DNA of 60,885 nucleotides from Centipeda flueggei ATCC 43531 (GTDB taxonomy: Bacteria; Bacillota; Negativicutes; Selenomonadales; Selenomonadaceae). The position numbers and the translations under genes were made by a program. The DNA lies in assembly GCF_000160695.1 (NCBI RefSeq), contig NZ_GG694006.1, positions 1,093,826 through 1,154,710 of the forward strand. The letters run 5' to 3'. Shown here piece by piece: positions 1 through 60,885 of the stretch. Every line of letters begins with the position of its first letter. The first letter of the stretch is position 1. The notes under the pieces are model-generated. The model saw nothing but the letters and a program-made list of their open reading frames with translations. It searched no databases and was not told the DNA's origin.

Positions 1-4
1 AAAG

Positions 5-1369
5 CTATAGCCCCTTTTCCCCCGCTGCAGACATGGTCTCAGGAAGGAAGTGTACCTCTACACGGTGTTTTGCTTTGTCCGAAATCCATTCGGTCAGGCG
101 ATGGCGCGACGCTTCGTCCATATCGGCGTTAAGATAGATAAACGCAATCTGGTTTTCCTTCAGAGCTGTCGATGTATCCCCTCCTGTTCCGGCAGGTTCG
201 CGTACACTCCCGACGGCGATGCGGGAGATCTCCGGGAAAACGATGCGCGCCTCACGATTCCAGTCCAATATGTACATTCCTTGCTTCTCCCCTTCCTCGC
301 GGGCAGATTTGAGTGCAGTCACGGTCTGCTGCTCCTGAACAGAGGGAATAGCTTTTTTTCCTGTCTCACTGAGTCTCTGATCGATCATCGCCTCCATTTC
401 TTCACGGTCTTCCGAAGAAAAGATTTCTAGGTGAAACGGTTTGAGCTGTGTCTTTTGATGCAATTTCTCCGTCAATTCCTCAAGATCATCCTTCGATATT
501 CTAGCGATTGTAAAAACCGTCAGCGTTTTCTTCTCGTTATCCAAGGTATAGGAGATGGCAATGTGCGGAGGTGTTTTGAAATTCTCCTCAAAAAATATTT
601 TCGCCTGCTCGTTCTCCAGATTTTCCTGCACGCTCTGATACGCCGCGAAACAGCTGGGCAGCGTGACAAGGATGGCTAAGGCCATCAGATATCTTTTTTG
701 TCTTGAAAATTCTACGGAGTCCCGCTCAATCTTCGATGGGATGTCAATGAGTTTCAGGACAACAAATGCAGTCAGACAGATAAAGAAGCTATTGATGAAG
801 AACAGATAGAGTGCCCCAACAGCGTACGCCGCTACTCCCGCAGCAATCCCATATCCTGCGGTGCAGAGCGGAGGCATCAGAGCCGTTGCAATCGCAACCC
901 CCGGAATAACATTTCCGCCCTCCTTGCGTGTTATCCCGATGATGCCTGCCAGCCCGCCAAAGACAGCAATCAAAACATCCCAGATGGTCGGCGATGTCCG
1001 TGCAAGCAGCTCCGAAGAGGGGGCATCGATCGGCGTGAGGGAAAAATAAAGCGTCGATGCAGCAACTGAAATAAGCACTTGGGCGAACAGATTACCTGCA
1101 CCGGAACGTATATACGCGCTGTCATAACGGGCAAGCCCATAGCCAATCCCAAGGATCGCCCCCATCAGCGGCGAGATCAGCATCGCTCCGATAACGACCG
1201 CCGTACTATTCATATTGAGACCGATGGAGGCAATAAAGATCGCCAGTATCAAAACGCTGAGATTCGTCCCCCGTAATCGGATACCAGCGTTGACCCGCTT
1301 CGTAATTTCCTGTGTCGAAGCAATATCACCACGTAAGTCAAAGAAAAATTTTAGCTTATTCCAAATCAA
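5..1369 (-). CDS. DUF389 family (TIGR00341-like) membrane protein
   Basis: A 454-residue integral membrane protein. Residues about 35-245 hold roughly seven hydrophobic segments with the small-residue-rich helices typical of DUF389, including a conserved-looking NSTAVVIGAMLISPLMG stretch near residue 54. Residues about 255-454 form a soluble charged domain with no motif I recognise. The family is widespread in bacteria and its substrate is not established, so no transport function is assigned. The start is a TTG preceded by GGGAGAT at a suitable distance. I saw no upstream ATG with a better ribosome site. The gene reads away from the Rpn-tail-like gene upstream and probably has its own transcript. 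The family call is by recognition; the function is unknown. Confidence 0.85.
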   Translation of the reverse strand: MIWNKLKFFFDLRGDIASTQEITKRVNAGIRLRGTNLSVLILAIFIASIGLNMNSTAVVIGAMLISPLMGAILGIGYGLARYDSAYIRSGAGNLFAQVLISVAASTLYFSLTPIDAPSSELLARTSPTIWDVLIAVFGGLAGIIGITRKEGGNVIPGVAIATALMPPLCTAGYGIAAGVAAYAVGALYLFFINSFFICLTAFVVLKLIDIPSKIERDSVEFSRQKRYLMALAILVTLPSCFAAYQSVQENLENEQAKIFFEENFKTPPHIAISYTLDNEKKTLTVFTIARISKDDLEELTEKLHQKTQLKPFHLEIFSSEDREEMEAMIDQRLSETGKKAIPSVQEQQTVTALKSAREEGEKQGMYILDWNREARIVFPEISRIAVGSVREPAGTGGDTSTALKENQIAFIYLNADMDEASRHRLTEWISDKAKHRVEVHFLPETMSAAGEKGL

Positions 1370-1477
1370 AATTTATCTCCCTCGCTTTCTGTCAGCTGCA
1401 AGTAAAATGGTTGCTGCACGGCCTGTTTTGTTCCCTGCAGCAGCTCCATTGCTGCGCGCTATGCTCTTGTCATACGC

Positions 1478-1503
1478 AAAAAGATGCGGCGTGCTGCCGC
1501 ATC
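1478..1503 (-). terminator. Intrinsic terminator after the 1543-1836 gene
   Basis: On the minus strand an 8-bp perfect stem, GATGCGGC / GCCGCATC, with a 5-nt loop (1483-1503) is followed at once by TTTTT (1478-1482). It ends the small minus-strand gene upstream. Confidence 0.75.
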
Positions 1504-1542
1504 AAATCATCGGTATTTCCTCAAGCATCCGCCGCGCATCTC

Positions 1543-1836
1543 TTACGCGATCACGATGCCGTTGTCCTGTGCCAGCTTGCGGATAATCAGCTCCGGGAGT
1601 TCTGCCGCCTCGGCGATGACCGCAGGGGCGATGCCCGCGCGCAGGAGATTCATCGAGACGCGGATGACCGCTTTTTTGCTGCCGCGCAGTTCACCCTCGG
1701 CGAATCCCTCCGCCTTGCCCGCCTCCGCACCATGCTTCCACACGGTCTCCAGATCCGCCTCCATGGCCGTGCACAGTGCCTGCGTCCGCCGCTCTGCCGT
1801 CATGCGGATCAGTTCTTCCATTTTTGTCTCTCCCAT
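1543..1836 (-). CDS. Small protein resembling the C-terminal tail of Rpn/PD-(D/E)XK transposase-family proteins
   Basis: A 97-residue protein with no nuclease domain. The middle has a charged Gly/Glu run (AEGFAEGELRG) followed by a predicted helical end (LLRAGIAPAVIAEAAELP). The same layout occurs at the C-terminus of the complete PD-(D/E)XK nuclease-family protein at 42730-43569, whose GEVRGEVRGEIRG run is followed by a similar helical tail. I infer that it is either a decayed copy that kept only the tail or a free-standing tail protein. It has a ribosome site (GGAAAGG) and its own terminator, so it may still be expressed. An internal ATG at 1821, preceded by GGGAGAG, is an equally good start. 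Function unknown. Confidence 0.55.
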   Translation of the reverse strand: MGETKMEELIRMTAERRTQALCTAMEADLETVWKHGAEAGKAEGFAEGELRGSKKAVIRVSMNLLRAGIAPAVIAEAAELPELIIRKLAQDNGIVIA

Positions 1837-1907
1837 TACACGTCAGCCTTTCCTTTCATTTTTTCTCTTATTATATCGGCTTCTATGAGATTGGTCAAAC
1901 AGAAAAC

Positions 1908-1933
1908 GCCCCCGCATCGCAGGATGCGGAGGC
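1908..1933 (-). terminator. Terminator of the nar operon
   Basis: Minus-strand hairpin GCCTCCGCATC / GATGCGGGGGC with a 4-nt loop, followed by GTTTTCTG. It lies 22 bp past the narI stop. Confidence 0.7.
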
Positions 1934-1955
1934 ATTCGGTATATCGTATATCCCG

Positions 1956-2621
1956 TTATTTTTTCCGATAGATGATCGGACTGCGCCAGAGATACTCGAA
2001 CGGTGCACTGAGGCAGTGGACGAGACGCGAGAACGGGAAGAGTATCGCGACCGACATCCACGCGAGCATGTGCAGGCGGAACATGAGCGGCACGTTCTCC
2101 ATATAGGAGATGTCGGGGCTGAGCATAAGAACGGAACGGAACCATGGCGCGATGGTCTCGCGGTAGTCAAACCCGCCCTCCAAGGCGTTGAGCCCCGTCG
2201 CTGCACAGCCCGTGAAGATGGCAAGGAAGAGGAAGAAATAGAGGAAACGATCCATCGACGACGTGTTCACCGCCATGCGGTCGGTGCCGAAACGGCGGCC
2301 GAGCAGGAGGATGAAGCCGAGGAAGAAGAGAATCCCCGCGGGCGTACCGCCGCCGAGGGCGATCATGTGATAGAGGTGCTCGTTGATGCCCACCGCCTCC
2401 GTCGCTGCCTTCGGGATGAGCACGCCGATGATGTGTCCGCCGAGTGCCATGACAAGGCCGAGGTGGAACATGGGGCCTGCGAGCGGGAGGTTCCCCTTCG
2501 TGAGGAACTGGCTGGACTTCGTCGTCCAGTTCCGCTCAAAGACGGTGTAGCGCACGATCGTCCCCACGATGAGGAACGTGAACGCAATGTAGGGGAGCGC
2601 GCCCCAGACAAACTGTTTCAT
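1956..2621 (-). CDS. narI: Respiratory nitrate reductase, gamma subunit (cytochrome b)
   Basis: A 221-residue membrane subunit that takes electrons from the quinol pool through two b haems and passes them to NarH. About five hydrophobic segments span the protein. Histidines suited to the two haems are visible in FHLGLV and GGHIIG near residues 53-63 and in FRLHMLAW and SRLVHCL near the C-terminus. The length matches the family (about 225). The ATG overlaps the narJ stop by 4 bp and has a GGGAGG ribosome site, so it is translationally coupled. It is the last gene of narGHJI and is followed by a terminator. The assignment rests on motifs and operon position. Confidence 0.95.
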   Translation of the reverse strand: MKQFVWGALPYIAFTFLIVGTIVRYTVFERNWTTKSSQFLTKGNLPLAGPMFHLGLVMALGGHIIGVLIPKAATEAVGINEHLYHMIALGGGTPAGILFFLGFILLLGRRFGTDRMAVNTSSMDRFLYFFLFLAIFTGCAATGLNALEGGFDYRETIAPWFRSVLMLSPDISYMENVPLMFRLHMLAWMSVAILFPFSRLVHCLSAPFEYLWRSPIIYRKK

Positions 2622-3154
2622 GATGCCGTCCTCCCTTCCAGATGCGCCGCCCCCGTGAGGACGACATCGAGCAGAAACGCGTAGGGCAGCTTCGCCTCGA
2701 TCAGACGGTCACGCAGGAGCTCCAGCTTCGGGCGCACCGCGCCGAGGATGTGTGCGGCACGCTCCTCGGGCACGGCTGCCGCAAGCTCAAGGATCGCGGG
2801 CAGGTAGTCGGGCAGCTCATGGTCGAGGTCATAGCCCGCATCGAGGAAGAGCTGCTTGTACGCGAGCATCTCCTCGGACTGCTTGCCGAAATCGGTGCGG
2901 TTGTGCGTCGTGAGGTAGAGGTTCGTGTTCTGGGAGAAGTCGAAGGCACGCACGTATGCGTCCTCATACTCCTTCGGGTCGCTTTCCTCCACGTAGTCAA
3001 AGAACTCCTCAAGCACCTCGCGCGACTGCGGGCGCTCGACGGTATGCGCCTCGGCGGCGCACTCCTTCACATCCCCCCACCATTCCTTTGAGGGGTACTC
3101 AAAGAGATAGGAGGTGAGGAGCAGCTCCTTTTGAATGCTGTTTGTCTCCATCAT
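2618..3154 (-). CDS. narJ: Nitrate reductase molybdenum cofactor assembly chaperone
   Basis: A 178-residue all-helical cytoplasmic chaperone of the NarJ/TorD family. It is needed to insert the Mo-bis-MGD cofactor into NarG and is not part of the final enzyme. The sequence shows the family's Tyr/Asp-rich central stretch (NLYLTTHNRTDFGKQ, about residues 78-92). The start chosen is the ATG that shares its A with the narH stop (TGATG coupling, GGGGGG upstream). A GTG six bases earlier is the alternative. It overlaps narI by 4 bp. The narGHJI order is the classical one, which supports the call. Confidence 0.92.
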   Translation of the reverse strand: MMETNSIQKELLLTSYLFEYPSKEWWGDVKECAAEAHTVERPQSREVLEEFFDYVEESDPKEYEDAYVRAFDFSQNTNLYLTTHNRTDFGKQSEEMLAYKQLFLDAGYDLDHELPDYLPAILELAAAVPEERAAHILGAVRPKLELLRDRLIEAKLPYAFLLDVVLTGAAHLEGRTAS

Positions 3155-4572
3155 CAGCACCCCCCGGGACAGGCATAGCCTGCCGTCCCCTGCAGTTCGC
3201 GCAGTTTATCCTGCGATACGTCCTGCACGCCTGCGGGGATGTTGAACCGATCGCGGCGCTTTGCGATGCCGAGCAGACGGTACATCGCCTCGTAGGTCTC
3301 CGCATCGTGCGTGAGTCCTGCGGGCAGCGGCTCGCCCGTCTGTTTCGTGCGCATGTAGGTGCGCAGCTCGAGCAGCACGCCGAGGACGCGCTCGATCGCC
3401 GCCGTGTCGCCCGCCGTCAGGAGCTGGGCGAGGTAGGCGACGGGGATGCGCATCTCTGCTGCGCCGGGGAAGAACACCTTCTCCTCGGCGCGCCGTGCGA
3501 TCGGACTGAGGGGCGGGACGTACCAGATGTTCGGCAGCGTGCGGTACTCCGGATGGAGCGGGAACGCGAGCTGCCACTCGGCGATCAGCTTATACGAGGG
3601 CGAGTTCTGTGCCGCGCGGATCCAGCGGTCAGGGATGCCTGCCTCGTGCGCCGCCTTCACCGTTGCGGGATCGTTCGGATCGCAGAGCGCATCGAGGTAC
3701 GCCTTGTAGATGTCCTTCGGATCGGGGGTCGATGCCGCCGCCTTCACCTTGTCCGCATCGTAGAGCAGTACGCCGAGATAGCGCATGCGTCCGACGCAGC
3801 CGTCGCTGCAGACGGTCGGCAGCCCGTTCTCAAGGCGCGGGAAGCAGAATACGCACTTCTCCGCCTTGTTCGTCTCCCAGTTGTAGTAGATCTTCTTGTA
3901 CGGGCACGCGGGGACGCAGTGACGCCAGCCGCGGCAGCCGTCCTGCGAGATCAGCACCACGCCGTCCTCGTCGCGCTTGTAGATCGCGCCCGAGGGGCAC
4001 GCCGCGACGCAGGCAGGGTTGAGGCAGTGGTTGCAGAGACGCGGCAGATGCTTCATGAAGATGTCGTGGAACTCAAGCGTGATCTCCTGTCCAATCTTGC
4101 CGAGGTTGTAGTCCTTGCGTGCGGACTGTCCGTCGGCGAGGTCGTCCTCCCAGTTCGGGCCCCATTTGATCTCCATGCGCTTCTGCGTGATGAGCGAGCG
4201 CGGACGCGCCACGGGCTGGTGGTTGCGCCGCTTCGTGTGGATCAGCGTCTCATAGTCGTATGTCCACGGCTCATAGTAGTCGTCCATCTCGGGCTGCTGC
4301 GGATGGTAAAAGAGCTTCGCGAGGCGCGAGATCTTGCCGCCGGTCTTGAGGCTCAGCTCGCCGTCCTTCAGCTCCCAGCCGCCCTTCCATTTTTCCTGAT
4401 TCTCCCACTGCTTCGGATAGCCGATGCCGGGTTTTGTCTCGACGTTGTTGAAATACATATACTCCGCGCCGCGCCGGTTCGTCCAGACGTTCTTGCACAG
4501 GATGGAGCACGTATGACAGCCAATGCACTTGTCGAGATTCATGACCATCGCGATCTGTGCTTTAATCTTCAA
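3154..4572 (-). CDS. narH: Respiratory nitrate reductase, beta subunit (iron-sulfur)
   Basis: A 472-residue electron-transfer subunit linking NarI haems to NarG. Four Cys clusters are visible: CIGCHTCSILC near residue 18, CNHCLNPACVAACP, CRGWRHCVPACP and CVFC...CSDGCVGR. The Trp in place of a Cys in CRGWRHC is the known signature of a [3Fe-4S] centre beside three [4Fe-4S] centres. It is slightly shorter than the E. coli protein (about 512), mostly at the C-terminus. The start is a TTG inside the narG end (11-bp overlap) with GGAGGAGG upstream, so its synthesis is probably coupled to narG. It is cytoplasmic, in complex with NarG and anchored by NarI. Confidence 0.95.
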   Translation of the reverse strand: MKIKAQIAMVMNLDKCIGCHTCSILCKNVWTNRRGAEYMYFNNVETKPGIGYPKQWENQEKWKGGWELKDGELSLKTGGKISRLAKLFYHPQQPEMDDYYEPWTYDYETLIHTKRRNHQPVARPRSLITQKRMEIKWGPNWEDDLADGQSARKDYNLGKIGQEITLEFHDIFMKHLPRLCNHCLNPACVAACPSGAIYKRDEDGVVLISQDGCRGWRHCVPACPYKKIYYNWETNKAEKCVFCFPRLENGLPTVCSDGCVGRMRYLGVLLYDADKVKAAASTPDPKDIYKAYLDALCDPNDPATVKAAHEAGIPDRWIRAAQNSPSYKLIAEWQLAFPLHPEYRTLPNIWYVPPLSPIARRAEEKVFFPGAAEMRIPVAYLAQLLTAGDTAAIERVLGVLLELRTYMRTKQTGEPLPAGLTHDAETYEAMYRLLGIAKRRDRFNIPAGVQDVSQDKLRELQGTAGYACPGGC

Positions 4573-7500
4573 GCCAATCTACCTCCTCCATGCGCCGCAC
4601 GACGACATACGAGTCGCGCTGGTTGCCCGTCGGGCCGTAGTAGTTAAATCCATAGCTGAGCTGCCCGTAGCCGCCGATGAGGTGGGTGGGCTTCATGTGA
4701 ATGTGCGTCGGGGTGTTGTGCGTTCCCGCGCGCGTCCCGGAGAGCTTCGAGCCCGGCACGTTGATGTGGCGGTCCTGCGCGTGGTGCATAAAGACTGCGC
4801 CCTGCGGAATGCGCGGCGAAACGACGACGCGCGAGGCGACAACGCCGTTGCGGTTGTAGAGCTCGATCCAGTCGTTGTCCTTCACGCCGATCTCCGCCGC
4901 GTCCTTCTCGCTCATCCAGACGCTCTGGCCGCCGCGGAACATCGTGAGCATCTGCTGCGCATCGAAGTACATGCTGTGCGTACTCCACTTGTTGTGCGGC
5001 GTGAGATACTTCAGCGTGATCTCCTTCTGCGGACCGTTCAGCGACTTGTTCATCGGGCGGAAATCGAGGATCGGGCGGTAGACCGCCTGTGCCTCGCCGA
5101 ACTCGCGCATGACCTCATGATCCATGTAGAAATGCTGGCGTCCCGTCAGCGTGCGGAACGGAATCAGCTCCTCCACATTGTTCGTAAAGGGCGTGTAGCG
5201 GCGGTTCTGATTGCTGCCCGTAAAGGTCGGCGCCGTGATCGTCTCACGCGGCTGCGCAATGACCTGATCGTAGGTAAAGCGCTCCTCCTCGCGATCCTTC
5301 GCGAGCTTCGTGAGGTTCGAAAGTCCTGTGCGCTTTTCGACCGCCGCCCATGCACGGACGGCCGTCCTGCCGCAGGTCGTCGGCGACATGCCGAGCACCG
5401 CGTCGATCGCCTGCCGTGCCTCGTAGATCGAGGGGCAGCCGTAGGACACATAGTCCTTGTTGTCGATGATGCCGTTGCGCCGGCGGATCTCCTCGTAGTC
5501 CTCTGCCGAGTCCCACGTATTGCCGTGGCTCGCCGTCTTGCCGCCCGCATTCGGCCCGAGTGCAATCCACTTCTCATAGAGTTTCGTGTAGTCGATCGTA
5601 TTCGCGGCGATGTTCGGCATCGTCCTGCCGGGGATCGGCTCACACTCTCCCTTTTTCCAGTCGCGCACGACGCCGTCGGGCTGTGCCAGCTCTGCCTCGC
5701 TGTCGTGCCCGAGCGGGGTCGCGGCGATGTTCGTGTACGGGGTGAGTCCCGCATCCTTTGCAACGGCGGAGACCGCCTGTGCGAGCGTGCGGTAGATATC
5801 CCAGTCCGTCCGCGACTCCCAGAGCGGATCGACCGCCGGCTGGAACGGATGGACGAAGGGATGCATATCCGTCGAGGAGATGTCGGTCTTCTCGTACCAC
5901 GTCGCCGTCGGAAGGACGACGTCGGAGTAGAGCGCGTTGCCCGCCATGCGGAAATCGAGCGCGACGAGGAGGTCGAGCTTGCCGTCGAGCGCGCCGCCCG
6001 GCTTTTCGAGCTCCTCCTTCTCACGCCACTTGACCTCCTGCGGACGGACGGCGGCATCCTCCTCCTGGAAGATGCTGTTCTCCGTGCCGAGAAGATACTT
6101 AAGGAAGTAGTCGTTGCCCTTCGCGGACGAGCCGAGGAGGTTGCAGCGCCAGACAAAGAGGTTGCGCGGGAAGTTCTGGGGTGCATCGGGGTCCGCCCAC
6201 GCAAAGTCGAGGCTGCCGTCCTTCAGACTCTTCACGACATACTGCTTGATGCCATCCGCGCCCTCGTAGCCCGCCGACTTCGCGTCTGCGGCGATCTGGT
6301 TCGAGCCGCGGTTGAACGTCGGATAGGCGGGGGCCCAGCCGAGACGTGCCGCGAGCAGGGCGTAGTCCGCCGGATGCGTATAGCGCGCCGTCTCGTTTGC
6401 CGCCGCGAGCGCGTCCGTCTGGATCTCGTCGCTGCGCCACTGGTCGGTCGCAAAATAGTAGAACGACGTGGAGTTCAGCATCTTCGGCGGAGCCTGCCAG
6501 TCGGAGCCCGACATGATGCGCGCCCAGCCCTCGTTCGGGCGGAGCTTCTCCTGCCCGACGTAGTGCGCCCAGCCGCCGCCGTTGCGTCCCTCGCAGCCCG
6601 TGAAGAGCAGGAGGTTGATGATCGTGCGGTAGACGATGTCGGCGTGGAACCAGTGGTTGATGCCGCCGCCCATGATGATCATCGTGCGCCCGTTCGTCTT
6701 GATCGCATTGTCCGCGATCTCGCGCGCCGTCTTGATGACGAGGTCGGGTGCGATGCCTGTGTACTTCTCCTGCCATGCGGGCGTATAGGGCGTATCGTCC
6801 TCGTAGGAGCCCGCACTCTCGCCGCCGATGCCGCGGTCTATCGCGTAGTTCGCGAGCGTCAGATCGTAGACCGTCGTGACGAGCACCTCGCCGTCTGCGG
6901 TCTTGACGCTGCGTACGGGGAGCGCGCGCGTCAGCGTGCGCTTTTCGCGGTCGTTGCCGAAGTACGGCAGCTCGACCTCCACCGTCCCCGTCTTATCATC
7001 CCAGACGGAGAGACGCGGGCAGATCTCCGCGCCTGTGTCGCGGTTCTCCTCGCGGATGTTCCATTTCTCCTGATCGCTCCAGCGCTCGGCGAGTGTGCCG
7101 TTCGGGATGATGATCTCGCCCGTTTTATCATCCACCACATAGTAGCGGAACTCCGCGTGCTTCTCGTCGCGTCCCATGTCGCGCGAGGAGAGCATGCGCC
7201 CCGGGATATACGTGCCGTCCGCGCGCTTTTCGATGCGCACGAGGAACGGGAAGTCCGTGTATTTCCGCGTGTACTCGACGAAGAACGGGACGGTCTTGTC
7301 GACGTAGTATTCCTTCAGGATGACGTGTCCCATCGCCATCGCGAGGGCAGAGTCACTGCCGACTTTCAGCGAAATCCACGTGTCCGCGAACATCGACGAC
7401 TCGGCGTAGTCGGGCGCGATGGAGACGACCTTCGTCCCCTTGTAGCGCACCTCCGCCATAAAATGTGCGTCCGGCGTACGCGTCAGCGGCACATTCGAGC

Positions 7501-8257
7501 CCCATGTGATGAGGTAGCCCGCGTTGTACCAGTCGCTTGACTCGGGTACGTCCGTCTGCTCGCCCCAGATCTGCGGGCTCGCAGGCGGGAGGTCGGCGTA
7601 CCAGTCGTAGAACGAGAGTCCTACGCCGCCCATCAGCTGCATGAAACGGATGCCCGCCGCATAGCTCAGCATCGACATCGCCGGGATAACGGAGAAGCCG
7701 AAAATACGGTCGGAGCCGTAGGTATACGCCGTATAGAGCACGGAGGCGGCGATCAGCTCGCTGACCTCTTCCCAGTTGGAGCGCACAAAGCCGCCCATGC
7801 CGCGTGCCTCTTTGTACTTTTTCTGCTTCACGGGATCCGAGGCGATGCTCTTCCACGCCTCGTATGCGTTCGCGTGCGACGCACGCGCCTCACGCCAGAG
7901 AGCCGCGAGCTCCCCGCGCAGGTACGGGAACTTCACGCGGTGCGGACTGTAGAGATACCAGGAGAACGTCGACCCACGCGGACAGCCGCGCGGCTCGAAG
8001 TCCGGCATGTCCGGCGCCGTCTCCGGGTAGTCCGTCGCCTGATTCTCCCACGCTACGATCCCGTTCTTGACGTGGACGTTCCAGCTGCACGAGCCCGTGC
8101 AGTTGACGCCATGCGTCGTGCGTACGGTCTTGTCAAATGACCAGCGATCACGGTACATGTTTTCCCATGTACGCCCGCCTTCGCGCGTCTCCTGATGACC
8201 ATCCGCAGAAGTCGACGTAGGAATCAGATACTTGAATTTTTGAAAGATACTGCTCAC
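4562..8257 (-). CDS. narG: Respiratory nitrate reductase, alpha subunit (Mo-bis-MGD catalytic subunit)
   Basis: A 1231-residue catalytic subunit that reduces nitrate to nitrite on the cytoplasmic side. Ligands of the FS0 cluster are present at His49, Cys53, Cys57 and Cys92 (HGVNCTGSC and RGCPRG), the same positions as in E. coli. The DWYADLPPASPQIWGEQ block holds the Asp that ligates molybdenum. The many colinear blocks (GGGWAHYVGQEKLRP, NLFVWRCNLLGSS, GFNYYGPTGNQRD) leave little doubt. I see no Tat signal, as expected for a cytoplasmic NarG. The start is a GTG with GGAGGGG upstream. It is the first gene of the operon, behind a Crp/Fnr-type operator. No nitrate transporter gene lies next to the operon in this window. 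Confidence 0.97.
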   Translation of the reverse strand: MSSIFQKFKYLIPTSTSADGHQETREGGRTWENMYRDRWSFDKTVRTTHGVNCTGSCSWNVHVKNGIVAWENQATDYPETAPDMPDFEPRGCPRGSTFSWYLYSPHRVKFPYLRGELAALWREARASHANAYEAWKSIASDPVKQKKYKEARGMGGFVRSNWEEVSELIAASVLYTAYTYGSDRIFGFSVIPAMSMLSYAAGIRFMQLMGGVGLSFYDWYADLPPASPQIWGEQTDVPESSDWYNAGYLITWGSNVPLTRTPDAHFMAEVRYKGTKVVSIAPDYAESSMFADTWISLKVGSDSALAMAMGHVILKEYYVDKTVPFFVEYTRKYTDFPFLVRIEKRADGTYIPGRMLSSRDMGRDEKHAEFRYYVVDDKTGEIIIPNGTLAERWSDQEKWNIREENRDTGAEICPRLSVWDDKTGTVEVELPYFGNDREKRTLTRALPVRSVKTADGEVLVTTVYDLTLANYAIDRGIGGESAGSYEDDTPYTPAWQEKYTGIAPDLVIKTAREIADNAIKTNGRTMIIMGGGINHWFHADIVYRTIINLLLFTGCEGRNGGGWAHYVGQEKLRPNEGWARIMSGSDWQAPPKMLNSTSFYYFATDQWRSDEIQTDALAAANETARYTHPADYALLAARLGWAPAYPTFNRGSNQIAADAKSAGYEGADGIKQYVVKSLKDGSLDFAWADPDAPQNFPRNLFVWRCNLLGSSAKGNDYFLKYLLGTENSIFQEEDAAVRPQEVKWREKEELEKPGGALDGKLDLLVALDFRMAGNALYSDVVLPTATWYEKTDISSTDMHPFVHPFQPAVDPLWESRTDWDIYRTLAQAVSAVAKDAGLTPYTNIAATPLGHDSEAELAQPDGVVRDWKKGECEPIPGRTMPNIAANTIDYTKLYEKWIALGPNAGGKTASHGNTWDSAEDYEEIRRRNGIIDNKDYVSYGCPSIYEARQAIDAVLGMSPTTCGRTAVRAWAAVEKRTGLSNLTKLAKDREEERFTYDQVIAQPRETITAPTFTGSNQNRRYTPFTNNVEELIPFRTLTGRQHFYMDHEVMREFGEAQAVYRPILDFRPMNKSLNGPQKEITLKYLTPHNKWSTHSMYFDAQQMLTMFRGGQSVWMSEKDAAEIGVKDNDWIELYNRNGVVASRVVVSPRIPQGAVFMHHAQDRHINVPGSKLSGTRAGTHNTPTHIHMKPTHLIGGYGQLSYGFNYYGPTGNQRDSYVVVRRMEEVDWLED

Positions 8258-8284
8258 GCCTTCACCCCTCCGCTGTTCTGTTTA

Positions 8285-8340
8285 GGAATCGCTGATAAAA
8301 TAGACCCTAAGACAGCGGTGCTGAATTTATCAGTGCTTCC
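8285..8340. repeat. Dispersed palindromic repeat, full copy (copy A)
   Basis: A 56-bp element with inverted ends GGAATCGCTGATAAA (8285-8299) and TTTATCAGTGCTTCC (8326-8340), matching at 13 of 15 positions. It sits in the narG 5' leader. The half shared with 56412-56445 runs through CTTAG; a shortened copy that keeps both arms is at 60358-60393, and a diverged stretch is at 15536-15562. The stretch 8258-8585 holds no gene: only this repeat, the nar operator and a terminator. Confidence 0.7.
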
Positions 8341-8375
8341 TTTACACAGAAAAAACACATTACATAGGTTCTCTT

Positions 8376-8418
8376 ATGTTACTATAATCCTTGTCTCCAG
8401 AATGTGAGTTATATCACA
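8376..8418 (-). promoter_or_regulatory. nar promoter with Crp/Fnr-type operator
   Basis: TGTGAGTTATATCACA (8403-8418) is a perfect TGTGA-N6-TCACA palindrome, the half-site of Crp/Fnr-family regulators. On the minus strand it is followed by TATAGT (8381-8386) and TAACAT (8376-8381), either of which could be the -10 box. With TAACAT the operator centre falls at -41.5; with TATAGT at about -36.5. Both suit activation of narGHJI by a class II mechanism. Operator seen; regulator inferred. Confidence 0.7.
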
Positions 8419-8525
8419 GTTTTAGGCAAATTCCACAATCGAATGATATTCTCAATTCATATATGACGCATCCTGCGTGAGATTCTCATTATTGCTGCAT
8501 GATCATACTAAAAATCTTCCGCTCA

Positions 8526-8571
8526 TAAAAAAGGAGCACCGCACGAAGCCATTCGCCTCATACGGTACTCC
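8526..8571 (-). terminator. Terminator of the 8586-9248 gene
   Basis: Minus-strand hairpin with arms GGAGTACCG / CGGTGCTCC (8533-8571) followed by TTTTTTA (8526-8532). It insulates the upstream minus-strand gene from the nar promoter. Confidence 0.7.
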
Positions 8572-8585
8572 CGTGGATCGTTTCA

Positions 8586-9248
8586 CTAAAATTTTGACGC
8601 GTGCTTTGCGGCTTCCCTGCGTTCAAAAATCTTGTCCAGTACCGCCGCTTCCTGTTCACGCCATGGGCGATTTGGATCATCCACATGCATTTGCTTAAGA
8701 TCCTTAATCACTTCATCGCGCAGAAGATCAAACAGTGTACTCGACTGCACATCTCCCGCTGTTCGCTGTGACTGACGGCGCAGGAACGGATGGAAGGGGG
8801 AGAAGCCGAACATATCGGAGATGAGGTTATTCACCTGATAGCGTTCCTCGCGTGAAAGCCCTTTCATCGCGTTGACAAACGCGCGTTTTTCCTCAAACGA
8901 AGCATCCCGCGGCGGGTAGTAAAAGAGCGAGCCGTCAGGATTCTTCTGGCAGACAACAAGGCGTCCGCCGATACGCGGCTTCGCCATTGTGGAATAATCA
9001 CGCAGATCATCGTTATAGAGAGCCGCAATGAGTGCCTCATCATCCGGTTCCGGATAATGCTCCGGATCAACAGACCACTTGCAAATATTCTCCACTGAGT
9101 TCCGCTTCGCGTCGGAATCGGATGTCGACAACGCCTCGCCGAGCATCGCGGCAAAAACTTCTCCATCAGCTGGCTTTTTCGACGGTTTGGCGGCGGATGA
9201 GTGGACGCGCGCCGCATCATCTGTTCCATGTACGTTCAAATATGCCAT
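8586..9248 (-). CDS. Hypothetical protein, cytoplasmic
   Basis: A 220-residue soluble protein that I do not recognise. It has no signal peptide or membrane segment. Residues 1-60 look disordered (Ala/Ser/Lys-rich). A central block (IGGRLVVCQKNPDGSLFYYPP, about 95-115) looks like beta strands, and the C-terminal third is helical and charged. The start is the ATG of MAYLNV with AGGAAGG upstream; a further upstream ATG at 9278 gives ten more residues but has no ribosome site. It has its own terminator and stands alone between nar and the DUF4132 module, which is divergent. No function can be offered. Confidence 0.7.
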   Translation of the reverse strand: MAYLNVHGTDDAARVHSSAAKPSKKPADGEVFAAMLGEALSTSDSDAKRNSVENICKWSVDPEHYPEPDDEALIAALYNDDLRDYSTMAKPRIGGRLVVCQKNPDGSLFYYPPRDASFEEKRAFVNAMKGLSREERYQVNNLISDMFGFSPFHPFLRRQSQRTAGDVQSSTLFDLLRDEVIKDLKQMHVDDPNRPWREQEAAVLDKIFERREAAKHASKF

Positions 9249-9375
9249 ATCAAGCCTTCCTTTCTCTTCTTCTAACAATATTATCGTAAAAATCGCCCCC
9301 CCTTAATCCAAAATCAATTTTTATTGATGATATCCATCATCCGCCATGACGCATTGACAACAAATGTCCTTCTTA

Positions 9376-9404
9376 TTGTATGAATCCTTCAACTATACTA
9401 TAAT
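9376..9404 (+). promoter_or_regulatory. Sigma-70-type promoter of the DUF4132 module
   Basis: TTGTAT (9376-9381), a 17-bp spacer and a perfect TATAAT (9399-9404). The predicted start near 9411 lies 37 bp before the first gene of the module. Confidence 0.65.
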
Positions 9405-9447
9405 GTAAGATAAGTTATTGTATCTTTTCGATACGAAAGGCAGGGTT

Positions 9448-9870
9448 ATGCAGGTACAGGTGAATGTAAAGCGCATTGGCAAGCGCAGGAATGCCATCGA
9501 GACACGCCCGTATGAGATTGGCGCGGTGCACGATATCGGCGAACTGATCGATGCGTTTGTGACGGCGGAGGTCACGCGGTTCAACGCGCGTGCGGAGACG
9601 GGCGAGACGGCGCTCCGCTATCTGACGCGCGCGGAGATCGCGGATGCGAGCACGGTCGGCAAGGTCGGCTTTGGCGTGGACTATCGCGGGCAGGTGCAGA
9701 GTGCGGCGGCGGCGATCGAGAATGCGCGGCAGTCGTTCGAGGACGGCATCTACCGGATTTTCGTGAACGGGGAGGAGCTCGGCGAGACGTGCGATACGCC
9801 CGTCACGCTGAAGGAGAACGATGAGATCACCTTTGTGCGTCTGACGATGCTCGCGGGACGTATGTGGTGA
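9448..9870 (+). CDS. Small partner protein of the DUF4132 module; C-terminal half beta-grasp-like
   Basis: A 140-residue cytoplasmic protein encoded 37 bp before the giant DUF4132-type gene and behind the shared promoter. The first part (VQVNVKRIGKRRNAIETRPYEIG) looks like a beta hairpin, then helices. The last 45 residues read IFVNGEELGE...TPVTLKENDEITFVRLTMLAG. This resembles the end of ThiS/MoaD-type beta-grasp proteins, where an NGE turn and a (K/E)-x-(G/N)-D-E-(I/V) loop precede the last strand, but the GG tail is missing. The likeness is a visual judgement. The start is the ATG at 9448 (AAAGGCAGGG upstream) rather than the ATG at 9418, which has no ribosome site. Function unknown. Confidence 0.7.
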   Translation: MQVQVNVKRIGKRRNAIETRPYEIGAVHDIGELIDAFVTAEVTRFNARAETGETALRYLTRAEIADASTVGKVGFGVDYRGQVQSAAAAIENARQSFEDGIYRIFVNGEELGETCDTPVTLKENDEITFVRLTMLAGRMW

Positions 9871-9907
9871 GGGAGGATGTTATGCGTATAGTAACTGGAG
9901 GAATACG

Positions 9908-12900
9908 ATGATCAACTGGTATCTGGGCGATGAGGACATGTCCGCCCTTCTGGCGGAGCTAAAGGCGGCGATGCCCGCGCTGAATGAGCAGAGCCAAAAA
10001 CTGCTGAATTTTCTCTTTTTCCGCACGGACAAAAAGGGCGAACCCGACTATGACTGGGATGTCGTTGTGGCGAATTTCCGCCGCAACAAGAAGGACGTGG
10101 TCTGTACGGTGGACGATGATGTCTTGCCGCCCGCGCTCTACCCCGCCTTTGACCTCATGATGGGCGAGGCGCTGCGGAAAGATCTCGTCGCTATCGCACA
10201 CAATCTCGCCGACTATCCCTACACAACCCGCTACACCCGTCGGCTCATCCGCTCGCGTGACTATCATCAGCACGTCGGGCGCATCTGGGCGCTGGTAGAG
10301 CGGCTGATTCGCCAGCGTTTCTCCGGACTGACCGTGCCGCAGATCCTGCGAGGCGCCTACGATGTGGAAAAGTACGGCAGCAGCTTCCTCGTGCCCGAGC
10401 AGATCGCCGTGTGGATTGACCGCGGCAATGAGGAAGTCCTCTCCATCATCCGCGAGATGCTGCTCAGCGAGAACAACACGAAAATCCTCACCTACGATGT
10501 GTTCCGCGCCATCTTCAAGGCGCGCAATACGGAGCTCGCAGAACTCGTCGGCAAGCTCCTTCTCGCGGGGAAACTGCAGGAGGGTCTGCGGCAGGCGATC
10601 TGCGAGACGATGGACTGCGGGCGGCAGGAGCACTTCGTCTACATCATGGGGCTGATCGAGGAGCATAATCTCATCCGTTTCTCGTCCGTGCGCCGCGCCA
10701 TCGCGACGACCATCGGCATCGGTACGGACAGCGAGCGTGTGGACAAGAAGCTCCTCGCGCTCATCATGCGCGTGCTGCGCGATCCCGCGGAGGGAGATGC
10801 CTTCGTCTACAGCGAGGACAATGTCGAGGCGATGGTCGGGCTGTGGAGCAAGGGGCTGCACGATGTAAAGGATCTCATCGCCGCCATGGAGGAGATCATT
10901 GGGGAGGGGCGTCCGCACTCCGTCCTCCTCGTCTCGTACTTCCTGCACGCCCTGCAGGACGGCGCGGCCGAGCGAAATGTCGCCAAGCGCGTCCTCCTCG
11001 GCATCACGGACGCGGAACTCAGTGCAGAGGACATGCAGAAAATCGCCTGCTATCTGTCCTATGTGACGGGCGATTTCTACATCCTGCGGGAGCTCGACGA
11101 CTTCGTCAAGAAGTTCGACGCACAGGCGTATTTCGCGAACGCAGAGGAGGCCACGCGTTTCTTCGACCTCTGCGAACGCGCCCATGCGCGCATGAAGCGC
11201 AAGGAGGAGGAATACCGTCCGTGCATTTTCCCGTGGTACGGGGTGACGCTGACGAAGGAAGCACTGTCCAATGCGATGGTGCTCGCTGCCCTCTGTGCCG
11301 GCACTGCGCTGGCGGATCGCGTCGCGCCCATCCTCTCCGCCTGCTACACGGGACAGCGGGCTGCACCGCTCCTGCTCAAAGCGCCGCTGAGCCCCGTGCA
11401 GGAGCAGGCACTCATCGATCTCCTGCGCCTCGCTCCCGAGACAGCGGCGCGGATCATCCGTGAGAACCCAACGGCGTCGGTGCCCGATACGGAGGTTACC
11501 GACACGCTCCGCACGGCACCTGAGACAGCAAAGGGTCTCATGGGCGGGGACTTCGTCACGCGCCACGAGGGCGACATCGCCGCCCTGCTGCGCCTCAAGA
11601 CGGCGAATGTACGCCGCACGGTGCTCGATCTCCTCTACGGGCAGACCGACGCACAGCTCCGCACGACGATGGCAGGCCTCCTCACGCAGCGCGACGTGAA
11701 CAAGCGGCTCGGCGCGCTCGACCTGCTCCTGCGCTGCAAGGCGGACGAGCGCATCCCGCAGGAGGAGCTGCTCGCCCTCGCACAGACGATCAAGAAGCCG
11801 ACGTCGGACGAGCAGGTGCTGATCGACGAGCTCGCACGCACGGGCGCGGCGGCAGAGGCGGAGGACGCGCTGTTCGATGCGGCATACGTGCCCGACTTCA
11901 CCATTGACCTCCATGACACAGCGGATGCGGCGGTCGCGGCGGGCTACGATGCAGCGGCAAACACCGTCCACGTCGTCAACACGCTCACACTCAAAGACAT
12001 ATTCCCGTGCACGGACGAGGAACTGCTCACGATCGTCGAAAAACTTGACGCACTCTACACGGAACACGAGGACTATGAGTACAAGAGCCGCTGGAACGGC
12101 AGGGAGGAGACGACGCTGGCCTCGGGCTTTTACGAGCGCGCGGATACCGAACACACGAAGAGGGCACCCAACAATATCAAAGACTACCCGCTCCCGGAGG
12201 TCTGGGAGGAGTTCTATCGAAAGGAGATCAAAGACTTTCGCGTGCTCTATCAGCTCGCCATCGCCGTTCTCATGGCAAAGGCGGAGGATGCCCTCTTTAC
12301 GGAGGGGCTGACGCGCATCACGGGGCGGGACTGGACGGCGTTCCCCGCCGCCCTTGCCGCGCAGAAGCTGAGTTACTTCGGCGAGGGGTACGTCGGACGG
12401 CAGACGGGGAAAAACGTCATCCGCGTGCTCTATGAAACGCACGCCGAGGAGAACCGCCCGTTCGTCTTTGCCGCAGGGCTGCTGCTGATGCGCCGCGCCT
12501 ATGAATGCTATGATGAAAAGCTCTACCTCGTGGAGCGAAAGGGGCGTTGGCGTTCGAGTACGTATCGGATCACGCACGACAATGCGCTGATGCAGACCGC
12601 CCTGCACGGGGCGAGGCTCTACGCGGACGATGTAGAGTTCGCACAGTCCTATGCCCTGCGCCTGCGGCTCGCGGAGCGGATCGAGGATGTCCTCCTGCGC
12701 GCGGGAGGGGAACCCGAGGGCGGCCTGACGGGCATCATCGAGCATGCGAAGGCACACCTCCTCGGCATGGAGAAGAAGGACGCGTTCTACAAGATGCTCC
12801 TCGGCGTGCAGGCGGAGGATATGGATAAGGACGCACGCCGCAATCAGAAAAAGGTCGAGCAGAACCGCGTACGCGTGCTCGAGCGCTATCGGAGCGGTGC

Positions 12901-15079
12901 GCTCCCCGACCGCAATGACCCCGAGTGCCGCGGCGCACAGACGGAGGATGTGCTTTCCTTTGTCAAGGAGGAGGGACAGCGCGTCGTCGACAGCATCGTC
13001 ACGGCAGAGCTGCGGCGCGGCGATACGCCCGCGCTCCACTCCGCCGCCGTGGACAGTATCCTACGCGTCGAGGGCATCCAGCTCTTCGTGCGCATCCTGC
13101 AGGCGCTCGGTGCGCTGAAGCTCGACCGCCGCAGCTGGTACGCGGGCTCGGACGAGGCAAAGGCATCGACGCTGAGCCACCTGCTGAAGGTCAGCCACCC
13201 GCACGCGGGCGAGACAGCCGCCGACCTGAAGGCGGCGCTGAAGGACGCGGGCATCGCCCAGCAGCGTCTCGTCGAGGCGGCGATGTACGCGCCGCAGTGG
13301 ATCCCGCTCATCGAGGCATACCTCGGCTGGCGCAGTATGGCGAGCGGCTGCTACTACTTCCAAGCGCACATGAGCGACATCCCAAAGGAACGCGCGAGCA
13401 TGATCGCAAAGTACACGCCCATCCCGATCGAGGATCTGAAGGAGGGTGCATTCGACATCGACTGGTTCAAGGCGGCGTACAAGGAGCTCGGCAAGGCGCA
13501 TTTTGAGAGTCTCTACGACGCGGCAAAGTACATCTCGAACGGCGCAAAGCACGCGCGCGCACGCAAATTTGCCGATGCCGTACGCGGTGCGCTGAACCTC
13601 GCCGATGTGGAGAAGGAAATCACGGCGAAGCGCAACAAAGATCTCGTCATGTGCTGCGGCCTGATCCCGCTGAAACGCGCACGGGATAAGGATATGCTCG
13701 CACGCTATGTGTTCCTCCAAAATTTCCTCAAGGAAAGCAAGCAGTTCGGGGCGCAGCGCCGTGCGAGTGAGGAGAAGGCGGTGGAGATCGCCCTCTCGAA
13801 CCTCGCGCGCGCCTGCGGATTTGACGATGTGACGCGCCTCGTGTGGACGGCGGAGACGGAGCTCATCAAGGCGCACGCCGATCATTTCAGTCCGAAGGAG
13901 GTCGAGGATGTCGCGCTCTCCCTCTCCGTCGCAGAGGACGGCGCGGTGTCGCTCGTCTGCACGAAGGGCGGGAAGCCGCTGAAGGCCGTCCCCGCGAAGC
14001 TGAAGAAGAACGCCTACGTGCTCGAGCTGAAGGACGCAGAGAAGAATCTAAAGGAGCAGTACCGCCGCGCAAAGAAGATGCTCGAGGAGATGATGGAGGA
14101 CGGCACGCCGCTCCTCGCCCGCGAGATCGCAAACGTCATGGAACACAACCCCGTCATTGCGCCGCTGCTGAAACCGCTCGTGTTTCAGTCGGGCGCAGCT
14201 CTCGGCTTCTATGCGGACGGTGCGCTCGTCGCTGCGGACGGCACGCGCACGGAGCTCGCGGAGGACGCAGAGGTAAAGATCGCCCACGCGCTCGATCTCT
14301 ATGAGAGCGGCACATGGGCGGACTACCAGAAATATCTTTTTGAAAAGGAGATCCGTCAGCCCTTTAAGCAGGTATTCCGTGAGCTCTATGTCAAGACGGC
14401 GGACGAACGCGGAAAGGAGACGAGCCTGCGCTATGCGGGGCACCAGATCCAGCCCGCGAAGACCGTCGCGCTGCTCAAAACGCGCCGCTGGGTCATCGAC
14501 GGCACGGAGGGACTGCAGCGCGTCTACTACAAGGCGAACATCATCGCACGCATCTACGCGCTTGCCGACTGGTTCTCACCTGCCGACATCGAGGCGCCGA
14601 CACTGGAGTGGGTCGAGTTCTTCGACCGTAAAACCTTCCAGCGGCTGCCGATCGACGATGTTCCTGATCTCATCTTCAGCGAGGTCATGCGCGACGTCGA
14701 TCTCGTCGTCTCCGTCGCACACGTCGGCGGCGTCGATCCCGAGGCGAGCCACTCGACCGTCGAGATGCGCCGCGCCATCGTGCAGTTTAACCTGCCGCTG
14801 TTCAAACTGGACAACGTGCGGCTTGAGGGGGTGCACGCGCACATCCACGGCAAGCTCGGCGACTACACCGTCCACCTCGGCAGCGGCGTCATTCAGCAGA
14901 AGGCGGGTGCGATGATCAACGTTCTGCCCGTCCACAGCCAGCATCGCGGGCGTCTCTTCCTCCCGTTCCTCGACGAGGATCCGAAGACGGCGGAGATCCT
15001 GTCGAAGATCATCCTCTTTGCCGAGGACGGCAAGATCAAGGATCCGTTCATCCTCGACCAAATCCGCGTGAGGAGGTAA
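9908..15079 (+). CDS. Giant DUF4132/DUF5724-type protein
   Basis: A 1723-residue soluble protein, probably cytoplasmic. The first 1250 residues look like helical, repeat-type scaffold with long charged helices. Residues about 1300-1700 contain the C-terminal block I associate with DUF4132 and its Firmicutes relatives (AREIANVMEHNPVIAPLLKPLVFQ, EIRQPFKQVFRELY, VVSVAHVGGVDPEASHSTVEMR). The E. coli members (MolR/YehI group) have no settled function. The gene follows the 140-residue partner at 37 bp and ends at a strong terminator, so the pair is a two-gene unit. The very GC-rich sequence also opens a 1026-codon frame on the other strand, which I treat as a shadow. Family call good; role unknown. 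Confidence 0.8.
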   Translation: MINWYLGDEDMSALLAELKAAMPALNEQSQKLLNFLFFRTDKKGEPDYDWDVVVANFRRNKKDVVCTVDDDVLPPALYPAFDLMMGEALRKDLVAIAHNLADYPYTTRYTRRLIRSRDYHQHVGRIWALVERLIRQRFSGLTVPQILRGAYDVEKYGSSFLVPEQIAVWIDRGNEEVLSIIREMLLSENNTKILTYDVFRAIFKARNTELAELVGKLLLAGKLQEGLRQAICETMDCGRQEHFVYIMGLIEEHNLIRFSSVRRAIATTIGIGTDSERVDKKLLALIMRVLRDPAEGDAFVYSEDNVEAMVGLWSKGLHDVKDLIAAMEEIIGEGRPHSVLLVSYFLHALQDGAAERNVAKRVLLGITDAELSAEDMQKIACYLSYVTGDFYILRELDDFVKKFDAQAYFANAEEATRFFDLCERAHARMKRKEEEYRPCIFPWYGVTLTKEALSNAMVLAALCAGTALADRVAPILSACYTGQRAAPLLLKAPLSPVQEQALIDLLRLAPETAARIIRENPTASVPDTEVTDTLRTAPETAKGLMGGDFVTRHEGDIAALLRLKTANVRRTVLDLLYGQTDAQLRTTMAGLLTQRDVNKRLGALDLLLRCKADERIPQEELLALAQTIKKPTSDEQVLIDELARTGAAAEAEDALFDAAYVPDFTIDLHDTADAAVAAGYDAAANTVHVVNTLTLKDIFPCTDEELLTIVEKLDALYTEHEDYEYKSRWNGREETTLASGFYERADTEHTKRAPNNIKDYPLPEVWEEFYRKEIKDFRVLYQLAIAVLMAKAEDALFTEGLTRITGRDWTAFPAALAAQKLSYFGEGYVGRQTGKNVIRVLYETHAEENRPFVFAAGLLLMRRAYECYDEKLYLVERKGRWRSSTYRITHDNALMQTALHGARLYADDVEFAQSYALRLRLAERIEDVLLRAGGEPEGGLTGIIEHAKAHLLGMEKKDAFYKMLLGVQAEDMDKDARRNQKKVEQNRVRVLERYRSGALPDRNDPECRGAQTEDVLSFVKEEGQRVVDSIVTAELRRGDTPALHSAAVDSILRVEGIQLFVRILQALGALKLDRRSWYAGSDEAKASTLSHLLKVSHPHAGETAADLKAALKDAGIAQQRLVEAAMYAPQWIPLIEAYLGWRSMASGCYYFQAHMSDIPKERASMIAKYTPIPIEDLKEGAFDIDWFKAAYKELGKAHFESLYDAAKYISNGAKHARARKFADAVRGALNLADVEKEITAKRNKDLVMCCGLIPLKRARDKDMLARYVFLQNFLKESKQFGAQRRASEEKAVEIALSNLARACGFDDVTRLVWTAETELIKAHADHFSPKEVEDVALSLSVAEDGAVSLVCTKGGKPLKAVPAKLKKNAYVLELKDAEKNLKEQYRRAKKMLEEMMEDGTPLLAREIANVMEHNPVIAPLLKPLVFQSGAALGFYADGALVAADGTRTELAEDAEVKIAHALDLYESGTWADYQKYLFEKEIRQPFKQVFRELYVKTADERGKETSLRYAGHQIQPAKTVALLKTRRWVIDGTEGLQRVYYKANIIARIYALADWFSPADIEAPTLEWVEFFDRKTFQRLPIDDVPDLIFSEVMRDVDLVVSVAHVGGVDPEASHSTVEMRRAIVQFNLPLFKLDNVRLEGVHAHIHGKLGDYTVHLGSGVIQQKAGAMINVLPVHSQHRGRLFLPFLDEDPKTAEILSKIILFAEDGKIKDPFILDQIRVRR

Positions 15080-15097
15080 GGAAGAAGCACAGCACAA

Positions 15098-15135
15098 AAA
15101 CAGCGGCAGGAACAACCATGTTCCTGCCGCTGTTT
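15098..15135. terminator. Bidirectional terminator between converging genes
   Basis: A perfect 17-bp stem (15098-15114 / 15119-15135) with loop ACCA, A-rich on the left and T-rich on the right. It ends the DUF4132 unit on the plus strand and the 15139-15501 gene on the minus strand. Confidence 0.85.
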
Positions 15136-15138
15136 CTT

Positions 15139-15501
15139 TCAGTTCTGCTGTGCAAACGCAGCGCGGTACGTCTGTCCCGCCGCCGTGTTCGCCTGCTGTG
15201 CCTTTGTACTCAGTTCAACCACGTACGCGTCCCCGAACATCTCACGCGACGCCTCCTTGCGGATATCCTCTTCCAGCGAGTGAAGCGAGCGCGCCAGAGA
15301 CTCAATGTCGACCGCATACGCATCTTCATCCATATGAGCCAGACGGCGGATCTGCTCACGCTGTGCAAAATGCTGCGAGCGAATATCGCCGACGTTAATC
15401 CCATCCTGCGCAAGCGTCGGTGTCGCCGTCCGCATAATCAGCGGAACGGGAATCTGCCGCGCGGGATCGTCGAGTATGGATGCAAGTGATAGTACAGCCA
15501 T
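15139..15501 (-). CDS. Hypothetical small protein
   Basis: A 120-residue protein without signal peptide or membrane segment. The N-terminus (MAVLSLASILDDP) is hydrophobic but short. The middle and C-terminus are helical and charged (QREQIRRLAHMDEDAYAVDIESLARSL, then KAQQANTAAGQTYRAAFAQQ), which could form a coiled coil. The start is the ATG at 15501, eight bases after GAGG; a GTG at 15510 is also possible. It stands alone. The upstream 380 bp contains no gene on this strand. I do not recognise the family. Confidence 0.65.
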   Translation of the reverse strand: MAVLSLASILDDPARQIPVPLIMRTATPTLAQDGINVGDIRSQHFAQREQIRRLAHMDEDAYAVDIESLARSLHSLEEDIRKEASREMFGDAYVVELSTKAQQANTAAGQTYRAAFAQQN

Positions 15502-15535
15502 CACAGTCACCTCATTTCCTTATGAGTATTCTGCC

Positions 15536-15562
15536 GAAACACCGATAAACTCAGTGCCGCCG
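15536..15562. repeat. Diverged copy of the dispersed palindromic repeat (copy D)
   Basis: A 27-bp stretch around ACACCGATAAACTCAGTGCC matches copy A (8285-8340, minus orientation) at about 21 of 27 positions, with no second arm. It may be chance or an old fragment. Confidence 0.3.
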
Positions 15563-15717
15563 AATGGACGGACTGTATTTCATCAGCAATTCCTTGGACA
15601 TTTCCTTTGTCCTGTCTCTATTATAAGATCTTTCCCTATTGTTGCATACAGACTATTTTCCTAATTTCCTGCAGTTTTTGCTTATTTAAAATGAGAATTT
15701 CATAAAAAATTCATTTT

Positions 15718-15750
15718 GCTATTGAAATTCATTATCTTATTTGATATACT
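15718..15750 (+). promoter_or_regulatory. Fur-box-overlapped promoter of the orphan small RNA
   Basis: TTGAAA (15722-15727), a 17-bp spacer and TATACT (15745-15750) form a good sigma-70-type promoter. GCTATTGAAATTCATTATC (15718-15736) matches the classical 19-bp Fur box at 15 positions and covers the -35 box, so a bound repressor would block RNA polymerase. No gene follows on this strand before a strong terminator at 15848-15884. Confidence 0.65.
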
Positions 15751-15756
15751 CCAGAC

Positions 15757-15885
15757 AGTTTTTCAGTGGGATTTCTCCATGAGAGGAACTTTCCACACTC
15801 TCCTAAGGATATGCACGCTTCCTCCGCATATCCCACAAATACACAGCAAAAACACCGCACAGTTGCTCACTGCGCGGTGTTTTTG
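15757..15885 (+). ncRNA. Candidate iron-responsive small RNA, about 129 nt
   Basis: This stretch lies between a Fur-box promoter (predicted start near 15757) and an intrinsic terminator at 15848-15884, and has no convincing coding frame. It contains a perfect 8-bp stem, GGATATGC / GCATATCC (15807-15814 / 15826-15833), whose 11-nt loop ACGCTTCCTCC exposes a CU-rich run complementary to Shine-Dalgarno sequences. Another unpaired run, CACTCTCCTAAG, precedes it. CU-rich loops of this kind are known from base-pairing small RNAs in Firmicutes. The convergent neighbours are two hemerythrins, which are iron proteins. By analogy with RyhB, PrrF and FsrA it could repress iron-protein synthesis when iron is short. 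The analogy is inference; promoter, operator, hairpins and terminator are visible. Confidence 0.6.
15848..15884. terminator. Shared terminator of the small RNA and the hemerythrin genes
   Basis: AAAAACACCGCACAGT and ACTGCGCGGTGTTTTT pair around a short loop. T-runs on both strands let it work for the plus-strand small RNA and the minus-strand hemerythrins. Confidence 0.8.
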
Positions 15886-15890
15886 TATGC

Positions 15891-16304
15891 TCATGCCTGC
15901 TGCGCCTCGTCCGCATGGGGCAGCCTGCAGTCTCGTCCTTTGATGTGGTCAAAGAGCCAGCGTGCAAGAAAATCAAGGATGTTCAGCAGGTACTCCTGCT
16001 GGTTCTCATCCACCTTTTCAAGGTCGATCTCGCCGACTTTTTTCATAAAGCGCAGATGCAGGGCACGATGGCTGAAACGATGCGGGTCGCCGACACGCTC
16101 TGCGTATGCCTCCTCGCTCGCAAAATGCGTGCCGGCATACGTCCCCAGCTCTTCCAGGATATCGACGATCTTATCGTATTTGTCCTCTGCTGCGCTCTCC
16201 ATCACGAGATCGTAGCACTCGTTCGTCAGGTCGAACAGCTTCGCATGCTGCTCGTCCACCGAAGCGATGCCCGTCAGATAATCATCCGTAAACTCATACT
16301 TCAT
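15891..16304 (-). CDS. Bacteriohemerythrin A
   Basis: A 137-residue single-domain hemerythrin, a four-helix bundle with a non-haem di-iron site that binds oxygen or senses oxygen or NO. All ligands expected from the family are present: His20, His60 with Glu64 (HFASE), His79 and His83 (HRALH), His120 and Asp125 (HIKGRD). The start is the ATG of MKYEF, preceded by GAGGGAACG; the open frame extends further upstream without a ribosome site. It follows a 64%-similar-looking paralogue by 64 bp, so the two are a tandem duplicate and likely one transcript, closed by the terminator shared with the small RNA. Confidence 0.9.
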   Translation of the reverse strand: MKYEFTDDYLTGIASVDEQHAKLFDLTNECYDLVMESAAEDKYDKIVDILEELGTYAGTHFASEEAYAERVGDPHRFSHRALHLRFMKKVGEIDLEKVDENQQEYLLNILDFLARWLFDHIKGRDCRLPHADEAQQA

Positions 16305-16368
16305 GATGCATCGTTCCCTCTCCCGTCCGACATCCGAACGGCTTCCGTTTTCTGTGCGAGAAACATGC

Positions 16369-16782
16369 CTACTTCGCGGCGGCGGCCTCTTCCTTCGGAA
16401 TACGGCAGTCCATGCCCTTGATATGTCCATAGAGCCAGCGCGTGAGAAAGTCGAGGATGCCGAGCAAATACTCCTGCTGGTTCTCGTCCACGCTGTCCAG
16501 GTCTACCTCGTTCATTTTCTGGATGAAACGCAGATGCTGATAGCGCTCGCTGAAGCGCCGCTCGTACTGCACACGCTCCATATACTCCTCCTCGTGGGCA
16601 AAATGCGTCGCTGCATAGTCGCGCAGTTCGTCGAGAAGCGCAACGATGCGGTCATAACGGTCGACTGCCTCATTGTCCATCACGAGTTCATAGCACTGAT
16701 TCGCAAGATCAAAGAGTTTTCTGTGCTCCGTGTCGATCATGTCAATTTCGGTCAAATATTCCGGTGTCAGTTCATACTTCAT
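16369..16782 (-). CDS. Bacteriohemerythrin B, with one iron ligand changed to Glu
   Basis: A 137-residue paralogue of the downstream hemerythrin, colinear without gaps. Ligands His20, His60, Glu64, His83, His120 and Asp125 are kept, but position 79 is Glu (FSERYQH) where paralogue A and the family have His (FSHRALH). Glu can ligate iron, so the site may be altered rather than lost, and oxygen chemistry could differ. The start is the ATG of MKYEL; seven upstream codons in frame lack a suitable ribosome site. It is the first gene of the tandem pair. The neighbouring Fur-box small RNA suggests that iron supply matters for this locus. Confidence 0.88.
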   Translation of the reverse strand: MKYELTPEYLTEIDMIDTEHRKLFDLANQCYELVMDNEAVDRYDRIVALLDELRDYAATHFAHEEEYMERVQYERRFSERYQHLRFIQKMNEVDLDSVDENQQEYLLGILDFLTRWLYGHIKGMDCRIPKEEAAAAK

Positions 16783-16877
16783 CGTTCGTTTCCCTCTCTC
16801 CATAATTCTGCTGTCTGTGTCTCTCTTGGGCGCCGCCCCCTCCCTCCTCAGGGCTGACGCAGATTTGGTCCGCTTCT

Positions 16878-17558
16878 CTAGTCCCAGCCCTGGAGGGCCC
16901 AGTAGCGCTCCGCCGCATCGACGAAGGCAAAAAAGCCATGCTCATCCGCCGCCGTCCGTACGCGCACGAGTTTCCACCGCCTGTCCTCCGCACGCACCAG
17001 TTCAAACGTAACGGCTGCCGACGGCAGGAGCCTCCCATAGGTGCTGTCATTGCCGCGCAGAACGGCATCTGCCTCTGCACGATCACCGTCCGTGCGCACC
17101 GCTCCCACGGTCACGGTATATGCGGCGGCAAAGGCACGCATCTCGTCGGATGCCCATCGCGCCGCACCGTCCGTGCGCGAGATCGGTACACGCGAGGAGT
17201 CAAAGTAGTAGTCCAGCGCGGCGCGCACAAAGGCGATGTCCGCCGCGCGCCGCTCCGCCATATACTGCTCCATAAAGGCGGCATCGTGGCGAAAGAACCA
17301 GTCGCTCGGGTACCGTGCGTGCAGGGCGTCGATGTTCTCCGCGAGCAGTGCCGCCGCATCCTCAGAGAGCCCCGCAAGGACGGCATCCGTATCGACGTAT
17401 TGATCGAAGCCATCGCGATCCTCCGCCGCAGCGGCATGACCGATATGTGCGAGCGCCGCCTCGGGCGTATGTTCCTTCCAGTATCTGAAGCCCATATATG
17501 CACAGAATATGAGCAGCACAGCCAGTACAGCGGCACTGCTGCGGCGCAGGTGTCGCAT
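16878..17558 (-). CDS. Membrane-anchored exported protein of unknown function
   Basis: A 226-residue protein with one hydrophobic N-terminal segment (about residues 8-24, SAAVLAVLLIFCAYMGF) after positive charges, so either a signal anchor or an uncleaved signal peptide. The rest is helical then beta-rich. The last 80 residues (ADAVLRGNDSTYG...VTFELVRAEDRRWKLVRV) look like an NTF2/lumazine-binding-like domain in which a strand ends on WKL-RV. That is a shape impression only. The start is the ATG of MRHLRR with a very good AAAGGAG eight bases upstream, in preference to two ATGs before it. No operon partner is evident. Confidence 0.7.
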   Translation of the reverse strand: MRHLRRSSAAVLAVLLIFCAYMGFRYWKEHTPEAALAHIGHAAAAEDRDGFDQYVDTDAVLAGLSEDAAALLAENIDALHARYPSDWFFRHDAAFMEQYMAERRAADIAFVRAALDYYFDSSRVPISRTDGAARWASDEMRAFAAAYTVTVGAVRTDGDRAEADAVLRGNDSTYGRLLPSAAVTFELVRAEDRRWKLVRVRTAADEHGFFAFVDAAERYWALQGWD

Positions 17559-17643
17559 GACACAGGCTCCTTTCATCATCTTTTATACTGTATATCTCAT
17601 ACGCCATAGGGAAGCAAACGGCGCAGCGCGTGCGCCCTAATCC

Positions 17644-18987
17644 CTACTCTCCCGTCTCCTGATAGATCCGCAGACGCCGCTCCGCCGCGCCCACCGCATC
17701 GGCGAAATTTCTGCGCAGGTAGGCATCCACCGTCTGCCCAATGTACTTCTTCCCCGCGTCGTCGGGGTGCAGCCCGTCCGTCGTGTACGACGCCTCGAGT
17801 TCTCCGCCCACATCCGCGAGCACGGAGGAGACATCGACGCTGAACTCCTGCTGACGTATCCAGTTGTTGATATAGTCGCGGTGATCCATCCAGTCTGAGG
17901 GCGGCGTCATGATCTTCATACGCGTCGTCATCCACGCGGGACGAATGGGCGTCACCGTCAAGAAGATCGGCGTGATGCCGTGCGCACGGCATTTCTCCCC
18001 CAGTGCAGCAAGGTTGCGTACCGTCTGCGCACCATAGATGCCCGTGCGATAGTCGTTCACCCCACCCATGATGACGAGGACGCGCGGGGCAAACGGCAGG
18101 ACATCCCGGTCAAAACGTGCGAGCATATCCCCTGTTGTATCACCGCTGTGCCCGAGGTTCTTGACGGGAACCGTACAGTATGTCTCCCAGTCATAGAGCG
18201 TGTAAGAGGGGGGCAGGCTGATCGCACCGCCCCCGTGGGTGATGCTGTCCCCCAGCGCCGCAATCGGCGTGTGCGGAACGACATCGAGCACGCCGCCCGT
18301 TGACCAGTCGGAAATGGGTGTCCCATTGATCGTGACGCCGCGGACACGATAGACATAGTGCCCCGGCTCCGTCAGCGGGGCATCGTCATAGGCATCGTAT
18401 TCCCCCGCCTGAATGCTGCGAAGGAAAACATCATGCCCATTCGCGCGGCGGTAAACTTCGACCACGTGATGCTCCTGCCCGCTGAGCGGGATCCACGAAT
18501 AAACGGGATAGAGCGGCGCATATGCCATTTTGTCATATTCTGCTGTGAGCACAGGCGCAGGCGGGTCTGCGCGCTCTCCGCGGACGGGACGCGGAGCAGA
18601 TGCCTCTGCCAGCGGCGTTCCGTCGTAGCCCAGCGGGCGCACCGTCCAGCAGAGATCATCCTGCGGCAGGATGCCCGTAAACGGCACATGAACCCCCGTC
18701 GTATAGATGCGGCTGAGCTTTTGCTGTTCCACCATACGCCCCTCCGCCGTACGCACGAGAATACGCACCTCATAACGCACTGCCCCCGGGTAAGGCTGCC
18801 AGCGCAGGAGAACGGAGGACGGCAGCGGCGCCGCAGCGGACGCGTTGAATGCGGCGGACGCGCTGCGCACCATCTGTGCCGTACCGCGCTCCACCTGCCG
18901 CACCTCAGCAGAGGTCTGCACTGCGCTCACCAAAACGAATGCGGCGAGCAGTGCCTCCACGCCGCGCCGTAAGATCCCAAACTGCAT
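17644..18987 (-). CDS. Exported SGNH/GDSL hydrolase with N-terminal fibronectin-like domains
   Basis: A 447-residue protein with a signal peptide (about 1-27), two fibronectin type III-like segments (about 55-130 and 145-235, e.g. LRWQPYPGAVRYEVRI) and an SGNH hydrolase domain (about 240-447). The catalytic blocks are visible: block I GDSITHG (Ser248), the Gly of block II (GHSGDTT), block III GGVND (Asn311) and block V DGLHP (Asp404, His407). Such enzymes remove acyl or acetyl groups from lipids or surface polysaccharides; the substrate is unknown here. Its ATG follows the stop of the CinA-like gene directly, so it is translationally coupled. A weak hairpin at 17620-17636 may end the transcript. 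Confidence 0.85.
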   Translation of the reverse strand: MQFGILRRGVEALLAAFVLVSAVQTSAEVRQVERGTAQMVRSASAAFNASAAAPLPSSVLLRWQPYPGAVRYEVRILVRTAEGRMVEQQKLSRIYTTGVHVPFTGILPQDDLCWTVRPLGYDGTPLAEASAPRPVRGERADPPAPVLTAEYDKMAYAPLYPVYSWIPLSGQEHHVVEVYRRANGHDVFLRSIQAGEYDAYDDAPLTEPGHYVYRVRGVTINGTPISDWSTGGVLDVVPHTPIAALGDSITHGGGAISLPPSYTLYDWETYCTVPVKNLGHSGDTTGDMLARFDRDVLPFAPRVLVIMGGVNDYRTGIYGAQTVRNLAALGEKCRAHGITPIFLTVTPIRPAWMTTRMKIMTPPSDWMDHRDYINNWIRQQEFSVDVSSVLADVGGELEASYTTDGLHPDDAGKKYIGQTVDAYLRRNFADAVGAAERRLRIYQETGE

Positions 18988-19776
18988 TTAGTCCTCTTCC
19001 ACATATCTGATATGTTCTTCTCCGATCGCTGCCTTCGCCGCTGCAAGCGTCGGGGCAAGGAGCGTCCGTGCCTCGTCTGCCGTCTTTGCCGCCGCCGTCA
19101 CACGGACGAGGCAGCCATCTTCCTTTGCATAGGTCGCCACGGTCGGGTTCTCCCCATCGACGAGTGCGCCGAGGCGGTCGGCGACCTGCGCCTCACCGAC
19201 GGGAAACCCCTGCTCCGCCATGGAGTAGAGCTTGATGTTCATGGAGACGAACGCCTTGTTACTCTGCTTGCGCAGGAAGACGTCACACGCCGTCTCAAAC
19301 ATCGGCTTCATCTCCTTCGGCGGACCGGGGAGCATGATGCACACGCGGCCGTCCTTCTCGATGATAACGCCGGGTGCCGTGCCATGATCGTTCTGCAGTA
19401 CCACTGCACCTGAGGGGACCGTTGCCTGCTTGCGCATGCTCTCTGAAAGGGGAACGCCGCGCTTTTTTGCGCGCTCCTCCAGACGGCGCAGCGCCTCCTC
19501 GTCCTCAACGGGCGTGCAGCCAAAGTAGGAGATCAGCATCTCCTTTGTCAGATCGTCCTTCGTCGGGCCAAGACCGCCCGTGGTGATGACGCAGTCCCCG
19601 CGCGTATACGCCACATCGAGTGCGGCGCGCAGGCGCTCGGGGTTGTCTCCGACCACCGTCTGATAGTAGGCATCCAGTCCCATGTGCGCAAGCTTCTGCG
19701 CGATGTGCTGCGCATTTGTATTCACGATATTTCCCATGAGCAGCTCTGTGCCCACGCTGATAATTTCTACAACCAT
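18988..19776 (-). CDS. CinA-like protein, N-terminal molybdopterin-binding-type domain only
   Basis: A 262-residue cytoplasmic protein matching the COG1058 half of CinA: IISVGTELLMGNIVNTNAQ at the start, TTGGLGPTKDDLT near residue 65, and LPGPPKEMKPMF near residue 150. A short KH-like linker domain follows (about 180-262). Full-length CinA adds a C-terminal amidase domain (about 160 residues), which is absent here; the stop is followed directly by the SGNH gene. The COG1058 domain of related proteins has ADP-ribose or NMN-related pyrophosphatase activity. Whether this version is active is not known. Start ATG at 19776. Confidence 0.85.
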   Translation of the reverse strand: MVVEIISVGTELLMGNIVNTNAQHIAQKLAHMGLDAYYQTVVGDNPERLRAALDVAYTRGDCVITTGGLGPTKDDLTKEMLISYFGCTPVEDEEALRRLEERAKKRGVPLSESMRKQATVPSGAVVLQNDHGTAPGVIIEKDGRVCIMLPGPPKEMKPMFETACDVFLRKQSNKAFVSMNIKLYSMAEQGFPVGEAQVADRLGALVDGENPTVATYAKEDGCLVRVTAAAKTADEARTLLAPTLAAAKAAIGEEHIRYVEED

Positions 19777-19944
19777 GCGATTCTCCTCTGATGGAAATTT
19801 TTCAATGAAAATTAGTTATTTTATTCATTCTACTACAAAAATCCTGCCTAGAAAAGGTAATTCCGCCTTTTTTGTCGAAAATAATACAATGTGCGTGTTT
19901 CTGCACAAATCCAGTTTTATCCCAAAATGATGGAAGGAATGTCC

Positions 19945-20532
19945 ATGAAATTCACAAAGCTGTTTGCGGCACTCCTTGCTGCCGCACTTCTCACGCCTGT
20001 CCTCGCCCCGGCGGCTGAGGCGGGCATCGGCGGCAGCATCGGCATCACCATACCGACCTCGCATGCGCCCGCCGTACGTGCAGCCTCCAACACCTACGCA
20101 GGCGTGCGTGTCGGCGGTCTTTCCGAGGAATTGACCGTCGCTGAAAAGAGCGGCCGGCTCCTGCTGAAGCTGACCGTGCGCAACGAGGGTACGGAGCCTT
20201 ATGCCGTCGAACATTCGACGGGACAGAACTATGACTTCGCTCTGCTCGACGCAAAGGGACGCGAAATCTGGCGCTGGTCGGACGGCATGACGTTCACACA
20301 GGCTCTGCAGACGTATACGCTCGCGCCGGGTGCATCCGAGGAGCTGACCGCCGAGATCGACCGCAAGACGTATAAGGAGCTGCAGGACCGCGCCGTCCTC
20401 GCCGCAGCGGGACTGAAGGACACAAACATCCTCGTCTGTGCCGAGGTGCCCGACCCGCGGCGTGCGGGCAGCACAGCGCCGCGCATCCACGGCGATATCG
20501 TGATCGGCACCGGCGGCTGGGATCGCTGGTGA
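19945..20532 (+). CDS. Exported BsuPI-domain (proteinase inhibitor-like) protein
   Basis: A 195-residue protein with a clear signal peptide (about 1-27, MKFTKLFAALLAAALLTPVL). Residues about 60-150 match the BsuPI fold: VRNEGTEPYAVEHSTGQNYDF, then a WRWSDGMTF turn and TLAPGASE. BsuPI is the intracellular proteinase inhibitor domain of Bacillus; exported forms in other bacteria have unproven roles and may bind proteins in the envelope. The C-terminus is Gly/Trp-rich. The start is the ATG preceded by GGAAGGA; several upstream in-frame ATGs are less well placed. It diverges from the CinA-SGNH unit and is followed by a long hairpin repeat. Confidence 0.75.
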   Translation: MKFTKLFAALLAAALLTPVLAPAAEAGIGGSIGITIPTSHAPAVRAASNTYAGVRVGGLSEELTVAEKSGRLLLKLTVRNEGTEPYAVEHSTGQNYDFALLDAKGREIWRWSDGMTFTQALQTYTLAPGASEELTAEIDRKTYKELQDRAVLAAAGLKDTNILVCAEVPDPRRAGSTAPRIHGDIVIGTGGWDRW

Positions 20533-20540
20533 TGTTTACG

Positions 20541-20693
20541 TGCTTCACAGCAGCCCCTCGCTTGCAGACGGTCGTGTGCTCGTCCGCCTAAATACCTGCG
20601 GATTCCAAACGCGCTTCGCTTGGACGGCAGAAATCCGCAGGAGGCGGGTCGCACACTATTCCCGCCTGCTCCGCTAGGGATTGCCGTGAAGCA
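20541..20693. repeat. Long imperfect inverted repeat, about 153 bp
   Basis: Arms pair over nearly the whole length: TGCTTCAC with GTGAAGCA at the ends, then CCCT/AGGG and GCAG/CTGC blocks, then GTGTGC with GCACAC, CCGCCT with AGGCGG, CCTGCGGATT with AATCCGCAGG, and a small inner hairpin CCAA...TTGG. It looks like a mobile palindromic element or a structured RNA. It has no coding frame and no U-run, so it is not a standard terminator. Confidence 0.6.
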
Positions 20694-20754
20694 TCGTCGC
20701 ACTGGGGTTTTATAGAACGATCAGCAAAACAGGTAAAGCACAAGGATAACAGTC

Positions 20755-21600
20755 TTGAAACAAATCATCATCAATGCGGACGACTTTGGGCGGCACGTGC
20801 TCATCAACCGCGCCGTCGAGAAAGCTGTGCACGAGGGCATGCTGCGCTCTGCGACGATCATGGCAGGCGGCGCGGCGTTCGCGGATGCGGCGGAGCTCGC
20901 CGTGCGGACGCCCGCGCTCGGCGTCGGCATCCACTTCACACTCGTGGACGGCACGCCCGTTCTGCCGCCCGCCGAGATTCCGACGCTCGTCACGGCAGAG
21001 GGCAGATTTGCCCCCGATCACACAGCGCTGACCGTGCGCGTTCTGCGCGGCATGGTCCGCATGGACGAGGTGCGGGCAGAGCTCTCCGCACAGCTGCAGC
21101 GCGTCACGGCGGCAGGCATCCGCCCGACGCACGCCGACAGCCACCAGCACATGCACGTTCTGCCCGGGGTCATCGATGTCGTGCTCGACCTCTGCACGGC
21201 GGCACATATCCCTGCTATGCGCGCGCCCTATGCGCCCCTCTTTGCGGGGCAGTTCGGCGGCGTGGCCCAGTTCGTCGGGCGCGCGGGGCTTGCCGTCCTC
21301 GCCCATCGCGCGGCGGCAAAGGCACGGCGGCACGGCATCGCCGTCCCCGACCACTTTGCGGGCATCGTCGCGGGCGAGGCGGTCGACACCGCCGCCCTCA
21401 CGCATATCGCCGCACACCTCGCGGGCGGCGTGACGGAGGTCATGCTCCATCCCGGCACGGACAGCGATATCCTCGTCCGCGCCTGCCGCTGGCAGCACGA
21501 TTTCGAAGCGGAGCTTGCCGCCGCCTGTGCGCCCGAGGTGCGCACGGCTCTTGCAGCGGGAGGCGCGGCGGTCGTCAATTTTCAGGCACTGACACAATAA
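20755..21600 (+). CDS. ChbG/HpnK (YdjC) family carbohydrate deacetylase
   Basis: A 281-residue cytoplasmic enzyme of the YdjC fold, which removes N-acetyl groups from sugars using a metal held by Asp and two His residues. The family signatures are complete: NADDFG at 7-12 (Asp9, Asp10), GIHFT with His60, THADSHQHMH at 124-133 and the late EVMLHPG. The start is a TTG preceded by AAGGA; no ATG fits. The stop is 9 bp before a family 2 glycosyltransferase, which is followed with a 4-bp overlap by a DUF6056 protein. Neighbours of this kind suggest modification of a lipid-linked or surface glycan, as in other HpnK/GtrB-type clusters. Confidence 0.88.
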   Translation: MKQIIINADDFGRHVLINRAVEKAVHEGMLRSATIMAGGAAFADAAELAVRTPALGVGIHFTLVDGTPVLPPAEIPTLVTAEGRFAPDHTALTVRVLRGMVRMDEVRAELSAQLQRVTAAGIRPTHADSHQHMHVLPGVIDVVLDLCTAAHIPAMRAPYAPLFAGQFGGVAQFVGRAGLAVLAHRAAAKARRHGIAVPDHFAGIVAGEAVDTAALTHIAAHLAGGVTEVMLHPGTDSDILVRACRWQHDFEAELAAACAPEVRTALAAGGAAVVNFQALTQ

Positions 21601-21609
21601 GGAGGGCAC

Positions 21610-22578
21610 ATGGACAAGATCACCATCATCGTGCCCTGCTACAACGAGGCGGAGGTCATACAGCGTTTCTACGATGCGGTGGAGGCGGCGGCCGCTGCCG
21701 TCAAGGACTGTGCCTTTTCCTATCTCTTTATCGACGACGGAAGCTGTGACGGGACGCTCGACGCGATTCACGCGCTCGCTGATGCGCATGAGAACGTCCG
21801 TTACATCAGCTTTACGCGCAATTTTGGCAAGGAACCTGCGATGATGGCAGGGCTCGACTTTGCGGACGGCGACGCCGTGCTCATCATGGATGCAGATCTG
21901 CAGCACCCGCCCGCGCTCATTCCGGCGATGGTTGCGGCGTGGCGTGCGGGCTATGACGATGTCTGCGGCAAGCGCACGGATCGAAGGGATGAGACCTTCC
22001 TCAAGCGCACGATGACGAATCTCTTCTACCGCTCCATGCAGGCGGTCAGCCGCTTTACCCTGCAGCGCGACGTGGGTGACTTTCGTCTGCTCGACCATCG
22101 CTGCGTCGCGGCGCTGCGGCTTCTGCGCGAGAATCAGCGGTTCACGAAGGGACTGTTCACGTGGGTAGGCTTTAAGAAAAAAGAAATCCCCTTTCAGGTG
22201 CAGCCGCGCGCGGCAGGAAAAACGACCTGGAGCTATCTCGCACTGCTCTCGCTCGCCGTCGAGGGGATCACATCCTTTACGACAGCACCGCTGCGTCTGA
22301 CGACGGTGCTCGGGCTTATCGTCTCGGCACTTGCGCTCTGCTACATGGTTGTCGTCCTCGTCGATGCGCTCGTCTACGGCGACCCCGTGGCGGGCTACCC
22401 GACACTCATGACCGTCCTTCTCTTTCTCGGCGGCGTGCAGCTCCTCTCGCTCGGCATCATCGGCGAGTATCTGGGACGCGTTTTTACGGAGAGCAAGCGG
22501 CGGCCGTGCTATCTCATCGACGAGATGGACGGAGAGAAATTTGACAACACGCGTCTCAACAGGGAGGAATCACTGTGA
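21610..22578 (+). CDS. Family 2 glycosyltransferase, polyprenyl-phosphate (GtrB/DPM1-like)
   Basis: A 322-residue enzyme expected to transfer a sugar from a nucleotide sugar to undecaprenyl phosphate. The GT-A domain (about 1-225) shows IIVPCYNEAEVI at the start, DDGSCDGT near 45 and the metal-binding DADLQHPP near 93. Two hydrophobic segments (about 230-257 and 268-290, VLGLIVSALALCYMVVVLV and LLFLGGVQLLSLGIIGEYL) anchor it, as in GtrB. The ATG has GGAGGG upstream. It overlaps the next gene by 4 bp. The product would give the lipid-linked sugar donor for the DUF6056 membrane protein encoded next. Confidence 0.92.
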   Translation: MDKITIIVPCYNEAEVIQRFYDAVEAAAAAVKDCAFSYLFIDDGSCDGTLDAIHALADAHENVRYISFTRNFGKEPAMMAGLDFADGDAVLIMDADLQHPPALIPAMVAAWRAGYDDVCGKRTDRRDETFLKRTMTNLFYRSMQAVSRFTLQRDVGDFRLLDHRCVAALRLLRENQRFTKGLFTWVGFKKKEIPFQVQPRAAGKTTWSYLALLSLAVEGITSFTTAPLRLTTVLGLIVSALALCYMVVVLVDALVYGDPVAGYPTLMTVLLFLGGVQLLSLGIIGEYLGRVFTESKRRPCYLIDEMDGEKFDNTRLNREESL

Positions 22579-24281
22579 CGCAGGAAAATAGAGAGACTCC
22601 CCGATACGGCATGACTGCTGTGGCTGCCGTCGCTGTTTTCGCCTTTATGCTCACGCTCAATCACTGGATGCCCCTCCACCGCGACGACTATGACTATCTG
22701 ATGGTCTGGAAGACGGGCGTCCCCATAGCATCGCCCGCAGATGTTGTATCCTCCGCAGTTCGGCACTATTTTCTGCACGGCGGACGCATGGTCACGGTGT
22801 TCTGCCTCGACTTCTTCCTTTGGCTGGGAAAGCCGGTGTTTGACATCGCGAACGCGCTCATGTTCCTCGCGCTCTCTTTTCTCGTCATGATGCATGCGCG
22901 CCGCTCCGCCGCACTGACCCACACGCCGGCACTGCTCGCGGCGGCGGCGCTCCTCCTCTGGCTCTCCCTGCCGCATTTCGGCGAAGTCGCCGTGTGGAAA
23001 AGCGGCTCGACGGTCTATCTCTGGTCGGCGGTGCCCGCTTTTCTCTTTCTCCTGCCGTACAATCTTGCGCTGAAAGCGATAGAGGAGGGGCAGAGGGAGC
23101 GTCGGAGGCGGGCGATCCTGCCGATGTTCCTGCTCGGCGTACTCGCGGGCTGGTCGATCGAGAACCTCGCCGTGACCGTGACGCTCCTCGCGTTCGGCTG
23201 TACGTTCCATGCACGGCGGCACGGTGCGTTCGCGCCGTGGATGCTCGCGGGTGCCGTCGGCGCGCTCATTGGGCTCATCGGGCTCGTCGCCGCCCCCGGC
23301 AACTACGTCCGATATGAGATACAAGGCGAAGGGAAGGGGATCCTCATCCATCTCGGCAACCAAATCGCCGGACAGGGCGAGATGATGCTCTACCTGCTGC
23401 CCGTACTCCTGCTCATCCTCACGGCATTCCGCCTCGCACGCCGCGCACAGGCGCAGCTGCCCTCTGCCGAGCCCGTGGATCCCGGCCGGGGAGCCGTGCT
23501 GCTTGCGGCGGTGCTCATCCTTTTCACCGCATCGTATGTCACGGGCGGATGGGCGGCGGCGGCTCTGCGCGATGCCATCATCGGCGGCGTGCTTCTGCCG
23601 CTCGGTCTCGACCGCCCCAAGACCATTTTCCTCTTCACGAACGTCATGAACGGATTTGAGGAAATGGCGATCTGCGGACTGATCATTCTCCTCTTCTATG
23701 CACGTATGCGCCGGCAGCTTGGGCTGACTGCCGCAGCCATCCGCACGGCGGCGGCACGCGTTCCCCTCCGCGCCCTGCTGCATACGCATCCGCCCCTCCG
23801 CTATGCAGCAGTCCTCATGGGGCTGGCGCTCTGCAACAACGCCGTCATGCTCGCCGCGCCGACCTTCCCGGGACGGGCGGCATTCAGTTCTGCGGCGATG
23901 TTCGTCACAGCACTCTGCGCCCTCCTCAACTCCCCTGCGCTGCGCCTGATGGTGCCGGCAGCGGCGCGGCGCACGATCTGCACGGCAGCACTTCTCCTCT
24001 TCCTCTATACGGGCACGGCAGCACTTTTCATTACACACGCAATACATACGGCAGATGCACAGCGCATCACTGAGATGAAACACGCGGCGCAGCGCGGCAT
24101 CGTACAGGTACGCTTCCCTCCCATCGAAGCCACAAACCGTGTTCTTCGTCATGTCTACTACGAGGATTGGGACAATGATGTGACACGGGACGGTGCAGCG
24201 GAGTACTTTGACCTGTCCGGCATACGCGTAGAAAGCCCTCGCGCCGTCTGGTTCAATGCTGCCGGCACAATGCACCGATGA
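22575..24281 (+). CDS. DUF6056 family polytopic membrane protein, putative glycosyltransferase
   Basis: A 568-residue protein with about eleven hydrophobic segments. An acidic motif follows the first segment (LHRDDYDY, about 35-42), which in GT-C-type enzymes sits in the first external loop and holds the catalytic acid. A WKSGSTVYLWS block (about 137-148) is also typical of DUF6056. The C-terminal 60 residues are soluble. I infer a GT-C-type transferase that uses the lipid-linked sugar made by the preceding GtrB-like enzyme. The start is a GTG with GGGAGG upstream and a 4-bp overlap, so it is coupled. Its target glycan is unknown. Confidence 0.8.
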   Translation: MTQENRETPRYGMTAVAAVAVFAFMLTLNHWMPLHRDDYDYLMVWKTGVPIASPADVVSSAVRHYFLHGGRMVTVFCLDFFLWLGKPVFDIANALMFLALSFLVMMHARRSAALTHTPALLAAAALLLWLSLPHFGEVAVWKSGSTVYLWSAVPAFLFLLPYNLALKAIEEGQRERRRRAILPMFLLGVLAGWSIENLAVTVTLLAFGCTFHARRHGAFAPWMLAGAVGALIGLIGLVAAPGNYVRYEIQGEGKGILIHLGNQIAGQGEMMLYLLPVLLLILTAFRLARRAQAQLPSAEPVDPGRGAVLLAAVLILFTASYVTGGWAAAALRDAIIGGVLLPLGLDRPKTIFLFTNVMNGFEEMAICGLIILLFYARMRRQLGLTAAAIRTAAARVPLRALLHTHPPLRYAAVLMGLALCNNAVMLAAPTFPGRAAFSSAAMFVTALCALLNSPALRLMVPAAARRTICTAALLLFLYTGTAALFITHAIHTADAQRITEMKHAAQRGIVQVRFPPIEATNRVLRHVYYEDWDNDVTRDGAAEYFDLSGIRVESPRAVWFNAAGTMHR

Positions 24282-24291
24282 ACGAAGCACC

Positions 24292-24320
24292 ATGACTTTT
24301 CATCCCCGCTGTGGTACAAT
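24292..24320 (+). promoter_or_regulatory. Promoter of the CNNM/CorC gene
   Basis: ATGACT (24292-24297), 17-bp spacer, extended -10 TGGTACAAT (24312-24320). It lies 87 bp before the TTG start and after the DUF6056 stop. Confidence 0.5.
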
Positions 24321-24406
24321 AATGTGCACAACATTGCCCGTAACCCATGTGCTGTAAATGAATGCACACCTCGATTATCTGCTCATGAAAGGAGCTGCAT
24401 CAAGTC

Positions 24407-25726
24407 TTGGACAGTCCTTTATCCGACCTTGTCTGTCTCATCCTGCTCATCTTCGCCCTGCGGGCGAATGCCTGCTTTGCCCAGATTGAGACCGCACTCA
24501 CCTCCTCCCATCGCGGCCGCCTCGAGCGTCTCGCCGAAAACGGTGAAGCCGGTGCAGCAGAGTCGCTTGCCCTTCTAGAGCACGCCGACCGTCCCATCGC
24601 CATGGCACAAGCGGGCGTCACCTGCATGAGTCTATTCACGGGACTCGGCATTGGACTCTTTGCCCTGCCGCTCTTTGAGCGCGCACTCACAAAGCTCCTC
24701 CCGGGCATGGAGGTCTACGCCGCCGCCCTCATCCTCAGCACCGTCGTCATGACAACACTCACGCTTCTCTTCGGCGATTTCCTGCCGAAACAGATCGCCC
24801 TCCAGAACCCTGAGAGCGTTCTCCTGCACAAGCACCGCACCATCGGGCTTCTCACGCGGCTCACCGCGCTGCCGAGTGCCGCCCTCATCTCCATGTCGCG
24901 CGGCATTCTGCTGATCTTTGGCATCAACCCCGAGAACCGCATCTCCGCCACGGAGGATGCGGTCAAGGATCTCATGGAGCAGGGCACGGAAGAGGGTACC
25001 TTTGAAAAAACCGAGCAGGACATGGTCGACCGCATCTTCCACATGAGCGATCAGACCGCCTCGGCACTCATGACCCCGCGCACGCAGATCGCCTGGGTCG
25101 ACCTCGCGGAACCCCGTACAGAACAGCTGCGCATCGTACGCACAGGCGCACATGACGTATTCCCCGTCGCCTATGAGAACCTCGATGACTTCCGCGGGGT
25201 GGTCTACGCCAAGGAACTGCTGGACGCGGCACTCGCCGGTACAGAGATCGACATCGCAGACTACATCCGCAAGCCGCTCTTCGTCCCGCGCACCATGGAG
25301 GGGCTGCGCGTCCTCGAAAAATTCCGCAGCGGCGCCATCCACGAGGCCGTCGTCCTCGACGAGTACGGCGGTGTCGTCGGCTTCATCACCATGGACGACA
25401 TCATGGGCGAGATCATCGGCAGCGCGGATGAGGACGCGCCCACGGGCACGCGCACAGGCGCAGAGGAGGCGCAGAACTGGGTCTTTGACGGGCTGTTCCC
25501 CATCGACGAGTTCAAGGAGGAATTCGGCATCGACGAACTGCCTGACGAGGATCACGATCACTTTCACACCCTCGGCGGCTTCGTCACCGCCCAGATCGGC
25601 CGCATCCCCGCCGTCGGCGAAGCCTGCACATGGGAGAATTACACCTTCGAGGTCCTGCAGATGGATCGCGCGCGCGTCGCCCAGATCCGCATGACGCGGA
25701 CAAATGCTGTGGAAAACGGCGACTGA
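24407..25726 (+). CDS. CNNM/CorC (hemolysin-family) transporter
   Basis: A 439-residue protein with the standard three-part layout: an N-terminal DUF21 membrane domain with about four segments (1-180), two CBS domains (about 200-330, with MTPRTQIAWVD and EYGGVVGFITMDDIMGEI), and a C-terminal CorC_HlyC domain (about 345-432). Members are linked to Mg2+ or Co2+ efflux and resistance; the name hemolysin is historical. The start is a TTG about 12 bp after AAAGGAG, somewhat long spacing, but the downstream residues already begin the first membrane helix. It has its own promoter and is followed by a palindromic repeat. Confidence 0.9.
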   Translation: MDSPLSDLVCLILLIFALRANACFAQIETALTSSHRGRLERLAENGEAGAAESLALLEHADRPIAMAQAGVTCMSLFTGLGIGLFALPLFERALTKLLPGMEVYAAALILSTVVMTTLTLLFGDFLPKQIALQNPESVLLHKHRTIGLLTRLTALPSAALISMSRGILLIFGINPENRISATEDAVKDLMEQGTEEGTFEKTEQDMVDRIFHMSDQTASALMTPRTQIAWVDLAEPRTEQLRIVRTGAHDVFPVAYENLDDFRGVVYAKELLDAALAGTEIDIADYIRKPLFVPRTMEGLRVLEKFRSGAIHEAVVLDEYGGVVGFITMDDIMGEIIGSADEDAPTGTRTGAEEAQNWVFDGLFPIDEFKEEFGIDELPDEDHDHFHTLGGFVTAQIGRIPAVGEACTWENYTFEVLQMDRARVAQIRMTRTNAVENGD

Positions 25727-25740
25727 TCGAATGCTGCTTC

Positions 25741-25799
25741 CTTCGCCTCCCCCGTCGAAGCGGGGGAGGTGGCACGCACCAGCGTGACGAAGGGGGGCG
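25741..25799. repeat. GC-rich palindromic repeat
   Basis: Two adjacent hairpins: CCTCCCCCG / CGGGGGAGG with loop TCGAAG, then CACG-CACCAG-CGTG, enclosed by CTTCG and CGAAG. The CCTCCCCC...GGAGGTGGCACG...CGTGACGAAGG layout is like short dispersed repeats common between Firmicutes genes. Only one copy is in this window. Confidence 0.55.
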
Positions 25800-25836
25800 C
25801 CCAATGGAAATGATAGGATATAGAGGGAGACACAAA

Positions 25837-26922
25837 ATGAACGAACGCATCTATAACTTTAACCCCGGCCCCGCCGTCCTGCCCGAGGACGTCCTGAAAG
25901 AAGTCCAGAGCGAGCTGCTCAACTTCCACGGCACAGGCATGTCCATCCTCGAGATCAGCCACCGCGCCCCTGCCTACGACGAAGTACACCAGCAGGCAAA
26001 GGCAGACATCAAAGAACTGATGGGCCTCGGCGACGACTATGACATCATCTTTACCGCCGGTGGTGCCAGCCAGACCTTTGCCCTCATCCCGCTGAACTTC
26101 GCCGCCGAATCGCGCCCCGGCAGCTACGCCCTCTCCGGCTCCTTCTCCCAGAAGGCATACGAGGAGGCAGTCAAACTCGGCGTCGGCACCGTCGCCGCCT
26201 CCACCAAGGAGGAAAACTACGTCCGCGTCCCGCGTCAGGACGAGCTGAACATCGCGCCGGGCGCGGCATACCTCCACATTTGCCTCAACAACACCATCTA
26301 CGGCACAGAGTACCACTACACGCCGCAGACAAACGGCGTTCCCCTCTTTGCCGACATGTCGTCCGACATGCTCTCGCGCCCGTGGGACTTCTCCTCCTAC
26401 GACTTCATCTATGCAGGCGTGCAGAAGAACCTCGGCCCCGCCGGCGTCGTGCTGAACATCGCGAAAAAGGAGCTCCTCGCGAACACCCCTGCCGAGCTGC
26501 CGACCATGCTGCGCTACAGCACCTTCCAGAAGAACGACTCCCTCTACAACACCCCGCCCGTCTTTGCCATCTACATCGTCGGCAAAGTCGCCCGCTGGAT
26601 CAAAGAGCGCGGCGGCCTCGCCGCCATGGGCGAGGCAAACGCAAAGAAGGCGGCGCTCCTCTACGACGCCATCGACAGCTCCGACGGATTCTACCGCGGG
26701 CATGCCGACAAGGGCAGCCGCTCGCGCATGAACGTCACCTTCCGCCTGCCGACCGAGGAACTCGAAAAGGCATTCGTCGCTGAAGCGAAGGAACACAGCC
26801 TCGGCGGTGTCAAGGGACACCGCAGCGTCGGCGGCATGCGCGCCTCCATCTACAACGCCATGCCCCTCGCGGGCGTCGAGGCACTCGCGGCGTTTATGAA
26901 CGAATTCCGCAAGAAGCACTGA
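25837..26922 (+). CDS. serC: Phosphoserine aminotransferase
   Basis: A 361-residue PLP enzyme that converts 3-phosphohydroxypyruvate and glutamate to phosphoserine and 2-oxoglutarate in serine synthesis; it may also act in pyridoxine synthesis. Family hallmarks: YNFNPGPAVLPEDVL at the start, GGASQTF (phosphate-binding region), and the PLP lysine in AGVQKNLGPAG. RMNVTFRLP and KGHRSVGGMRASIYNAMP close the protein. The length matches SerC (about 360). The start is the ATG preceded by AGAGGGAGA; the reading frame runs 69 codons further upstream through the repeat and the end of the CNNM gene but has no ribosome site. A terminator follows. Confidence 0.97.
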   Translation: MNERIYNFNPGPAVLPEDVLKEVQSELLNFHGTGMSILEISHRAPAYDEVHQQAKADIKELMGLGDDYDIIFTAGGASQTFALIPLNFAAESRPGSYALSGSFSQKAYEEAVKLGVGTVAASTKEENYVRVPRQDELNIAPGAAYLHICLNNTIYGTEYHYTPQTNGVPLFADMSSDMLSRPWDFSSYDFIYAGVQKNLGPAGVVLNIAKKELLANTPAELPTMLRYSTFQKNDSLYNTPPVFAIYIVGKVARWIKERGGLAAMGEANAKKAALLYDAIDSSDGFYRGHADKGSRSRMNVTFRLPTEELEKAFVAEAKEHSLGGVKGHRSVGGMRASIYNAMPLAGVEALAAFMNEFRKKH

Positions 26923-26934
26923 TGATCTACATGA

Positions 26935-26965
26935 CAACAGCACGACCGCAATAATCGTGCTGTTG
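26935..26965. terminator. Hairpin after serC
   Basis: CAACAGCACGA / TCGTGCTGTTG with a 9-nt loop, 13 bp after the serC stop. The U-run is poor, so efficiency is uncertain. Confidence 0.55.
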
Positions 26966-27027
26966 CCGCAGATAAAAATTAGGCATGCCGCCCTTTCATG
27001 TGATATGCTGTTTATATCAATCGTGTT

Positions 27028-27276
27028 ATGGAGATGGTCGACGTGCTTGATGTATTGGACTCCGTATTTCGTTTTATCCTCTGTATCCTGCTGCTGATCT
27101 TCTGCCTCATTTTCGCAGCTGTCGGCGGTGTGCTTGAGGTGCTGAGGACCGTCATATCAACGCCGCCGCTTCTTGCGTTCGCCCTCATCGGATCAGTCTT
27201 CATCGTATATGCGGGATGGCGGTTCAGCAAGTATCAGAAGGCCTATTTTGAAAAGTATCCTGCACGCAGAAAATAA
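27028..27276 (+). CDS. Small hydrophobic membrane protein
   Basis: An 82-residue protein with two hydrophobic segments (about 14-32, FRFILCILLLIFCLIFAA, and 48-63, LLAFALIGSVFIVYAGW) and a basic C-terminus. I do not recognise a family. The start is uncertain: the ATG at 27028 has little upstream of it, whereas a GTG at 27042 lies nine bases after GGAG. A strong terminator follows at 27290, which supports a real transcript. Confidence 0.5.
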   Translation: MEMVDVLDVLDSVFRFILCILLLIFCLIFAAVGGVLEVLRTVISTPPLLAFALIGSVFIVYAGWRFSKYQKAYFEKYPARRK

Positions 27277-27289
27277 ATAACTCCACGAT

Positions 27290-27323
27290 AAAAGCACTTG
27301 CTTTTCAGCAAGTGCTTTTTCAC
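27290..27323 (+). terminator. Terminator of the small membrane protein gene
   Basis: AAAAGCACTTGCT / AGCAAGTGCTTTT with a 4-nt loop and a T-run on the plus strand. Confidence 0.8.
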
Positions 27324-27356
27324 ATTGTGCGGCACCACTTCCAACATATGCTTCTT

Positions 27357-27499
27357 CAAAAAGTGATGCACAAGGGAAAGTGAGGATGCTGCTGTACGGC
27401 ATCCCCGTTTTTTATGTTGCAGCCATCGTTTCACGCAAGCCAAAATCCACGTTCAAAATCTCGTGTGACCAAAATCGTGTTTTTCACTCAAAAATGGAC
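27357..27499. repeat. Left flank similar to the element's right end
   Basis: This chromosomal stretch outside the left attachment site resembles 43783-43932 inside the right end: AAAAGTGATGC, a GAGGATGC...GCATCC terminator-like hairpin with TTTTTT (27382-27412), TTCAAAATCTCGTGTG and AAAATCGTGTTTTTCAC. It lacks the doubled GTGCCCAAA motif. It could be the scar of an earlier related insertion. No gene is seen here. Confidence 0.6.
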
Positions 27500-27602
27500 A
27501 CAGAAAAGGCTTCGTGGAAATCTCCACGAAGCCTTATTTTTCAATGGCAGAGAGGGTGGGATTCGAACCCACGGTGGCTCATCACCACACTTGATTTCGA
27601 GT
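27500..27602. repeat. Left attachment site (103-bp perfect direct repeat)
   Basis: These 103 bp are identical to 43933-44035. They contain the tRNA-Ser terminator hairpin (GGCTTCGTGGA / TCCACGAAGCC, 27508-27533) and a 58-nt fragment of the tRNA 3' part (27545-27602, minus strand) that stops in the anticodon arm. This is the expected product of integration into the tRNA 3' end by a tyrosine integrase. Confidence 0.92.
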
Positions 27603-27728
27603 TTTCTAGCCCTCGTTTTTGCTATTGTCAAGAGCCTCCAAGAAGCCTTGATATTACTGGATTTATAGGCATTTTCTTCAATGGATATTCCCTGTAAATC
27701 CCAGCTAAATTCAGCTGTTTTTATGGAG

Positions 27729-27878
27729 CGTGTGCCCAAAATGTGCCCAAATTTTCCATGAGTACACTTTTCTCGTTTTGATCAGGTGAACCTATTCTTG
27801 GGAGATTTGTCTACTTTATACACATACTCTTTCAACCGCCCATATTCTTCCTACTGGACAGAACGGACAGCAGGACAA
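27729..27878. promoter_or_regulatory. Left subterminal binding-site cluster of the element
   Basis: At about 27730-27750 GTGCCCAAAAT is followed directly by GTGCCCAAA, a tandem motif also present at the right end (about 43889-43908). At 27856-27878 lies GGACAG-N3-CGGACA-N3-GGACAA, which is the inverted form of the right-end array TTGTCC-N3-TGTCCG-N2-CTGTCC at 43634-43656. These are candidate integrase arm sites or replication-protein sites. The rest of 27603-28194 holds no gene that I can support. Confidence 0.55.
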
Positions 27879-27923
27879 AAGCAGCCACTTTTAATATCTC
27901 TTAAGCCATATACAAGTCTATAA

Positions 27924-27948
27924 TGCCTCGCAGGATTATCCTGCGGGG
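27924..27948. terminator. Terminator-like hairpin in the left end of the element
   Basis: GCCTCGCAGGAT / ATCCTGCGGGGC, a near-perfect stem with almost no loop, followed by TATTTATG. It could insulate the cargo from chromosomal transcription. Confidence 0.5.
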
Positions 27949-28194
27949 CTATTTATGTTTGAGGACATTCACATGGCATATATCCATGAAGCACCAATAA
28001 GAATATGTAATAATTCGTTTCCACAACCATATATCATATATATGAATATAAATCCCACGCGTAGGCAAAAAGTTCTCGGGACGTTTGGTTACAGGCATTT
28101 TCTTATTTAGGTAGATAAACACCTTATTTAGAAAAATACAAGATATAAAAAATGAGATAATTAAAATAAACAAAGGAATCAAGGTGGTGAGAGG

Positions 28195-28515
28195 ATGGAT
28201 GATCGAAAAGCAATCGTATTCAAACAAATTGGCGCAAAAATTGCCTATTATAGAACCCTGAGAGGGCTGCATCAAGTTGTTTTAGCAGAGAAGATCGGCA
28301 TAAGTTCAAGTGTGTTAAGCCGTATTGAACGCGGAAAATATAATAAAAATATATCGATATCCATGCTCTTGGATATTGCTGAAGGTCTTGGTGTTGATGT
28401 CTCGATGTTCGTCACATTTGATGAACACGAAAAAGCTATGTGGGGAGATCCATATCAACAGGAATACAGTCGCGCTCATAGGCAAAATAAGTTCCAAGGA
28501 GAAAATAAACAATGA
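28195..28515 (+). CDS. XRE-family HTH regulator, first gene of the cargo
   Basis: A 106-residue protein with a canonical Cro/C1-type helix-turn-helix (about 10-66: KIAYYRTLRGLHQVVLAEKIGISSSVLSRIERGK, then LLDIAEGLGVD). The C-terminal 35 residues are charged and could form a dimer or partner-binding tail. The ATG follows GGTGGTGAGAGG. Its last 4 bp overlap the LRAT-type gene (ATGA), so both proteins come from one message in a fixed order. That layout is common in regulator-effector or antitoxin-toxin pairs. Codon use is AT-rich, unlike the chromosome around it. It probably controls its own operon. Confidence 0.88.
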   Translation: MDDRKAIVFKQIGAKIAYYRTLRGLHQVVLAEKIGISSSVLSRIERGKYNKNISISMLLDIAEGLGVDVSMFVTFDEHEKAMWGDPYQQEYSRAHRQNKFQGENKQ

Positions 28516-29045
28516 ATTGGTTGATTGATACAATTGAGGATATTTTATCAGATAAGGGTGAAGTCTCGCAAACAGAGCTTCAAAGAGGCGATATTGTAGG
28601 CGTGGATAGGATTCTCTATCAACATTATGCCGTTTATGTCGGTGAGAATGCGGTAATTCATTACGCAGGTGCTAATGGATATTTTGATGATGATATATGC
28701 GTTCGAGAAGCATCGTTTCAAGATTTTCTAGATGGTGCAACTGAGTATTTTATTTGTCAATTTTCCAAGCGGCATAAAGCTCCTAAAAAACGATATAATC
28801 AACCATTTTCTTGTATTCCAATCGGAAACGATTTGCTGGATATATTTAAGACTCTTGAATATCACTTATTTACACCCGAGGAAACAGTAGAAAGAGCATA
28901 TAGCAGATTGGGGGAACGGGAATATGATCTCGTAAACAATAACTGTGAGCACTTTGCAATATGGTGTAAAACGAATATATCTGAATCATGGCAAGTGAAA
29001 ACGCTACTAGAGAATTATAAGGGCTTTCCTAAATACGTTGTTTAA
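28512..29045 (+). CDS. LRAT-fold (NlpC/P60 superfamily) enzyme
   Basis: A 177-residue cytoplasmic protein with the LRAT triad layout: QHYAVYVG with His38, VIHYAG with His50 and NNCEHF with nucleophile Cys145, in the family order and spacing. LRAT-type proteins are circularly permuted papain-like thiol enzymes; animal members move acyl groups on phospholipids or retinol. Bacterial members are little studied, and some occur as effector domains in conflict systems. Here it overlaps an XRE regulator by 4 bp and precedes a membrane LRR protein, which suggests a lipid- or protein-acylation effector under regulator control. Fold call from motifs; activity and target are inferred. Confidence 0.8.
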   Translation: MNWLIDTIEDILSDKGEVSQTELQRGDIVGVDRILYQHYAVYVGENAVIHYAGANGYFDDDICVREASFQDFLDGATEYFICQFSKRHKAPKKRYNQPFSCIPIGNDLLDIFKTLEYHLFTPEETVERAYSRLGEREYDLVNNNCEHFAIWCKTNISESWQVKTLLENYKGFPKYVV

Positions 29046-29115
29046 TGATGATGGAGCAGTCCTCCATCTGGAAGATATTCAATATAAACGTCTATCAATA
29101 TAGGAGATGAAGGTC

Positions 29116-31530
29116 ATGGAAGGAATTAGTTTCGCGCTTGGAAATTACAGGCTCACATTTGATGATTCCATAAAGGAATATATGGAAATCAGTAAGGAGA
29201 TGGATGAGTTCTCAAGACCTCTAATAACTGAATTGAAAAACAGCTATAAGAAGCTGGAAAATATTGAATCCGTACATAACCAATTTTTAAATATTGGTGA
29301 AGATGCATTAGAAAAGGTTGCTGAACAAGCAATAAAAATCTGTAGTAGATATGGCATTTATGGTATTAACGCTGAAAGGATATTAAATGCAAATGACTTT
29401 CAATCTTCTGCCATGGATACATGGTCGCAATGTTTTTCCACAGTAGATAATGTGTATATCCAGATAGAGAGCAAAGCAGCTGCAGAAAAAGGAGAGAGAG
29501 AACTCCGAAAAGAAATGCGTATGCGCCTTGTCGGAGGCGGCTTTGGTTTGACAGGTGCTGCAAAGGGAATGCTTCAGGCGGGTGCTATAAATATGCTTAC
29601 TAGTGCAGCATATGATTTTGTTAATATGTTTGGAAACAATCAATCAGATGCAGAAGCTAGCAAAAATAAGGATGTATTATATCAAGCCAAAGAAACACTA
29701 TATACCTTGCAGTTTGGCTTTGCGGTTGCTGCAAACATCATTAAGCAAGAACTTTTGCTTGTTGTTGGAATAAAGCCTTTTGAGGATAACAATATAGAGA
29801 AAGCCGCGCTCATACTAGAGAATATAAAAAAAGGAAATATCGAGAAGCCCAATGTAGAAGATGCTCTTGTTAGTGCATTGTTGTTGAACCCGTTTGATTC
29901 TAATATATATACTGCGTATTTTGTGCGATTGGGGGATATAAACTACCAGTTAGAAGAAATGGCTAAATTCTTCAACTTATATGATTTCGTCCATAGTGAA
30001 AAGAAAAGACTTTTACTAGGAGCGATTGCGAAAGAATTCAAGCTGGATGAAGATAACGGAGATGTTCTCCAATCAAGAGCGTTTCGTAGCTTTGGTGCTA
30101 TTGTTGTCGATATCCGTGATGTATTGCTTGGAACATCTGCTCCAGTGCTCGCGTTTAAAGATATGGAAATCCAGCAAATCAAGCTACAAGTTGCCTTTAC
30201 AGAGCGTATGATAAAGGCAATGGGTCTATTACGCGATCAATATATTTTATTTGGTCTCGAAGGCATGCTGTCTTACATTAAAGCTGTAGAAAAAGCAGCA
30301 AATAAAAGTATAGAAAAACAAACGCTTATATTTCAAGAAGATGAGGTGGACTCTTATGAATATTTTAGAAATCCTGAGATAAAAGAACTTACTATCCCGA
30401 GTAATATTCAAGTAATAAGACGTGGAGCTTTTGCAGAATGTTCCTCGTTGAAAAATGTAGTTTTTGAAGATGGGACAGAAAGCGTCCTCGATGCTGCATT
30501 TGCTGGTTCGGCTGTTAAAAGTGTAAAGTTTCCCTCTACATTGAAGACGATCGGCATGCAGGCATTTGCAGATTGCAAAGACTTGGAGCATGTAGAGTTG
30601 CCGGATGGCCTCGTATCTATTGAAAAAGGTGCTTTTGAAAACTGTCCAAATCTTAAAGAAATCTCAGTACCGAATAGTGTAACGGAAATCGGAGAGAAAA
30701 TATTTGGCAAGACTAGCATTAAGGTATTATGCAGTCCAGGAAGCGCAATGTCTGAATACTGTAAAGGAGAGTATCTATATACCGTTCCAGGACTTCTTAC
30801 AAATAAACAAGCTATAAGCAATCGAAGTTGTGTTGTTATCGGTGATGGCTTCACTCGAATTGACAATAAAGCATTCGCCGACAATCTCATTTTGCATGAG
30901 GTTACAATACCGAGCAATATAAAGGAGATCGGTAGAGAGGCGTTTAGTGGTTGCGAAAATTTGAAAAAAGTACTCTTTATTCCTGGAGTCGAAAAAATTG
31001 AAGGTTATGCCTTTGCAAGCTGTCCAGCACTCAAAGATATTGTATTGCCAAATACTATAAAGGATATTGGCGAAGGTGTATTTGCCTTTTGCCACGGGCT
31101 AAAAAAAGTATATGTTCCCGAAGGTACTGTTTCACTGGCCTCGGACTTTGTTGACTTCACGTCTGTGGAAATGGTCGTGCTGCCAGAAAGTTTACAGGAA
31201 ATATATTCTGTGGACTTTGATACGAGAGAAAGATATGTATATGGCGATTCTAAACACGAATGTGGATTTAAAGGAGGGAAAATCCGCTTTGTATGCAAGC
31301 CAGGAACCTATGCATATCAATATTGTAAAGACAATGATCTGAATATAGATGAAGATGAGCGCGCCATCAAATATGAGTTTGAACAGGCTAAAGAGTTGCA
31401 GGAGGAAAAAGTAAATGTAGCCGTACATAACAGGAAAGAGTCAAAAGGGGAATTTGGAACGGCAGACTATCTTGGCTGTTTGTTTTGGATAGTTGTAGTA
31501 GTTCTAATCATAAAATGGCTATTCTTCTGA
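29116..31530 (+). CDS. Membrane-anchored BspA-type leucine-rich-repeat protein
   Basis: An 804-residue protein. The N-terminal 390 residues are helical, with a coiled-coil start (about 25-60) and a glycine-rich segment (about 137-165, VGGGFGLTGAAKGMLQAGAI) that could insert in a membrane. Residues about 395-700 hold eight or more BspA-type (LRR_5) repeats of about 23 residues with the pattern L-x-x-V-x-x-P-x-x-V-x-x-I-G-x-x-A-F-x-x-C. A single hydrophobic segment ends the protein (about 788-804). There is no signal peptide, so the topology is a puzzle: the LRR part may face the cytoplasm. The start is the ATG at 29116, nine bases after GGAG; one at 29107 is too close. It lies 70 bp after the LRAT gene. 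Confidence 0.8.
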   Translation: MEGISFALGNYRLTFDDSIKEYMEISKEMDEFSRPLITELKNSYKKLENIESVHNQFLNIGEDALEKVAEQAIKICSRYGIYGINAERILNANDFQSSAMDTWSQCFSTVDNVYIQIESKAAAEKGERELRKEMRMRLVGGGFGLTGAAKGMLQAGAINMLTSAAYDFVNMFGNNQSDAEASKNKDVLYQAKETLYTLQFGFAVAANIIKQELLLVVGIKPFEDNNIEKAALILENIKKGNIEKPNVEDALVSALLLNPFDSNIYTAYFVRLGDINYQLEEMAKFFNLYDFVHSEKKRLLLGAIAKEFKLDEDNGDVLQSRAFRSFGAIVVDIRDVLLGTSAPVLAFKDMEIQQIKLQVAFTERMIKAMGLLRDQYILFGLEGMLSYIKAVEKAANKSIEKQTLIFQEDEVDSYEYFRNPEIKELTIPSNIQVIRRGAFAECSSLKNVVFEDGTESVLDAAFAGSAVKSVKFPSTLKTIGMQAFADCKDLEHVELPDGLVSIEKGAFENCPNLKEISVPNSVTEIGEKIFGKTSIKVLCSPGSAMSEYCKGEYLYTVPGLLTNKQAISNRSCVVIGDGFTRIDNKAFADNLILHEVTIPSNIKEIGREAFSGCENLKKVLFIPGVEKIEGYAFASCPALKDIVLPNTIKDIGEGVFAFCHGLKKVYVPEGTVSLASDFVDFTSVEMVVLPESLQEIYSVDFDTRERYVYGDSKHECGFKGGKIRFVCKPGTYAYQYCKDNDLNIDEDERAIKYEFEQAKELQEEKVNVAVHNRKESKGEFGTADYLGCLFWIVVVVLIIKWLFF

Positions 31531-31543
31531 AGGGAGGCGTATT

Positions 31544-32068
31544 ATGGGTTATGTACGGCACATCATTTCCATTGTAGTTTTGGTCGTAATCCCCCTGTTT
31601 TCTATAGGCTGTGGGGATTTTAGCGATGAAGCAAAGTTAGGAGATGATCGGGCAACATTTGAAAAGACATATAAAAAGGAACTTCGGCAAGATCAGCGAT
31701 ATCTAGCACGCAGCTTGATTTATAGTGATGATGTCACTGTAGGAGTCACTTTTGATCCTCAGTTGGGAGATCGTGTTGAGCATATAGAAATTGCCTCGAA
31801 AGGAGGAGAGTTTTCTGAACTGGACGATTTCTTACCTAACGACAAAAGAGAAATTGAACAAGCCGATGAGGAAATGCTAAAAGAGATAAATCGTGTGATA
31901 GATGAGTTCTTTGTATGTGAAAAACTCGTATTTTATGAAAGCAAAGAGCTTCAAGGCAAGATTGGAAGAGCACGTTTTAGTGTGGCAAAGTTATCAGTAA
32001 AAACTACAAAAAATTATGTTTATGTTGTTAGCACAAAACCAGATGAAATCCTACTGATCAATCCATAA
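31544..32068 (+). CDS. Small lipoprotein of unknown function
   Basis: A 174-residue protein with a lipoprotein signal (hydrophobic stretch to LFSIGCG; the lipidated Cys is at about residue 23). The mature part is charged, with a beta-strand-rich middle (VTVGVTFDPQLGDRVEHIEIA) and a C-terminal pair of strands (NYVYVVSTKPDEILLI). No known domain is visible. The ATG follows GGGAGG and lies 13 bp after the LRR gene, so it belongs to the same transcript as the XRE-LRAT-LRR genes. Its presence places part of the cargo module at the cell envelope. Confidence 0.75.
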   Translation: MGYVRHIISIVVLVVIPLFSIGCGDFSDEAKLGDDRATFEKTYKKELRQDQRYLARSLIYSDDVTVGVTFDPQLGDRVEHIEIASKGGEFSELDDFLPNDKREIEQADEEMLKEINRVIDEFFVCEKLVFYESKELQGKIGRARFSVAKLSVKTTKNYVYVVSTKPDEILLINP

Positions 32069-32115
32069 AAGAGGATGGATATACAGGTAGTCATTGTAAA
32101 TAAGGGAGGCTATGA

Positions 32116-32448
32116 ATGAAGAAAGTATTGTCCATAATCATGCTTGCTACCGTAGTCTTCCTGTTGGGAGGAACTGCACCCAGTACCGCATCCGTCGCAG
32201 ACGCAGCCGCTGTCTATGCGTATAGTGGGAAAGGGATATGTGTCTATGTTGATACATCATCCATTACCCACACAAAGGGCGGTTTTGCCGTTTATGTCAA
32301 CGAAACAAATAGCAAAACGTACACGTTGATGCAGGTCTACAAGGATAAGTGGGACTGGAAATTTACAAGTTCTGTCTGTGGGAATGGATTCATTTATCAA
32401 GTTGTGCCCACGAAGGCGGTATTTGATATCTGTCAAAACTACTTGTAG
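32116..32448 (+). CDS. Small secreted protein, type 1
   Basis: A 110-residue protein with a signal peptide (about 1-30, MKKVLSIIMLATVVFLLGG). The mature part (about 80 residues) begins YAYSGKGICVYVDTSS. A related start (ICIYQGKGVGVMADTTS) is found in the 32847-33233 product, so the two are paralogues about 400 bp apart. Two Cys (in GICVY and SSVCGN) could form a disulfide. The ATG has GGGAGG upstream. Family not recognised. Confidence 0.7.
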   Translation: MKKVLSIIMLATVVFLLGGTAPSTASVADAAAVYAYSGKGICVYVDTSSITHTKGGFAVYVNETNSKTYTLMQVYKDKWDWKFTSSVCGNGFIYQVVPTKAVFDICQNYL

Positions 32449-32480
32449 GGACAACACATTGCTTATATGGAGGGAGAAAG

Positions 32481-32843
32481 ATGAAAAAGATCATGGCAAT
32501 GTCAATGCTGATGTTCGCATTGGCATTCAACATCTACCACACGGCAGAGGCAGTGGACCTTTCGTATCGAGGGCCTACAATTTCGTATGATGAGCATAGC
32601 CTTTATGTGATTGACCGAGATCGGCTTGAGTTCCGTGTTGTCCAGTTCACGGGCAGCGGGGCTGATACAGCGTGGTATCAATGGCGAGGAGAGTATGTGA
32701 ACAACCAGCCTTTTGTTCGGGTTGGTATTCTCTCCAACGGTGAATATCACTGGCGTAAATATCCCGTATGGGGTGAAGAAGCTCCTTATGGCGTGATTTT
32801 CCGTAATGTATGGAAACGTGTCTACGGATATGGGTTTTCTTGA
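32481..32843 (+). CDS. Small secreted protein, type 2
   Basis: A 120-residue protein with a signal peptide (about 1-24, MKKIMAMSMLMFALAFNIYH). The mature part is rich in aromatic residues (YQWRGEYVNNQPFVRVG, YHWRKYPVWGE, NVWKRVYGYGFS) and has no Cys. It looks like a compact beta-rich domain but matches nothing that I know. It lies 33 bp after the previous gene with a GGGAG ribosome site, so it is in the same operon. Confidence 0.65.
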   Translation: MKKIMAMSMLMFALAFNIYHTAEAVDLSYRGPTISYDEHSLYVIDRDRLEFRVVQFTGSGADTAWYQWRGEYVNNQPFVRVGILSNGEYHWRKYPVWGEEAPYGVIFRNVWKRVYGYGFS

Positions 32844-32846
32844 TCG

Positions 32847-33233
32847 ATGAAAAAGGATATGGCGGTTTCAATGTTCAAAGGGAAAAATGTACTCTCAATC
32901 ATGTTTGCGCTGTTGGTTGCAGTTGTGATTGCAGGTGCTCCGACCAGTGCAGATGCTGCTACGATCTGCATCTATCAAGGCAAGGGTGTTGGCGTTATGG
33001 CTGATACAACTTCGCGTTGGTACGATGGTAACGCAGGTGGTGTTGTATGCACATTTCCAAGTTCGCATAATGGACCGCTGACGTATCGATTCACACGCAC
33101 GGCGAACGGGTGGGAATATGAAACGTTTGGAGATCGCCCATCTTACTACGATGCAAAGCCCATCGTGAATGCGATACTCAAATACATTATGACCGAAGAA
33201 GTGACGGACGAATATAAAAATGTCACTTGGTAG
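32847..33233 (+). CDS. Small secreted protein, type 1 paralogue
   Basis: A 128-residue protein with a signal sequence ending near TSADA (about residue 37). Its mature start ICIYQGKGVGVMADTTS resembles the product of 32116-32448, and both keep a short helix near the C-terminus. The start is uncertain: ATGs at 32847, 32859 and 32871 are in frame, and the last has GGCGG five bases upstream and would give the most usual signal peptide (MFKGKNVLSIMFALLVAVV). It is 4 bp past the preceding stop, so it is in one operon with it. Function unknown. Confidence 0.6.
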   Translation: MKKDMAVSMFKGKNVLSIMFALLVAVVIAGAPTSADAATICIYQGKGVGVMADTTSRWYDGNAGGVVCTFPSSHNGPLTYRFTRTANGWEYETFGDRPSYYDAKPIVNAILKYIMTEEVTDEYKNVTW

Positions 33234-33243
33234 CAAGTAAATA

Positions 33244-33307
33244 GCTCGGAGGGGCTGAGATATCCCACAACTGCGTATAGCTAAGGCTGGTGCCCCCCCA
33301 TACGAGC
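33244..33307 (+). other. Structured intergenic element
   Basis: GCTCG (33244-33248) pairs with CGAGC (33303-33307) and GGGGC (33251-33255) pairs with GCCCC (33292-33296), enclosing about 36 nt. It is not followed by a U-run. It could be a leader RNA of the next gene (33346) or a processing site. It does not match a riboswitch class that I can name. Confidence 0.35.
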
Positions 33308-33345
33308 AAATATAAAGGTTGTTTTAAGAGAAGAGGTAGAGAGAA

Positions 33346-33783
33346 ATGATAATAGCCATTTTTGCGCTAGTAGTAGCTGTTCTTGGAACGGCATACTGGT
33401 ATAAAACGCATACGGTCATATCCACAGGACCGGAGGCAGAGGCGAAGGGCTGCCTGTCTGTATTTGCGACCTTTTTCATTGCAGGGATATTCTTAGCAGT
33501 TATTTTGATAGGGGTGTTGGCGAGCGTATTTGAGTTTATCATAGACCATTGGATTATATTTGGAGGAATTGCTGCTGTCTTGGTCGGGCTCATGATAATG
33601 GGGAAAAAGCAGAGTGATAAAGAATCACAAGCAGTAGCCCCTACTGATTCTGAAGATAGCGATAACTACGATGAAGACGAGGATGATGAGGAATATGACG
33701 ATGAAGGGGCAGATGATGAATACGACGATGAGGAATATGATGATGACGAAGAATATCAAAAAAATGACAAAAGAGTAAAATAA
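33346..33783 (+). CDS. Two-segment membrane protein with a highly acidic tail
   Basis: A 145-residue protein with hydrophobic segments at about 1-18, 40-62 and 68-86, then a basic KKQSDK and a tail of about 45 residues that is almost only Asp, Glu and Tyr (e.g. NYDEDEDDEEYDDEG). The tail looks built from short repeats of D(D/E)EYDD. It would lie in the cytoplasm if the basic stretch after the last helix follows the positive-inside rule. Acidic tails of this kind can bind metal ions or basic proteins or mimic DNA; none is shown here. The ribosome site is AAGAGGTAGAG. A terminator follows, closing the cargo block. Confidence 0.65.
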   Translation: MIIAIFALVVAVLGTAYWYKTHTVISTGPEAEAKGCLSVFATFFIAGIFLAVILIGVLASVFEFIIDHWIIFGGIAAVLVGLMIMGKKQSDKESQAVAPTDSEDSDNYDEDEDDEEYDDEGADDEYDDEEYDDDEEYQKNDKRVK

Positions 33784-33797
33784 AAGTTGTTGTGCTC

Positions 33798-33830
33798 CCC
33801 CATAGCCACGCGGCTATGGGGGATTTTCTG
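33798..33830 (+). terminator. Terminator after the cargo block
   Basis: CCCCCATAGCC / GGCTATGGGGG with a 4-nt loop, followed by ATTTTCT. It separates the AT-rich cargo from the DUF932 gene. Confidence 0.75.
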
Positions 33831-33851
33831 TCTTTATAGGAGGTATACAAC

Positions 33852-34949
33852 ATGAAGCAAGGTCATACATTACAGGAACTCGGGCAGGAGCTGACACGTC
33901 AGCGCGAGGCCCGGAAGGATTTTATCTCAGATACGAGGTCGCTCGCGATGGATTCGTCCGTTGCTGGTGGACGTTTCCTCATCGCTCTTGGCGATGACAC
34001 GCAGGAGTATACGATTGGTGAGACCGCTCATCAGCAGATCGCTGCGCGTCTGCAAATCCCCTACCGCTACTATCAGAAAATGCAGAGGGAATATCCGACG
34101 CTCCTCGATGAGAATGTCAACGGATGGTTTCGACAGTCACCCGAGCGTCGGATGATTCGTGTGCTGGATGGCAATGTGCGTGCATTCCTCTCCGACCGCT
34201 ATCGCCGTCTGGATAATCTGGAACTCTGCACGGCGGTGTTGCCCGTGATTCAGGAGATGAAGGACGCAGCGATTATGAGCTGTGAGGTCACGGAATCACA
34301 CCTCTATCTGAAGGTGGTCAACAAGAAGCTGAAAGCCGAGGTCGGCGTTGGTGATGTTGTGCAGGCGGGCTTTGTCGTGTCCAACAGCGAGGTCGGGCTT
34401 GGCAGTCTGAAGGTCGAGCCGCTGATCTATCGCCTTGTCTGCAAGAATGGGCTGATCGTCAAGGACTTCGCACAGAAGAAGTATCATGTCGGGCGGCAGG
34501 TCGCAGCAGAGGACGATACCGCCTATGAACTGTACTCCGATGAAACACTAGCGCAGGATGACAAGACATTCTTTATGAAGGTACAAGACACCGTACGTTG
34601 TGCCGTGGATGCCGCAAAATTCCATGTAACCGTAGACAAGATGCGTGAAGCGATGGAGATTCCACTTGCGGATAATCCTGTACAGGCGGTCGAGGAGCTG
34701 GCAGATCGCTTTCTCCTCACGCAAAATGAACGCGGCGATGTCCTGCGGCAGTTCTTTATGGGAGGAGACAACAGCCGCTATGGTCTCATCAATGCGGTAA
34801 CGGCAGCGAGCAAGCTGGCGGACAGCTATGAACGCGCTACGGAACTGGAGCGTATCGGAGGAGAACTCTTAGCCCTGCCAGTACCGCAGCGCATTGCCAT
34901 GCAGGAACATAACGTCACGCCTCTGCGAAAGCGATTGGCGCGGGCATAG
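33852..34949 (+). CDS. DUF932 family phage/plasmid-type protein
   Basis: A 365-residue soluble protein matching the phage/plasmid-like family (DUF932): ARLQIPYRYYQKMQREYPTLLDENVNGW, VRAFLSDRYRRLDN, and LVCKNGLIV in family order. The family is common on phages, plasmids and islands near recombination genes; its role is not settled. The ATG has TAGGAGG upstream. Together with the three genes that follow (small protein, Gp157-like, ERF), it forms a recombination block. Base composition is closer to the chromosome than to the cargo at its left, which suggests a separate history. Confidence 0.88.
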   Translation: MKQGHTLQELGQELTRQREARKDFISDTRSLAMDSSVAGGRFLIALGDDTQEYTIGETAHQQIAARLQIPYRYYQKMQREYPTLLDENVNGWFRQSPERRMIRVLDGNVRAFLSDRYRRLDNLELCTAVLPVIQEMKDAAIMSCEVTESHLYLKVVNKKLKAEVGVGDVVQAGFVVSNSEVGLGSLKVEPLIYRLVCKNGLIVKDFAQKKYHVGRQVAAEDDTAYELYSDETLAQDDKTFFMKVQDTVRCAVDAAKFHVTVDKMREAMEIPLADNPVQAVEELADRFLLTQNERGDVLRQFFMGGDNSRYGLINAVTAASKLADSYERATELERIGGELLALPVPQRIAMQEHNVTPLRKRLARA

Positions 34950-35007
34950 GATAGATAAGCACCGTCCTCTTTGTGGGGCGGTGCCATTTTTATGAATGGA
35001 GGATTTT

Positions 35008-35328
35008 ATGTCACATTATCATCATTTCTGCTTGGCGTTCTCAGATCTGAGCGGGGAGGTCTATACATCGTCAGGTTCGATTGTACTGAGCCTGACAAAT
35101 GGAACGGGCTGTGACCGTACGGTATTGACCCTTAGCCCTATGCAGACGCTTGTCTTGTCGAAGGGGTTGCGTAATATTGTGAAGGAACTCCGCATGGAGG
35201 ACGTTGCCTACGGCAATATCGCGGGCGGTTTAGCGCTTGATTTTCCGAAGGAAATTCAGACTAGTGCGCGTGAAGGCGCAAAGTGTGAGCAGGTCGTTTA
35301 TCTTGATGAGATTCGTCCTGTTGCATAG
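35008..35328 (+). CDS. Hypothetical small phage-type protein
   Basis: A 106-residue soluble protein that I do not recognise. It starts MSHYHHF and shows alternating strand-like segments (EVYTSSGSIVLSL, TVLTLSPMQTLVLS) and a helix. The start is the ATG preceded by GGAGG at five bases; an ATG four codons earlier has no ribosome site. It sits between DUF932 and Gp157-like genes, with spacing that fits one operon. Confidence 0.65.
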   Translation: MSHYHHFCLAFSDLSGEVYTSSGSIVLSLTNGTGCDRTVLTLSPMQTLVLSKGLRNIVKELRMEDVAYGNIAGGLALDFPKEIQTSAREGAKCEQVVYLDEIRPVA

Positions 35329-35342
35329 GCGGGAGTGGAAAT

Positions 35343-35807
35343 ATGAGTGCATTGTATGAAATTCAGGAGGATATTCTTTCCTGCATTGACCTGAAGACGG
35401 GTGAAATCATTGATGTAGAGCGGCTGCATGGGCTTCAGATGGAACGGCGGAAGAAAATCCGCAACATTGCCTGTTGGATTAAGAACCTGCTCGCCGATGC
35501 GCGTGCCTACGAAGAGGAGGAAAAGACCTTTGCTGCGCGCAAGACGGCGGCAAAGAACAAGGCGGACAGCCTTAAACAGTATTTGTCCGACTGCCTCCAC
35601 GGGGAGAAGATTCAGGATAGGGAGTTTTCGGTTGGTTGGCGTAAGTCACATCAGGTGCAGATCGACGAGGGGGCAGCCATACCAGAGGCATATCTTATCC
35701 CCATGCCGGACAAGGTGGACAAGCAAGGACTGAAGGACGCCCTGAAACAAGGATGTATTTTTCCTGGTATTTATCTGCGCGAAAAAGAAAATATTCAAAT
35801 CAAGTGA
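35343..35807 (+). CDS. Siphovirus Gp157-like protein
   Basis: A 154-residue protein of the Gp157 family, found in siphophages of Firmicutes and named for a Streptococcus thermophilus phage protein linked to phage resistance. Typical features: a helical coiled-coil first half (RKKIRNIACWIKNLLADARAYEEEEKTFAARKTAAKNK, about 38-75), LKQYLSDCL, then a beta-rich end. In phages it usually sits beside ERF or other single-strand annealing genes, as here (14 bp before the ERF start). It presumably aids recombination or replication. The ATG at 35343 has GGGAGTGG upstream. Confidence 0.85.
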   Translation: MSALYEIQEDILSCIDLKTGEIIDVERLHGLQMERRKKIRNIACWIKNLLADARAYEEEEKTFAARKTAAKNKADSLKQYLSDCLHGEKIQDREFSVGWRKSHQVQIDEGAAIPEAYLIPMPDKVDKQGLKDALKQGCIFPGIYLREKENIQIK

Positions 35808-35821
35808 ATGGAGATTTTGCC

Positions 35822-36439
35822 ATGCAAAAATTAGCGAAAAAACTTATCGCAGTTATGCAGGAATGTCGGTATATCACGAAGAATGGAGTGAATACGTTCC
35901 ATAAGTACAAATACGCGACCTGCGCTGATGTCCTGGAGATGGTCAATGCAGCCTTCGTCAAACACGGCATTGCCAGCATTACCGTTCCCGAGGTGGTTGA
36001 TCTACATGAAGTTACGACCGCAAAGGGCAGCACAGAGCACATCGCGACTGTCAAGATCACAATCAAGCTCGTTGATGCGGATTCTGGAGAATCTCTTGAG
36101 ATTTCGGGCATGGGTAGCGGACAGGACAGTGGGGACAAGGCAGTGATGAAGGCGCAGACTGCCGCGATCAAATATGCATATCTTCTCAGTTTCGCCATTT
36201 CTACAGGCGACGACCCAGAAGCCGACCAGCGGATAGACGAGAGTTCGTCCGCTTCGTCCGTCCTGTCCGCTACATCAACAAGCAGGGCATTCCAACAGAA
36301 GTCAAAAGCGAAAGGACAGGTTCACGCCTGCCACGAGTGTGGCGAAAAGCTGACAGATCGTGTGGCAACCTTCTCGATGCAGCGATATGGACGCCCGTTG
36401 TGCATGGATTGTCAGAAGCAAGCTGCGGCAACCGCCTAA
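35822..36439 (+). CDS. ERF-family single-strand annealing protein with a C-terminal zinc-ribbon-like motif
   Basis: A 205-residue recombination protein. Residues about 1-140 match the ERF core: MQKLAKKLIAVMQECRYITK, then NTFHKYKYATCADVLEMVN and, later, SGQDSGDKAVMKAQTAAIKYAYLLSF. ERF proteins anneal complementary single strands and help phages to circularise or recombine. After a Ser-rich linker (about 145-165) the last 35 residues hold CHECGEK and CMDC, a four-Cys zinc-ribbon arrangement not present in the minimal ERF domain. The start is the ATG preceded by GGAGATTTT; the longer frame lacks a site. A terminator follows. Confidence 0.88.
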   Translation: MQKLAKKLIAVMQECRYITKNGVNTFHKYKYATCADVLEMVNAAFVKHGIASITVPEVVDLHEVTTAKGSTEHIATVKITIKLVDADSGESLEISGMGSGQDSGDKAVMKAQTAAIKYAYLLSFAISTGDDPEADQRIDESSSASSVLSATSTSRAFQQKSKAKGQVHACHECGEKLTDRVATFSMQRYGRPLCMDCQKQAAATA

Positions 36440-36451
36440 TAGATAAAATTT

Positions 36452-36488
36452 TCCCATGAAAGGAATTATGCATTTTCCTTTCATGGGA
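36452..36488. terminator. Terminator after the ERF gene
   Basis: TCCCATGAAAGGAA / TTCCTTTCATGGGA, 14-bp perfect stem with a short loop, A-rich before and moderately T-rich after. Confidence 0.65.
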
Positions 36489-36522
36489 ATCCTTGTTAAA
36501 GTGAATACACGGAGATAATCGT

Positions 36523-38205
36523 ATGGATAACTATACTCATAGTCCTCAAAAACCTCTACGAGCGTTTGTTGATGAATCCACTGAAGATGTTTATGAAATA
36601 GAAGTAGACCCCGTTGATGATGCCATTGAAGCTCTGCTTAGTGATGTAGAAGCAGAGCTAGAATTCGATTCTTTCAATGAAAACACCTTGTTTGACCATT
36701 TTATTGTGACACTTCACAGATTATTTAGCATCGTACGATATGAATATGGAAAACCCGCAAAAAATCTGTCAACAAACGATATTGACGAGTTTGTAACACT
36801 CTATTGGCTCAAGTTTAACCAAATGTTACCATCTCATCGCATCAAAGAAGTTACGAAATATGACTATGATACATACTATGAGGATTTTGCGAATATTTCC
36901 TTTCCTAGAAGCGCCCGTATTTCTATTTACGATTATATTTTCCTCACAACAGGAAAGAGCACACAAGAGGAGATCGAAGACTCGGAAAAGCAATGCATTA
37001 AGCGAATATACGGTTCCTATCTACCGAATTTTTTCGGCATTAAATACAATGATAAACAAACAGACAGATGGAAGTATGAGGTCATTCGCCTTATAAAAAT
37101 CCTTTATGATTGCACGAAAGAAAAGAAGGTCATATCTCTTCTTTGTATACAGCACCCCTCTCTAGTGAAATTCAATCCCCTACTGCGTACAAATTATACT
37201 GATGCTGTTAAATTCATCAAAAGTAGGGTAATCTTACGAGAGTGCTATGCATCCACCATGACTCCATTACACCAGATCGTCCATATGGAACAATATGTAG
37301 ATGCTCTACAAAGTTTTTTACAGTCGATCTCGTATAAATCTATCGACTATATTATCCAACATATAAAGGGCAAAGTCTCTTGTGCAATGAAACGAAGTAT
37401 TTGCCACGAACTCTATCGGACAATTACCCATAATATAAGTACCATTCCACTGAAGCATCACATCGCTTATAATCACTTAGAAGATCCAAATGCCATACCA
37501 TATTATGCATACATGCATTTTATTTTATCCGGAATAAACGACCATTTATTACTAATGGAATCCTCAAATGCATACTATCCAACAGTAAGTAGTGATTTCT
37601 ATGATAAGGCAACACTGTTGCCTTGTGAGATTATTGAAGATGACGCTGTATTTTTCTCATATATGCATGAAAAGAAATCAGAAATCACCAAATTACTAGA
37701 TGAGGAAACTATATCATGGCACATGGAAAACTATCAGTTTCTCTATACTTTTATCAAAAAGCTTAACATCAATAAATCGAGCAGTTTCTCCTCAAAAGAT
37801 ATTTTATACATCATTAAGTTTTATGAAACTGTTTACCGAGACAAGATTGATATTCCACTTTCGAGTGGTTATACCAAGAATCATCAAAAACCACTAAAAA
37901 TTAATATGCTGTTGAAAAAAATGCATAAAAAGCACCTCGAAGGAAATGATACCGTATTATCTGATGAATCCTATCTCATTGCAAGTTTATGGCTTCAAGA
38001 TCGAATAATTTCCTTCTGGGATATGAGAACTGCCGTTACTCAATTAGAAATGTGCAAGATGCAACACATGATATTGGAAGTTTGGGAAAACTACTTTCCT
38101 CGACTAACTTATCAAGACAATAAATCTCCTTCACTAAATGAATTTGTCGCTCAAATCTTACCTGAAAATGATCTCCAACGAATCATAGCCCGATATTCAG
38201 CCTAG
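36523..38205 (+). CDS. Orphan 560-residue protein of the element
   Basis: A 560-residue soluble protein that I cannot place. It is helical throughout and rich in Tyr, Ile, Lys and His. The N-terminal 70 residues are acidic and may be disordered; no catalytic motif, P-loop, Cys cluster or membrane segment is visible. It is enclosed by terminators (36452-36488 and 38218-38251), so it forms its own unit, and its AT-rich sequence sets it apart from the replication genes on both sides. The ATG has GGAGATAATCGT upstream. Such isolated, AT-rich genes in satellites are often cargo acquired separately, including anti-phage genes. That is inference only. Confidence 0.75.
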   Translation: MDNYTHSPQKPLRAFVDESTEDVYEIEVDPVDDAIEALLSDVEAELEFDSFNENTLFDHFIVTLHRLFSIVRYEYGKPAKNLSTNDIDEFVTLYWLKFNQMLPSHRIKEVTKYDYDTYYEDFANISFPRSARISIYDYIFLTTGKSTQEEIEDSEKQCIKRIYGSYLPNFFGIKYNDKQTDRWKYEVIRLIKILYDCTKEKKVISLLCIQHPSLVKFNPLLRTNYTDAVKFIKSRVILRECYASTMTPLHQIVHMEQYVDALQSFLQSISYKSIDYIIQHIKGKVSCAMKRSICHELYRTITHNISTIPLKHHIAYNHLEDPNAIPYYAYMHFILSGINDHLLLMESSNAYYPTVSSDFYDKATLLPCEIIEDDAVFFSYMHEKKSEITKLLDEETISWHMENYQFLYTFIKKLNINKSSSFSSKDILYIIKFYETVYRDKIDIPLSSGYTKNHQKPLKINMLLKKMHKKHLEGNDTVLSDESYLIASLWLQDRIISFWDMRTAVTQLEMCKMQHMILEVWENYFPRLTYQDNKSPSLNEFVAQILPENDLQRIIARYSA

Positions 38206-38217
38206 TATAGCTACATC

Positions 38218-38251
38218 AAAAGCCCAGTCACTTTCTCGTGGCTGGGCTTTT
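38218..38251. terminator. Terminator after the orphan gene
   Basis: AAAAGCCCAG / CTGGGCTTTT with a 14-nt loop and A/T-runs on both sides, so it works in both directions. Confidence 0.8.
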
Positions 38252-38374
38252 CTATGCGGAAATTTGGCAAGGACAAAACTGGAAAAAATTCGTCCCTAAA
38301 AAAAATTCGTGAAAAGAGTTACTCTATGATCACCAGCTGGGGAACAAAATCAAAGTAAAAAGGAGCTGTCATCA

Positions 38375-38695
38375 ATGACAAAAGAAAAATGGCGACGGGT
38401 ATCGATCTCGATGCCCACGGATATGTTGCAAAATTATCGCTTCAAGAGCGATGAGGCCGGTATTTCGCTGAGTCGATTACTATACCTGCGATTAAAGCTC
38501 GCGAAGCCTATATGGATTGTTCCACGTGCTATGCAGGAGGAACTTGCAGCACTTCACACACTCCTGTGCCAGATTCGGTCAGGTGAACATGTGACACAAG
38601 CACAATGGGACATCTTGGAGACACAGGTAAAAACCTTCACGCAGCTTGTCGGTAACGACAATACTCAAAGTAAAGGAGATCGCGTTTATGCTTAA
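38375..38695 (+). CDS. Ribbon-helix-helix-type DNA-binding protein
   Basis: A 106-residue protein whose first 50 residues fit a ribbon-helix-helix fold: a strand WRRVSISMP followed by two helices (TDMLQNYRFKSDEAG and SLSRLLYLRLKLA). The remainder is helical and could oligomerise. Such proteins act as plasmid partition, copy-number or mobilisation accessory factors (MobC-like) or as repressors. Since no relaxase is present, control of the helicase gene that follows (8-bp overlap) is the more likely role. The ATG follows AAAAAGGAGCTG. Confidence 0.7.
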   Translation: MTKEKWRRVSISMPTDMLQNYRFKSDEAGISLSRLLYLRLKLAKPIWIVPRAMQEELAALHTLLCQIRSGEHVTQAQWDILETQVKTFTQLVGNDNTQSKGDRVYA

Positions 38696-40616
38696 ACAAA
38701 ATATAGTACCCGCTGTATGGGGAACACTAAAAGACGGCGTACCTCCATCCATAACAGCTCCATGTTCGCAGCCATTGGCACCATTATCCGTAAACTCAGG
38801 GTATTCCCCTTGGCGCACGCTCCCTGCCTGTCATGCAGAATATAACCCTGCTGCAGGGCTTTGGTTCACGGTGATGAACGCTCCCACGGCAACGACTCCT
38901 CACCTGTTTCAAGGGACAACCTATGTTGCTTCCGATAAGGGACTCTATACCGCTGCGGATAAGAACGGCGAAAACCAGTTAATTTCATCTGCGACAATCC
39001 ATGTCATTGCCCTCAAAGAACGCTGGGTCGATGATGGTACACACAAAGATTCCTACATTTTGGAGATCAGTTGCCGCGATTGGCATGGGGAAGTTAAAAC
39101 AATGGAGATTCCCGTAGAAAAATACAAACAGGCATACCCTATCCTCCGAAAAAACTTTCCTGGCATTTTCTTCGCAGATGCCAATGCAACCGCCATGGAA
39201 GCGTACTTAACCGACACTTTCAACAAAAGCCGCGCACATATGGAGCGACGTATTGATGTTGAGCCCTCGGGGTGGATGGAGATAAACGGAGTGATCTCCT
39301 ACTGGAAGGGATGTAGCGAGCATTGTGCATCTATGGACATCCCCGCTGTAGCAACCATGCGTTATGACGAGATTTTCCAGAGGGGTTTGTGTTTCCTATC
39401 CGCTGGAAAAAATCAATGGCAGATTTGCCTGATATGGCTTTATGCTCATCTCGGGTACATGCTGTATTGGATGAAGCGAAGCTCTGCTGTTTCGATGTTC
39501 GTTCTCTACGTAAAAGGAAGAACAGGCTCTTTGAAAACCTCCGTGGTACGTGAACTGTCCAATGTGTTCGATCATGATCGCGCTCACGCAACAACGCGAA
39601 TGACATCGACACGTGCCAGTATTGCCGCGGTACTCTCGAATCTTCGAGATACGTGTATTTGCGTGGATGATTATTCCAATTCAAGCGTACGGGACAGTCG
39701 GAGTTCCGAAGACAATGCTGAGTTTGTCATTCGCTCTGTAGGAGATGGCATTCTCCCTGAAAAAATGAATGTACGCGATTTCTCAAAAGCTGTGCGAAAA
39801 TCAGTTCGCTCCGCGGTCATTATGACAGGAGAGGAAAAGCTCTCATTGGGCGCATCCAGTATGCTGCGCGTGATAGAAATTCCGATAGACGAGCACACCT
39901 TTTCAGGCGAAGCCCTACGTATTTTTCAAGAAGACTCGGAAATACTGCGCTGCTATTTTGCCTTGTTCGTTCAGTATCTCACGGAACATGGGCATGAAAT
40001 CACAGCAGCATATGGTCAGCTACAAAACGATTATCGCGAGAGTTATGCTCGTTCGTATCGCGATAAACGTTACATTGACGCAGCTGTCCTGCTCCGTATC
40101 GCAAAAGATGTCCTTTCGAGATTCAGTGCTTTCTGCGGGGTTACGCTCCCCGAAAATCTATGGCAACAATTCGACGACAGCATTCGGATAGGGGTTACGC
40201 ATAACAGCCAAGAAGCCCGCTGTCAAAAGCCGGAACTGCGTTTCTTGATTGCACTCTCAGAGGTCGTGGATATGTCACAAAACAGCAAAGTAGCAGACAG
40301 TGAAGATTGCTATGTGGGAAACGAAGACAATTTCATCGGTTTCAGAGAAGCAGGAAACGACTTGTTATGGGTTCGATGGGATTGCGCCTTTAACCTAGTC
40401 CATGCCTACTATCAACGCATTGGCGAACCGTGGATGAGCAAAGAAGCCACAATTAAAGAGCAACTATTACACCTTGGCCTTTCCAAAGGAAAGCTCAAAG
40501 GAGAAGGTTCAACCGGAAATGAATATCTCATTCGTGCAAAAAAAGGAAAGCGTCAACGGATGCTTGTTCTGCGAATGAACGCCGTCCAGAAGTATATAGA
40601 GGAGCAAGAATTATGA
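38688..40616 (+). CDS. DUF927-like helicase/ATPase (replication protein)
   Basis: A 642-residue protein with a P-loop GRTGSLKT at 277-284 (Gly277, Gly280, Lys283, Thr284) and a Walker B CICVDDYS at 323-330 (Asp327, Asp328). The layout, an N-terminal domain of about 250 residues, a central AAA-like ATPase and a C-terminal winged-helix-like part ending in basic residues, fits DUF927 proteins, which act as replicative helicases in plasmids, satellites and integrative elements. The start is the ATG at 38688 preceded by AAAGGAG, inside the RHH gene. It is followed with a 4-bp overlap by an unknown gene, so the replication genes are translated as a chain. Confidence 0.78.
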   Translation: MLKQNIVPAVWGTLKDGVPPSITAPCSQPLAPLSVNSGYSPWRTLPACHAEYNPAAGLWFTVMNAPTATTPHLFQGTTYVASDKGLYTAADKNGENQLISSATIHVIALKERWVDDGTHKDSYILEISCRDWHGEVKTMEIPVEKYKQAYPILRKNFPGIFFADANATAMEAYLTDTFNKSRAHMERRIDVEPSGWMEINGVISYWKGCSEHCASMDIPAVATMRYDEIFQRGLCFLSAGKNQWQICLIWLYAHLGYMLYWMKRSSAVSMFVLYVKGRTGSLKTSVVRELSNVFDHDRAHATTRMTSTRASIAAVLSNLRDTCICVDDYSNSSVRDSRSSEDNAEFVIRSVGDGILPEKMNVRDFSKAVRKSVRSAVIMTGEEKLSLGASSMLRVIEIPIDEHTFSGEALRIFQEDSEILRCYFALFVQYLTEHGHEITAAYGQLQNDYRESYARSYRDKRYIDAAVLLRIAKDVLSRFSAFCGVTLPENLWQQFDDSIRIGVTHNSQEARCQKPELRFLIALSEVVDMSQNSKVADSEDCYVGNEDNFIGFREAGNDLLWVRWDCAFNLVHAYYQRIGEPWMSKEATIKEQLLHLGLSKGKLKGEGSTGNEYLIRAKKGKRQRMLVLRMNAVQKYIEEQEL

Positions 40617-41227
40617 TGTATCTCGTCGAATTTCATCGCGGTTTTTCCGCTTTCAATTCTCATGAGGAGATTGTGGATGTCATCAGTCAGGAGGTCGGCA
40701 TTCAAATATCGACGTGCGAGACCATTGAGCACGCCTATGTCACAGCCTGCAAAAACTATGCATGGAAGTCATGGGAACGCAATCCATGGGTACTCCCCGC
40801 CCTCCCACGATTTGAGGATTGGCAAGCGGCAGGATTCCATTTTACTTCAGGTGTTCCGCTGATGCAGCCTCCATGTTGGCGTGTCTTTTCAGCGAGATCA
40901 TACGATGTCATTGCCATCCTGACAAGCACTGTAAATGTCATCGATTTTCTTGCACAACACCCTGATTCGATTGTAACGGAAGAGCCAAGCGTACAAGCTG
41001 CGCAAAATGCTCTAAACTGGGTATTATTGCAGCACCTCCTGGCATTCGCCCCCTACATCACTGGAGGTCTTCCATGCCTCCAAAACCTTCCTCTTGATAC
41101 AATCATCCCGGTTGATTTCGCTGAAAAATTCAAAGGGTGCCTGTCAATCGTTCCTCAACAATTACCTCATCCACGTCCACAGTGGCAACTGACCGCATCC
41201 GAAGGAGGAGTCGCTCATGTCGAATAA
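40613..41227 (+). CDS. Hypothetical protein of the replication block
   Basis: A 204-residue soluble protein that I do not recognise. It is aromatic-rich in the middle (WKSWERNPWVLPALPRFEDW) and helical after that. It overlaps the helicase gene at its start by 4 bp and the excisionase gene at its end by 11 bp, so it is translated in a chain with both and likely serves replication or its control. No motif for primase or nuclease activity is visible. Confidence 0.7.
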   Translation: MMYLVEFHRGFSAFNSHEEIVDVISQEVGIQISTCETIEHAYVTACKNYAWKSWERNPWVLPALPRFEDWQAAGFHFTSGVPLMQPPCWRVFSARSYDVIAILTSTVNVIDFLAQHPDSIVTEEPSVQAAQNALNWVLLQHLLAFAPYITGGLPCLQNLPLDTIIPVDFAEKFKGCLSIVPQQLPHPRPQWQLTASEGGVAHVE

Positions 41228-41402
41228 CATCATCCCCGCCACCTATACCGTCCGTGAAGTTGCAGAAATTCTTCGCATTGGACGAAATAAGGCGTACGGG
41301 CTTGTCCACAACAAAAAGATTGGCGCAATCAAGATGGGACGCGAGTATCGCATTCCGAAAATCTGCGTCGAGCGGTTCTTAAACGAGGGACTTCATACCT
41401 AA
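41217..41402 (+). CDS. Excisionase-type HTH protein
   Basis: A 61-residue protein of the excisionase/MerR-like winged-helix type: YTVREVAEILRIGRNKAYGLVHNKKIGAIKMGREYRIPK covers almost all of it. Such proteins bend DNA at the attachment site and direct the integrase toward excision. The gene lies 67 bp before the integrase gene with a terminator between them, so integrase and excisionase can be expressed separately. The ATG overlaps the previous gene and has GGAGGAG upstream. Confidence 0.88.
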   Translation: MSNNIIPATYTVREVAEILRIGRNKAYGLVHNKKIGAIKMGREYRIPKICVERFLNEGLHT

Positions 41403-41418
41403 CACCCTTCTTCTACTC

Positions 41419-41448
41419 ACAGGGAGCAACGTCCATGTTGCTCCCTGT
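41419..41448 (+). terminator. Terminator between excisionase and integrase genes
   Basis: ACAGGGAGCAAC / GTTGCTCCCTGT with a 6-nt loop, followed by CTATTG. It lies 22 bp before the integrase start, so it may act as an attenuator of integrase expression. Confidence 0.6.
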
Positions 41449-41469
41449 CTATTGAAAGGATTCACGAAA

Positions 41470-42672
41470 ATGCAAGGAACAATAGAAACTCGCACACGAA
41501 AAAATGCACGTGATGCAAATGGAAAGCTCCGAACGGAGATGAAGGTCTACGATGTCCGCTACAACTATCGCGACCCTGCAACAGGACAGATCGTCCGCAA
41601 GAAAAAGAGAGGCTTCCTCCGTCGTATAGATGCCGAGGAGTTTCTGCTTCAAATCAACAAAGCACAGCAGGAAGGTGTTTTCCTCACTCCAGAAAAACTC
41701 ACCCTATCCACTTATTTGAACACATGGCTCAGCAGCTATGCCAAGGTAAATGTCAAAGCCAGTACATATGCCCAATATGAAGCAATCGTGAAGAAACGCC
41801 TCATTCCTTGGGCTGGTGGCTGCGACATCAAGGCGATCACACCAATGCAGATTGACGAATTTTATGCAACATTGTTGCAGCAGGGACGTGCAGATGGCAA
41901 AGGCGGTCTCTCAGCAAAATCCGTACTCTACATCCACCGTGTTTTGAACGAAGCTCTTGGACATGCCGTACAGAAAGGCTTGCTGGTCAAGAATCCTTTG
42001 CTCAGTGTAACAAATATCCCAAAGGCAAAGAAGTTTAAGGCATCTGCATACAGTGCAGAGGAAATTCGTTCTTTATTGGAGGCAGCAGCTGCTGAAAACA
42101 GTTTTTGGCAAGCAGCAATCGCACTCGCGGCAATATGCGGTCTACGGCGCGGTGAATGCCTTGGTCTCAAATGGTCGAAAATTGACTTTGACAGCCAATC
42201 CATCACCATTGATGAGCAGGTGATAGAAATTCATCACAAAATACATTTCTCCACGCCTAAGAGTACTGAAAGCATTCGCACCATACACGCCCCCGCTGAG
42301 GTTTTCGCCATATTGAAGCGGCGAAAGGAGGAACTAGACCAACATAAGGAATGGCTCGGCAATGCATACGACGAGCACGATCTTGTTCTATGCCGTGGGA
42401 ATGGATCGCCGATCCGCCCCGGCAATTTCACAAAAGCATTCAAGGATTTCTTGGCACGCCACAATATGCGTACCATCCGTTTTCACGATTTACGCCATTC
42501 ATGCGCTTCGCTGATGCTGCAATCCGGCGTTGCCATGAAAACAGCTTCCGAAATCCTTGGACACAGCTCGATTGCCATTACAGCCGATCTTTATACACAC
42601 GTCATGCAAAAGACAAAGGAAGAAGCTGCCGGGAAAATCGGCGATTACGTTTTTGGCACGCAAGAGAAATGA
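41470..42672 (+). CDS. Tyrosine recombinase integrase
   Basis: A 400-residue integrase of the Tn916/phage type. An N-terminal arm-binding domain (about 1-60, with VYDVRYNYRDPATGQ and KKKRGF) is followed by a SAM-like core-binding domain (75-175) and the catalytic domain. The catalytic residues are Arg226 (GLRRGE), His339 and Arg342 (HDLRH), His365 (LGHSS) and nucleophile Tyr375 (LYTHV), all at usual spacing. The start is the ATG at 41470, preceded by AAAGGA; a TTG upstream is in frame but not needed. It should integrate the element at the tRNA-Ser 3' end, where 103-bp repeats are found. Confidence 0.95.
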   Translation: MQGTIETRTRKNARDANGKLRTEMKVYDVRYNYRDPATGQIVRKKKRGFLRRIDAEEFLLQINKAQQEGVFLTPEKLTLSTYLNTWLSSYAKVNVKASTYAQYEAIVKKRLIPWAGGCDIKAITPMQIDEFYATLLQQGRADGKGGLSAKSVLYIHRVLNEALGHAVQKGLLVKNPLLSVTNIPKAKKFKASAYSAEEIRSLLEAAAAENSFWQAAIALAAICGLRRGECLGLKWSKIDFDSQSITIDEQVIEIHHKIHFSTPKSTESIRTIHAPAEVFAILKRRKEELDQHKEWLGNAYDEHDLVLCRGNGSPIRPGNFTKAFKDFLARHNMRTIRFHDLRHSCASLMLQSGVAMKTASEILGHSSIAITADLYTHVMQKTKEEAAGKIGDYVFGTQEK

Positions 42673-42729
42673 CAATCTTGCAAAAAGGATAAAATCCCTA
42701 TAAAATATAAGTAGATCATTTGATTTGAG

Positions 42730-43569
42730 GTGAGTATCATCGAACTCGACCAAAAGAAAAATCGCTACCTTGAGAAGATCAAGCAGCTTCGATTGATGGA
42801 TGACACGTTCTTTAACAGCTGCTTTGACGGGAATATTCCCTGTATGGAGGTCGTGCTTCGTGCTGTGCTGGGCAATGACCGTCTGCGTGTGACAGAGGTC
42901 ATTACGCAGCAGAGTGTGCCAAATCTCTACGGTCGTTCCGTACGATTCGACGCACTAGCGACGGATGGCGAGAACATCTACGATGTGGAGATTCAGCGCA
43001 GCGACGAGGGTGCAATTCCCCGTCGTGCGAGATTCAACAGCAGCATGATTGATTCTCGCGAGGTCAGCAAGGGAACACTCTTCCCCGACCTGCCGGAGAC
43101 CTACGTCATCTTTATCACCGAGCATGACATATGGAAGCGAGGAAAACCGCTCTACAAGGTGCGAAGAACATTCGAGGACACCGAGGAGGTATTCGACGAC
43201 GGTGCACACATTCTCTACGTCAACGGGGAATGTCAGAGCGAAAGCCCGCTCGGACGTCTTATGCACGACTTCTTTTGCAGTGATCCGAATGATATGTACA
43301 GCGACGTGCTCGCCGAACGCGTACGCTTTTTCAAAGAAGACGAAAAGGGGGTTGCAGCTATGTGCAAGGTAATGGAAGAAATCTACAACGACGGTATTGC
43401 TATTGGCGAAGTTCGCGGCGAGGTTCGTGGTGAAATTCGCGGTGCAGAAACAGAACGTATAAAAAGCATCAAGAACCTCATTTCAAGCCTAGGCATCACC
43501 GCCGAAGCTGCAATGGATGCGCTGAAGATTGCCAAGGCCGATCAACCGAAGTATCTGGCGCTCCTCTAA
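42730..43569 (+). CDS. Rpn-family PD-(D/E)XK nuclease (putative transposase-type) protein
   Basis: A 279-residue protein of the recombination-promoting nuclease family. The core begins DDTFFNSCFDGN, followed by a conserved VTEVITQQSVPNLYGRSVRFD and DGENIYDVEIQRSD; Asp and Glu-x-Gln in the last two blocks form the PD-(D/E)XK site. FITEHDIWKRGKPLY is also typical. The C-terminus has a three-unit repeat GE(V/I)RG near residue 227 and a helical tail like the 1543-1836 product. The only visible start is a GTG with a poor ribosome site. Such proteins occur in many copies in Negativicutes and can promote recombination; whether it belongs to the element or hopped into it is unclear. Confidence 0.85.
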   Translation: MSIIELDQKKNRYLEKIKQLRLMDDTFFNSCFDGNIPCMEVVLRAVLGNDRLRVTEVITQQSVPNLYGRSVRFDALATDGENIYDVEIQRSDEGAIPRRARFNSSMIDSREVSKGTLFPDLPETYVIFITEHDIWKRGKPLYKVRRTFEDTEEVFDDGAHILYVNGECQSESPLGRLMHDFFCSDPNDMYSDVLAERVRFFKEDEKGVAAMCKVMEEIYNDGIAIGEVRGEVRGEIRGAETERIKSIKNLISSLGITAEAAMDALKIAKADQPKYLALL

Positions 43570-43579
43570 GGAGAAGTCT

Positions 43580-43733
43580 GCATCACTTTTCTCGTATACT
43601 TCTTCAAAAAGTGATGCACCGTCCGCTTAGTCATTGTCCCCTTGTCCGCCCTGTCCATGCAAATAACATGGTATGGATAGCCCCATAGACATGGATATTC
43701 TGCAAAAATGACACAGGACAAGGGACAAAGCTA
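43580..43733. promoter_or_regulatory. Right subterminal repeat cluster of the element
   Basis: 43570-43977 has no gene. It holds an inverted repeat GCATCACTTTT / AAAAGTGATGC (43580-43590 / 43607-43617). It also has the array TTGTCC-N3-TGTCCG-N2-CTGTCC (43634-43656), which is inverted relative to 27856-27878, and GGACAAGGGAC (about 43719-43729), which forms an inverted pair with the array. These look like binding sites for an element protein, such as arm sites or an origin. Confidence 0.55.
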
Positions 43734-43804
43734 GCTATTTCGTCCGCTGAGGAGGAGATTATACATCTCCCACTAAGACCTCAAAAGTGATGCTCAAATG
43801 AATG

Positions 43805-43834
43805 CGAGGATGCTGCACGGCATCCTCGTTTTTT
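43805..43834 (+). terminator. Terminator near the right end of the element
   Basis: CGAGGATGC / GCATCCTCG with a 6-nt loop and TTTTTT. A similar hairpin lies outside the left end at 27382-27412. Confidence 0.75.
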
Positions 43835-43888
43835 ATGTCATAATCACCTATTTCTCTTACCCAAAAATCCATGTTCAAAATCTCGTGT

Positions 43889-43908
43889 GCCCAAAATGTG
43901 CCCAAAAT
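43889..43908. promoter_or_regulatory. Right-end tandem GTGCCCAAA motif
   Basis: GTGCCCAAAAT followed by GTGCCCAAA; the same tandem lies at about 27730-27750 inside the left end. In the chromosomal flank (27357-27499) the matching place has a single, altered unit. It is a candidate integrase arm site. Confidence 0.5.
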
Positions 43909-43932
43909 CGTGTTTTTCACCCAAAAATAGAG

Positions 43933-44035
43933 ACAGAAAAGGCTTCGTGGAAATCTCCACGAAGCCTTATTTTTCAATGGCAGAGAGGGTGGGATTCGAA
44001 CCCACGGTGGCTCATCACCACACTTGATTTCGAGT
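43933..44035. repeat. Right attachment site (103-bp perfect direct repeat)
   Basis: Identical to 27500-27602 over 103 bp. It contains the 3' 58 nt of the intact tRNA-Ser gene and the tRNA terminator hairpin (43941-43966), so the element brings a replacement for both and the tRNA stays functional after insertion. Confidence 0.92.
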
Positions 44036-44066
44036 CAAGCACCTTCGACCACTCGGACACCTCTCC
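43978..44066 (-). tRNA. tRNA-Ser (anticodon CGA)
   Basis: An 89-nt gene including an encoded CCA. Acceptor arms GGAGAGG and CCTCTCT, D arm, anticodon stem CTTGA / TCAAG around loop CTCGAAA (anticodon CGA, codon UCG), a long variable arm as usual for tRNA-Ser, and T arm GGGTTCGAATCCC. It is the integration target of the element; the 5' part is chromosomal and the 3' part was supplied by the element. A terminator hairpin follows at 43941-43966. Confidence 0.96.
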
Positions 44067-44146
44067 ATGCCGCTGTGCGACATGACGCATTATAGCACAG
44101 TGAGGGGCGCATTGGCAAGGGATTTTTTCCGTACAAGGCAGGAAGC

Positions 44147-45436
44147 TCAGACCGCATCGAATGCCGTCGTGAGGTCGGCAAGGAGATCGTCGATGTGCTC
44201 GATGCCGACGGAGAGACGGATCGTGCCTCTGCCGATGCCGGATGCCGCAAGCTCCGCATCGTTCATCTGGGAGTGCGTGGTGGTCGCGGGATGGATGACG
44301 AGCGACTTCACGTCGGCGACGTTCGCGAGGAGCGAGAAGAGTTTCAGATGATCGATGAAGCGGAATGCCGCCTCCTGACCGCCCGCGATGTCAAAGGTGA
44401 AGATCGATATGCCGCCCTGCGGGAAGTAACGCTCGTAGATGGCGTGATCGGGATGGTGCGGGAGCGAGGGGTGATTGACGCGCTCGGCCTTCGGATGCTT
44501 CACGAGGAAGTCCACGATCTTCAGTGCGTTTGACACGTGCCGCTCGACGCGCAGGGAAAGTGTCTCAAGCCCCTGCAGGAAGAGGAATGCGTTGAACGGA
44601 GCGATCGCCGCGCCCGTGTCACGCAGGAGGAGGGCACGGATGTACGTAACGAAAGCGACGGGGCCGAGTGCCTCGACGAAGTTCACGCCGTGATAGCTCT
44701 CGTTCGGCTGCGTGAGGTGCGGGAAGCGTCCCGATGCCTTCCAGTCGAATGTGCCGCCCTCGACGATGACGCCGCCGAGGCTGGAGCCGTGCCCGCCGAT
44801 GAATTTCGTCGCGGAGTGCACGACGATGTCTGCGCCGTGCTCGATCGGGCGCAGAAGATACGGTGTCGCAAAGGTGTTGTCGATGACGACGGGTACGCCC
44901 TGCGCATGTGCCGCCTGTGCGACGGCCTCGATATCCACGAGATCGGCGTTCGGATTGCCGACGGTCTCGATGAAGACGCATTTCGTGTTCGGGCGGATGG
45001 CATCCGCAAAGCCCTGTGCGCCCGCCCGCGGCTCGACGAAGCTCACGTCGATGCCCCAGTCCTTCGCCGTGTGCGCGAGGAAGTTGTACGTACCGCCGTA
45101 GATGCTCTGCTGCGCGACGACATGATCGCCCTGATGGGCAAGTGCCTGGATCGTCGCCGTGATCGCCGCCGCCCCCGAGGCAAAGGCGAGGGCCGCCGTG
45201 CCGCCCTCGAGCGCCGCGATGCGCTTTTCAAAGACATCCTGTGTCGGATTCATGAGCCGCCCGTAGATATTGCCCGGATCCTTGAGCGCGAAGCGGTCAG
45301 CAGCGTGCTGCGCATTGTGGAAGACGTACGAGGTCGTCTGATAAATCGGTACAGCGCGCGCATCCGTCACGGGATCGGCTTCCTCCTGTCCGACGCGCAC
45401 CTGCAAGGTCTCAAAATGATATTTCTGCTCACTCAT
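44147..45436 (-). CDS. metY: O-acetylhomoserine sulfhydrylase (homocysteine synthase)
   Basis: A 429-residue PLP enzyme of the Cys/Met metabolism family that makes homocysteine from O-acetylhomoserine and sulfide. Hallmarks: the start LQVRVGQEEADPVT, YGRLMNPTQDVFEKR, YGGTYNFLAHT, DNTFATPYLLRP and the PLP lysine in VVHSATKFIGGHG. The length (about 430) and the insertion around residues 230-270 separate MetY from the shorter MetB/MetC types. The start is the ATG preceded by AAAAGGGG. The promoter lies at 45485-45512; no S-box or T-box is seen in the 42-nt leader. It diverges from dps. Confidence 0.93.
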   Translation of the reverse strand: MSEQKYHFETLQVRVGQEEADPVTDARAVPIYQTTSYVFHNAQHAADRFALKDPGNIYGRLMNPTQDVFEKRIAALEGGTAALAFASGAAAITATIQALAHQGDHVVAQQSIYGGTYNFLAHTAKDWGIDVSFVEPRAGAQGFADAIRPNTKCVFIETVGNPNADLVDIEAVAQAAHAQGVPVVIDNTFATPYLLRPIEHGADIVVHSATKFIGGHGSSLGGVIVEGGTFDWKASGRFPHLTQPNESYHGVNFVEALGPVAFVTYIRALLLRDTGAAIAPFNAFLFLQGLETLSLRVERHVSNALKIVDFLVKHPKAERVNHPSLPHHPDHAIYERYFPQGGISIFTFDIAGGQEAAFRFIDHLKLFSLLANVADVKSLVIHPATTTHSQMNDAELAASGIGRGTIRLSVGIEHIDDLLADLTTAFDAV

Positions 45437-45484
45437 GGCGATTCCCCTTTTCCAGATTTCGAAACACATAGTTTGTTGCTATGA

Positions 45485-45512
45485 ATTATATACAAAAGAT
45501 AGGATTTGTCAA
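45485..45512 (-). promoter_or_regulatory. metY promoter
   Basis: On the minus strand TTGACA (45507-45512), 16-bp spacer, TATAAT (45485-45490). Both hexamers are perfect. Confidence 0.8.
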
Positions 45513-45544
45513 GGAAAATATTCCATCGAGATTTTTTCGCAAAA

Positions 45545-45590
45545 TTATTTAATAATAACTATTGACAAGTAGAGCTTACCGTGCTATAAT
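45545..45590 (+). promoter_or_regulatory. dps promoter with an AT palindrome upstream
   Basis: TTGACA (45562-45567), 17-bp spacer, TATAAT (45585-45590): consensus at all 12 positions. The palindrome TTATTTAATAA (45545-45555) just upstream might be a regulator site, but it matches the PerR box only poorly. Confidence 0.8.
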
Positions 45591-45662
45591 TACACACGTA
45601 ATGAGATACAAAACAGATGCCACACAGCATCTGCAGAACAACACGATGAAAGGGGAATTACC

Positions 45663-46103
45663 ATGAATAAGGAAATCACAAGCGCACTCAACGGTTACAT
45701 CGCCAACATCGGCGTCGGCTACATCAAGCTGCACAACCTCCACTGGAACGTGGTCGGCTCGCAGTTCAAGGCAGTGCATGAGTACCTCGAGTCGCTCTAT
45801 GATGCATTTGCAGACGTGCTCGATGAGAGTGCTGAGATCCTCAAGATCTGCGGTGAGCAGCCTGTGGCAAGCCTGAAGGGCTATCTTGCCATCGCGACGA
45901 TCAAGGAGCTTGCAGATGAAAAGGTCGATCAGAAGAAGGCGCTCCAGCTCACGCTCGCCGACCTTGAGCTGCTCCGTGACCAGGCAGCCTCCATCCGCGC
46001 CCTCGCGGACAAGGACGATGTCTTCGGCATCGCCAACCTCATGGAGGATCACATTGCAAACTACGCAAAGCAGATCTGGTTCCTCCGCTCCATGCTTGCA
46101 TAA
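45663..46103 (+). CDS. dps: Dps-type ferritin
   Basis: A 146-residue Dps-family protein. It forms a hollow dodecamer that oxidises and stores iron and protects DNA from peroxide. The ferroxidase residues are visible: His in KLHNLHWNVVG (about residues 23-33) and HEYLESLYDAFADVLDESAE (about 40-58), the typical Dps signature. The length suits the short Firmicutes type with no long basic N-terminus, so DNA binding may be weak. The ATG follows GAAAGGGG. It has its own consensus promoter, diverging from metY, and a perfect terminator. Confidence 0.95.
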   Translation: MNKEITSALNGYIANIGVGYIKLHNLHWNVVGSQFKAVHEYLESLYDAFADVLDESAEILKICGEQPVASLKGYLAIATIKELADEKVDQKKALQLTLADLELLRDQAASIRALADKDDVFGIANLMEDHIANYAKQIWFLRSMLA

Positions 46104-46118
46104 TATTCTTCCCGACAG

Positions 46119-46154
46119 AAAAAGCCGCCGTGCAGCTGCACGGCGGCTTTTTTT
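46119..46154. terminator. Terminator between dps and the MFS gene
   Basis: A perfect 15-bp palindrome, AAAAGCCGCCGTGCA and its complement, followed by TTTTTTT. It serves dps and, from the other side, probably the MFS gene. Confidence 0.85.
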
Positions 46155-46213
46155 GTTGAGAAACGAGGTGCAGCGCATTTCTGAGCCGCATGTCCGCCCG
46201 TTGATCCGATCCG

Positions 46214-47434
46214 CTATGATTGTTCCTCCTGCCCTCTGTGCTGCGTCTCCTTCATAAAGAATGCAACGACGACGAGCACCGCCTCGAAGGCAATGACAAT
46301 GATATCAAGTGCCGCCGCATGGCCGAGCGTACTCGTCAAAAAGCCCATCAAAGGACCGGAAAAGAACGAGAGAAAGTAGCTCGATGCACCGACGATGCCG
46401 GTCGCAAGCCCGATCTGCTGATGACTGACGCCATCCTGTGCGATCGTGTAGCCGAGAACATAGACAGCATGAAGCCCGATGCCCATCATCGCACCGACGA
46501 TGTAGAGGAGCGGTGAGTTCTGCGGCATAATGTGGAAAATGATGAGGGCGCAGAGCGCGTTAAGTGCCGAGAGGAAGAGCACCGTCGGCCGCCGGCCAAA
46601 GCGATCGGCAAAGAATCCCAAAAGGACGCCGCTTAGTCCGCCGATCCCATAAATTGCGCCGAAGAACTGCCCTGCCTCCGTCGCACTGAATCCCTTATAG
46701 GTCATAAAGAGATACGGTCCCATCGAGGCGAACCCCCAATATGGGATGATGTTCAGAATCTGAATCAGCACGGCGAGCCATACGACCTTGTTGAAACCGA
46801 CGGTGCGCACTGCCTCACACAGGTGAAGGCGCTTGACATCCTTGGACGTGTCTGTGTACCGCGCCCGCAGTCCTGCGATGAGGAGAAGGCCGAAGATGAC
46901 GGTCACAACGCCCATGTGCTGAAGGCCGACGCTCCACTCTCCCGTACGCTCGAGGCTCCATCCGTAGTAGGCGGGGCCGACATACGCGCCGATCGAATAA
47001 AAGGTCATCATGAGACCGTTGAGCATTGCGCGTGCCGCAGGAAAAATCGAGCCCGCCACGGAGTACATGACGATATTCCAGCAGCCCTCTGCGACACCGA
47101 ACATAAAGCGCCAGAACGCCGCAGCAGCGAAACTCGCCGAGGTCGTCACGAGAGCCGTCATACAGCCGAGCCCAACCATCCCCATGACAAGCATCCGCTT
47201 GCGTCCAAAACGGTCTGCCAGATAGCCTGCAGGAATGTCAACAAGTGCCTGCCCAAGAGTAAATATCGTGCCGATCGTGCCGAGCTGAACGGCGGTCAGT
47301 GAGATGCTTGCCGCGACGGCTTTGAGTCCGACGCCGAACGACAAACGGTTGGCCGAGTAAAAAGCATAGCCTAGGGCCAGCAGGAAAAGCTGGAACCACA
47401 CGATTTTGGGGATGTTGGAAAGACTTTTTTTCAT
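46214..47434 (-). CDS. MFS transporter
   Basis: A 406-residue protein with twelve hydrophobic segments. The MFS signature between segments 2 and 3 is clear (DIPAGYLADRFGRKRMLV, about 67-85) and is repeated in the second half (GFFADRFGRRPTVLF, about 270-284). The N-terminus (WFQLFLLALGYAFYSANRLSFGVGL) resembles the sugar-phosphate/hexuronate class of MFS. The substrate is unknown. The ATG is preceded by GAAAGAAG and by a promoter at 47494-47522. It sits between the dps terminator and the AI-2E-type gene, which is upstream on the same strand. Confidence 0.9.
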   Translation of the reverse strand: MKKSLSNIPKIVWFQLFLLALGYAFYSANRLSFGVGLKAVAASISLTAVQLGTIGTIFTLGQALVDIPAGYLADRFGRKRMLVMGMVGLGCMTALVTTSASFAAAAFWRFMFGVAEGCWNIVMYSVAGSIFPAARAMLNGLMMTFYSIGAYVGPAYYGWSLERTGEWSVGLQHMGVVTVIFGLLLIAGLRARYTDTSKDVKRLHLCEAVRTVGFNKVVWLAVLIQILNIIPYWGFASMGPYLFMTYKGFSATEAGQFFGAIYGIGGLSGVLLGFFADRFGRRPTVLFLSALNALCALIIFHIMPQNSPLLYIVGAMMGIGLHAVYVLGYTIAQDGVSHQQIGLATGIVGASSYFLSFFSGPLMGFLTSTLGHAAALDIIVIAFEAVLVVVAFFMKETQHRGQEEQS

Positions 47435-47493
47435 GATAGGTCGCTTCTTTCGGTTTGTATTTGTGCGGGTAAAGCTGCATTCCCACAGTTCAT

Positions 47494-47522
47494 ATCATAA
47501 TGCCTCATCAAAAATTTTTCAA
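47494..47522 (-). promoter_or_regulatory. Promoter of the MFS gene
   Basis: On the minus strand TTGAAA (47517-47522), 17-bp spacer, TATGAT (47494-47499), directly after the stop of the AI-2E-type gene. Confidence 0.65.
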
Positions 47523-48551
47523 TCACGGCTTTTCTTCCTCCCCCTCCGTCGTCTCGGTTTTCTGCTCATGATAGATATCCGTTACAACGATCTTGACAAT
47601 AACCATGAAGGGAACGGCGAGGAACATTCCTGCGGCACCGAGGATCTCGCCGCCGAAGACGACGCCGAGGATGACGGCAACGGGGTGGAGGTGGAGGCTC
47701 TTTCCGACAAGGGCGGGATAGACAATGTTGTGATTGATCTGTGTCAGTGCAAGGTAAAAGAGTGCGGTCTGCACAGTCAGGTCATGGGCTGCCGAGGCGG
47801 TCATGATTGTGCCGAGTGCGGATGCGGCGGTGGGGCCAAGAACGGGAACGAACTCACTGATCCCGGAGAGCAGAGCAAAGACGGAGCCATACGGCAGACC
47901 CATGAGGACAAAGTAAAGGAATACGATAAGCCCCGTGATGATACACATGACAAGCTGACTGCATACGTAGATGCGCAGAGCGTGGAGCAGGCGGTCAAAG
48001 AGGTTCAGGACACGCCCGCGTGATCCATACGGAAAGAGCCCCGCAAGCCAGCGTTTGATCGTCTTTCCGTCCTTCAGGAGGTAGAAGGAAACGAAGATGA
48101 TGATGACGAAGTCCATGATTTTGCCGACGGCGGCAAGCAGGAAGGAGAGCGACGCGCGCAGGAGCTCCGCGCCGACGCTGCGCAGCTTGTCGAGGAAGCT
48201 CTCCATCTCCTGCTGCAGATCCATCTCTGTGAGAAGTGGCATCTGCTGGAGTCCCTGCCCGATGCTCGGCAGCTCCGTGACGAAACGCTGCAGGGACGGG
48301 ACAACAGAGCGTGAAAGGACGGAGAGGAGGACGAGGACGAGCAGGAGAAAGAGGAGGATCGCCCCCGCCGACGCGATGCCGCGCGGGATGCGCCGCTGCT
48401 CCATCGCATCCACGACGGGCTGCAGGAGGAGCTGCAGGAGGAGCGAGAGAAAGACGATAAAGGCGAAGTCCTGAAAGAACCAGAAGGAGGAGAGCAGCGC
48501 CGCAAAGACGATGGCAAGGATGATGGAGGTGCGGTGATTCGCGAGGTTCAT
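47523..48551 (-). CDS. AI-2E (PerM) family transporter
   Basis: A 342-residue polytopic protein of the PF01594 family. It shows the family layout: two hydrophobic segments at the N-terminus (about 10-45), another near 60-80, an amphipathic soluble part (about 85-145), then five hydrophobic segments, with the family's YVCSQLVMCIITGLIVF and GLPYGSVFALLSGISEFVPVLGP (about 210-245) and PALVGKSLHLHPVAVILGV near the end. Members export varied small compounds or ions; AI-2 is only one proposed substrate. The ATG follows AGGAGGCACCT. No operon partner is certain. Confidence 0.9.
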   Translation of the reverse strand: MNLANHRTSIILAIVFAALLSSFWFFQDFAFIVFLSLLLQLLLQPVVDAMEQRRIPRGIASAGAILLFLLLVLVLLSVLSRSVVPSLQRFVTELPSIGQGLQQMPLLTEMDLQQEMESFLDKLRSVGAELLRASLSFLLAAVGKIMDFVIIIFVSFYLLKDGKTIKRWLAGLFPYGSRGRVLNLFDRLLHALRIYVCSQLVMCIITGLIVFLYFVLMGLPYGSVFALLSGISEFVPVLGPTAASALGTIMTASAAHDLTVQTALFYLALTQINHNIVYPALVGKSLHLHPVAVILGVVFGGEILGAAGMFLAVPFMVIVKIVVTDIYHEQKTETTEGEEEKP

Positions 48552-48590
48552 AGGTGCCTCCTTTCGCAGTCATGTGTGGAGCTATGATAG

Positions 48591-48737
48591 CATATTCACG
48601 GCGCATCGTCCACTAAAAGGTACAGCGTCTTCAGCGAGAAGGAACGCGCAAAGCTGACCGCGTTTGTCAGAAACAGCAGCTCTCTCATTTGGGAGATTGC
48701 ACGTGAGGACGGTGAAGTCATTGCCGACGTAGGGTGA
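48591..48737 (+). pseudogene. Possible gene remnant, C-terminal end only
   Basis: An open stretch of about 48 codons ends in TGA at 48735-48737 and reads like real protein (YSVFSEKERAKLTAFVRNSS, then LIWEIAREDGEVIADVG), but has no start codon; stops lie in frame just upstream. It may be the tail of a gene whose front was deleted. A terminator hairpin follows at 48752. Confidence 0.35.
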
Positions 48738-48751
48738 TTTATTCAGGACAC

Positions 48752-48790
48752 AAAAGCCGCCCCGACCATTTCGGTCGGAGCGGCTTTTTT
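48752..48790. terminator. Terminator of the ATP synthase operon
   Basis: A hairpin AAAAGCCGC-x-CCGACC / GGTCGG-x-GCGGCTTTTTT with a short loop, T-rich on both sides. It lies 10 bp past the atpC stop. Confidence 0.85.
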
Positions 48791-48799
48791 CCCGGTGAA

Positions 48800-49234
48800 T
48801 CATGCGCCGGGCTTCACTGTCTTCGCGGTCTGCAGGCGTGCTGCGGCGCGTTTCAGTGCGAGGGAGGCGCGCTGTTCGTCGATGATGCTCGCCTGTGCAT
48901 CGGGGTCCTCACGCAGACGCTGCAGTCGCTCCTGCGCACGCTCATAGGCACGCTGGGCACGGTTGATGTCGATGTCGATCGGCTCCTCCGCTGCTGTTGC
49001 GAGTACGGTGATCTTGTCGGGGGTAACCTCCATGAAGCCGCCCGCCACAGCGATGAGCTGTTCCTTGGCGTCGACATGAATCTTCATGGCATGGGGCTCA
49101 AGTCCCGTAACGAGGGGAATGTGCTTCGGCAGGATGCCGATCTCGCCGCCCGTGGAGCGGGCGATGAGCATGTCGATGTCGGCGGCATAGACCACGCGGT
49201 CGGGAGATACGATCTCCAGCTTGATGGTCGCCAT
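48800..49234 (-). CDS. atpC: ATP synthase epsilon subunit
   Basis: A 144-residue central-stalk subunit of F1. It has the N-terminal beta-sandwich (TIKLEIVSPDRVVYAADIDMLIARSTGGEIGILPKHIPLVTGL) and the C-terminal helical hairpin (NRAQRAYERAQERLQRL...LALKRAAARLQ) that can inhibit ATP hydrolysis. Length and layout are normal. It is the last gene of atpIBEFHAGDC, 3 bp after atpD, and is followed by the operon terminator. Confidence 0.96.
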   Translation of the reverse strand: MATIKLEIVSPDRVVYAADIDMLIARSTGGEIGILPKHIPLVTGLEPHAMKIHVDAKEQLIAVAGGFMEVTPDKITVLATAAEEPIDIDINRAQRAYERAQERLQRLREDPDAQASIIDEQRASLALKRAAARLQTAKTVKPGA

Positions 49235-49237
49235 CCG

Positions 49238-50662
<1,425 letters not shown>

Positions 50663-50692
50663 TTACCTCCATGCACGCGGCGTACATGGATG

Positions 50693-51541
50693 TCACTTGA
50701 GTGCCTCGGCGCCGCCGACGATCTCGTTGATCTCGTTCGTGATGCCCGCCTGACGTACCTTGTTGTAGTAGAGGTCGAGCTTCCCGATGAGCTCCCCGGC
50801 GTTGTCGGTCGCGTTGCTCATCGCGTTCATGCGTGAGCTCAGCTCGCTCGCCGCCGACTGGAGGAGCGCCGCATAGATGGTGGTGAAAAGGTACTGCGGC
50901 AGCAGTGCCCCGAGCACCTCCTCGGCATTCGGCTCATAGATGTAGGGTGCCTGTGCGTGTCCCTCGCCTGCCTCTGCGGTAAAGGGCAGGAGTTTCACGG
51001 CCTCGGGCACACAGGTAATGGCCGACACGAAACGCGTGTAGACCATGTAGACTTCTTTGATCTCGCCGGACTCAAACGCACTGATAAGCGTGCGCGCGAT
51101 CTTCTGCGCATGACGCGCCTGCGGGCGCTCGCTGATGCCGACGCGCTGACTGATGATGTCAAAGCTGCGGTTCTTGAAGAAGTCGCGTGCCTTGCGCCCG
51201 ACGGTGACGATCTGCGTGTTGGACTTATCCTCGACGAGCGTCATCGCCTTTTTGAGTGCGTTGCTGGAGTATGCGCCTGCAAGCCCCTTGTCCGCCGCCA
51301 TGACGAGGATGAGGCGCTTGCCGCTCTCATGCTGCTCGAGGAGCGGATGCGCGATGCCCGTCGCCGCTGCCGCCACGCTGCGGATGACCGCAGCCGTCTT
51401 TTCGGCGTAGGGGCGGTTGCTGTTGGCAGCCTCCTTGGCACGGCGCAGACGCGAGGTCGCGACCATGTCCATGGCGTTCGTGATCTGCTGGATGCTCTTG
51501 ACGCTGCGGATGCGCCGGCGGATGTCCTGTAAATTTGCCAT
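50693..51541 (-). CDS. atpG: ATP synthase gamma subunit
   Basis: A 282-residue rotor shaft of F1. N-terminal IRRRIRSVKSIQQITNAMDMVATSRLRRAKEAA and C-terminal ASELSSRMNAMSNATDNAGELI...YNKVRQAGITNEINEIVGGAEAL are the two coiled-coil helices that fill the ring; the middle is the Rossmann-like part. The start ATG at 51541 follows GGAGAGG. It lies between atpA and atpD as in most bacteria. Confidence 0.97.
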   Translation of the reverse strand: MANLQDIRRRIRSVKSIQQITNAMDMVATSRLRRAKEAANSNRPYAEKTAAVIRSVAAAATGIAHPLLEQHESGKRLILVMAADKGLAGAYSSNALKKAMTLVEDKSNTQIVTVGRKARDFFKNRSFDIISQRVGISERPQARHAQKIARTLISAFESGEIKEVYMVYTRFVSAITCVPEAVKLLPFTAEAGEGHAQAPYIYEPNAEEVLGALLPQYLFTTIYAALLQSAASELSSRMNAMSNATDNAGELIGKLDLYYNKVRQAGITNEINEIVGGAEALK

Positions 51542-51559
51542 ATACGGTCACCTCTCCCC

Positions 51560-53077
<1,518 letters not shown>

Positions 53078-53094
53078 ATTTCGCTGTCACCCCG

Positions 53095-53634
53095 CTAGTT
53101 CGCCATTAACTCTGCCGTCATCGCTGCCAGACGTCCCTTGATGCTGCCGTCGATGCGGCGGTCGCCGATGCGCACCACCACGCCGCCGATGAGCGAGGGG
53201 TCGCGGTGCTCGCGCAGGGAAACCTCTTTGCCCGTCACGCGTCCGAGCTTTTCCATCAGCTCTGCCTTCTGCGTGTCGCTGAGCGGCTCCACGCTCGTGA
53301 CATCCGCTACGGCGATGCCGAGCTTCTCATTCGAGAGCTGCACAAAGATCGCGCTGATCGCCTCGAACACCATCATGCGCCGCTTGTCGATGAGCAGCAG
53401 AAGGAAGTTCAGCACCATCTCGCGCACATCGTCCCCGAACACTTCCTTCAGGAGGGACTTTTTGTCCTCGGGCTGGACGTTCGGGTTGCAGAGGTACGCC
53501 TTCAGCTCCGGACAGTCGACGTATGTCTGCTGCACCTTGGCGAGGTCATTCCCATAGGCGCTGAGCGCGTTCTCCTCGCACGCCAGCTCGAAGATCGCAC
53601 GCGCGTACTTGCGCGCCAGCTCCATGTTCAGCAT
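53095..53634 (-). CDS. atpH: ATP synthase delta subunit
   Basis: A 179-residue peripheral-stalk protein (OSCP type) that links F1 alpha to the b subunits. The N-terminal six-helix domain (ELARKYARAIFELACEENAL...LLLIDKRRMMVFEAISAIF, 4-90) and the C-terminal domain (VTGKEVSLREHRDPSLIGGVVVRIGDRRIDGSIKGRL, 133-171) with the family's DPSLIGG-x-V motif are both present. The start overlaps the end of atpF by 7 bp. Confidence 0.96.
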   Translation of the reverse strand: MLNMELARKYARAIFELACEENALSAYGNDLAKVQQTYVDCPELKAYLCNPNVQPEDKKSLLKEVFGDDVREMVLNFLLLLIDKRRMMVFEAISAIFVQLSNEKLGIAVADVTSVEPLSDTQKAELMEKLGRVTGKEVSLREHRDPSLIGGVVVRIGDRRIDGSIKGRLAAMTAELMAN

Positions 53635-54152
53635 GACGCGTCACCGACTTTTTTCGCATCGAGCTTTGCGATGAACTCGCCGATGATGGCATCGTTGTCC
53701 TTTGCGTCCAGATTCTTCTGGATGATCTTGCCCGCCGCTGCAAGCGACAGTGCGACAACCTCGGCCTTCAGCTGTTCCACCGCATGGGTGCGTTCGCGCT
53801 CCATCTGCTCCTCGGCAGACTTCTTCATCTGCTCGATCTCACGCTTCGTCGCCTGGATGCTCGCCTCGCGCTCCTCGCCGGCACGCTTTTCCGCCATATC
53901 GACGATCTCCTGCGCCTTTGTACGCGCCGCAGCGAGCTGCGCCTTGTACTCGCTCAGCGTCGCCTCCGCTGCCGCGGCATCCGCATCCGCCTTCTCGATG
54001 CTCTCAGCGATCTTCGCCTTGCGCTCGTCCATCATGCGCACGATCGGCTTGTATGCCACCGCGCGCAGAAGTGCAACGAGAATCAGGAAGTTGATGATTT
54101 GGATGGGCAGCGTCCCGTTGAGATCAATCAGGCCTTGCGTAATTTCACTCAA
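53628..54152 (-). CDS. atpF: ATP synthase b subunit
   Basis: A 174-residue stator subunit. One hydrophobic N-terminal helix (about 13-33, LPIQIINFLILVALLRAVAYK) is followed by a long, charged, Ala-rich coiled coil that reaches the F1 head. The single-copy gene implies a b2 homodimer. The ATG lies 39 bp after atpE; its stop overlaps the atpH start by 7 bp. Confidence 0.96.
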   Translation of the reverse strand: MSEITQGLIDLNGTLPIQIINFLILVALLRAVAYKPIVRMMDERKAKIAESIEKADADAAAAEATLSEYKAQLAAARTKAQEIVDMAEKRAGEEREASIQATKREIEQMKKSAEEQMERERTHAVEQLKAEVVALSLAAAGKIIQKNLDAKDNDAIIGEFIAKLDAKKVGDASC

Positions 54153-54191
54153 TTCCTATGCCCCCTTTGCAAAATCCGTGCCACATGCGTC

Positions 54192-54518
<327 letters not shown>

Positions 54519-54536
54519 TCACGACCGATACTGCCG

Positions 54537-55217
54537 TTAGTGACCGTCGTCCGTCTTGATGGCAGCGCCGATGTACGCCGTCGACAGCATCGTAAAGACC
54601 AGTGCCTGCACAATGCCGACGAACACGCTGAACGCGAGCCAGATCACCGACGGGATCGTCGAACCGTTCCCGAGGAGCTGCAGCAGGATGTGAATCAGAA
54701 TCTCACCCGCCAGAATGTTGCCGAAAAGACGGAACGACAGCGTAATCGGTTTCGCGAGCTCCTCGACAATGTTGATGATGATGAACGGTGCGACCGGCTG
54801 GAAGAAATGTGCCACATAGTGCATTCCCTTCACCGCCAGTCCCAGGACGTGCATCATGACGATGACCAGCAGAGCCAGTCCCAGGGTGGTGTTCAGATCA
54901 TTTGTCGGCGATGCCATCGTCGGAATAAGACCAATCCAATTCGACACGAGAAGGAACAGGAACAGTGACACGATGAACGTGGACAGGAATCCACGCCCGC
55001 GCGGGCCCATGTTCTCCTCCACCTGGTCATGCAGCGCCTCAATCACCGTCTCCATCATCATCTGCCAGTTGGACGTCGGCACAACCTTCAGATTGCGTAC
55101 CGCCAGCCAGCCGATCAGGAGCACCACGGCCATCGAGATCCACGTCATGACGAGGGTCTGTGAATTGAAGGTAAATCCGGCGATCTGCACTGCCTCGCGA
55201 ACACCGATTTCGTGCAT
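54537..55217 (-). CDS. atpB: ATP synthase a subunit
   Basis: A 226-residue stator channel subunit of F0 with five to six hydrophobic segments. The essential Arg of the proton path is in EELAKPITLSFRLFGNILAGEI (about residues 148-170, in LSFRLFGN), and the last helix ends with FTMLSTAYIGAAI. Shorter than E. coli AtpB (271), as usual for Firmicutes. The start is the ATG of MHEIGV with GGGAGG upstream; the frame is open another 159 codons upstream only because it runs antisense-like through atpI. Confidence 0.96.
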   Translation of the reverse strand: MHEIGVREAVQIAGFTFNSQTLVMTWISMAVVLLIGWLAVRNLKVVPTSNWQMMMETVIEALHDQVEENMGPRGRGFLSTFIVSLFLFLLVSNWIGLIPTMASPTNDLNTTLGLALLVIVMMHVLGLAVKGMHYVAHFFQPVAPFIIINIVEELAKPITLSFRLFGNILAGEILIHILLQLLGNGSTIPSVIWLAFSVFVGIVQALVFTMLSTAYIGAAIKTDDGH

Positions 55218-55249
55218 AACCTCTACCTCCCTCGGGGGTCTCCCCCCTC

Positions 55250-55651
55250 CTACTTCGAACCATCCGTCGGACGGTCCTTTCCATCTGCGTACAAGGCCCT
55301 GCCGATCAGCTGCGCCATCATCAGCACGTGCATCAGAAGGAATCCTCCCACTGCCGCGAAGAAATGCCGCACGCCCGTTATCGTTGCCGCCCAGAGAACC
55401 GCTCCGATGAGGACGAGCATCAGCATCAGCCCGATCTGCACCTGCGCCGCACCGCCTGTCCCGCGCCGCGCCGCACGCAGAAGGCGCCGCGCAAGCTGGA
55501 CAAAGTAGAGCGCCGCCGCCGCCGCGCCCGCCGTGAGTGCCCCGATGAGCGCAAGCTCTCCCATCATGAGGAGAGCCGCCGCACCGAGGAGAACCGCCGC
55601 CGCGAACGCCAGACCGACCTGCCTCCAATACGCCGATAAAACCTGCCTCAT
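55250..55651 (-). CDS. atpI: ATP synthase subunit I
   Basis: A 133-residue membrane protein with four hydrophobic segments in two pairs (about 11-52 and 76-118). In this place, directly before atpB, it is the AtpI/UncI-type accessory protein thought to help c-ring assembly or Mg2+ supply. Sequence conservation in the family is low, so the call rests on topology and position. The start is the ATG of MRQVLS, preceded by GGAGGAGGAAT; 13 further upstream codons are in frame but read through the leader hairpin. Spacing to atpB is 32 bp. Confidence 0.85.
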   Translation of the reverse strand: MRQVLSAYWRQVGLAFAAAVLLGAAALLMMGELALIGALTAGAAAAALYFVQLARRLLRAARRGTGGAAQVQIGLMLMLVLIGAVLWAATITGVRHFFAAVGGFLLMHVLMMAQLIGRALYADGKDRPTDGSK

Positions 55652-55677
55652 ATTCCTCCTCCGACCGCGCACGCAAC

Positions 55678-55706
55678 AAAAATCCGACATTCATCGTGAA
55701 TGTCGG
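55678..55706 (-). terminator. Terminator-like hairpin in the ATP synthase operon leader
   Basis: On the minus strand a perfect 10-bp stem, CCGACATTCA / TGAATGTCGG with loop CGA, is followed by ATTTTTGTT. It ends 27 bp before the atpI ATG. No minus-strand gene lies close upstream, so it most likely sits in the operon's own leader and could attenuate transcription. A downstream GTCGG beside the ribosome site could pair with the CCGAC of the hairpin as an alternative fold. Confidence 0.6.
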
Positions 55707-55935
55707 CGCACGCGCCGTCTTCGTTGAATATCAGTACCCTATACCATATTCGACACAAATTCGAAAAATCCTTGCTCAGTGTATACAATATGCAATGGTC
55801 TCTTTCAAATGTTCCGTCAATACGATAAAGGCAGACTATCTACATCCGCCGCAGCGATGTATCGTCCTTATGGCTATTATACGGGCTTCCTGCCATTTCT
55901 GCAACCGCATTTTAATGTCTAATTGAATTTTATTC
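55707..55935. other. Intergenic region before the ATP synthase operon, no gene seen
   Basis: About 230 bp between the leader hairpin and the promoter of the 56054 gene. The ATP synthase promoter should lie here on the minus strand; TATAGG near 55740 and TACTGA nearby are possible -10 boxes, but no good -35 goes with them. No convincing coding frame. Confidence 0.4.
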
Positions 55936-55964
55936 TTGTATAACATCATAGGCTTTGATAAAAT
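55936..55964 (+). promoter_or_regulatory. Promoter of the 56054-56314 gene
   Basis: TTGTAT (55936-55941), 17-bp spacer, TAAAAT (55959-55964). It leaves a leader of about 80 nt. Confidence 0.6.
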
Positions 55965-56053
55965 GTTCGACACATATACCGCGTCCTATCCCCTGTTCTG
56001 ATGGAGAAAGCCTCGCAGCGGGAGGATACATCAGACCATGATTGGAGGAATCC

Positions 56054-56314
56054 ATGACCATCGAGGGAGCTGTCATCATCGAGAAGGGCGTCACCTTCGC
56101 CATCATCCACGTCGCGCCTGAGGTCACGCGCTACACCATCAAATCCACGCAGACCCGCCGCGCCCTCATGCGCTTCTTTCCCGGCATGCCTATCATCCTC
56201 ATGAGCCTCACGGCGCAGGGCAAACCGCAGTACTACGGACGCAAGGACATCGTGGACTTTTTGAGCAGCGTACGTCTGAACCAGATCCCGTGGAAGAAAT
56301 ATCATATAGTGTGA
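56054..56314 (+). CDS. Small conserved-looking hypothetical protein
   Basis: An 86-residue soluble protein. It begins with strand-like segments (TIEGAVIIEKGVTFAIIHVAPEVTRYTIKS), then a helix and a basic C-terminus (RLNQIPWKKYHIV). The start phrase MTIEGAVIIEKGVTFAIIHV resembles one-sheet regulatory or toxin-antitoxin folds only in a general way, and I assign no family. The ATG is preceded by GGAGGAATCC, an excellent ribosome site, and by a good promoter, so the gene is probably real. It is divergent from the ATP synthase operon. Confidence 0.7.
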   Translation: MTIEGAVIIEKGVTFAIIHVAPEVTRYTIKSTQTRRALMRFFPGMPIILMSLTAQGKPQYYGRKDIVDFLSSVRLNQIPWKKYHIV

Positions 56315-56411
56315 AAGAGCGGCGCCTTTGCCGTATGGCAAGTGCTCCACTCCTATTTCATAATACCCCTTGCAGGCGGCAATGCAGATATTCTTTTCAT
56401 CAAAGGCAGAG

Positions 56412-56446
56412 GGAAGCACTGATAAATTCAGCACTGCCATCTTAGC
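56412..56446. repeat. Dispersed palindromic repeat, half copy (copy B)
   Basis: GGAAGCACTGATAAATTCAG is identical to the minus strand of copy A (8285-8340), and similarity continues to CTTAG at about 56445 and then stops. The second arm is missing. Confidence 0.65.
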
Positions 56447-56485
56447 ACATCCTTTTCGCTTTATTGTACCATATTCGGTACAAAA

Positions 56486-56519
56486 GAAAAAGAGCCGTCA
56501 TGCTTTCGCACAACAGCTC
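56486..56519 (-). terminator. Terminator of the DUF4198 gene
   Basis: On the minus strand GAGCTGTTGTGC / GCATGACGGCTC with loop GAAA, allowing wobble pairs, followed by TTTTTC. It lies 20 bp past the stop. Confidence 0.65.
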
Positions 56520-56538
56520 CGTTTTTCTCGGTGTCCCT

Positions 56539-57261
56539 TTACTCTGCCGGCAGGATGAACGACAGCGAGCTGAAGATCTTCTTCGTCACGTTCGGATTGT
56601 CCGTCGGGAAGCCGACCTCGACGCCGATCACGTTCAGGCCGTTGTTCGCCACGCGCACGGAGACGAACCCATCTGCATCCGCCTGCGTCTCGGCCGTCAG
56701 GTTGCCGAGCACATCCGCAATGACAGGTGCATTCGCGTACGGCTGACCATCCTTATAGATGCGCAGGTTCAGCGTGTCGCCGCGCCGCAGGGTCAGCGGG
56801 TTCACCATCGGCACGATCTGGATGGGCACATTGTAAATCCCCGCCGGACGCACCTTGTCGCTCCAGTAGTGGACGTTGTACTTGTAGGCGTACGTCACCG
56901 ACACGAGGTTCTCGATGTTCGAGTAGTCGCGCGTCGGAATGACCTTGCCGTCCGTCGTCTTGGCGAAATAGCCGTAGTCGAAGAACGTCGCCGTCACGCC
57001 GAGATCATCGCCCGGCACAATGGTGATGTTCTTCTCGCCGTCCACGCGCTCCACCGTCGTCGGCTGGAAGTTCACATCGTACGCATCAATGCGCTGGACA
57101 CATGCGGGATCGTACGCATTGTCCAGAGGCCCCTCGCCGAGGACGAGTGCCTTCGTATCGACGCGGTTCGCGAAGAACACGCCGTGTGCATCCGTCGATG
57201 CCGCCGTCATTGAGAGCCCGATGGCCGCACCGAGTGCCGCCGCCAAAATCTTTTTCTTCAT
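56539..57261 (-). CDS. DUF4198 exported protein (NikM-like fold)
   Basis: A 240-residue protein with a signal peptide (about 1-25, ending TDAHG). After cleavage the N-terminus starts near His26-Gly-Val-Phe-Phe, the start typical of DUF4198, whose relatives include periplasmic or membrane-linked nickel and cobalt uptake parts with an N-terminal His. The C-terminal half has the carboxypeptidase-like beta domain (PLTLRRGDTLNLRIYKDGQPYANAPVIADV, about 155-184). Metal binding is a family-based guess. The ATG has AGGAGG upstream and a strong promoter at 57303-57331. It stands alone. Confidence 0.82.
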   Translation of the reverse strand: MKKKILAAALGAAIGLSMTAASTDAHGVFFANRVDTKALVLGEGPLDNAYDPACVQRIDAYDVNFQPTTVERVDGEKNITIVPGDDLGVTATFFDYGYFAKTTDGKVIPTRDYSNIENLVSVTYAYKYNVHYWSDKVRPAGIYNVPIQIVPMVNPLTLRRGDTLNLRIYKDGQPYANAPVIADVLGNLTAETQADADGFVSVRVANNGLNVIGVEVGFPTDNPNVTKKIFSSLSFILPAE

Positions 57262-57302
57262 GGAACAACCTCCTATGAATGAATAAAATCAACTTACTTG
57301 CT

Positions 57303-57331
57303 ATTATACCGGAAACAATATTTATTTGCAA
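57303..57331 (-). promoter_or_regulatory. Promoter of the DUF4198 gene
   Basis: On the minus strand TTGCAA (57326-57331), 17-bp spacer, TATAAT (57303-57308); predicted start near 57296. Confidence 0.7.
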
Positions 57332-57431
57332 TCAAATTCACGAGATCGTGCAGATGCTTGCCTGCACAGATCATTTTTGTTACACTACAAAAAATCACAG
57401 ATATTATGGGGCTCCCGCACAAGGAGGAACG

Positions 57432-58178
57432 ATGATGCGACATCTGCTCAGCATGGCTCTCTGTCTCTGCCTGCTCATTCCCGTATCCACATCAGAAGCA
57501 CAGGAAAAAACCGCCGACACAGGCGATCTGTCTGCGGCAGTTGAACTCCTCCGTACCGTAGAGAAAACGAACATCCACTATGTCGAGCTCCCCCGGCTCC
57601 CTGCCATCACCGCAAATGATCCGCGCTATGCCGAGGTTGACCTCAGCGCGATCCCGCCGGAGCAAATCTACCCGCCGCTGAGTTACGTGCTGACCAATCT
57701 CCCATTCTACCCTTCACTTGCCACACCACTCTTCTGTCAGATGGCAAAAGACCCACAGGTCATCTCAGACAGCGAACCGCTGCTCCTGCTCCGCATGGCA
57801 CCCATTGACAGCGGGCTGACGAGAATTCTATTTCCGGACGAGCGTGAGGAGATCGTTTCCGTGATAGAGCACCTCGTTCTCCTAAAAAACGGAACCCTGC
57901 TGGAATCACCGGACGATTACATCATCACATACGATGCCGCCAAAAACCCGGTCGCACGATTCGGTTACTACGACCTTCTCAGGCTCAATAAAAAATATCA
58001 TTTTACCTCTCCCGAAATCTATGACATTATCTCCTCCTCGCCCGCACATCAATTCGCCAAGGGAAGCCGTGAATATCGATATGCACAGCATCTCTATCAC
58101 ATTATGCCGAACTCTATCGAATACCCGATGGTTTTTGAGCATTATTACGACCCGAGCCGACACAAATTCTTTTCATGA
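57432..58178 (+). CDS. Exported protein of unknown function, paralogue 1
   Basis: A 248-residue protein with a signal peptide (about 1-22, MMRHLLSMALCLCLLIPVST). The mature part has YAEVDLSAIPPEQIYPPLSYVLTNLPFYPSL in the middle and GSREYRYAQHLYHIMPNSIEYP near the end. Both blocks recur in the next gene's product (DIDRSALPPVDQPMPALSAL and GDREYALAQHMLQTAMPAEIP), so the two are diverged tandem duplicates. No catalytic motif is seen. The start is one of two adjacent ATGs after AAGGAGG. Gene order suggests co-evolution with the two exported proteins that follow. Confidence 0.72.
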   Translation: MMRHLLSMALCLCLLIPVSTSEAQEKTADTGDLSAAVELLRTVEKTNIHYVELPRLPAITANDPRYAEVDLSAIPPEQIYPPLSYVLTNLPFYPSLATPLFCQMAKDPQVISDSEPLLLLRMAPIDSGLTRILFPDEREEIVSVIEHLVLLKNGTLLESPDDYIITYDAAKNPVARFGYYDLLRLNKKYHFTSPEIYDIISSSPAHQFAKGSREYRYAQHLYHIMPNSIEYPMVFEHYYDPSRHKFFS

Positions 58179-58241
58179 TTTTCGATCCGATGTTACGATA
58201 TGCTCTGTGAAGTACGTATTCATAATTAGGGAGGAACGTAT

Positions 58242-58982
58242 ATGCATCTTGTCAAATCCATCGCCGCCGTCACCGTCACAGTCCTCACCCTCACCGGCAC
58301 AGCATCCGCCGCAGACGGCATCGGAGGATCGGAGCGGCGCGATACCATCCAAGAATACAAGACCTACGAAGAAGCAGAGGCTGCTATCCGAAAGCATCTC
58401 GACGAAGAAGCCGAAAACGCAAAACGAGTCCCCCTTTCGGTCGATGAATGCAGAGTGATTGTAATGAATGACGCTCTTTATAAAGACATCGACCGCAGCG
58501 CGCTCCCGCCCGTCGATCAGCCCATGCCTGCACTGAGTGCACTTTTCAGCAGTCTGCTGTATCTGTCGAATCTCCAGCTCGTTGTCACAGAGGGCAGAGA
58601 GGCGCGTACCGAGAACACCATCCGAACGGGGTACCCCACACGTTGGTTTCGCACCGTAGACAGCCGCAATGCCAAACGATACCATTTGTCCAATGGAAAA
58701 CAGGTCATCATGTCACTTGCGCTTGAGATCGTTCACAAGAAAGACGCTACGAAATCATTCGCGAATGACTTCAATTTCTTCATCTACGACGCCGATGATC
58801 ACCCGCTCATGCGGATCAGCGGTGCACAGCTGCCCGATCTCAGCCATGCAAAGTCAACAGCGGAGTCATTGAACATCATCGCCGCTGCGAACGGTACGCC
58901 GCTGACCGAGGGCGACCGCGAATACGCGCTCGCACAGCACATGCTCCAAACGGCGATGCCGGCAGAAATCCCGCGTAAATGA
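58242..58982 (+). CDS. Exported protein of unknown function, paralogue 2
   Basis: A 246-residue protein with a signal peptide (about 1-23, MHLVKSIAAVTVTVLTLTGT). The first mature 50 residues are charged and helical; the rest shares two blocks with the preceding product and may form one domain of about 180 residues. The ATG is preceded by GGGAGGAACGTAT, nearly the same leader as that of the next gene, which suggests that the upstream stretch was duplicated too. No recognised family. Confidence 0.72.
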   Translation: MHLVKSIAAVTVTVLTLTGTASAADGIGGSERRDTIQEYKTYEEAEAAIRKHLDEEAENAKRVPLSVDECRVIVMNDALYKDIDRSALPPVDQPMPALSALFSSLLYLSNLQLVVTEGREARTENTIRTGYPTRWFRTVDSRNAKRYHLSNGKQVIMSLALEIVHKKDATKSFANDFNFFIYDADDHPLMRISGAQLPDLSHAKSTAESLNIIAAANGTPLTEGDREYALAQHMLQTAMPAEIPRK

Positions 58983-59089
58983 AGCTGCACACGAATCTCA
59001 CACAATACTAATGTCCATTTCATCATTCTCTATCCTATCCTGCGATATTCTTTTTGGAGTAATGACTCTGACATCAAGGAGGAACGTAT

Positions 59090-60031
59090 ATGAACATGGT
59101 CAAATCCATTGCCGCCGCTGTGCTCGTCATGGCAGTCGCGGCGCTCTCTCTCCTGCCGCAAACAGCAGAAGCGGCAACTGACTGGGACGGCGGACGCATC
59201 CGCGCGGAGGGGACGGGCATCGCCCCCGCACGCACGGTGAGTGCTGCACAGGCGCGTGCCCTTGCCCGCCGTGCCGCCATCGCCGACGCCTATCGTCAGC
59301 TCGCCGAGCAGATTCAGGGCGTCGCCGTCGATGCCTCGACCACCGTCGAGGACATGATGGTTACGAATGACAGCGTCCGTACCCACGTCAGTGCTCTTGT
59401 GCGCGGTGCACGCATCGTCGAGGAAAAGGCACTGCGTGACGGTGCCTACACCGTCACCCTCGATGTGCCTGTCTTCGGTGTCAGCTCCCTCGCGGGCTCC
59501 GTCTTTACTCCGAACACTGCGCGCGAACAGTGGGCATCGCCGGACAGCGTCTATGAGCCCTACACCCCGCGCGACTACGACACGACGGGCTACGGCACAT
59601 ACGGCCGCCGCGGCGCTTACGACGGCACGACGACCACGCCGGCCGCACCTGCGCGCCGTTCCCCCTCCACCAGCTCTGCCGCGAGTGCGCCCAATGGACG
59701 CGCCATCGGCGGCTACACGGGACTCATCGTCGACTGCCGCGGCATGGGCCTGCGCCCCGTCATGAGCCCTGTCATCAAGACAGAGAACGGCCGCCCCATT
59801 TACGGCTACAAGAACCTTGACAGCGACAAAGTCGTCGCAAACGGTATGGCAGGCTACGTTCGCAGTGAAGCGGATGCCACGCGTGCCGGACGGAACCCGC
59901 TCGTCGTCCGCGCCGTTCGCGTGGACGGCAATGCGAACCCCGTCCTCTCTGCCGAGGATGCACGCCGCGTCCTCATCGAGAACGGCGCAAGCGGTTTCCT
60001 CGACGCAACGAACGTCGTCTTTATCCGCTGA
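59090..60031 (+). CDS. Exported LPP20-like protein
   Basis: A 313-residue protein with a signal peptide (about 1-28). Residues about 36-125 fit the LPP20/FlgT-N-like fold: RIRAEGTGIAP followed by a long helix QARALARRAAIADAYRQLAEQIQGV, then strands including VRGARIVEEKALRDGAYTVTLDVPVFG. A Thr/Ser/Pro-rich linker follows (about 150-205), then a C-terminal domain (GYTGLIVDCRGMGLRPVMSPVI...GASGFLDATNVVFIR) that recurs with LPP20 domains in Negativicutes exported proteins. No Cys for lipidation is present. AAGGAGG precedes the ATG. The transcript ends in the palindrome at 60048-60095. Confidence 0.78.
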   Translation: MNMVKSIAAAVLVMAVAALSLLPQTAEAATDWDGGRIRAEGTGIAPARTVSAAQARALARRAAIADAYRQLAEQIQGVAVDASTTVEDMMVTNDSVRTHVSALVRGARIVEEKALRDGAYTVTLDVPVFGVSSLAGSVFTPNTAREQWASPDSVYEPYTPRDYDTTGYGTYGRRGAYDGTTTTPAAPARRSPSTSSAASAPNGRAIGGYTGLIVDCRGMGLRPVMSPVIKTENGRPIYGYKNLDSDKVVANGMAGYVRSEADATRAGRNPLVVRAVRVDGNANPVLSAEDARRVLIENGASGFLDATNVVFIR

Positions 60032-60047
60032 GCAAAAATAAATACAC

Positions 60048-60095
60048 AAAACACCGTATTGTTATGATAAAGATCATAAACAATACGGTGTTTTT
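60048..60095 (+). terminator. Terminator of the LPP20-like gene, containing the mop operator
   Basis: AAACACCGTATTGTTATGAT pairs with ATCATAAACAATACGGTGTTT, with one bulged base and a 4-nt loop, followed by TTTTTG. The tip of this hairpin is the Crp/Fnr-type palindrome of the next gene. Confidence 0.7.
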
Positions 60096-60105
60096 GTGTT
60101 ATAAT
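60062..60105 (+). promoter_or_regulatory. mop promoter with Crp/Fnr-type operator at -41.5
   Basis: TTATGATAAAGATCATAA (60062-60079) is a perfect palindrome; in the 5-6-5 frame it reads TATGA-N6-TCATA, akin to TGTGA-N6-TCACA before narG. A perfect TATAAT lies at 60100-60105, so the start is near 60112 and the operator centre is at -41.5, the standard class II activator place. No good -35 is visible, as expected for an activated promoter. Confidence 0.7.
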
Positions 60106-60135
60106 GCGGGGACTATCAAAAAAGGAGGAAACTAT

Positions 60136-60357
60136 ATGAAACTTAGTGCAAGAAATCAGCTTAAGGGCAAAGTCGTCTCCATCGAGAAGGGTGCCGTCAA
60201 CGGCATCGTCCACATCGAGCTCAAAGGCGGCGACGTGGTTGCATCGACGATCAGCATGGATGCCATCAAAGAGCTCGGCCTCGAGGTCGGCAAGGAGGCA
60301 TACGCCGTCATCAAGGCAACGTCCGTCATGGTCGGCGTCGATCATCACCACAGCTAA
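60136..60357 (+). CDS. TOBE-domain molybdate-binding protein (molbindin)
   Basis: A 73-residue single TOBE/MOP domain: MKLSARNQLKGKVVSIEKGAVNGIVHIELKGGDVVASTIS, then LGLEVGKEAYAVIKATSVMVG. Molbindins form hexamers that bind molybdate and keep or deliver it inside the cell. The C-terminal His-rich end (DHHHS) is unusual and could bind another metal. AAAGGAGGAA precedes the ATG. Its promoter carries the same kind of operator as narGHJI, which encodes a molybdenum enzyme, so molybdate handling is likely co-induced with nitrate respiration or anaerobiosis. Confidence 0.92.
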   Translation: MKLSARNQLKGKVVSIEKGAVNGIVHIELKGGDVVASTISMDAIKELGLEVGKEAYAVIKATSVMVGVDHHHS

Positions 60358-60393
60358 GGAAGCGCCGATAACCTCATTTTATCAGCGATTTCC
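60358..60393. repeat. Dispersed palindromic repeat, short copy (copy C)
   Basis: GGAAGCGCCGATAA and TTATCAGCGATTTCC frame only 7 bp between them. The arms match those of copy A (8285-8340) with the middle deleted. It starts at the stop codon of the TOBE gene. Confidence 0.6.
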
Positions 60394-60414
60394 CAAAAGC
60401 TGCTATGACAGTAT

Positions 60415-60457
60415 AAAATCCCCGCACATCGGACATTCCGGCGTGCGGGGATTTTTT
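60415..60457. terminator. Terminator between converging genes
   Basis: AAAATCCCCGCAC / GTGCGGGGATTTTTT with a partly paired loop. It serves the TOBE gene and the GntR-type gene. Confidence 0.8.
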
Positions 60458-60885
60458 CATTGGGGAGTCTCGTGGGCCCCCGCCTCCATCATGATATAGC
60501 GGCGGTTCTCGCTCAAGTGTACGATAACCGCATAACGCGCACCCTGTAGATCTTGCTCCTTGATGCTTTCTACCATGCGTCGATGGTAAATCCTCGTATG
60601 CTCACGCAGAGAACCATCGGTAATATTGATATTCTGCCTAATTGATGAATAGATGATATCAATCAGGTTTGGCGCAATTTTATTGCCGCTTGCTGCTGCA
60701 ATTTCTCGATGCAGCAAGAGATCATTATAGTCATGCGGTCGATCCGCACGAATATCCTGTTCCGTCGCGACACATGCCGCCTCAATACGCGCGAGCTGAC
60801 ATGGTGAACGCCGCACCGCAGCGAGTGCAGCAAGTTCCGGTTCCAAGATCAACCGGAGCTCGAGCAAGTCCAACGCCAACAGCGA
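60457..60885 (-). CDS. GntR-family regulator, FCD domain (5' end outside the window)
   Basis: The last 142 residues of a protein whose start lies beyond the window edge. The visible part is an all-helical FCD ligand-binding domain: LLELRLILEPELAALAA at the start, then DLLLHREIAAASGN with the Asp-x3-His that helps to bind metal, and a late YHRRMVESIKEQDLQGARYAVIVHL with the two further metal-type His residues. FCD-type GntR proteins are repressors that sense carboxylic acids. The N-terminal winged helix should be in the next segment. The target is unknown. Confidence 0.85.
   Translation of the reverse strand, partial: SLLALDLLELRLILEPELAALAAVRRSPCQLARIEAACVATEQDIRADRPHDYNDLLLHREIAAASGNKIAPNLIDIIYSSIRQNINITDGSLREHTRIYHRRMVESIKEQDLQGARYAVIVHLSENRRYIMMEAGAHETPQ

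Follow-up and report, generated by a model that had tools for sequence, protein, structure and literature searches.

A predicted small-RNA gene with a Fur-type promoter beside two hemerythrin genes

Between a small divergent ORF and two convergent hemerythrin genes, the window (the whole stretch of 60,885 nucleotides that was analyzed) holds a promoter, a structured RNA and a Rho-independent terminator (Table 1). An earlier note on this DNA had taken the region for an orphan small-RNA gene with a Fur-type promoter, and this was upheld: the promoter can be read directly, its -35 element is covered by a 15/19 match to the 19-mer Fur consensus, and the same unit recurs in a family of loci described below. 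To judge from the promoter, the RNA would start ca. 7 nt past the -10 element. The strong terminator claimed in that note was likewise confirmed, and it could also be used by the convergent hemerythrin side.

Table 1. Coordinates of the RNA gene, its parts and its neighbors in the window
Feature	Positions	Strand	Basis or remark
Small divergent ORF, syntenic upstream neighbor	15139-15510	-	YjfB-like by inspection, without Pfam match
Fur-type operator over the -35	15718-15736	+	GCTATTGAAATTCATTATC, 15/19 vs 19-mer consensus GATAATGATAATCATTATC
Promoter TTGAAA-N17-TATACT, TG before the -10 (extended -10)	15722-15750	+	Direct reading; TTGAAA at 15722-15727
15-mer in the Fur-type operator	15723-15737	+	11/14 vs TGATAATNATTATCA
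Small RNA gene, ca. 130 nt	about 15757-15886	+	Folds and family matches; 3' end set by the terminator
5' hairpin of lineage-specific sequence, replacing the AGGCUUU/AAAGCUCU hairpin seen elsewhere in the family	15766-15796	+	Predicted folds
CUCUCCUAA, conserved anti-Shine-Dalgarno seed, predicted unpaired	15798-15806	+	Alignment, fold
Extra 8-bp hairpin with CTTCCTCC loop, insertion private to this genome's copy	15807-15833	+	Alignment
AAAUACACAGC, conserved seed-region tail 5' of the terminator	15837-15847	+	Alignment, family matches
Rho-independent terminator, loop UGCUCA at 15864-15869	15847-15885	+	Terminator reading, family matches
Hemerythrin-domain protein 1 (Hr1), convergent	15891-16304	-	Pfam PF01814
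Hemerythrin-domain protein 2 (Hr2), ribosome site holds GGAGAG	16369-16782	-	Pfam PF01814

Folding of the RNA (15755-15886) gave -47.0 kcal/mol, with a z score of -6.05 that was matched by none of 200 shuffles, and much of this energy comes from the terminator. A promoter scan found two sites against a shuffle mean of 1.6, and the window promoter alone is not more than what chance provides. The Fur box was by itself marginally unusual, which is only suggestive: at a threshold of ≥15/19, the 19-mer matched once in the window and in none of five shuffles, and at ≥14/19 it matched three times (0 to 2 in shuffles), while the 7-1-7 form of the box at 12/15 showed no enrichment in the window (4 matches versus 0 to 8 in shuffles). 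Since the box and the promoter are unconvincing alone, the case for a small RNA rests on conservation.

Conservation within the genus

A BLASTN search of 13 congeners recovered the locus in every one, always with the divergent small ORF upstream and, within the stretch covered, with at least one hemerythrin gene downstream in 12 of them (the exception being L016). In the alignment, the congeneric copies have TATTGAWWTTCATTMTC over the -35 in common, as well as the extended -10, CUCUCCUA, ATACACAGC and the terminator, and TGNTATANT of the promoter is common to congeners and other genera. The earlier note had looked to the conservation of box, loop and terminator in related genomes; the box and the terminator were indeed kept, but the CTTCCTCC-loop hairpin was absent from the 13 other congeneric copies aligned. 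This hairpin does exist, with the arms GGATATGC (15807-15814) and GCATATCC (15826-15833) and a loop holding the anti-Shine-Dalgarno-like CTTCCTCC (15818-15825), but it is not the key element, the conserved anti-Shine-Dalgarno stretch being the neighboring CUCUCCUAA. The sister species (G010) has the same kinds of element as the window copy. In another congener (L011 of G006, minus strand, about 1610-1770), an insertion of ca. 150 nt lies within the variable hairpin and contains at least one inverted repeat recognizable by eye.

A covariance model of the RNA (R2, made from 21 RNA sequences with the promoter excluded) listed two matches in each of the 14 genomes of the genus. In the genome that contains the window (G000), the second, canonical copy (copy 2) lies outside the window at C8:958295-958393, on the 3' side of a TonB-receptor beta-barrel reading frame and on the 5' side of a gene whose best match is thioredoxin reductase. 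The window copy scored 50.6 bits and that of G010 scored 53.5, compared with 98.8 to 119 for 12 congeneric orthologues, 10 of which belonged to the training set. To judge from the alignment, the window copy is a paralogue that has diverged: operator, seed core, tail and terminator are retained, but the 5' hairpin is remodelled and a second anti-Shine-Dalgarno hairpin has been inserted. Because of these last two changes, its target set may have shifted.

Anatomy of the RNA

The minimal form of the RNA has 78 nt and consists of an AGGCUUU-CGUU-AAAGCU hairpin, CUCUCCUAAAAUAUAAUACACAGC and the terminator, while other copies carry extra sequence, in most cases a second hairpin, within the first loop. 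Among 26 distinct sequences, in an alignment fitted to the model, 97.8% of cells pair. The terminator helix of this fitted alignment has changes on both sides in 15 of 15 pairs, and the first (5') helix has three invariant pairs, three with one-sided changes and none with two-sided changes. With two-sided changes only in the terminator, it is the terminator that covariation supports, and the first helix rests on prediction.

Both CTCTCC and ATACACA were found in 39 of 39 distinct model matches, a constancy that is partly due to the construction of the model; three matches judged spurious (L039:325, L093:3017 and L080:1730) were dropped from these motif counts. Folding predicts the seed to be mainly unpaired in both copies of G000, and the conserved working part is, in these models, CUCUCCUAA plus AAUAUAAUACACAGC, left single stranded between the 5' hairpin and the terminator. 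The terminator loop reads UGCUCA in 31 of the 39 distinct copies, though the terminator stems vary freely, and this loop may be a second constant element.

Distribution beyond the genus

The covariance search that the earlier note had suggested proved informative. At an E value of ≤0.001, the RNA-only model R2 (part of whose training set came from promoter-containing searches) matched 129 of 189 genomes of the family, distributed over 18 of 30 genera, and 70 of the 99 genomes of good quality. More than one match, counting partial ones, was listed in 52 of the 129 positive genomes, with a maximum of seven in one genome. Across the class, 114 of 341 genomes matched at an E value of ≤1e-4, 112 from this family and one from each of two other families (G037 and G040). 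As a phylum-wide control we used a third model, built on a model-guided alignment since MAFFT misaligned the variable hairpin; it matched 11 of 398 genomes. Nine belong to this family; the other two, the distant genomes G650 and G680 (E values of 6.6e-4 and 9.6e-4 among 398 genomes), are at chance level and were discarded.

A pattern scan of named genomes returned 19 stretches, including one taken as chance (L032, from an Alteromonadaceae MAG, in which the bases past the pattern are unlike the family). The carriers, oral Selenomonas among them, included Selenomonas noxia, S. infelix, S. artemidis, S. massiliensis (two loci), Centipeda periodontii, Mitsuokella multacida (two copies ca. 1 kb apart) and M. 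jalaludinii (two loci), together with rumen MAGs. Read by eye, the ORFs next to copies other than the window copy and its orthologues are different. A conserved promoter-RNA-terminator unit, carrying a Fur-type box and a seed that stays constant, therefore recurs at loci with different neighbors. The hemerythrin context stressed in the earlier note is limited to the window copy and its orthologues, which implies that the RNA should act in trans.

Other identities for the element were discarded. A cis-regulatory leader of the downstream gene does not fit the intervening terminator or the neighboring ORFs, which are convergent or differ between loci; a coding gene does not fit the minimal copy, which has no ATG, GTG or TTG before its terminator; and a known Rfam family was rejected for want of a match at the gathering score. 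The only match of the window to Rfam was a tRNA.

Operator and regulator

Although R2 holds no promoter, boxes were found upstream of its matches. The best upstream 15-mer reached ≥11/14 against TGATAATNATTATCA in 32 of 37 regions (31 of 36 distinct places, L060 and L088 being one place) versus 5.7% of shuffles; many of these regions come from close relatives or paralogues and are not independent, L019 belonged to the training set, and L074 has the same sequence as a training member. Congeneric loci orthologous to the window copy (copy 1) were left out of this test, except the window and L003. Five regions fell below 11/14. In the window and L003 this is because the model begins too far downstream, past the true start; L075 and L077 reached 10/14 each, and L083 had no box. 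The last of these (G173, C10:168115-168192) is a canonical RNA copy with an upstream -10 and without a Fur-like box, possibly an orphaned or newly regulated copy. Copy-1 boxes are weaker (typically 9/14 in congeners, 10/14 in G010 and 11/14 in the window, with 10/14 for the second copy of G000), and those of the copy-1 orthologues end in T, not A.

When G000 was searched with a box-derived pattern allowing up to two mismatches, 33 occurrences were found versus 4 for a reversed control. A single mismatch was seen in two occurrences, one being the window box and the other a site that precedes the copy-2 box by 24 bases; the copy-2 box differs from the pattern at two positions. Similar boxes lie near the probable starts of two of the five TonB-receptor (TonB-plug) genes of this genome (L130 and L132), and L130 has an additional 11/14 match inside the gene. 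Both of these receptor genes (L130 at C8:953474 and L132 at C8:383742) are apparently split into shorter reading frames, and L132 adjoins a gene that is ExbB-like by inspection.

The genome encodes two proteins of the FUR family, of which one is closest to Fur and the other (L126) to PerR; both were scored as partial translations and fell below the NCBIfam cut-offs. The boxes keep the G and C of the Fur type, the positions that separate Fur from PerR boxes, and the operator points to Fur as the probable regulator. An Hfq gene is present in G000, and Hfq might take some part.

In G037 (L159) and G040 (L160), minus strand, about 1230-1600, tandem RNA copies have long palindromic Fur boxes. They are followed by a third Fur-like box and then a DUF3793-flavodoxin operon. 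The replacement of ferredoxin by flavodoxin is a classical low-iron response, and DUF3793 may be an iron-limitation protein.

Predicted targets

Target prediction, also suggested in the earlier note, was carried out on 637 start sites of G000 (the window plus 800 kb picked before cydA was a candidate) and on stretches of G001 and G040 picked to include cydA. The ribosome site of cydA, which in G000 encodes cytochrome bd subunit I (Pfam) and lies outside the window, ranked 4th of 637, 1st of 284 (G001) and 12th of 314 (G040), and cydA came first among 33, 35 and 28 reciprocal ortholog pairs in three comparisons. The G001 site, GTATTTTATTTTAGGAGGGG, is identical to the perfect complement GTATTATATTTTAGGAGAGC at 17 of 20 positions with one more position G-U, and in G037 the cydA stretch GTGTATTTAATATTAGGAGAG matches two blocks of that genome's own RNA.

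Against full shuffles, the cydA site gave a P value of <0.02 in 18 of 19 RNA-bearing genomes (the 14 congeners among them not being independent), while none of 8 genomes without a listed RNA match reached a P value of <0.05. With the Shine-Dalgarno held fixed, a P value of <0.05 was obtained in 7 of the 19 and in none of the 8; G016 and G022 showed no cydA pairing beyond the Shine-Dalgarno in these shuffles. L221, L227 and L231 were excluded from this test as unclear in RNA status, weak or with a misplaced start, and three cydA matches had no locus. Together, these values make the ribosome site of cydA the best-supported candidate target.

Hemerythrin sites had a P value of ≤0.05 in 6 of 11 cases for Hr2 and 1 of 12 for Hr1, with the Hr2 site of L003 set one codon off and the site of L005 (P value of 0.12) not assignable to either gene. 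Of the two hemerythrin genes, it is thus the distal one (Hr2) whose site is a possible target. As for the iron-rich NarGH of the earlier note, a NarH-like site (by inspection, with ferredoxin domains in Pfam) pairs poorly with the canonical seed and ranked 573rd of 637; it pairs better with the private loop of the window copy (-13.7 kcal/mol). Besides cydA, the top predicted sites include many non-iron genes, and proteins with Fe-S motifs were not enriched among the predicted targets (15 versus 622; P value of 0.73). Exact TAGGAGAG matches before start codons of G000 numbered 14 plus 12, versus 11 plus 14 in the control, and gave no clear iron list.

Proposed function and alternative explanations

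We consider it likely, with a probability of roughly 0.8, that the family represents a Fur-repressed, trans-acting, iron-sparing small RNA. With plentiful iron, Fe-Fur sitting on the box over the -35 would block transcription, as the operator suggests. When iron is low, an RNA of ca. 75 to 130 nt would be made, ending at its own terminator and presenting, in the predicted fold, an unpaired CUCUCC...AAUACAC stretch. This stretch would pair with the Shine-Dalgarno and an AU-rich segment upstream of it on mRNAs of iron and heme proteins and would stop their translation, cydA of cytochrome bd being the best supported. Transcription, Fur control, cydA repression and iron sparing are all deduced here from sequence. 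The iron-sparing role put forward in the earlier note is plausible; the best candidate target, cydA, lies outside the window. A wider proposal, for which the odds seem to us even, is that of an ancestral multicopy iron-sparing family of Negativicutes, independent of RyhB, FsrA and IsrR, in which an antisense of ca. 20 nt would silence cytochrome bd, UGCUCA would be a second constant element and the window copy a neofunctionalised paralogue with two anti-Shine-Dalgarno elements.

It is unlikely, although more probable than the other alternatives, that the window paralogue is functionless and decaying and that only the canonical copy at G000:C8:958295-958393 works: the covariance score of the window copy is about half that of 12 congeneric orthologues, it has lost the AGGCUUU hairpin, and the insertion separates its seed from its tail. 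However, operator, promoter, CUCUCCUAA, AAAUACACAGC and the terminator with its UGCUCA loop are intact, and the sister species keeps the same kinds of element. We find it rather improbable that the RNA is a general anti-ribosome-site agent, a low-iron growth brake on mRNAs with strong Shine-Dalgarno sequences and with no preference for iron proteins. Such an RNA would account for a seed that is simply anti-Shine-Dalgarno, for the many non-iron genes among the top sites, for the lack of Fe-S motif enrichment and for exact seed sites before start codons in no excess over the control, but it would have no need of AAUACACA, which is as constant as the seed among the matches, nor does it explain why cydA came first in all three ortholog comparisons.

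Still less probable is a real RNA that answers to another Fur-family regulator (PerR and peroxide, or zinc) and serves in oxidative stress instead of iron stress. PerR boxes closely resemble Fur boxes, one of the two FUR-family proteins of the genome is closest to PerR, the putative thioredoxin reductase gene lies downstream of copy 2, and one pattern match is upstream of a gene that is ZnuA-like by inspection (L098); against this, the boxes keep the Fur-type G and C, and similar boxes occur near two of five TonB-receptor genes and at the flavodoxin operons of G037 and G040. Finally, a chance Fur-like site next to a bidirectional terminator of the hemerythrin genes, with no small RNA at all, would suit the single marginally unusual box, the chance-level promoter and a terminator usable from both sides. 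The recurrence of the promoter-RNA-terminator unit in many genera at nonsyntenic loci makes this explanation barely credible.

Relation to known iron-sparing RNAs

RyhB and PrrF1/PrrF2 are Fur-repressed iron-sparing RNAs whose seed and structure differ from those found here. RyhB, PrrF, NrrF and FsrA have Rfam families, whereas 10 loci holding copies of the family here matched no Rfam family at the gathering score, which sets it apart from all four. Below threshold, one canonical copy matched NrrF (14.7 bits versus 60, in the terminator part only) and RsaA (22.5 versus 50), and the top match was an unrelated microRNA family (28.5 versus 76). The best reading is that the family works like RyhB, FsrA and IsrR yet matches no Rfam family.

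Paralogues, as in the family here, are described for PrrF in an excerpt of PMC9410917. The same excerpt presents FsrA of Bacillus as an iron-sparing RNA whose C-rich motif binds the Shine-Dalgarno and which needs FbpA, FbpB and FbpC; the likeness lies in a Firmicute iron-sparing RNA with a C-rich anti-Shine-Dalgarno motif. IsrR of Staphylococcus, according to excerpts of PMC12607789 and PMC9410917, is also a Fur-controlled small RNA with single-stranded C-rich regions that lowers iron-protein mRNAs at their ribosome sites. Its C-rich regions number three, and hairpin loops hold two of these (excerpt of PMC9410917), whereas inspection of the fold and the alignment shows a single CU-rich stretch in the canonical copies here, followed by a constant AU-rich tail, between hairpin and terminator; 52 of 129 positive genomes here, moreover, list at least two matches.

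In agreement with the earlier note, which knew of no counterpart in Negativicutes, none of the open-licence literature matches listed had a title naming a Fur-controlled small RNA of Negativicutes, Selenomonas or Veillonella, and the excerpt of a structured-RNA survey with Selenomonadales and Veillonella motifs (PMC8632094) contained none of this kind. Iron-sparing RNAs under Fur control have evolved independently in several groups; the family here would add one that is widely conserved, from a class of double-membraned Firmicutes without a described Fur small RNA among those literature matches. IsrR of S. aureus, which is regulated by Fur and iron, binds cydA mRNA in vitro and lowers a cydA reporter (excerpt of PMC12607789). 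IsrR and the apparently unrelated family here may have come to share this target by independent routes, and cydA offers a testable case of convergence between them.
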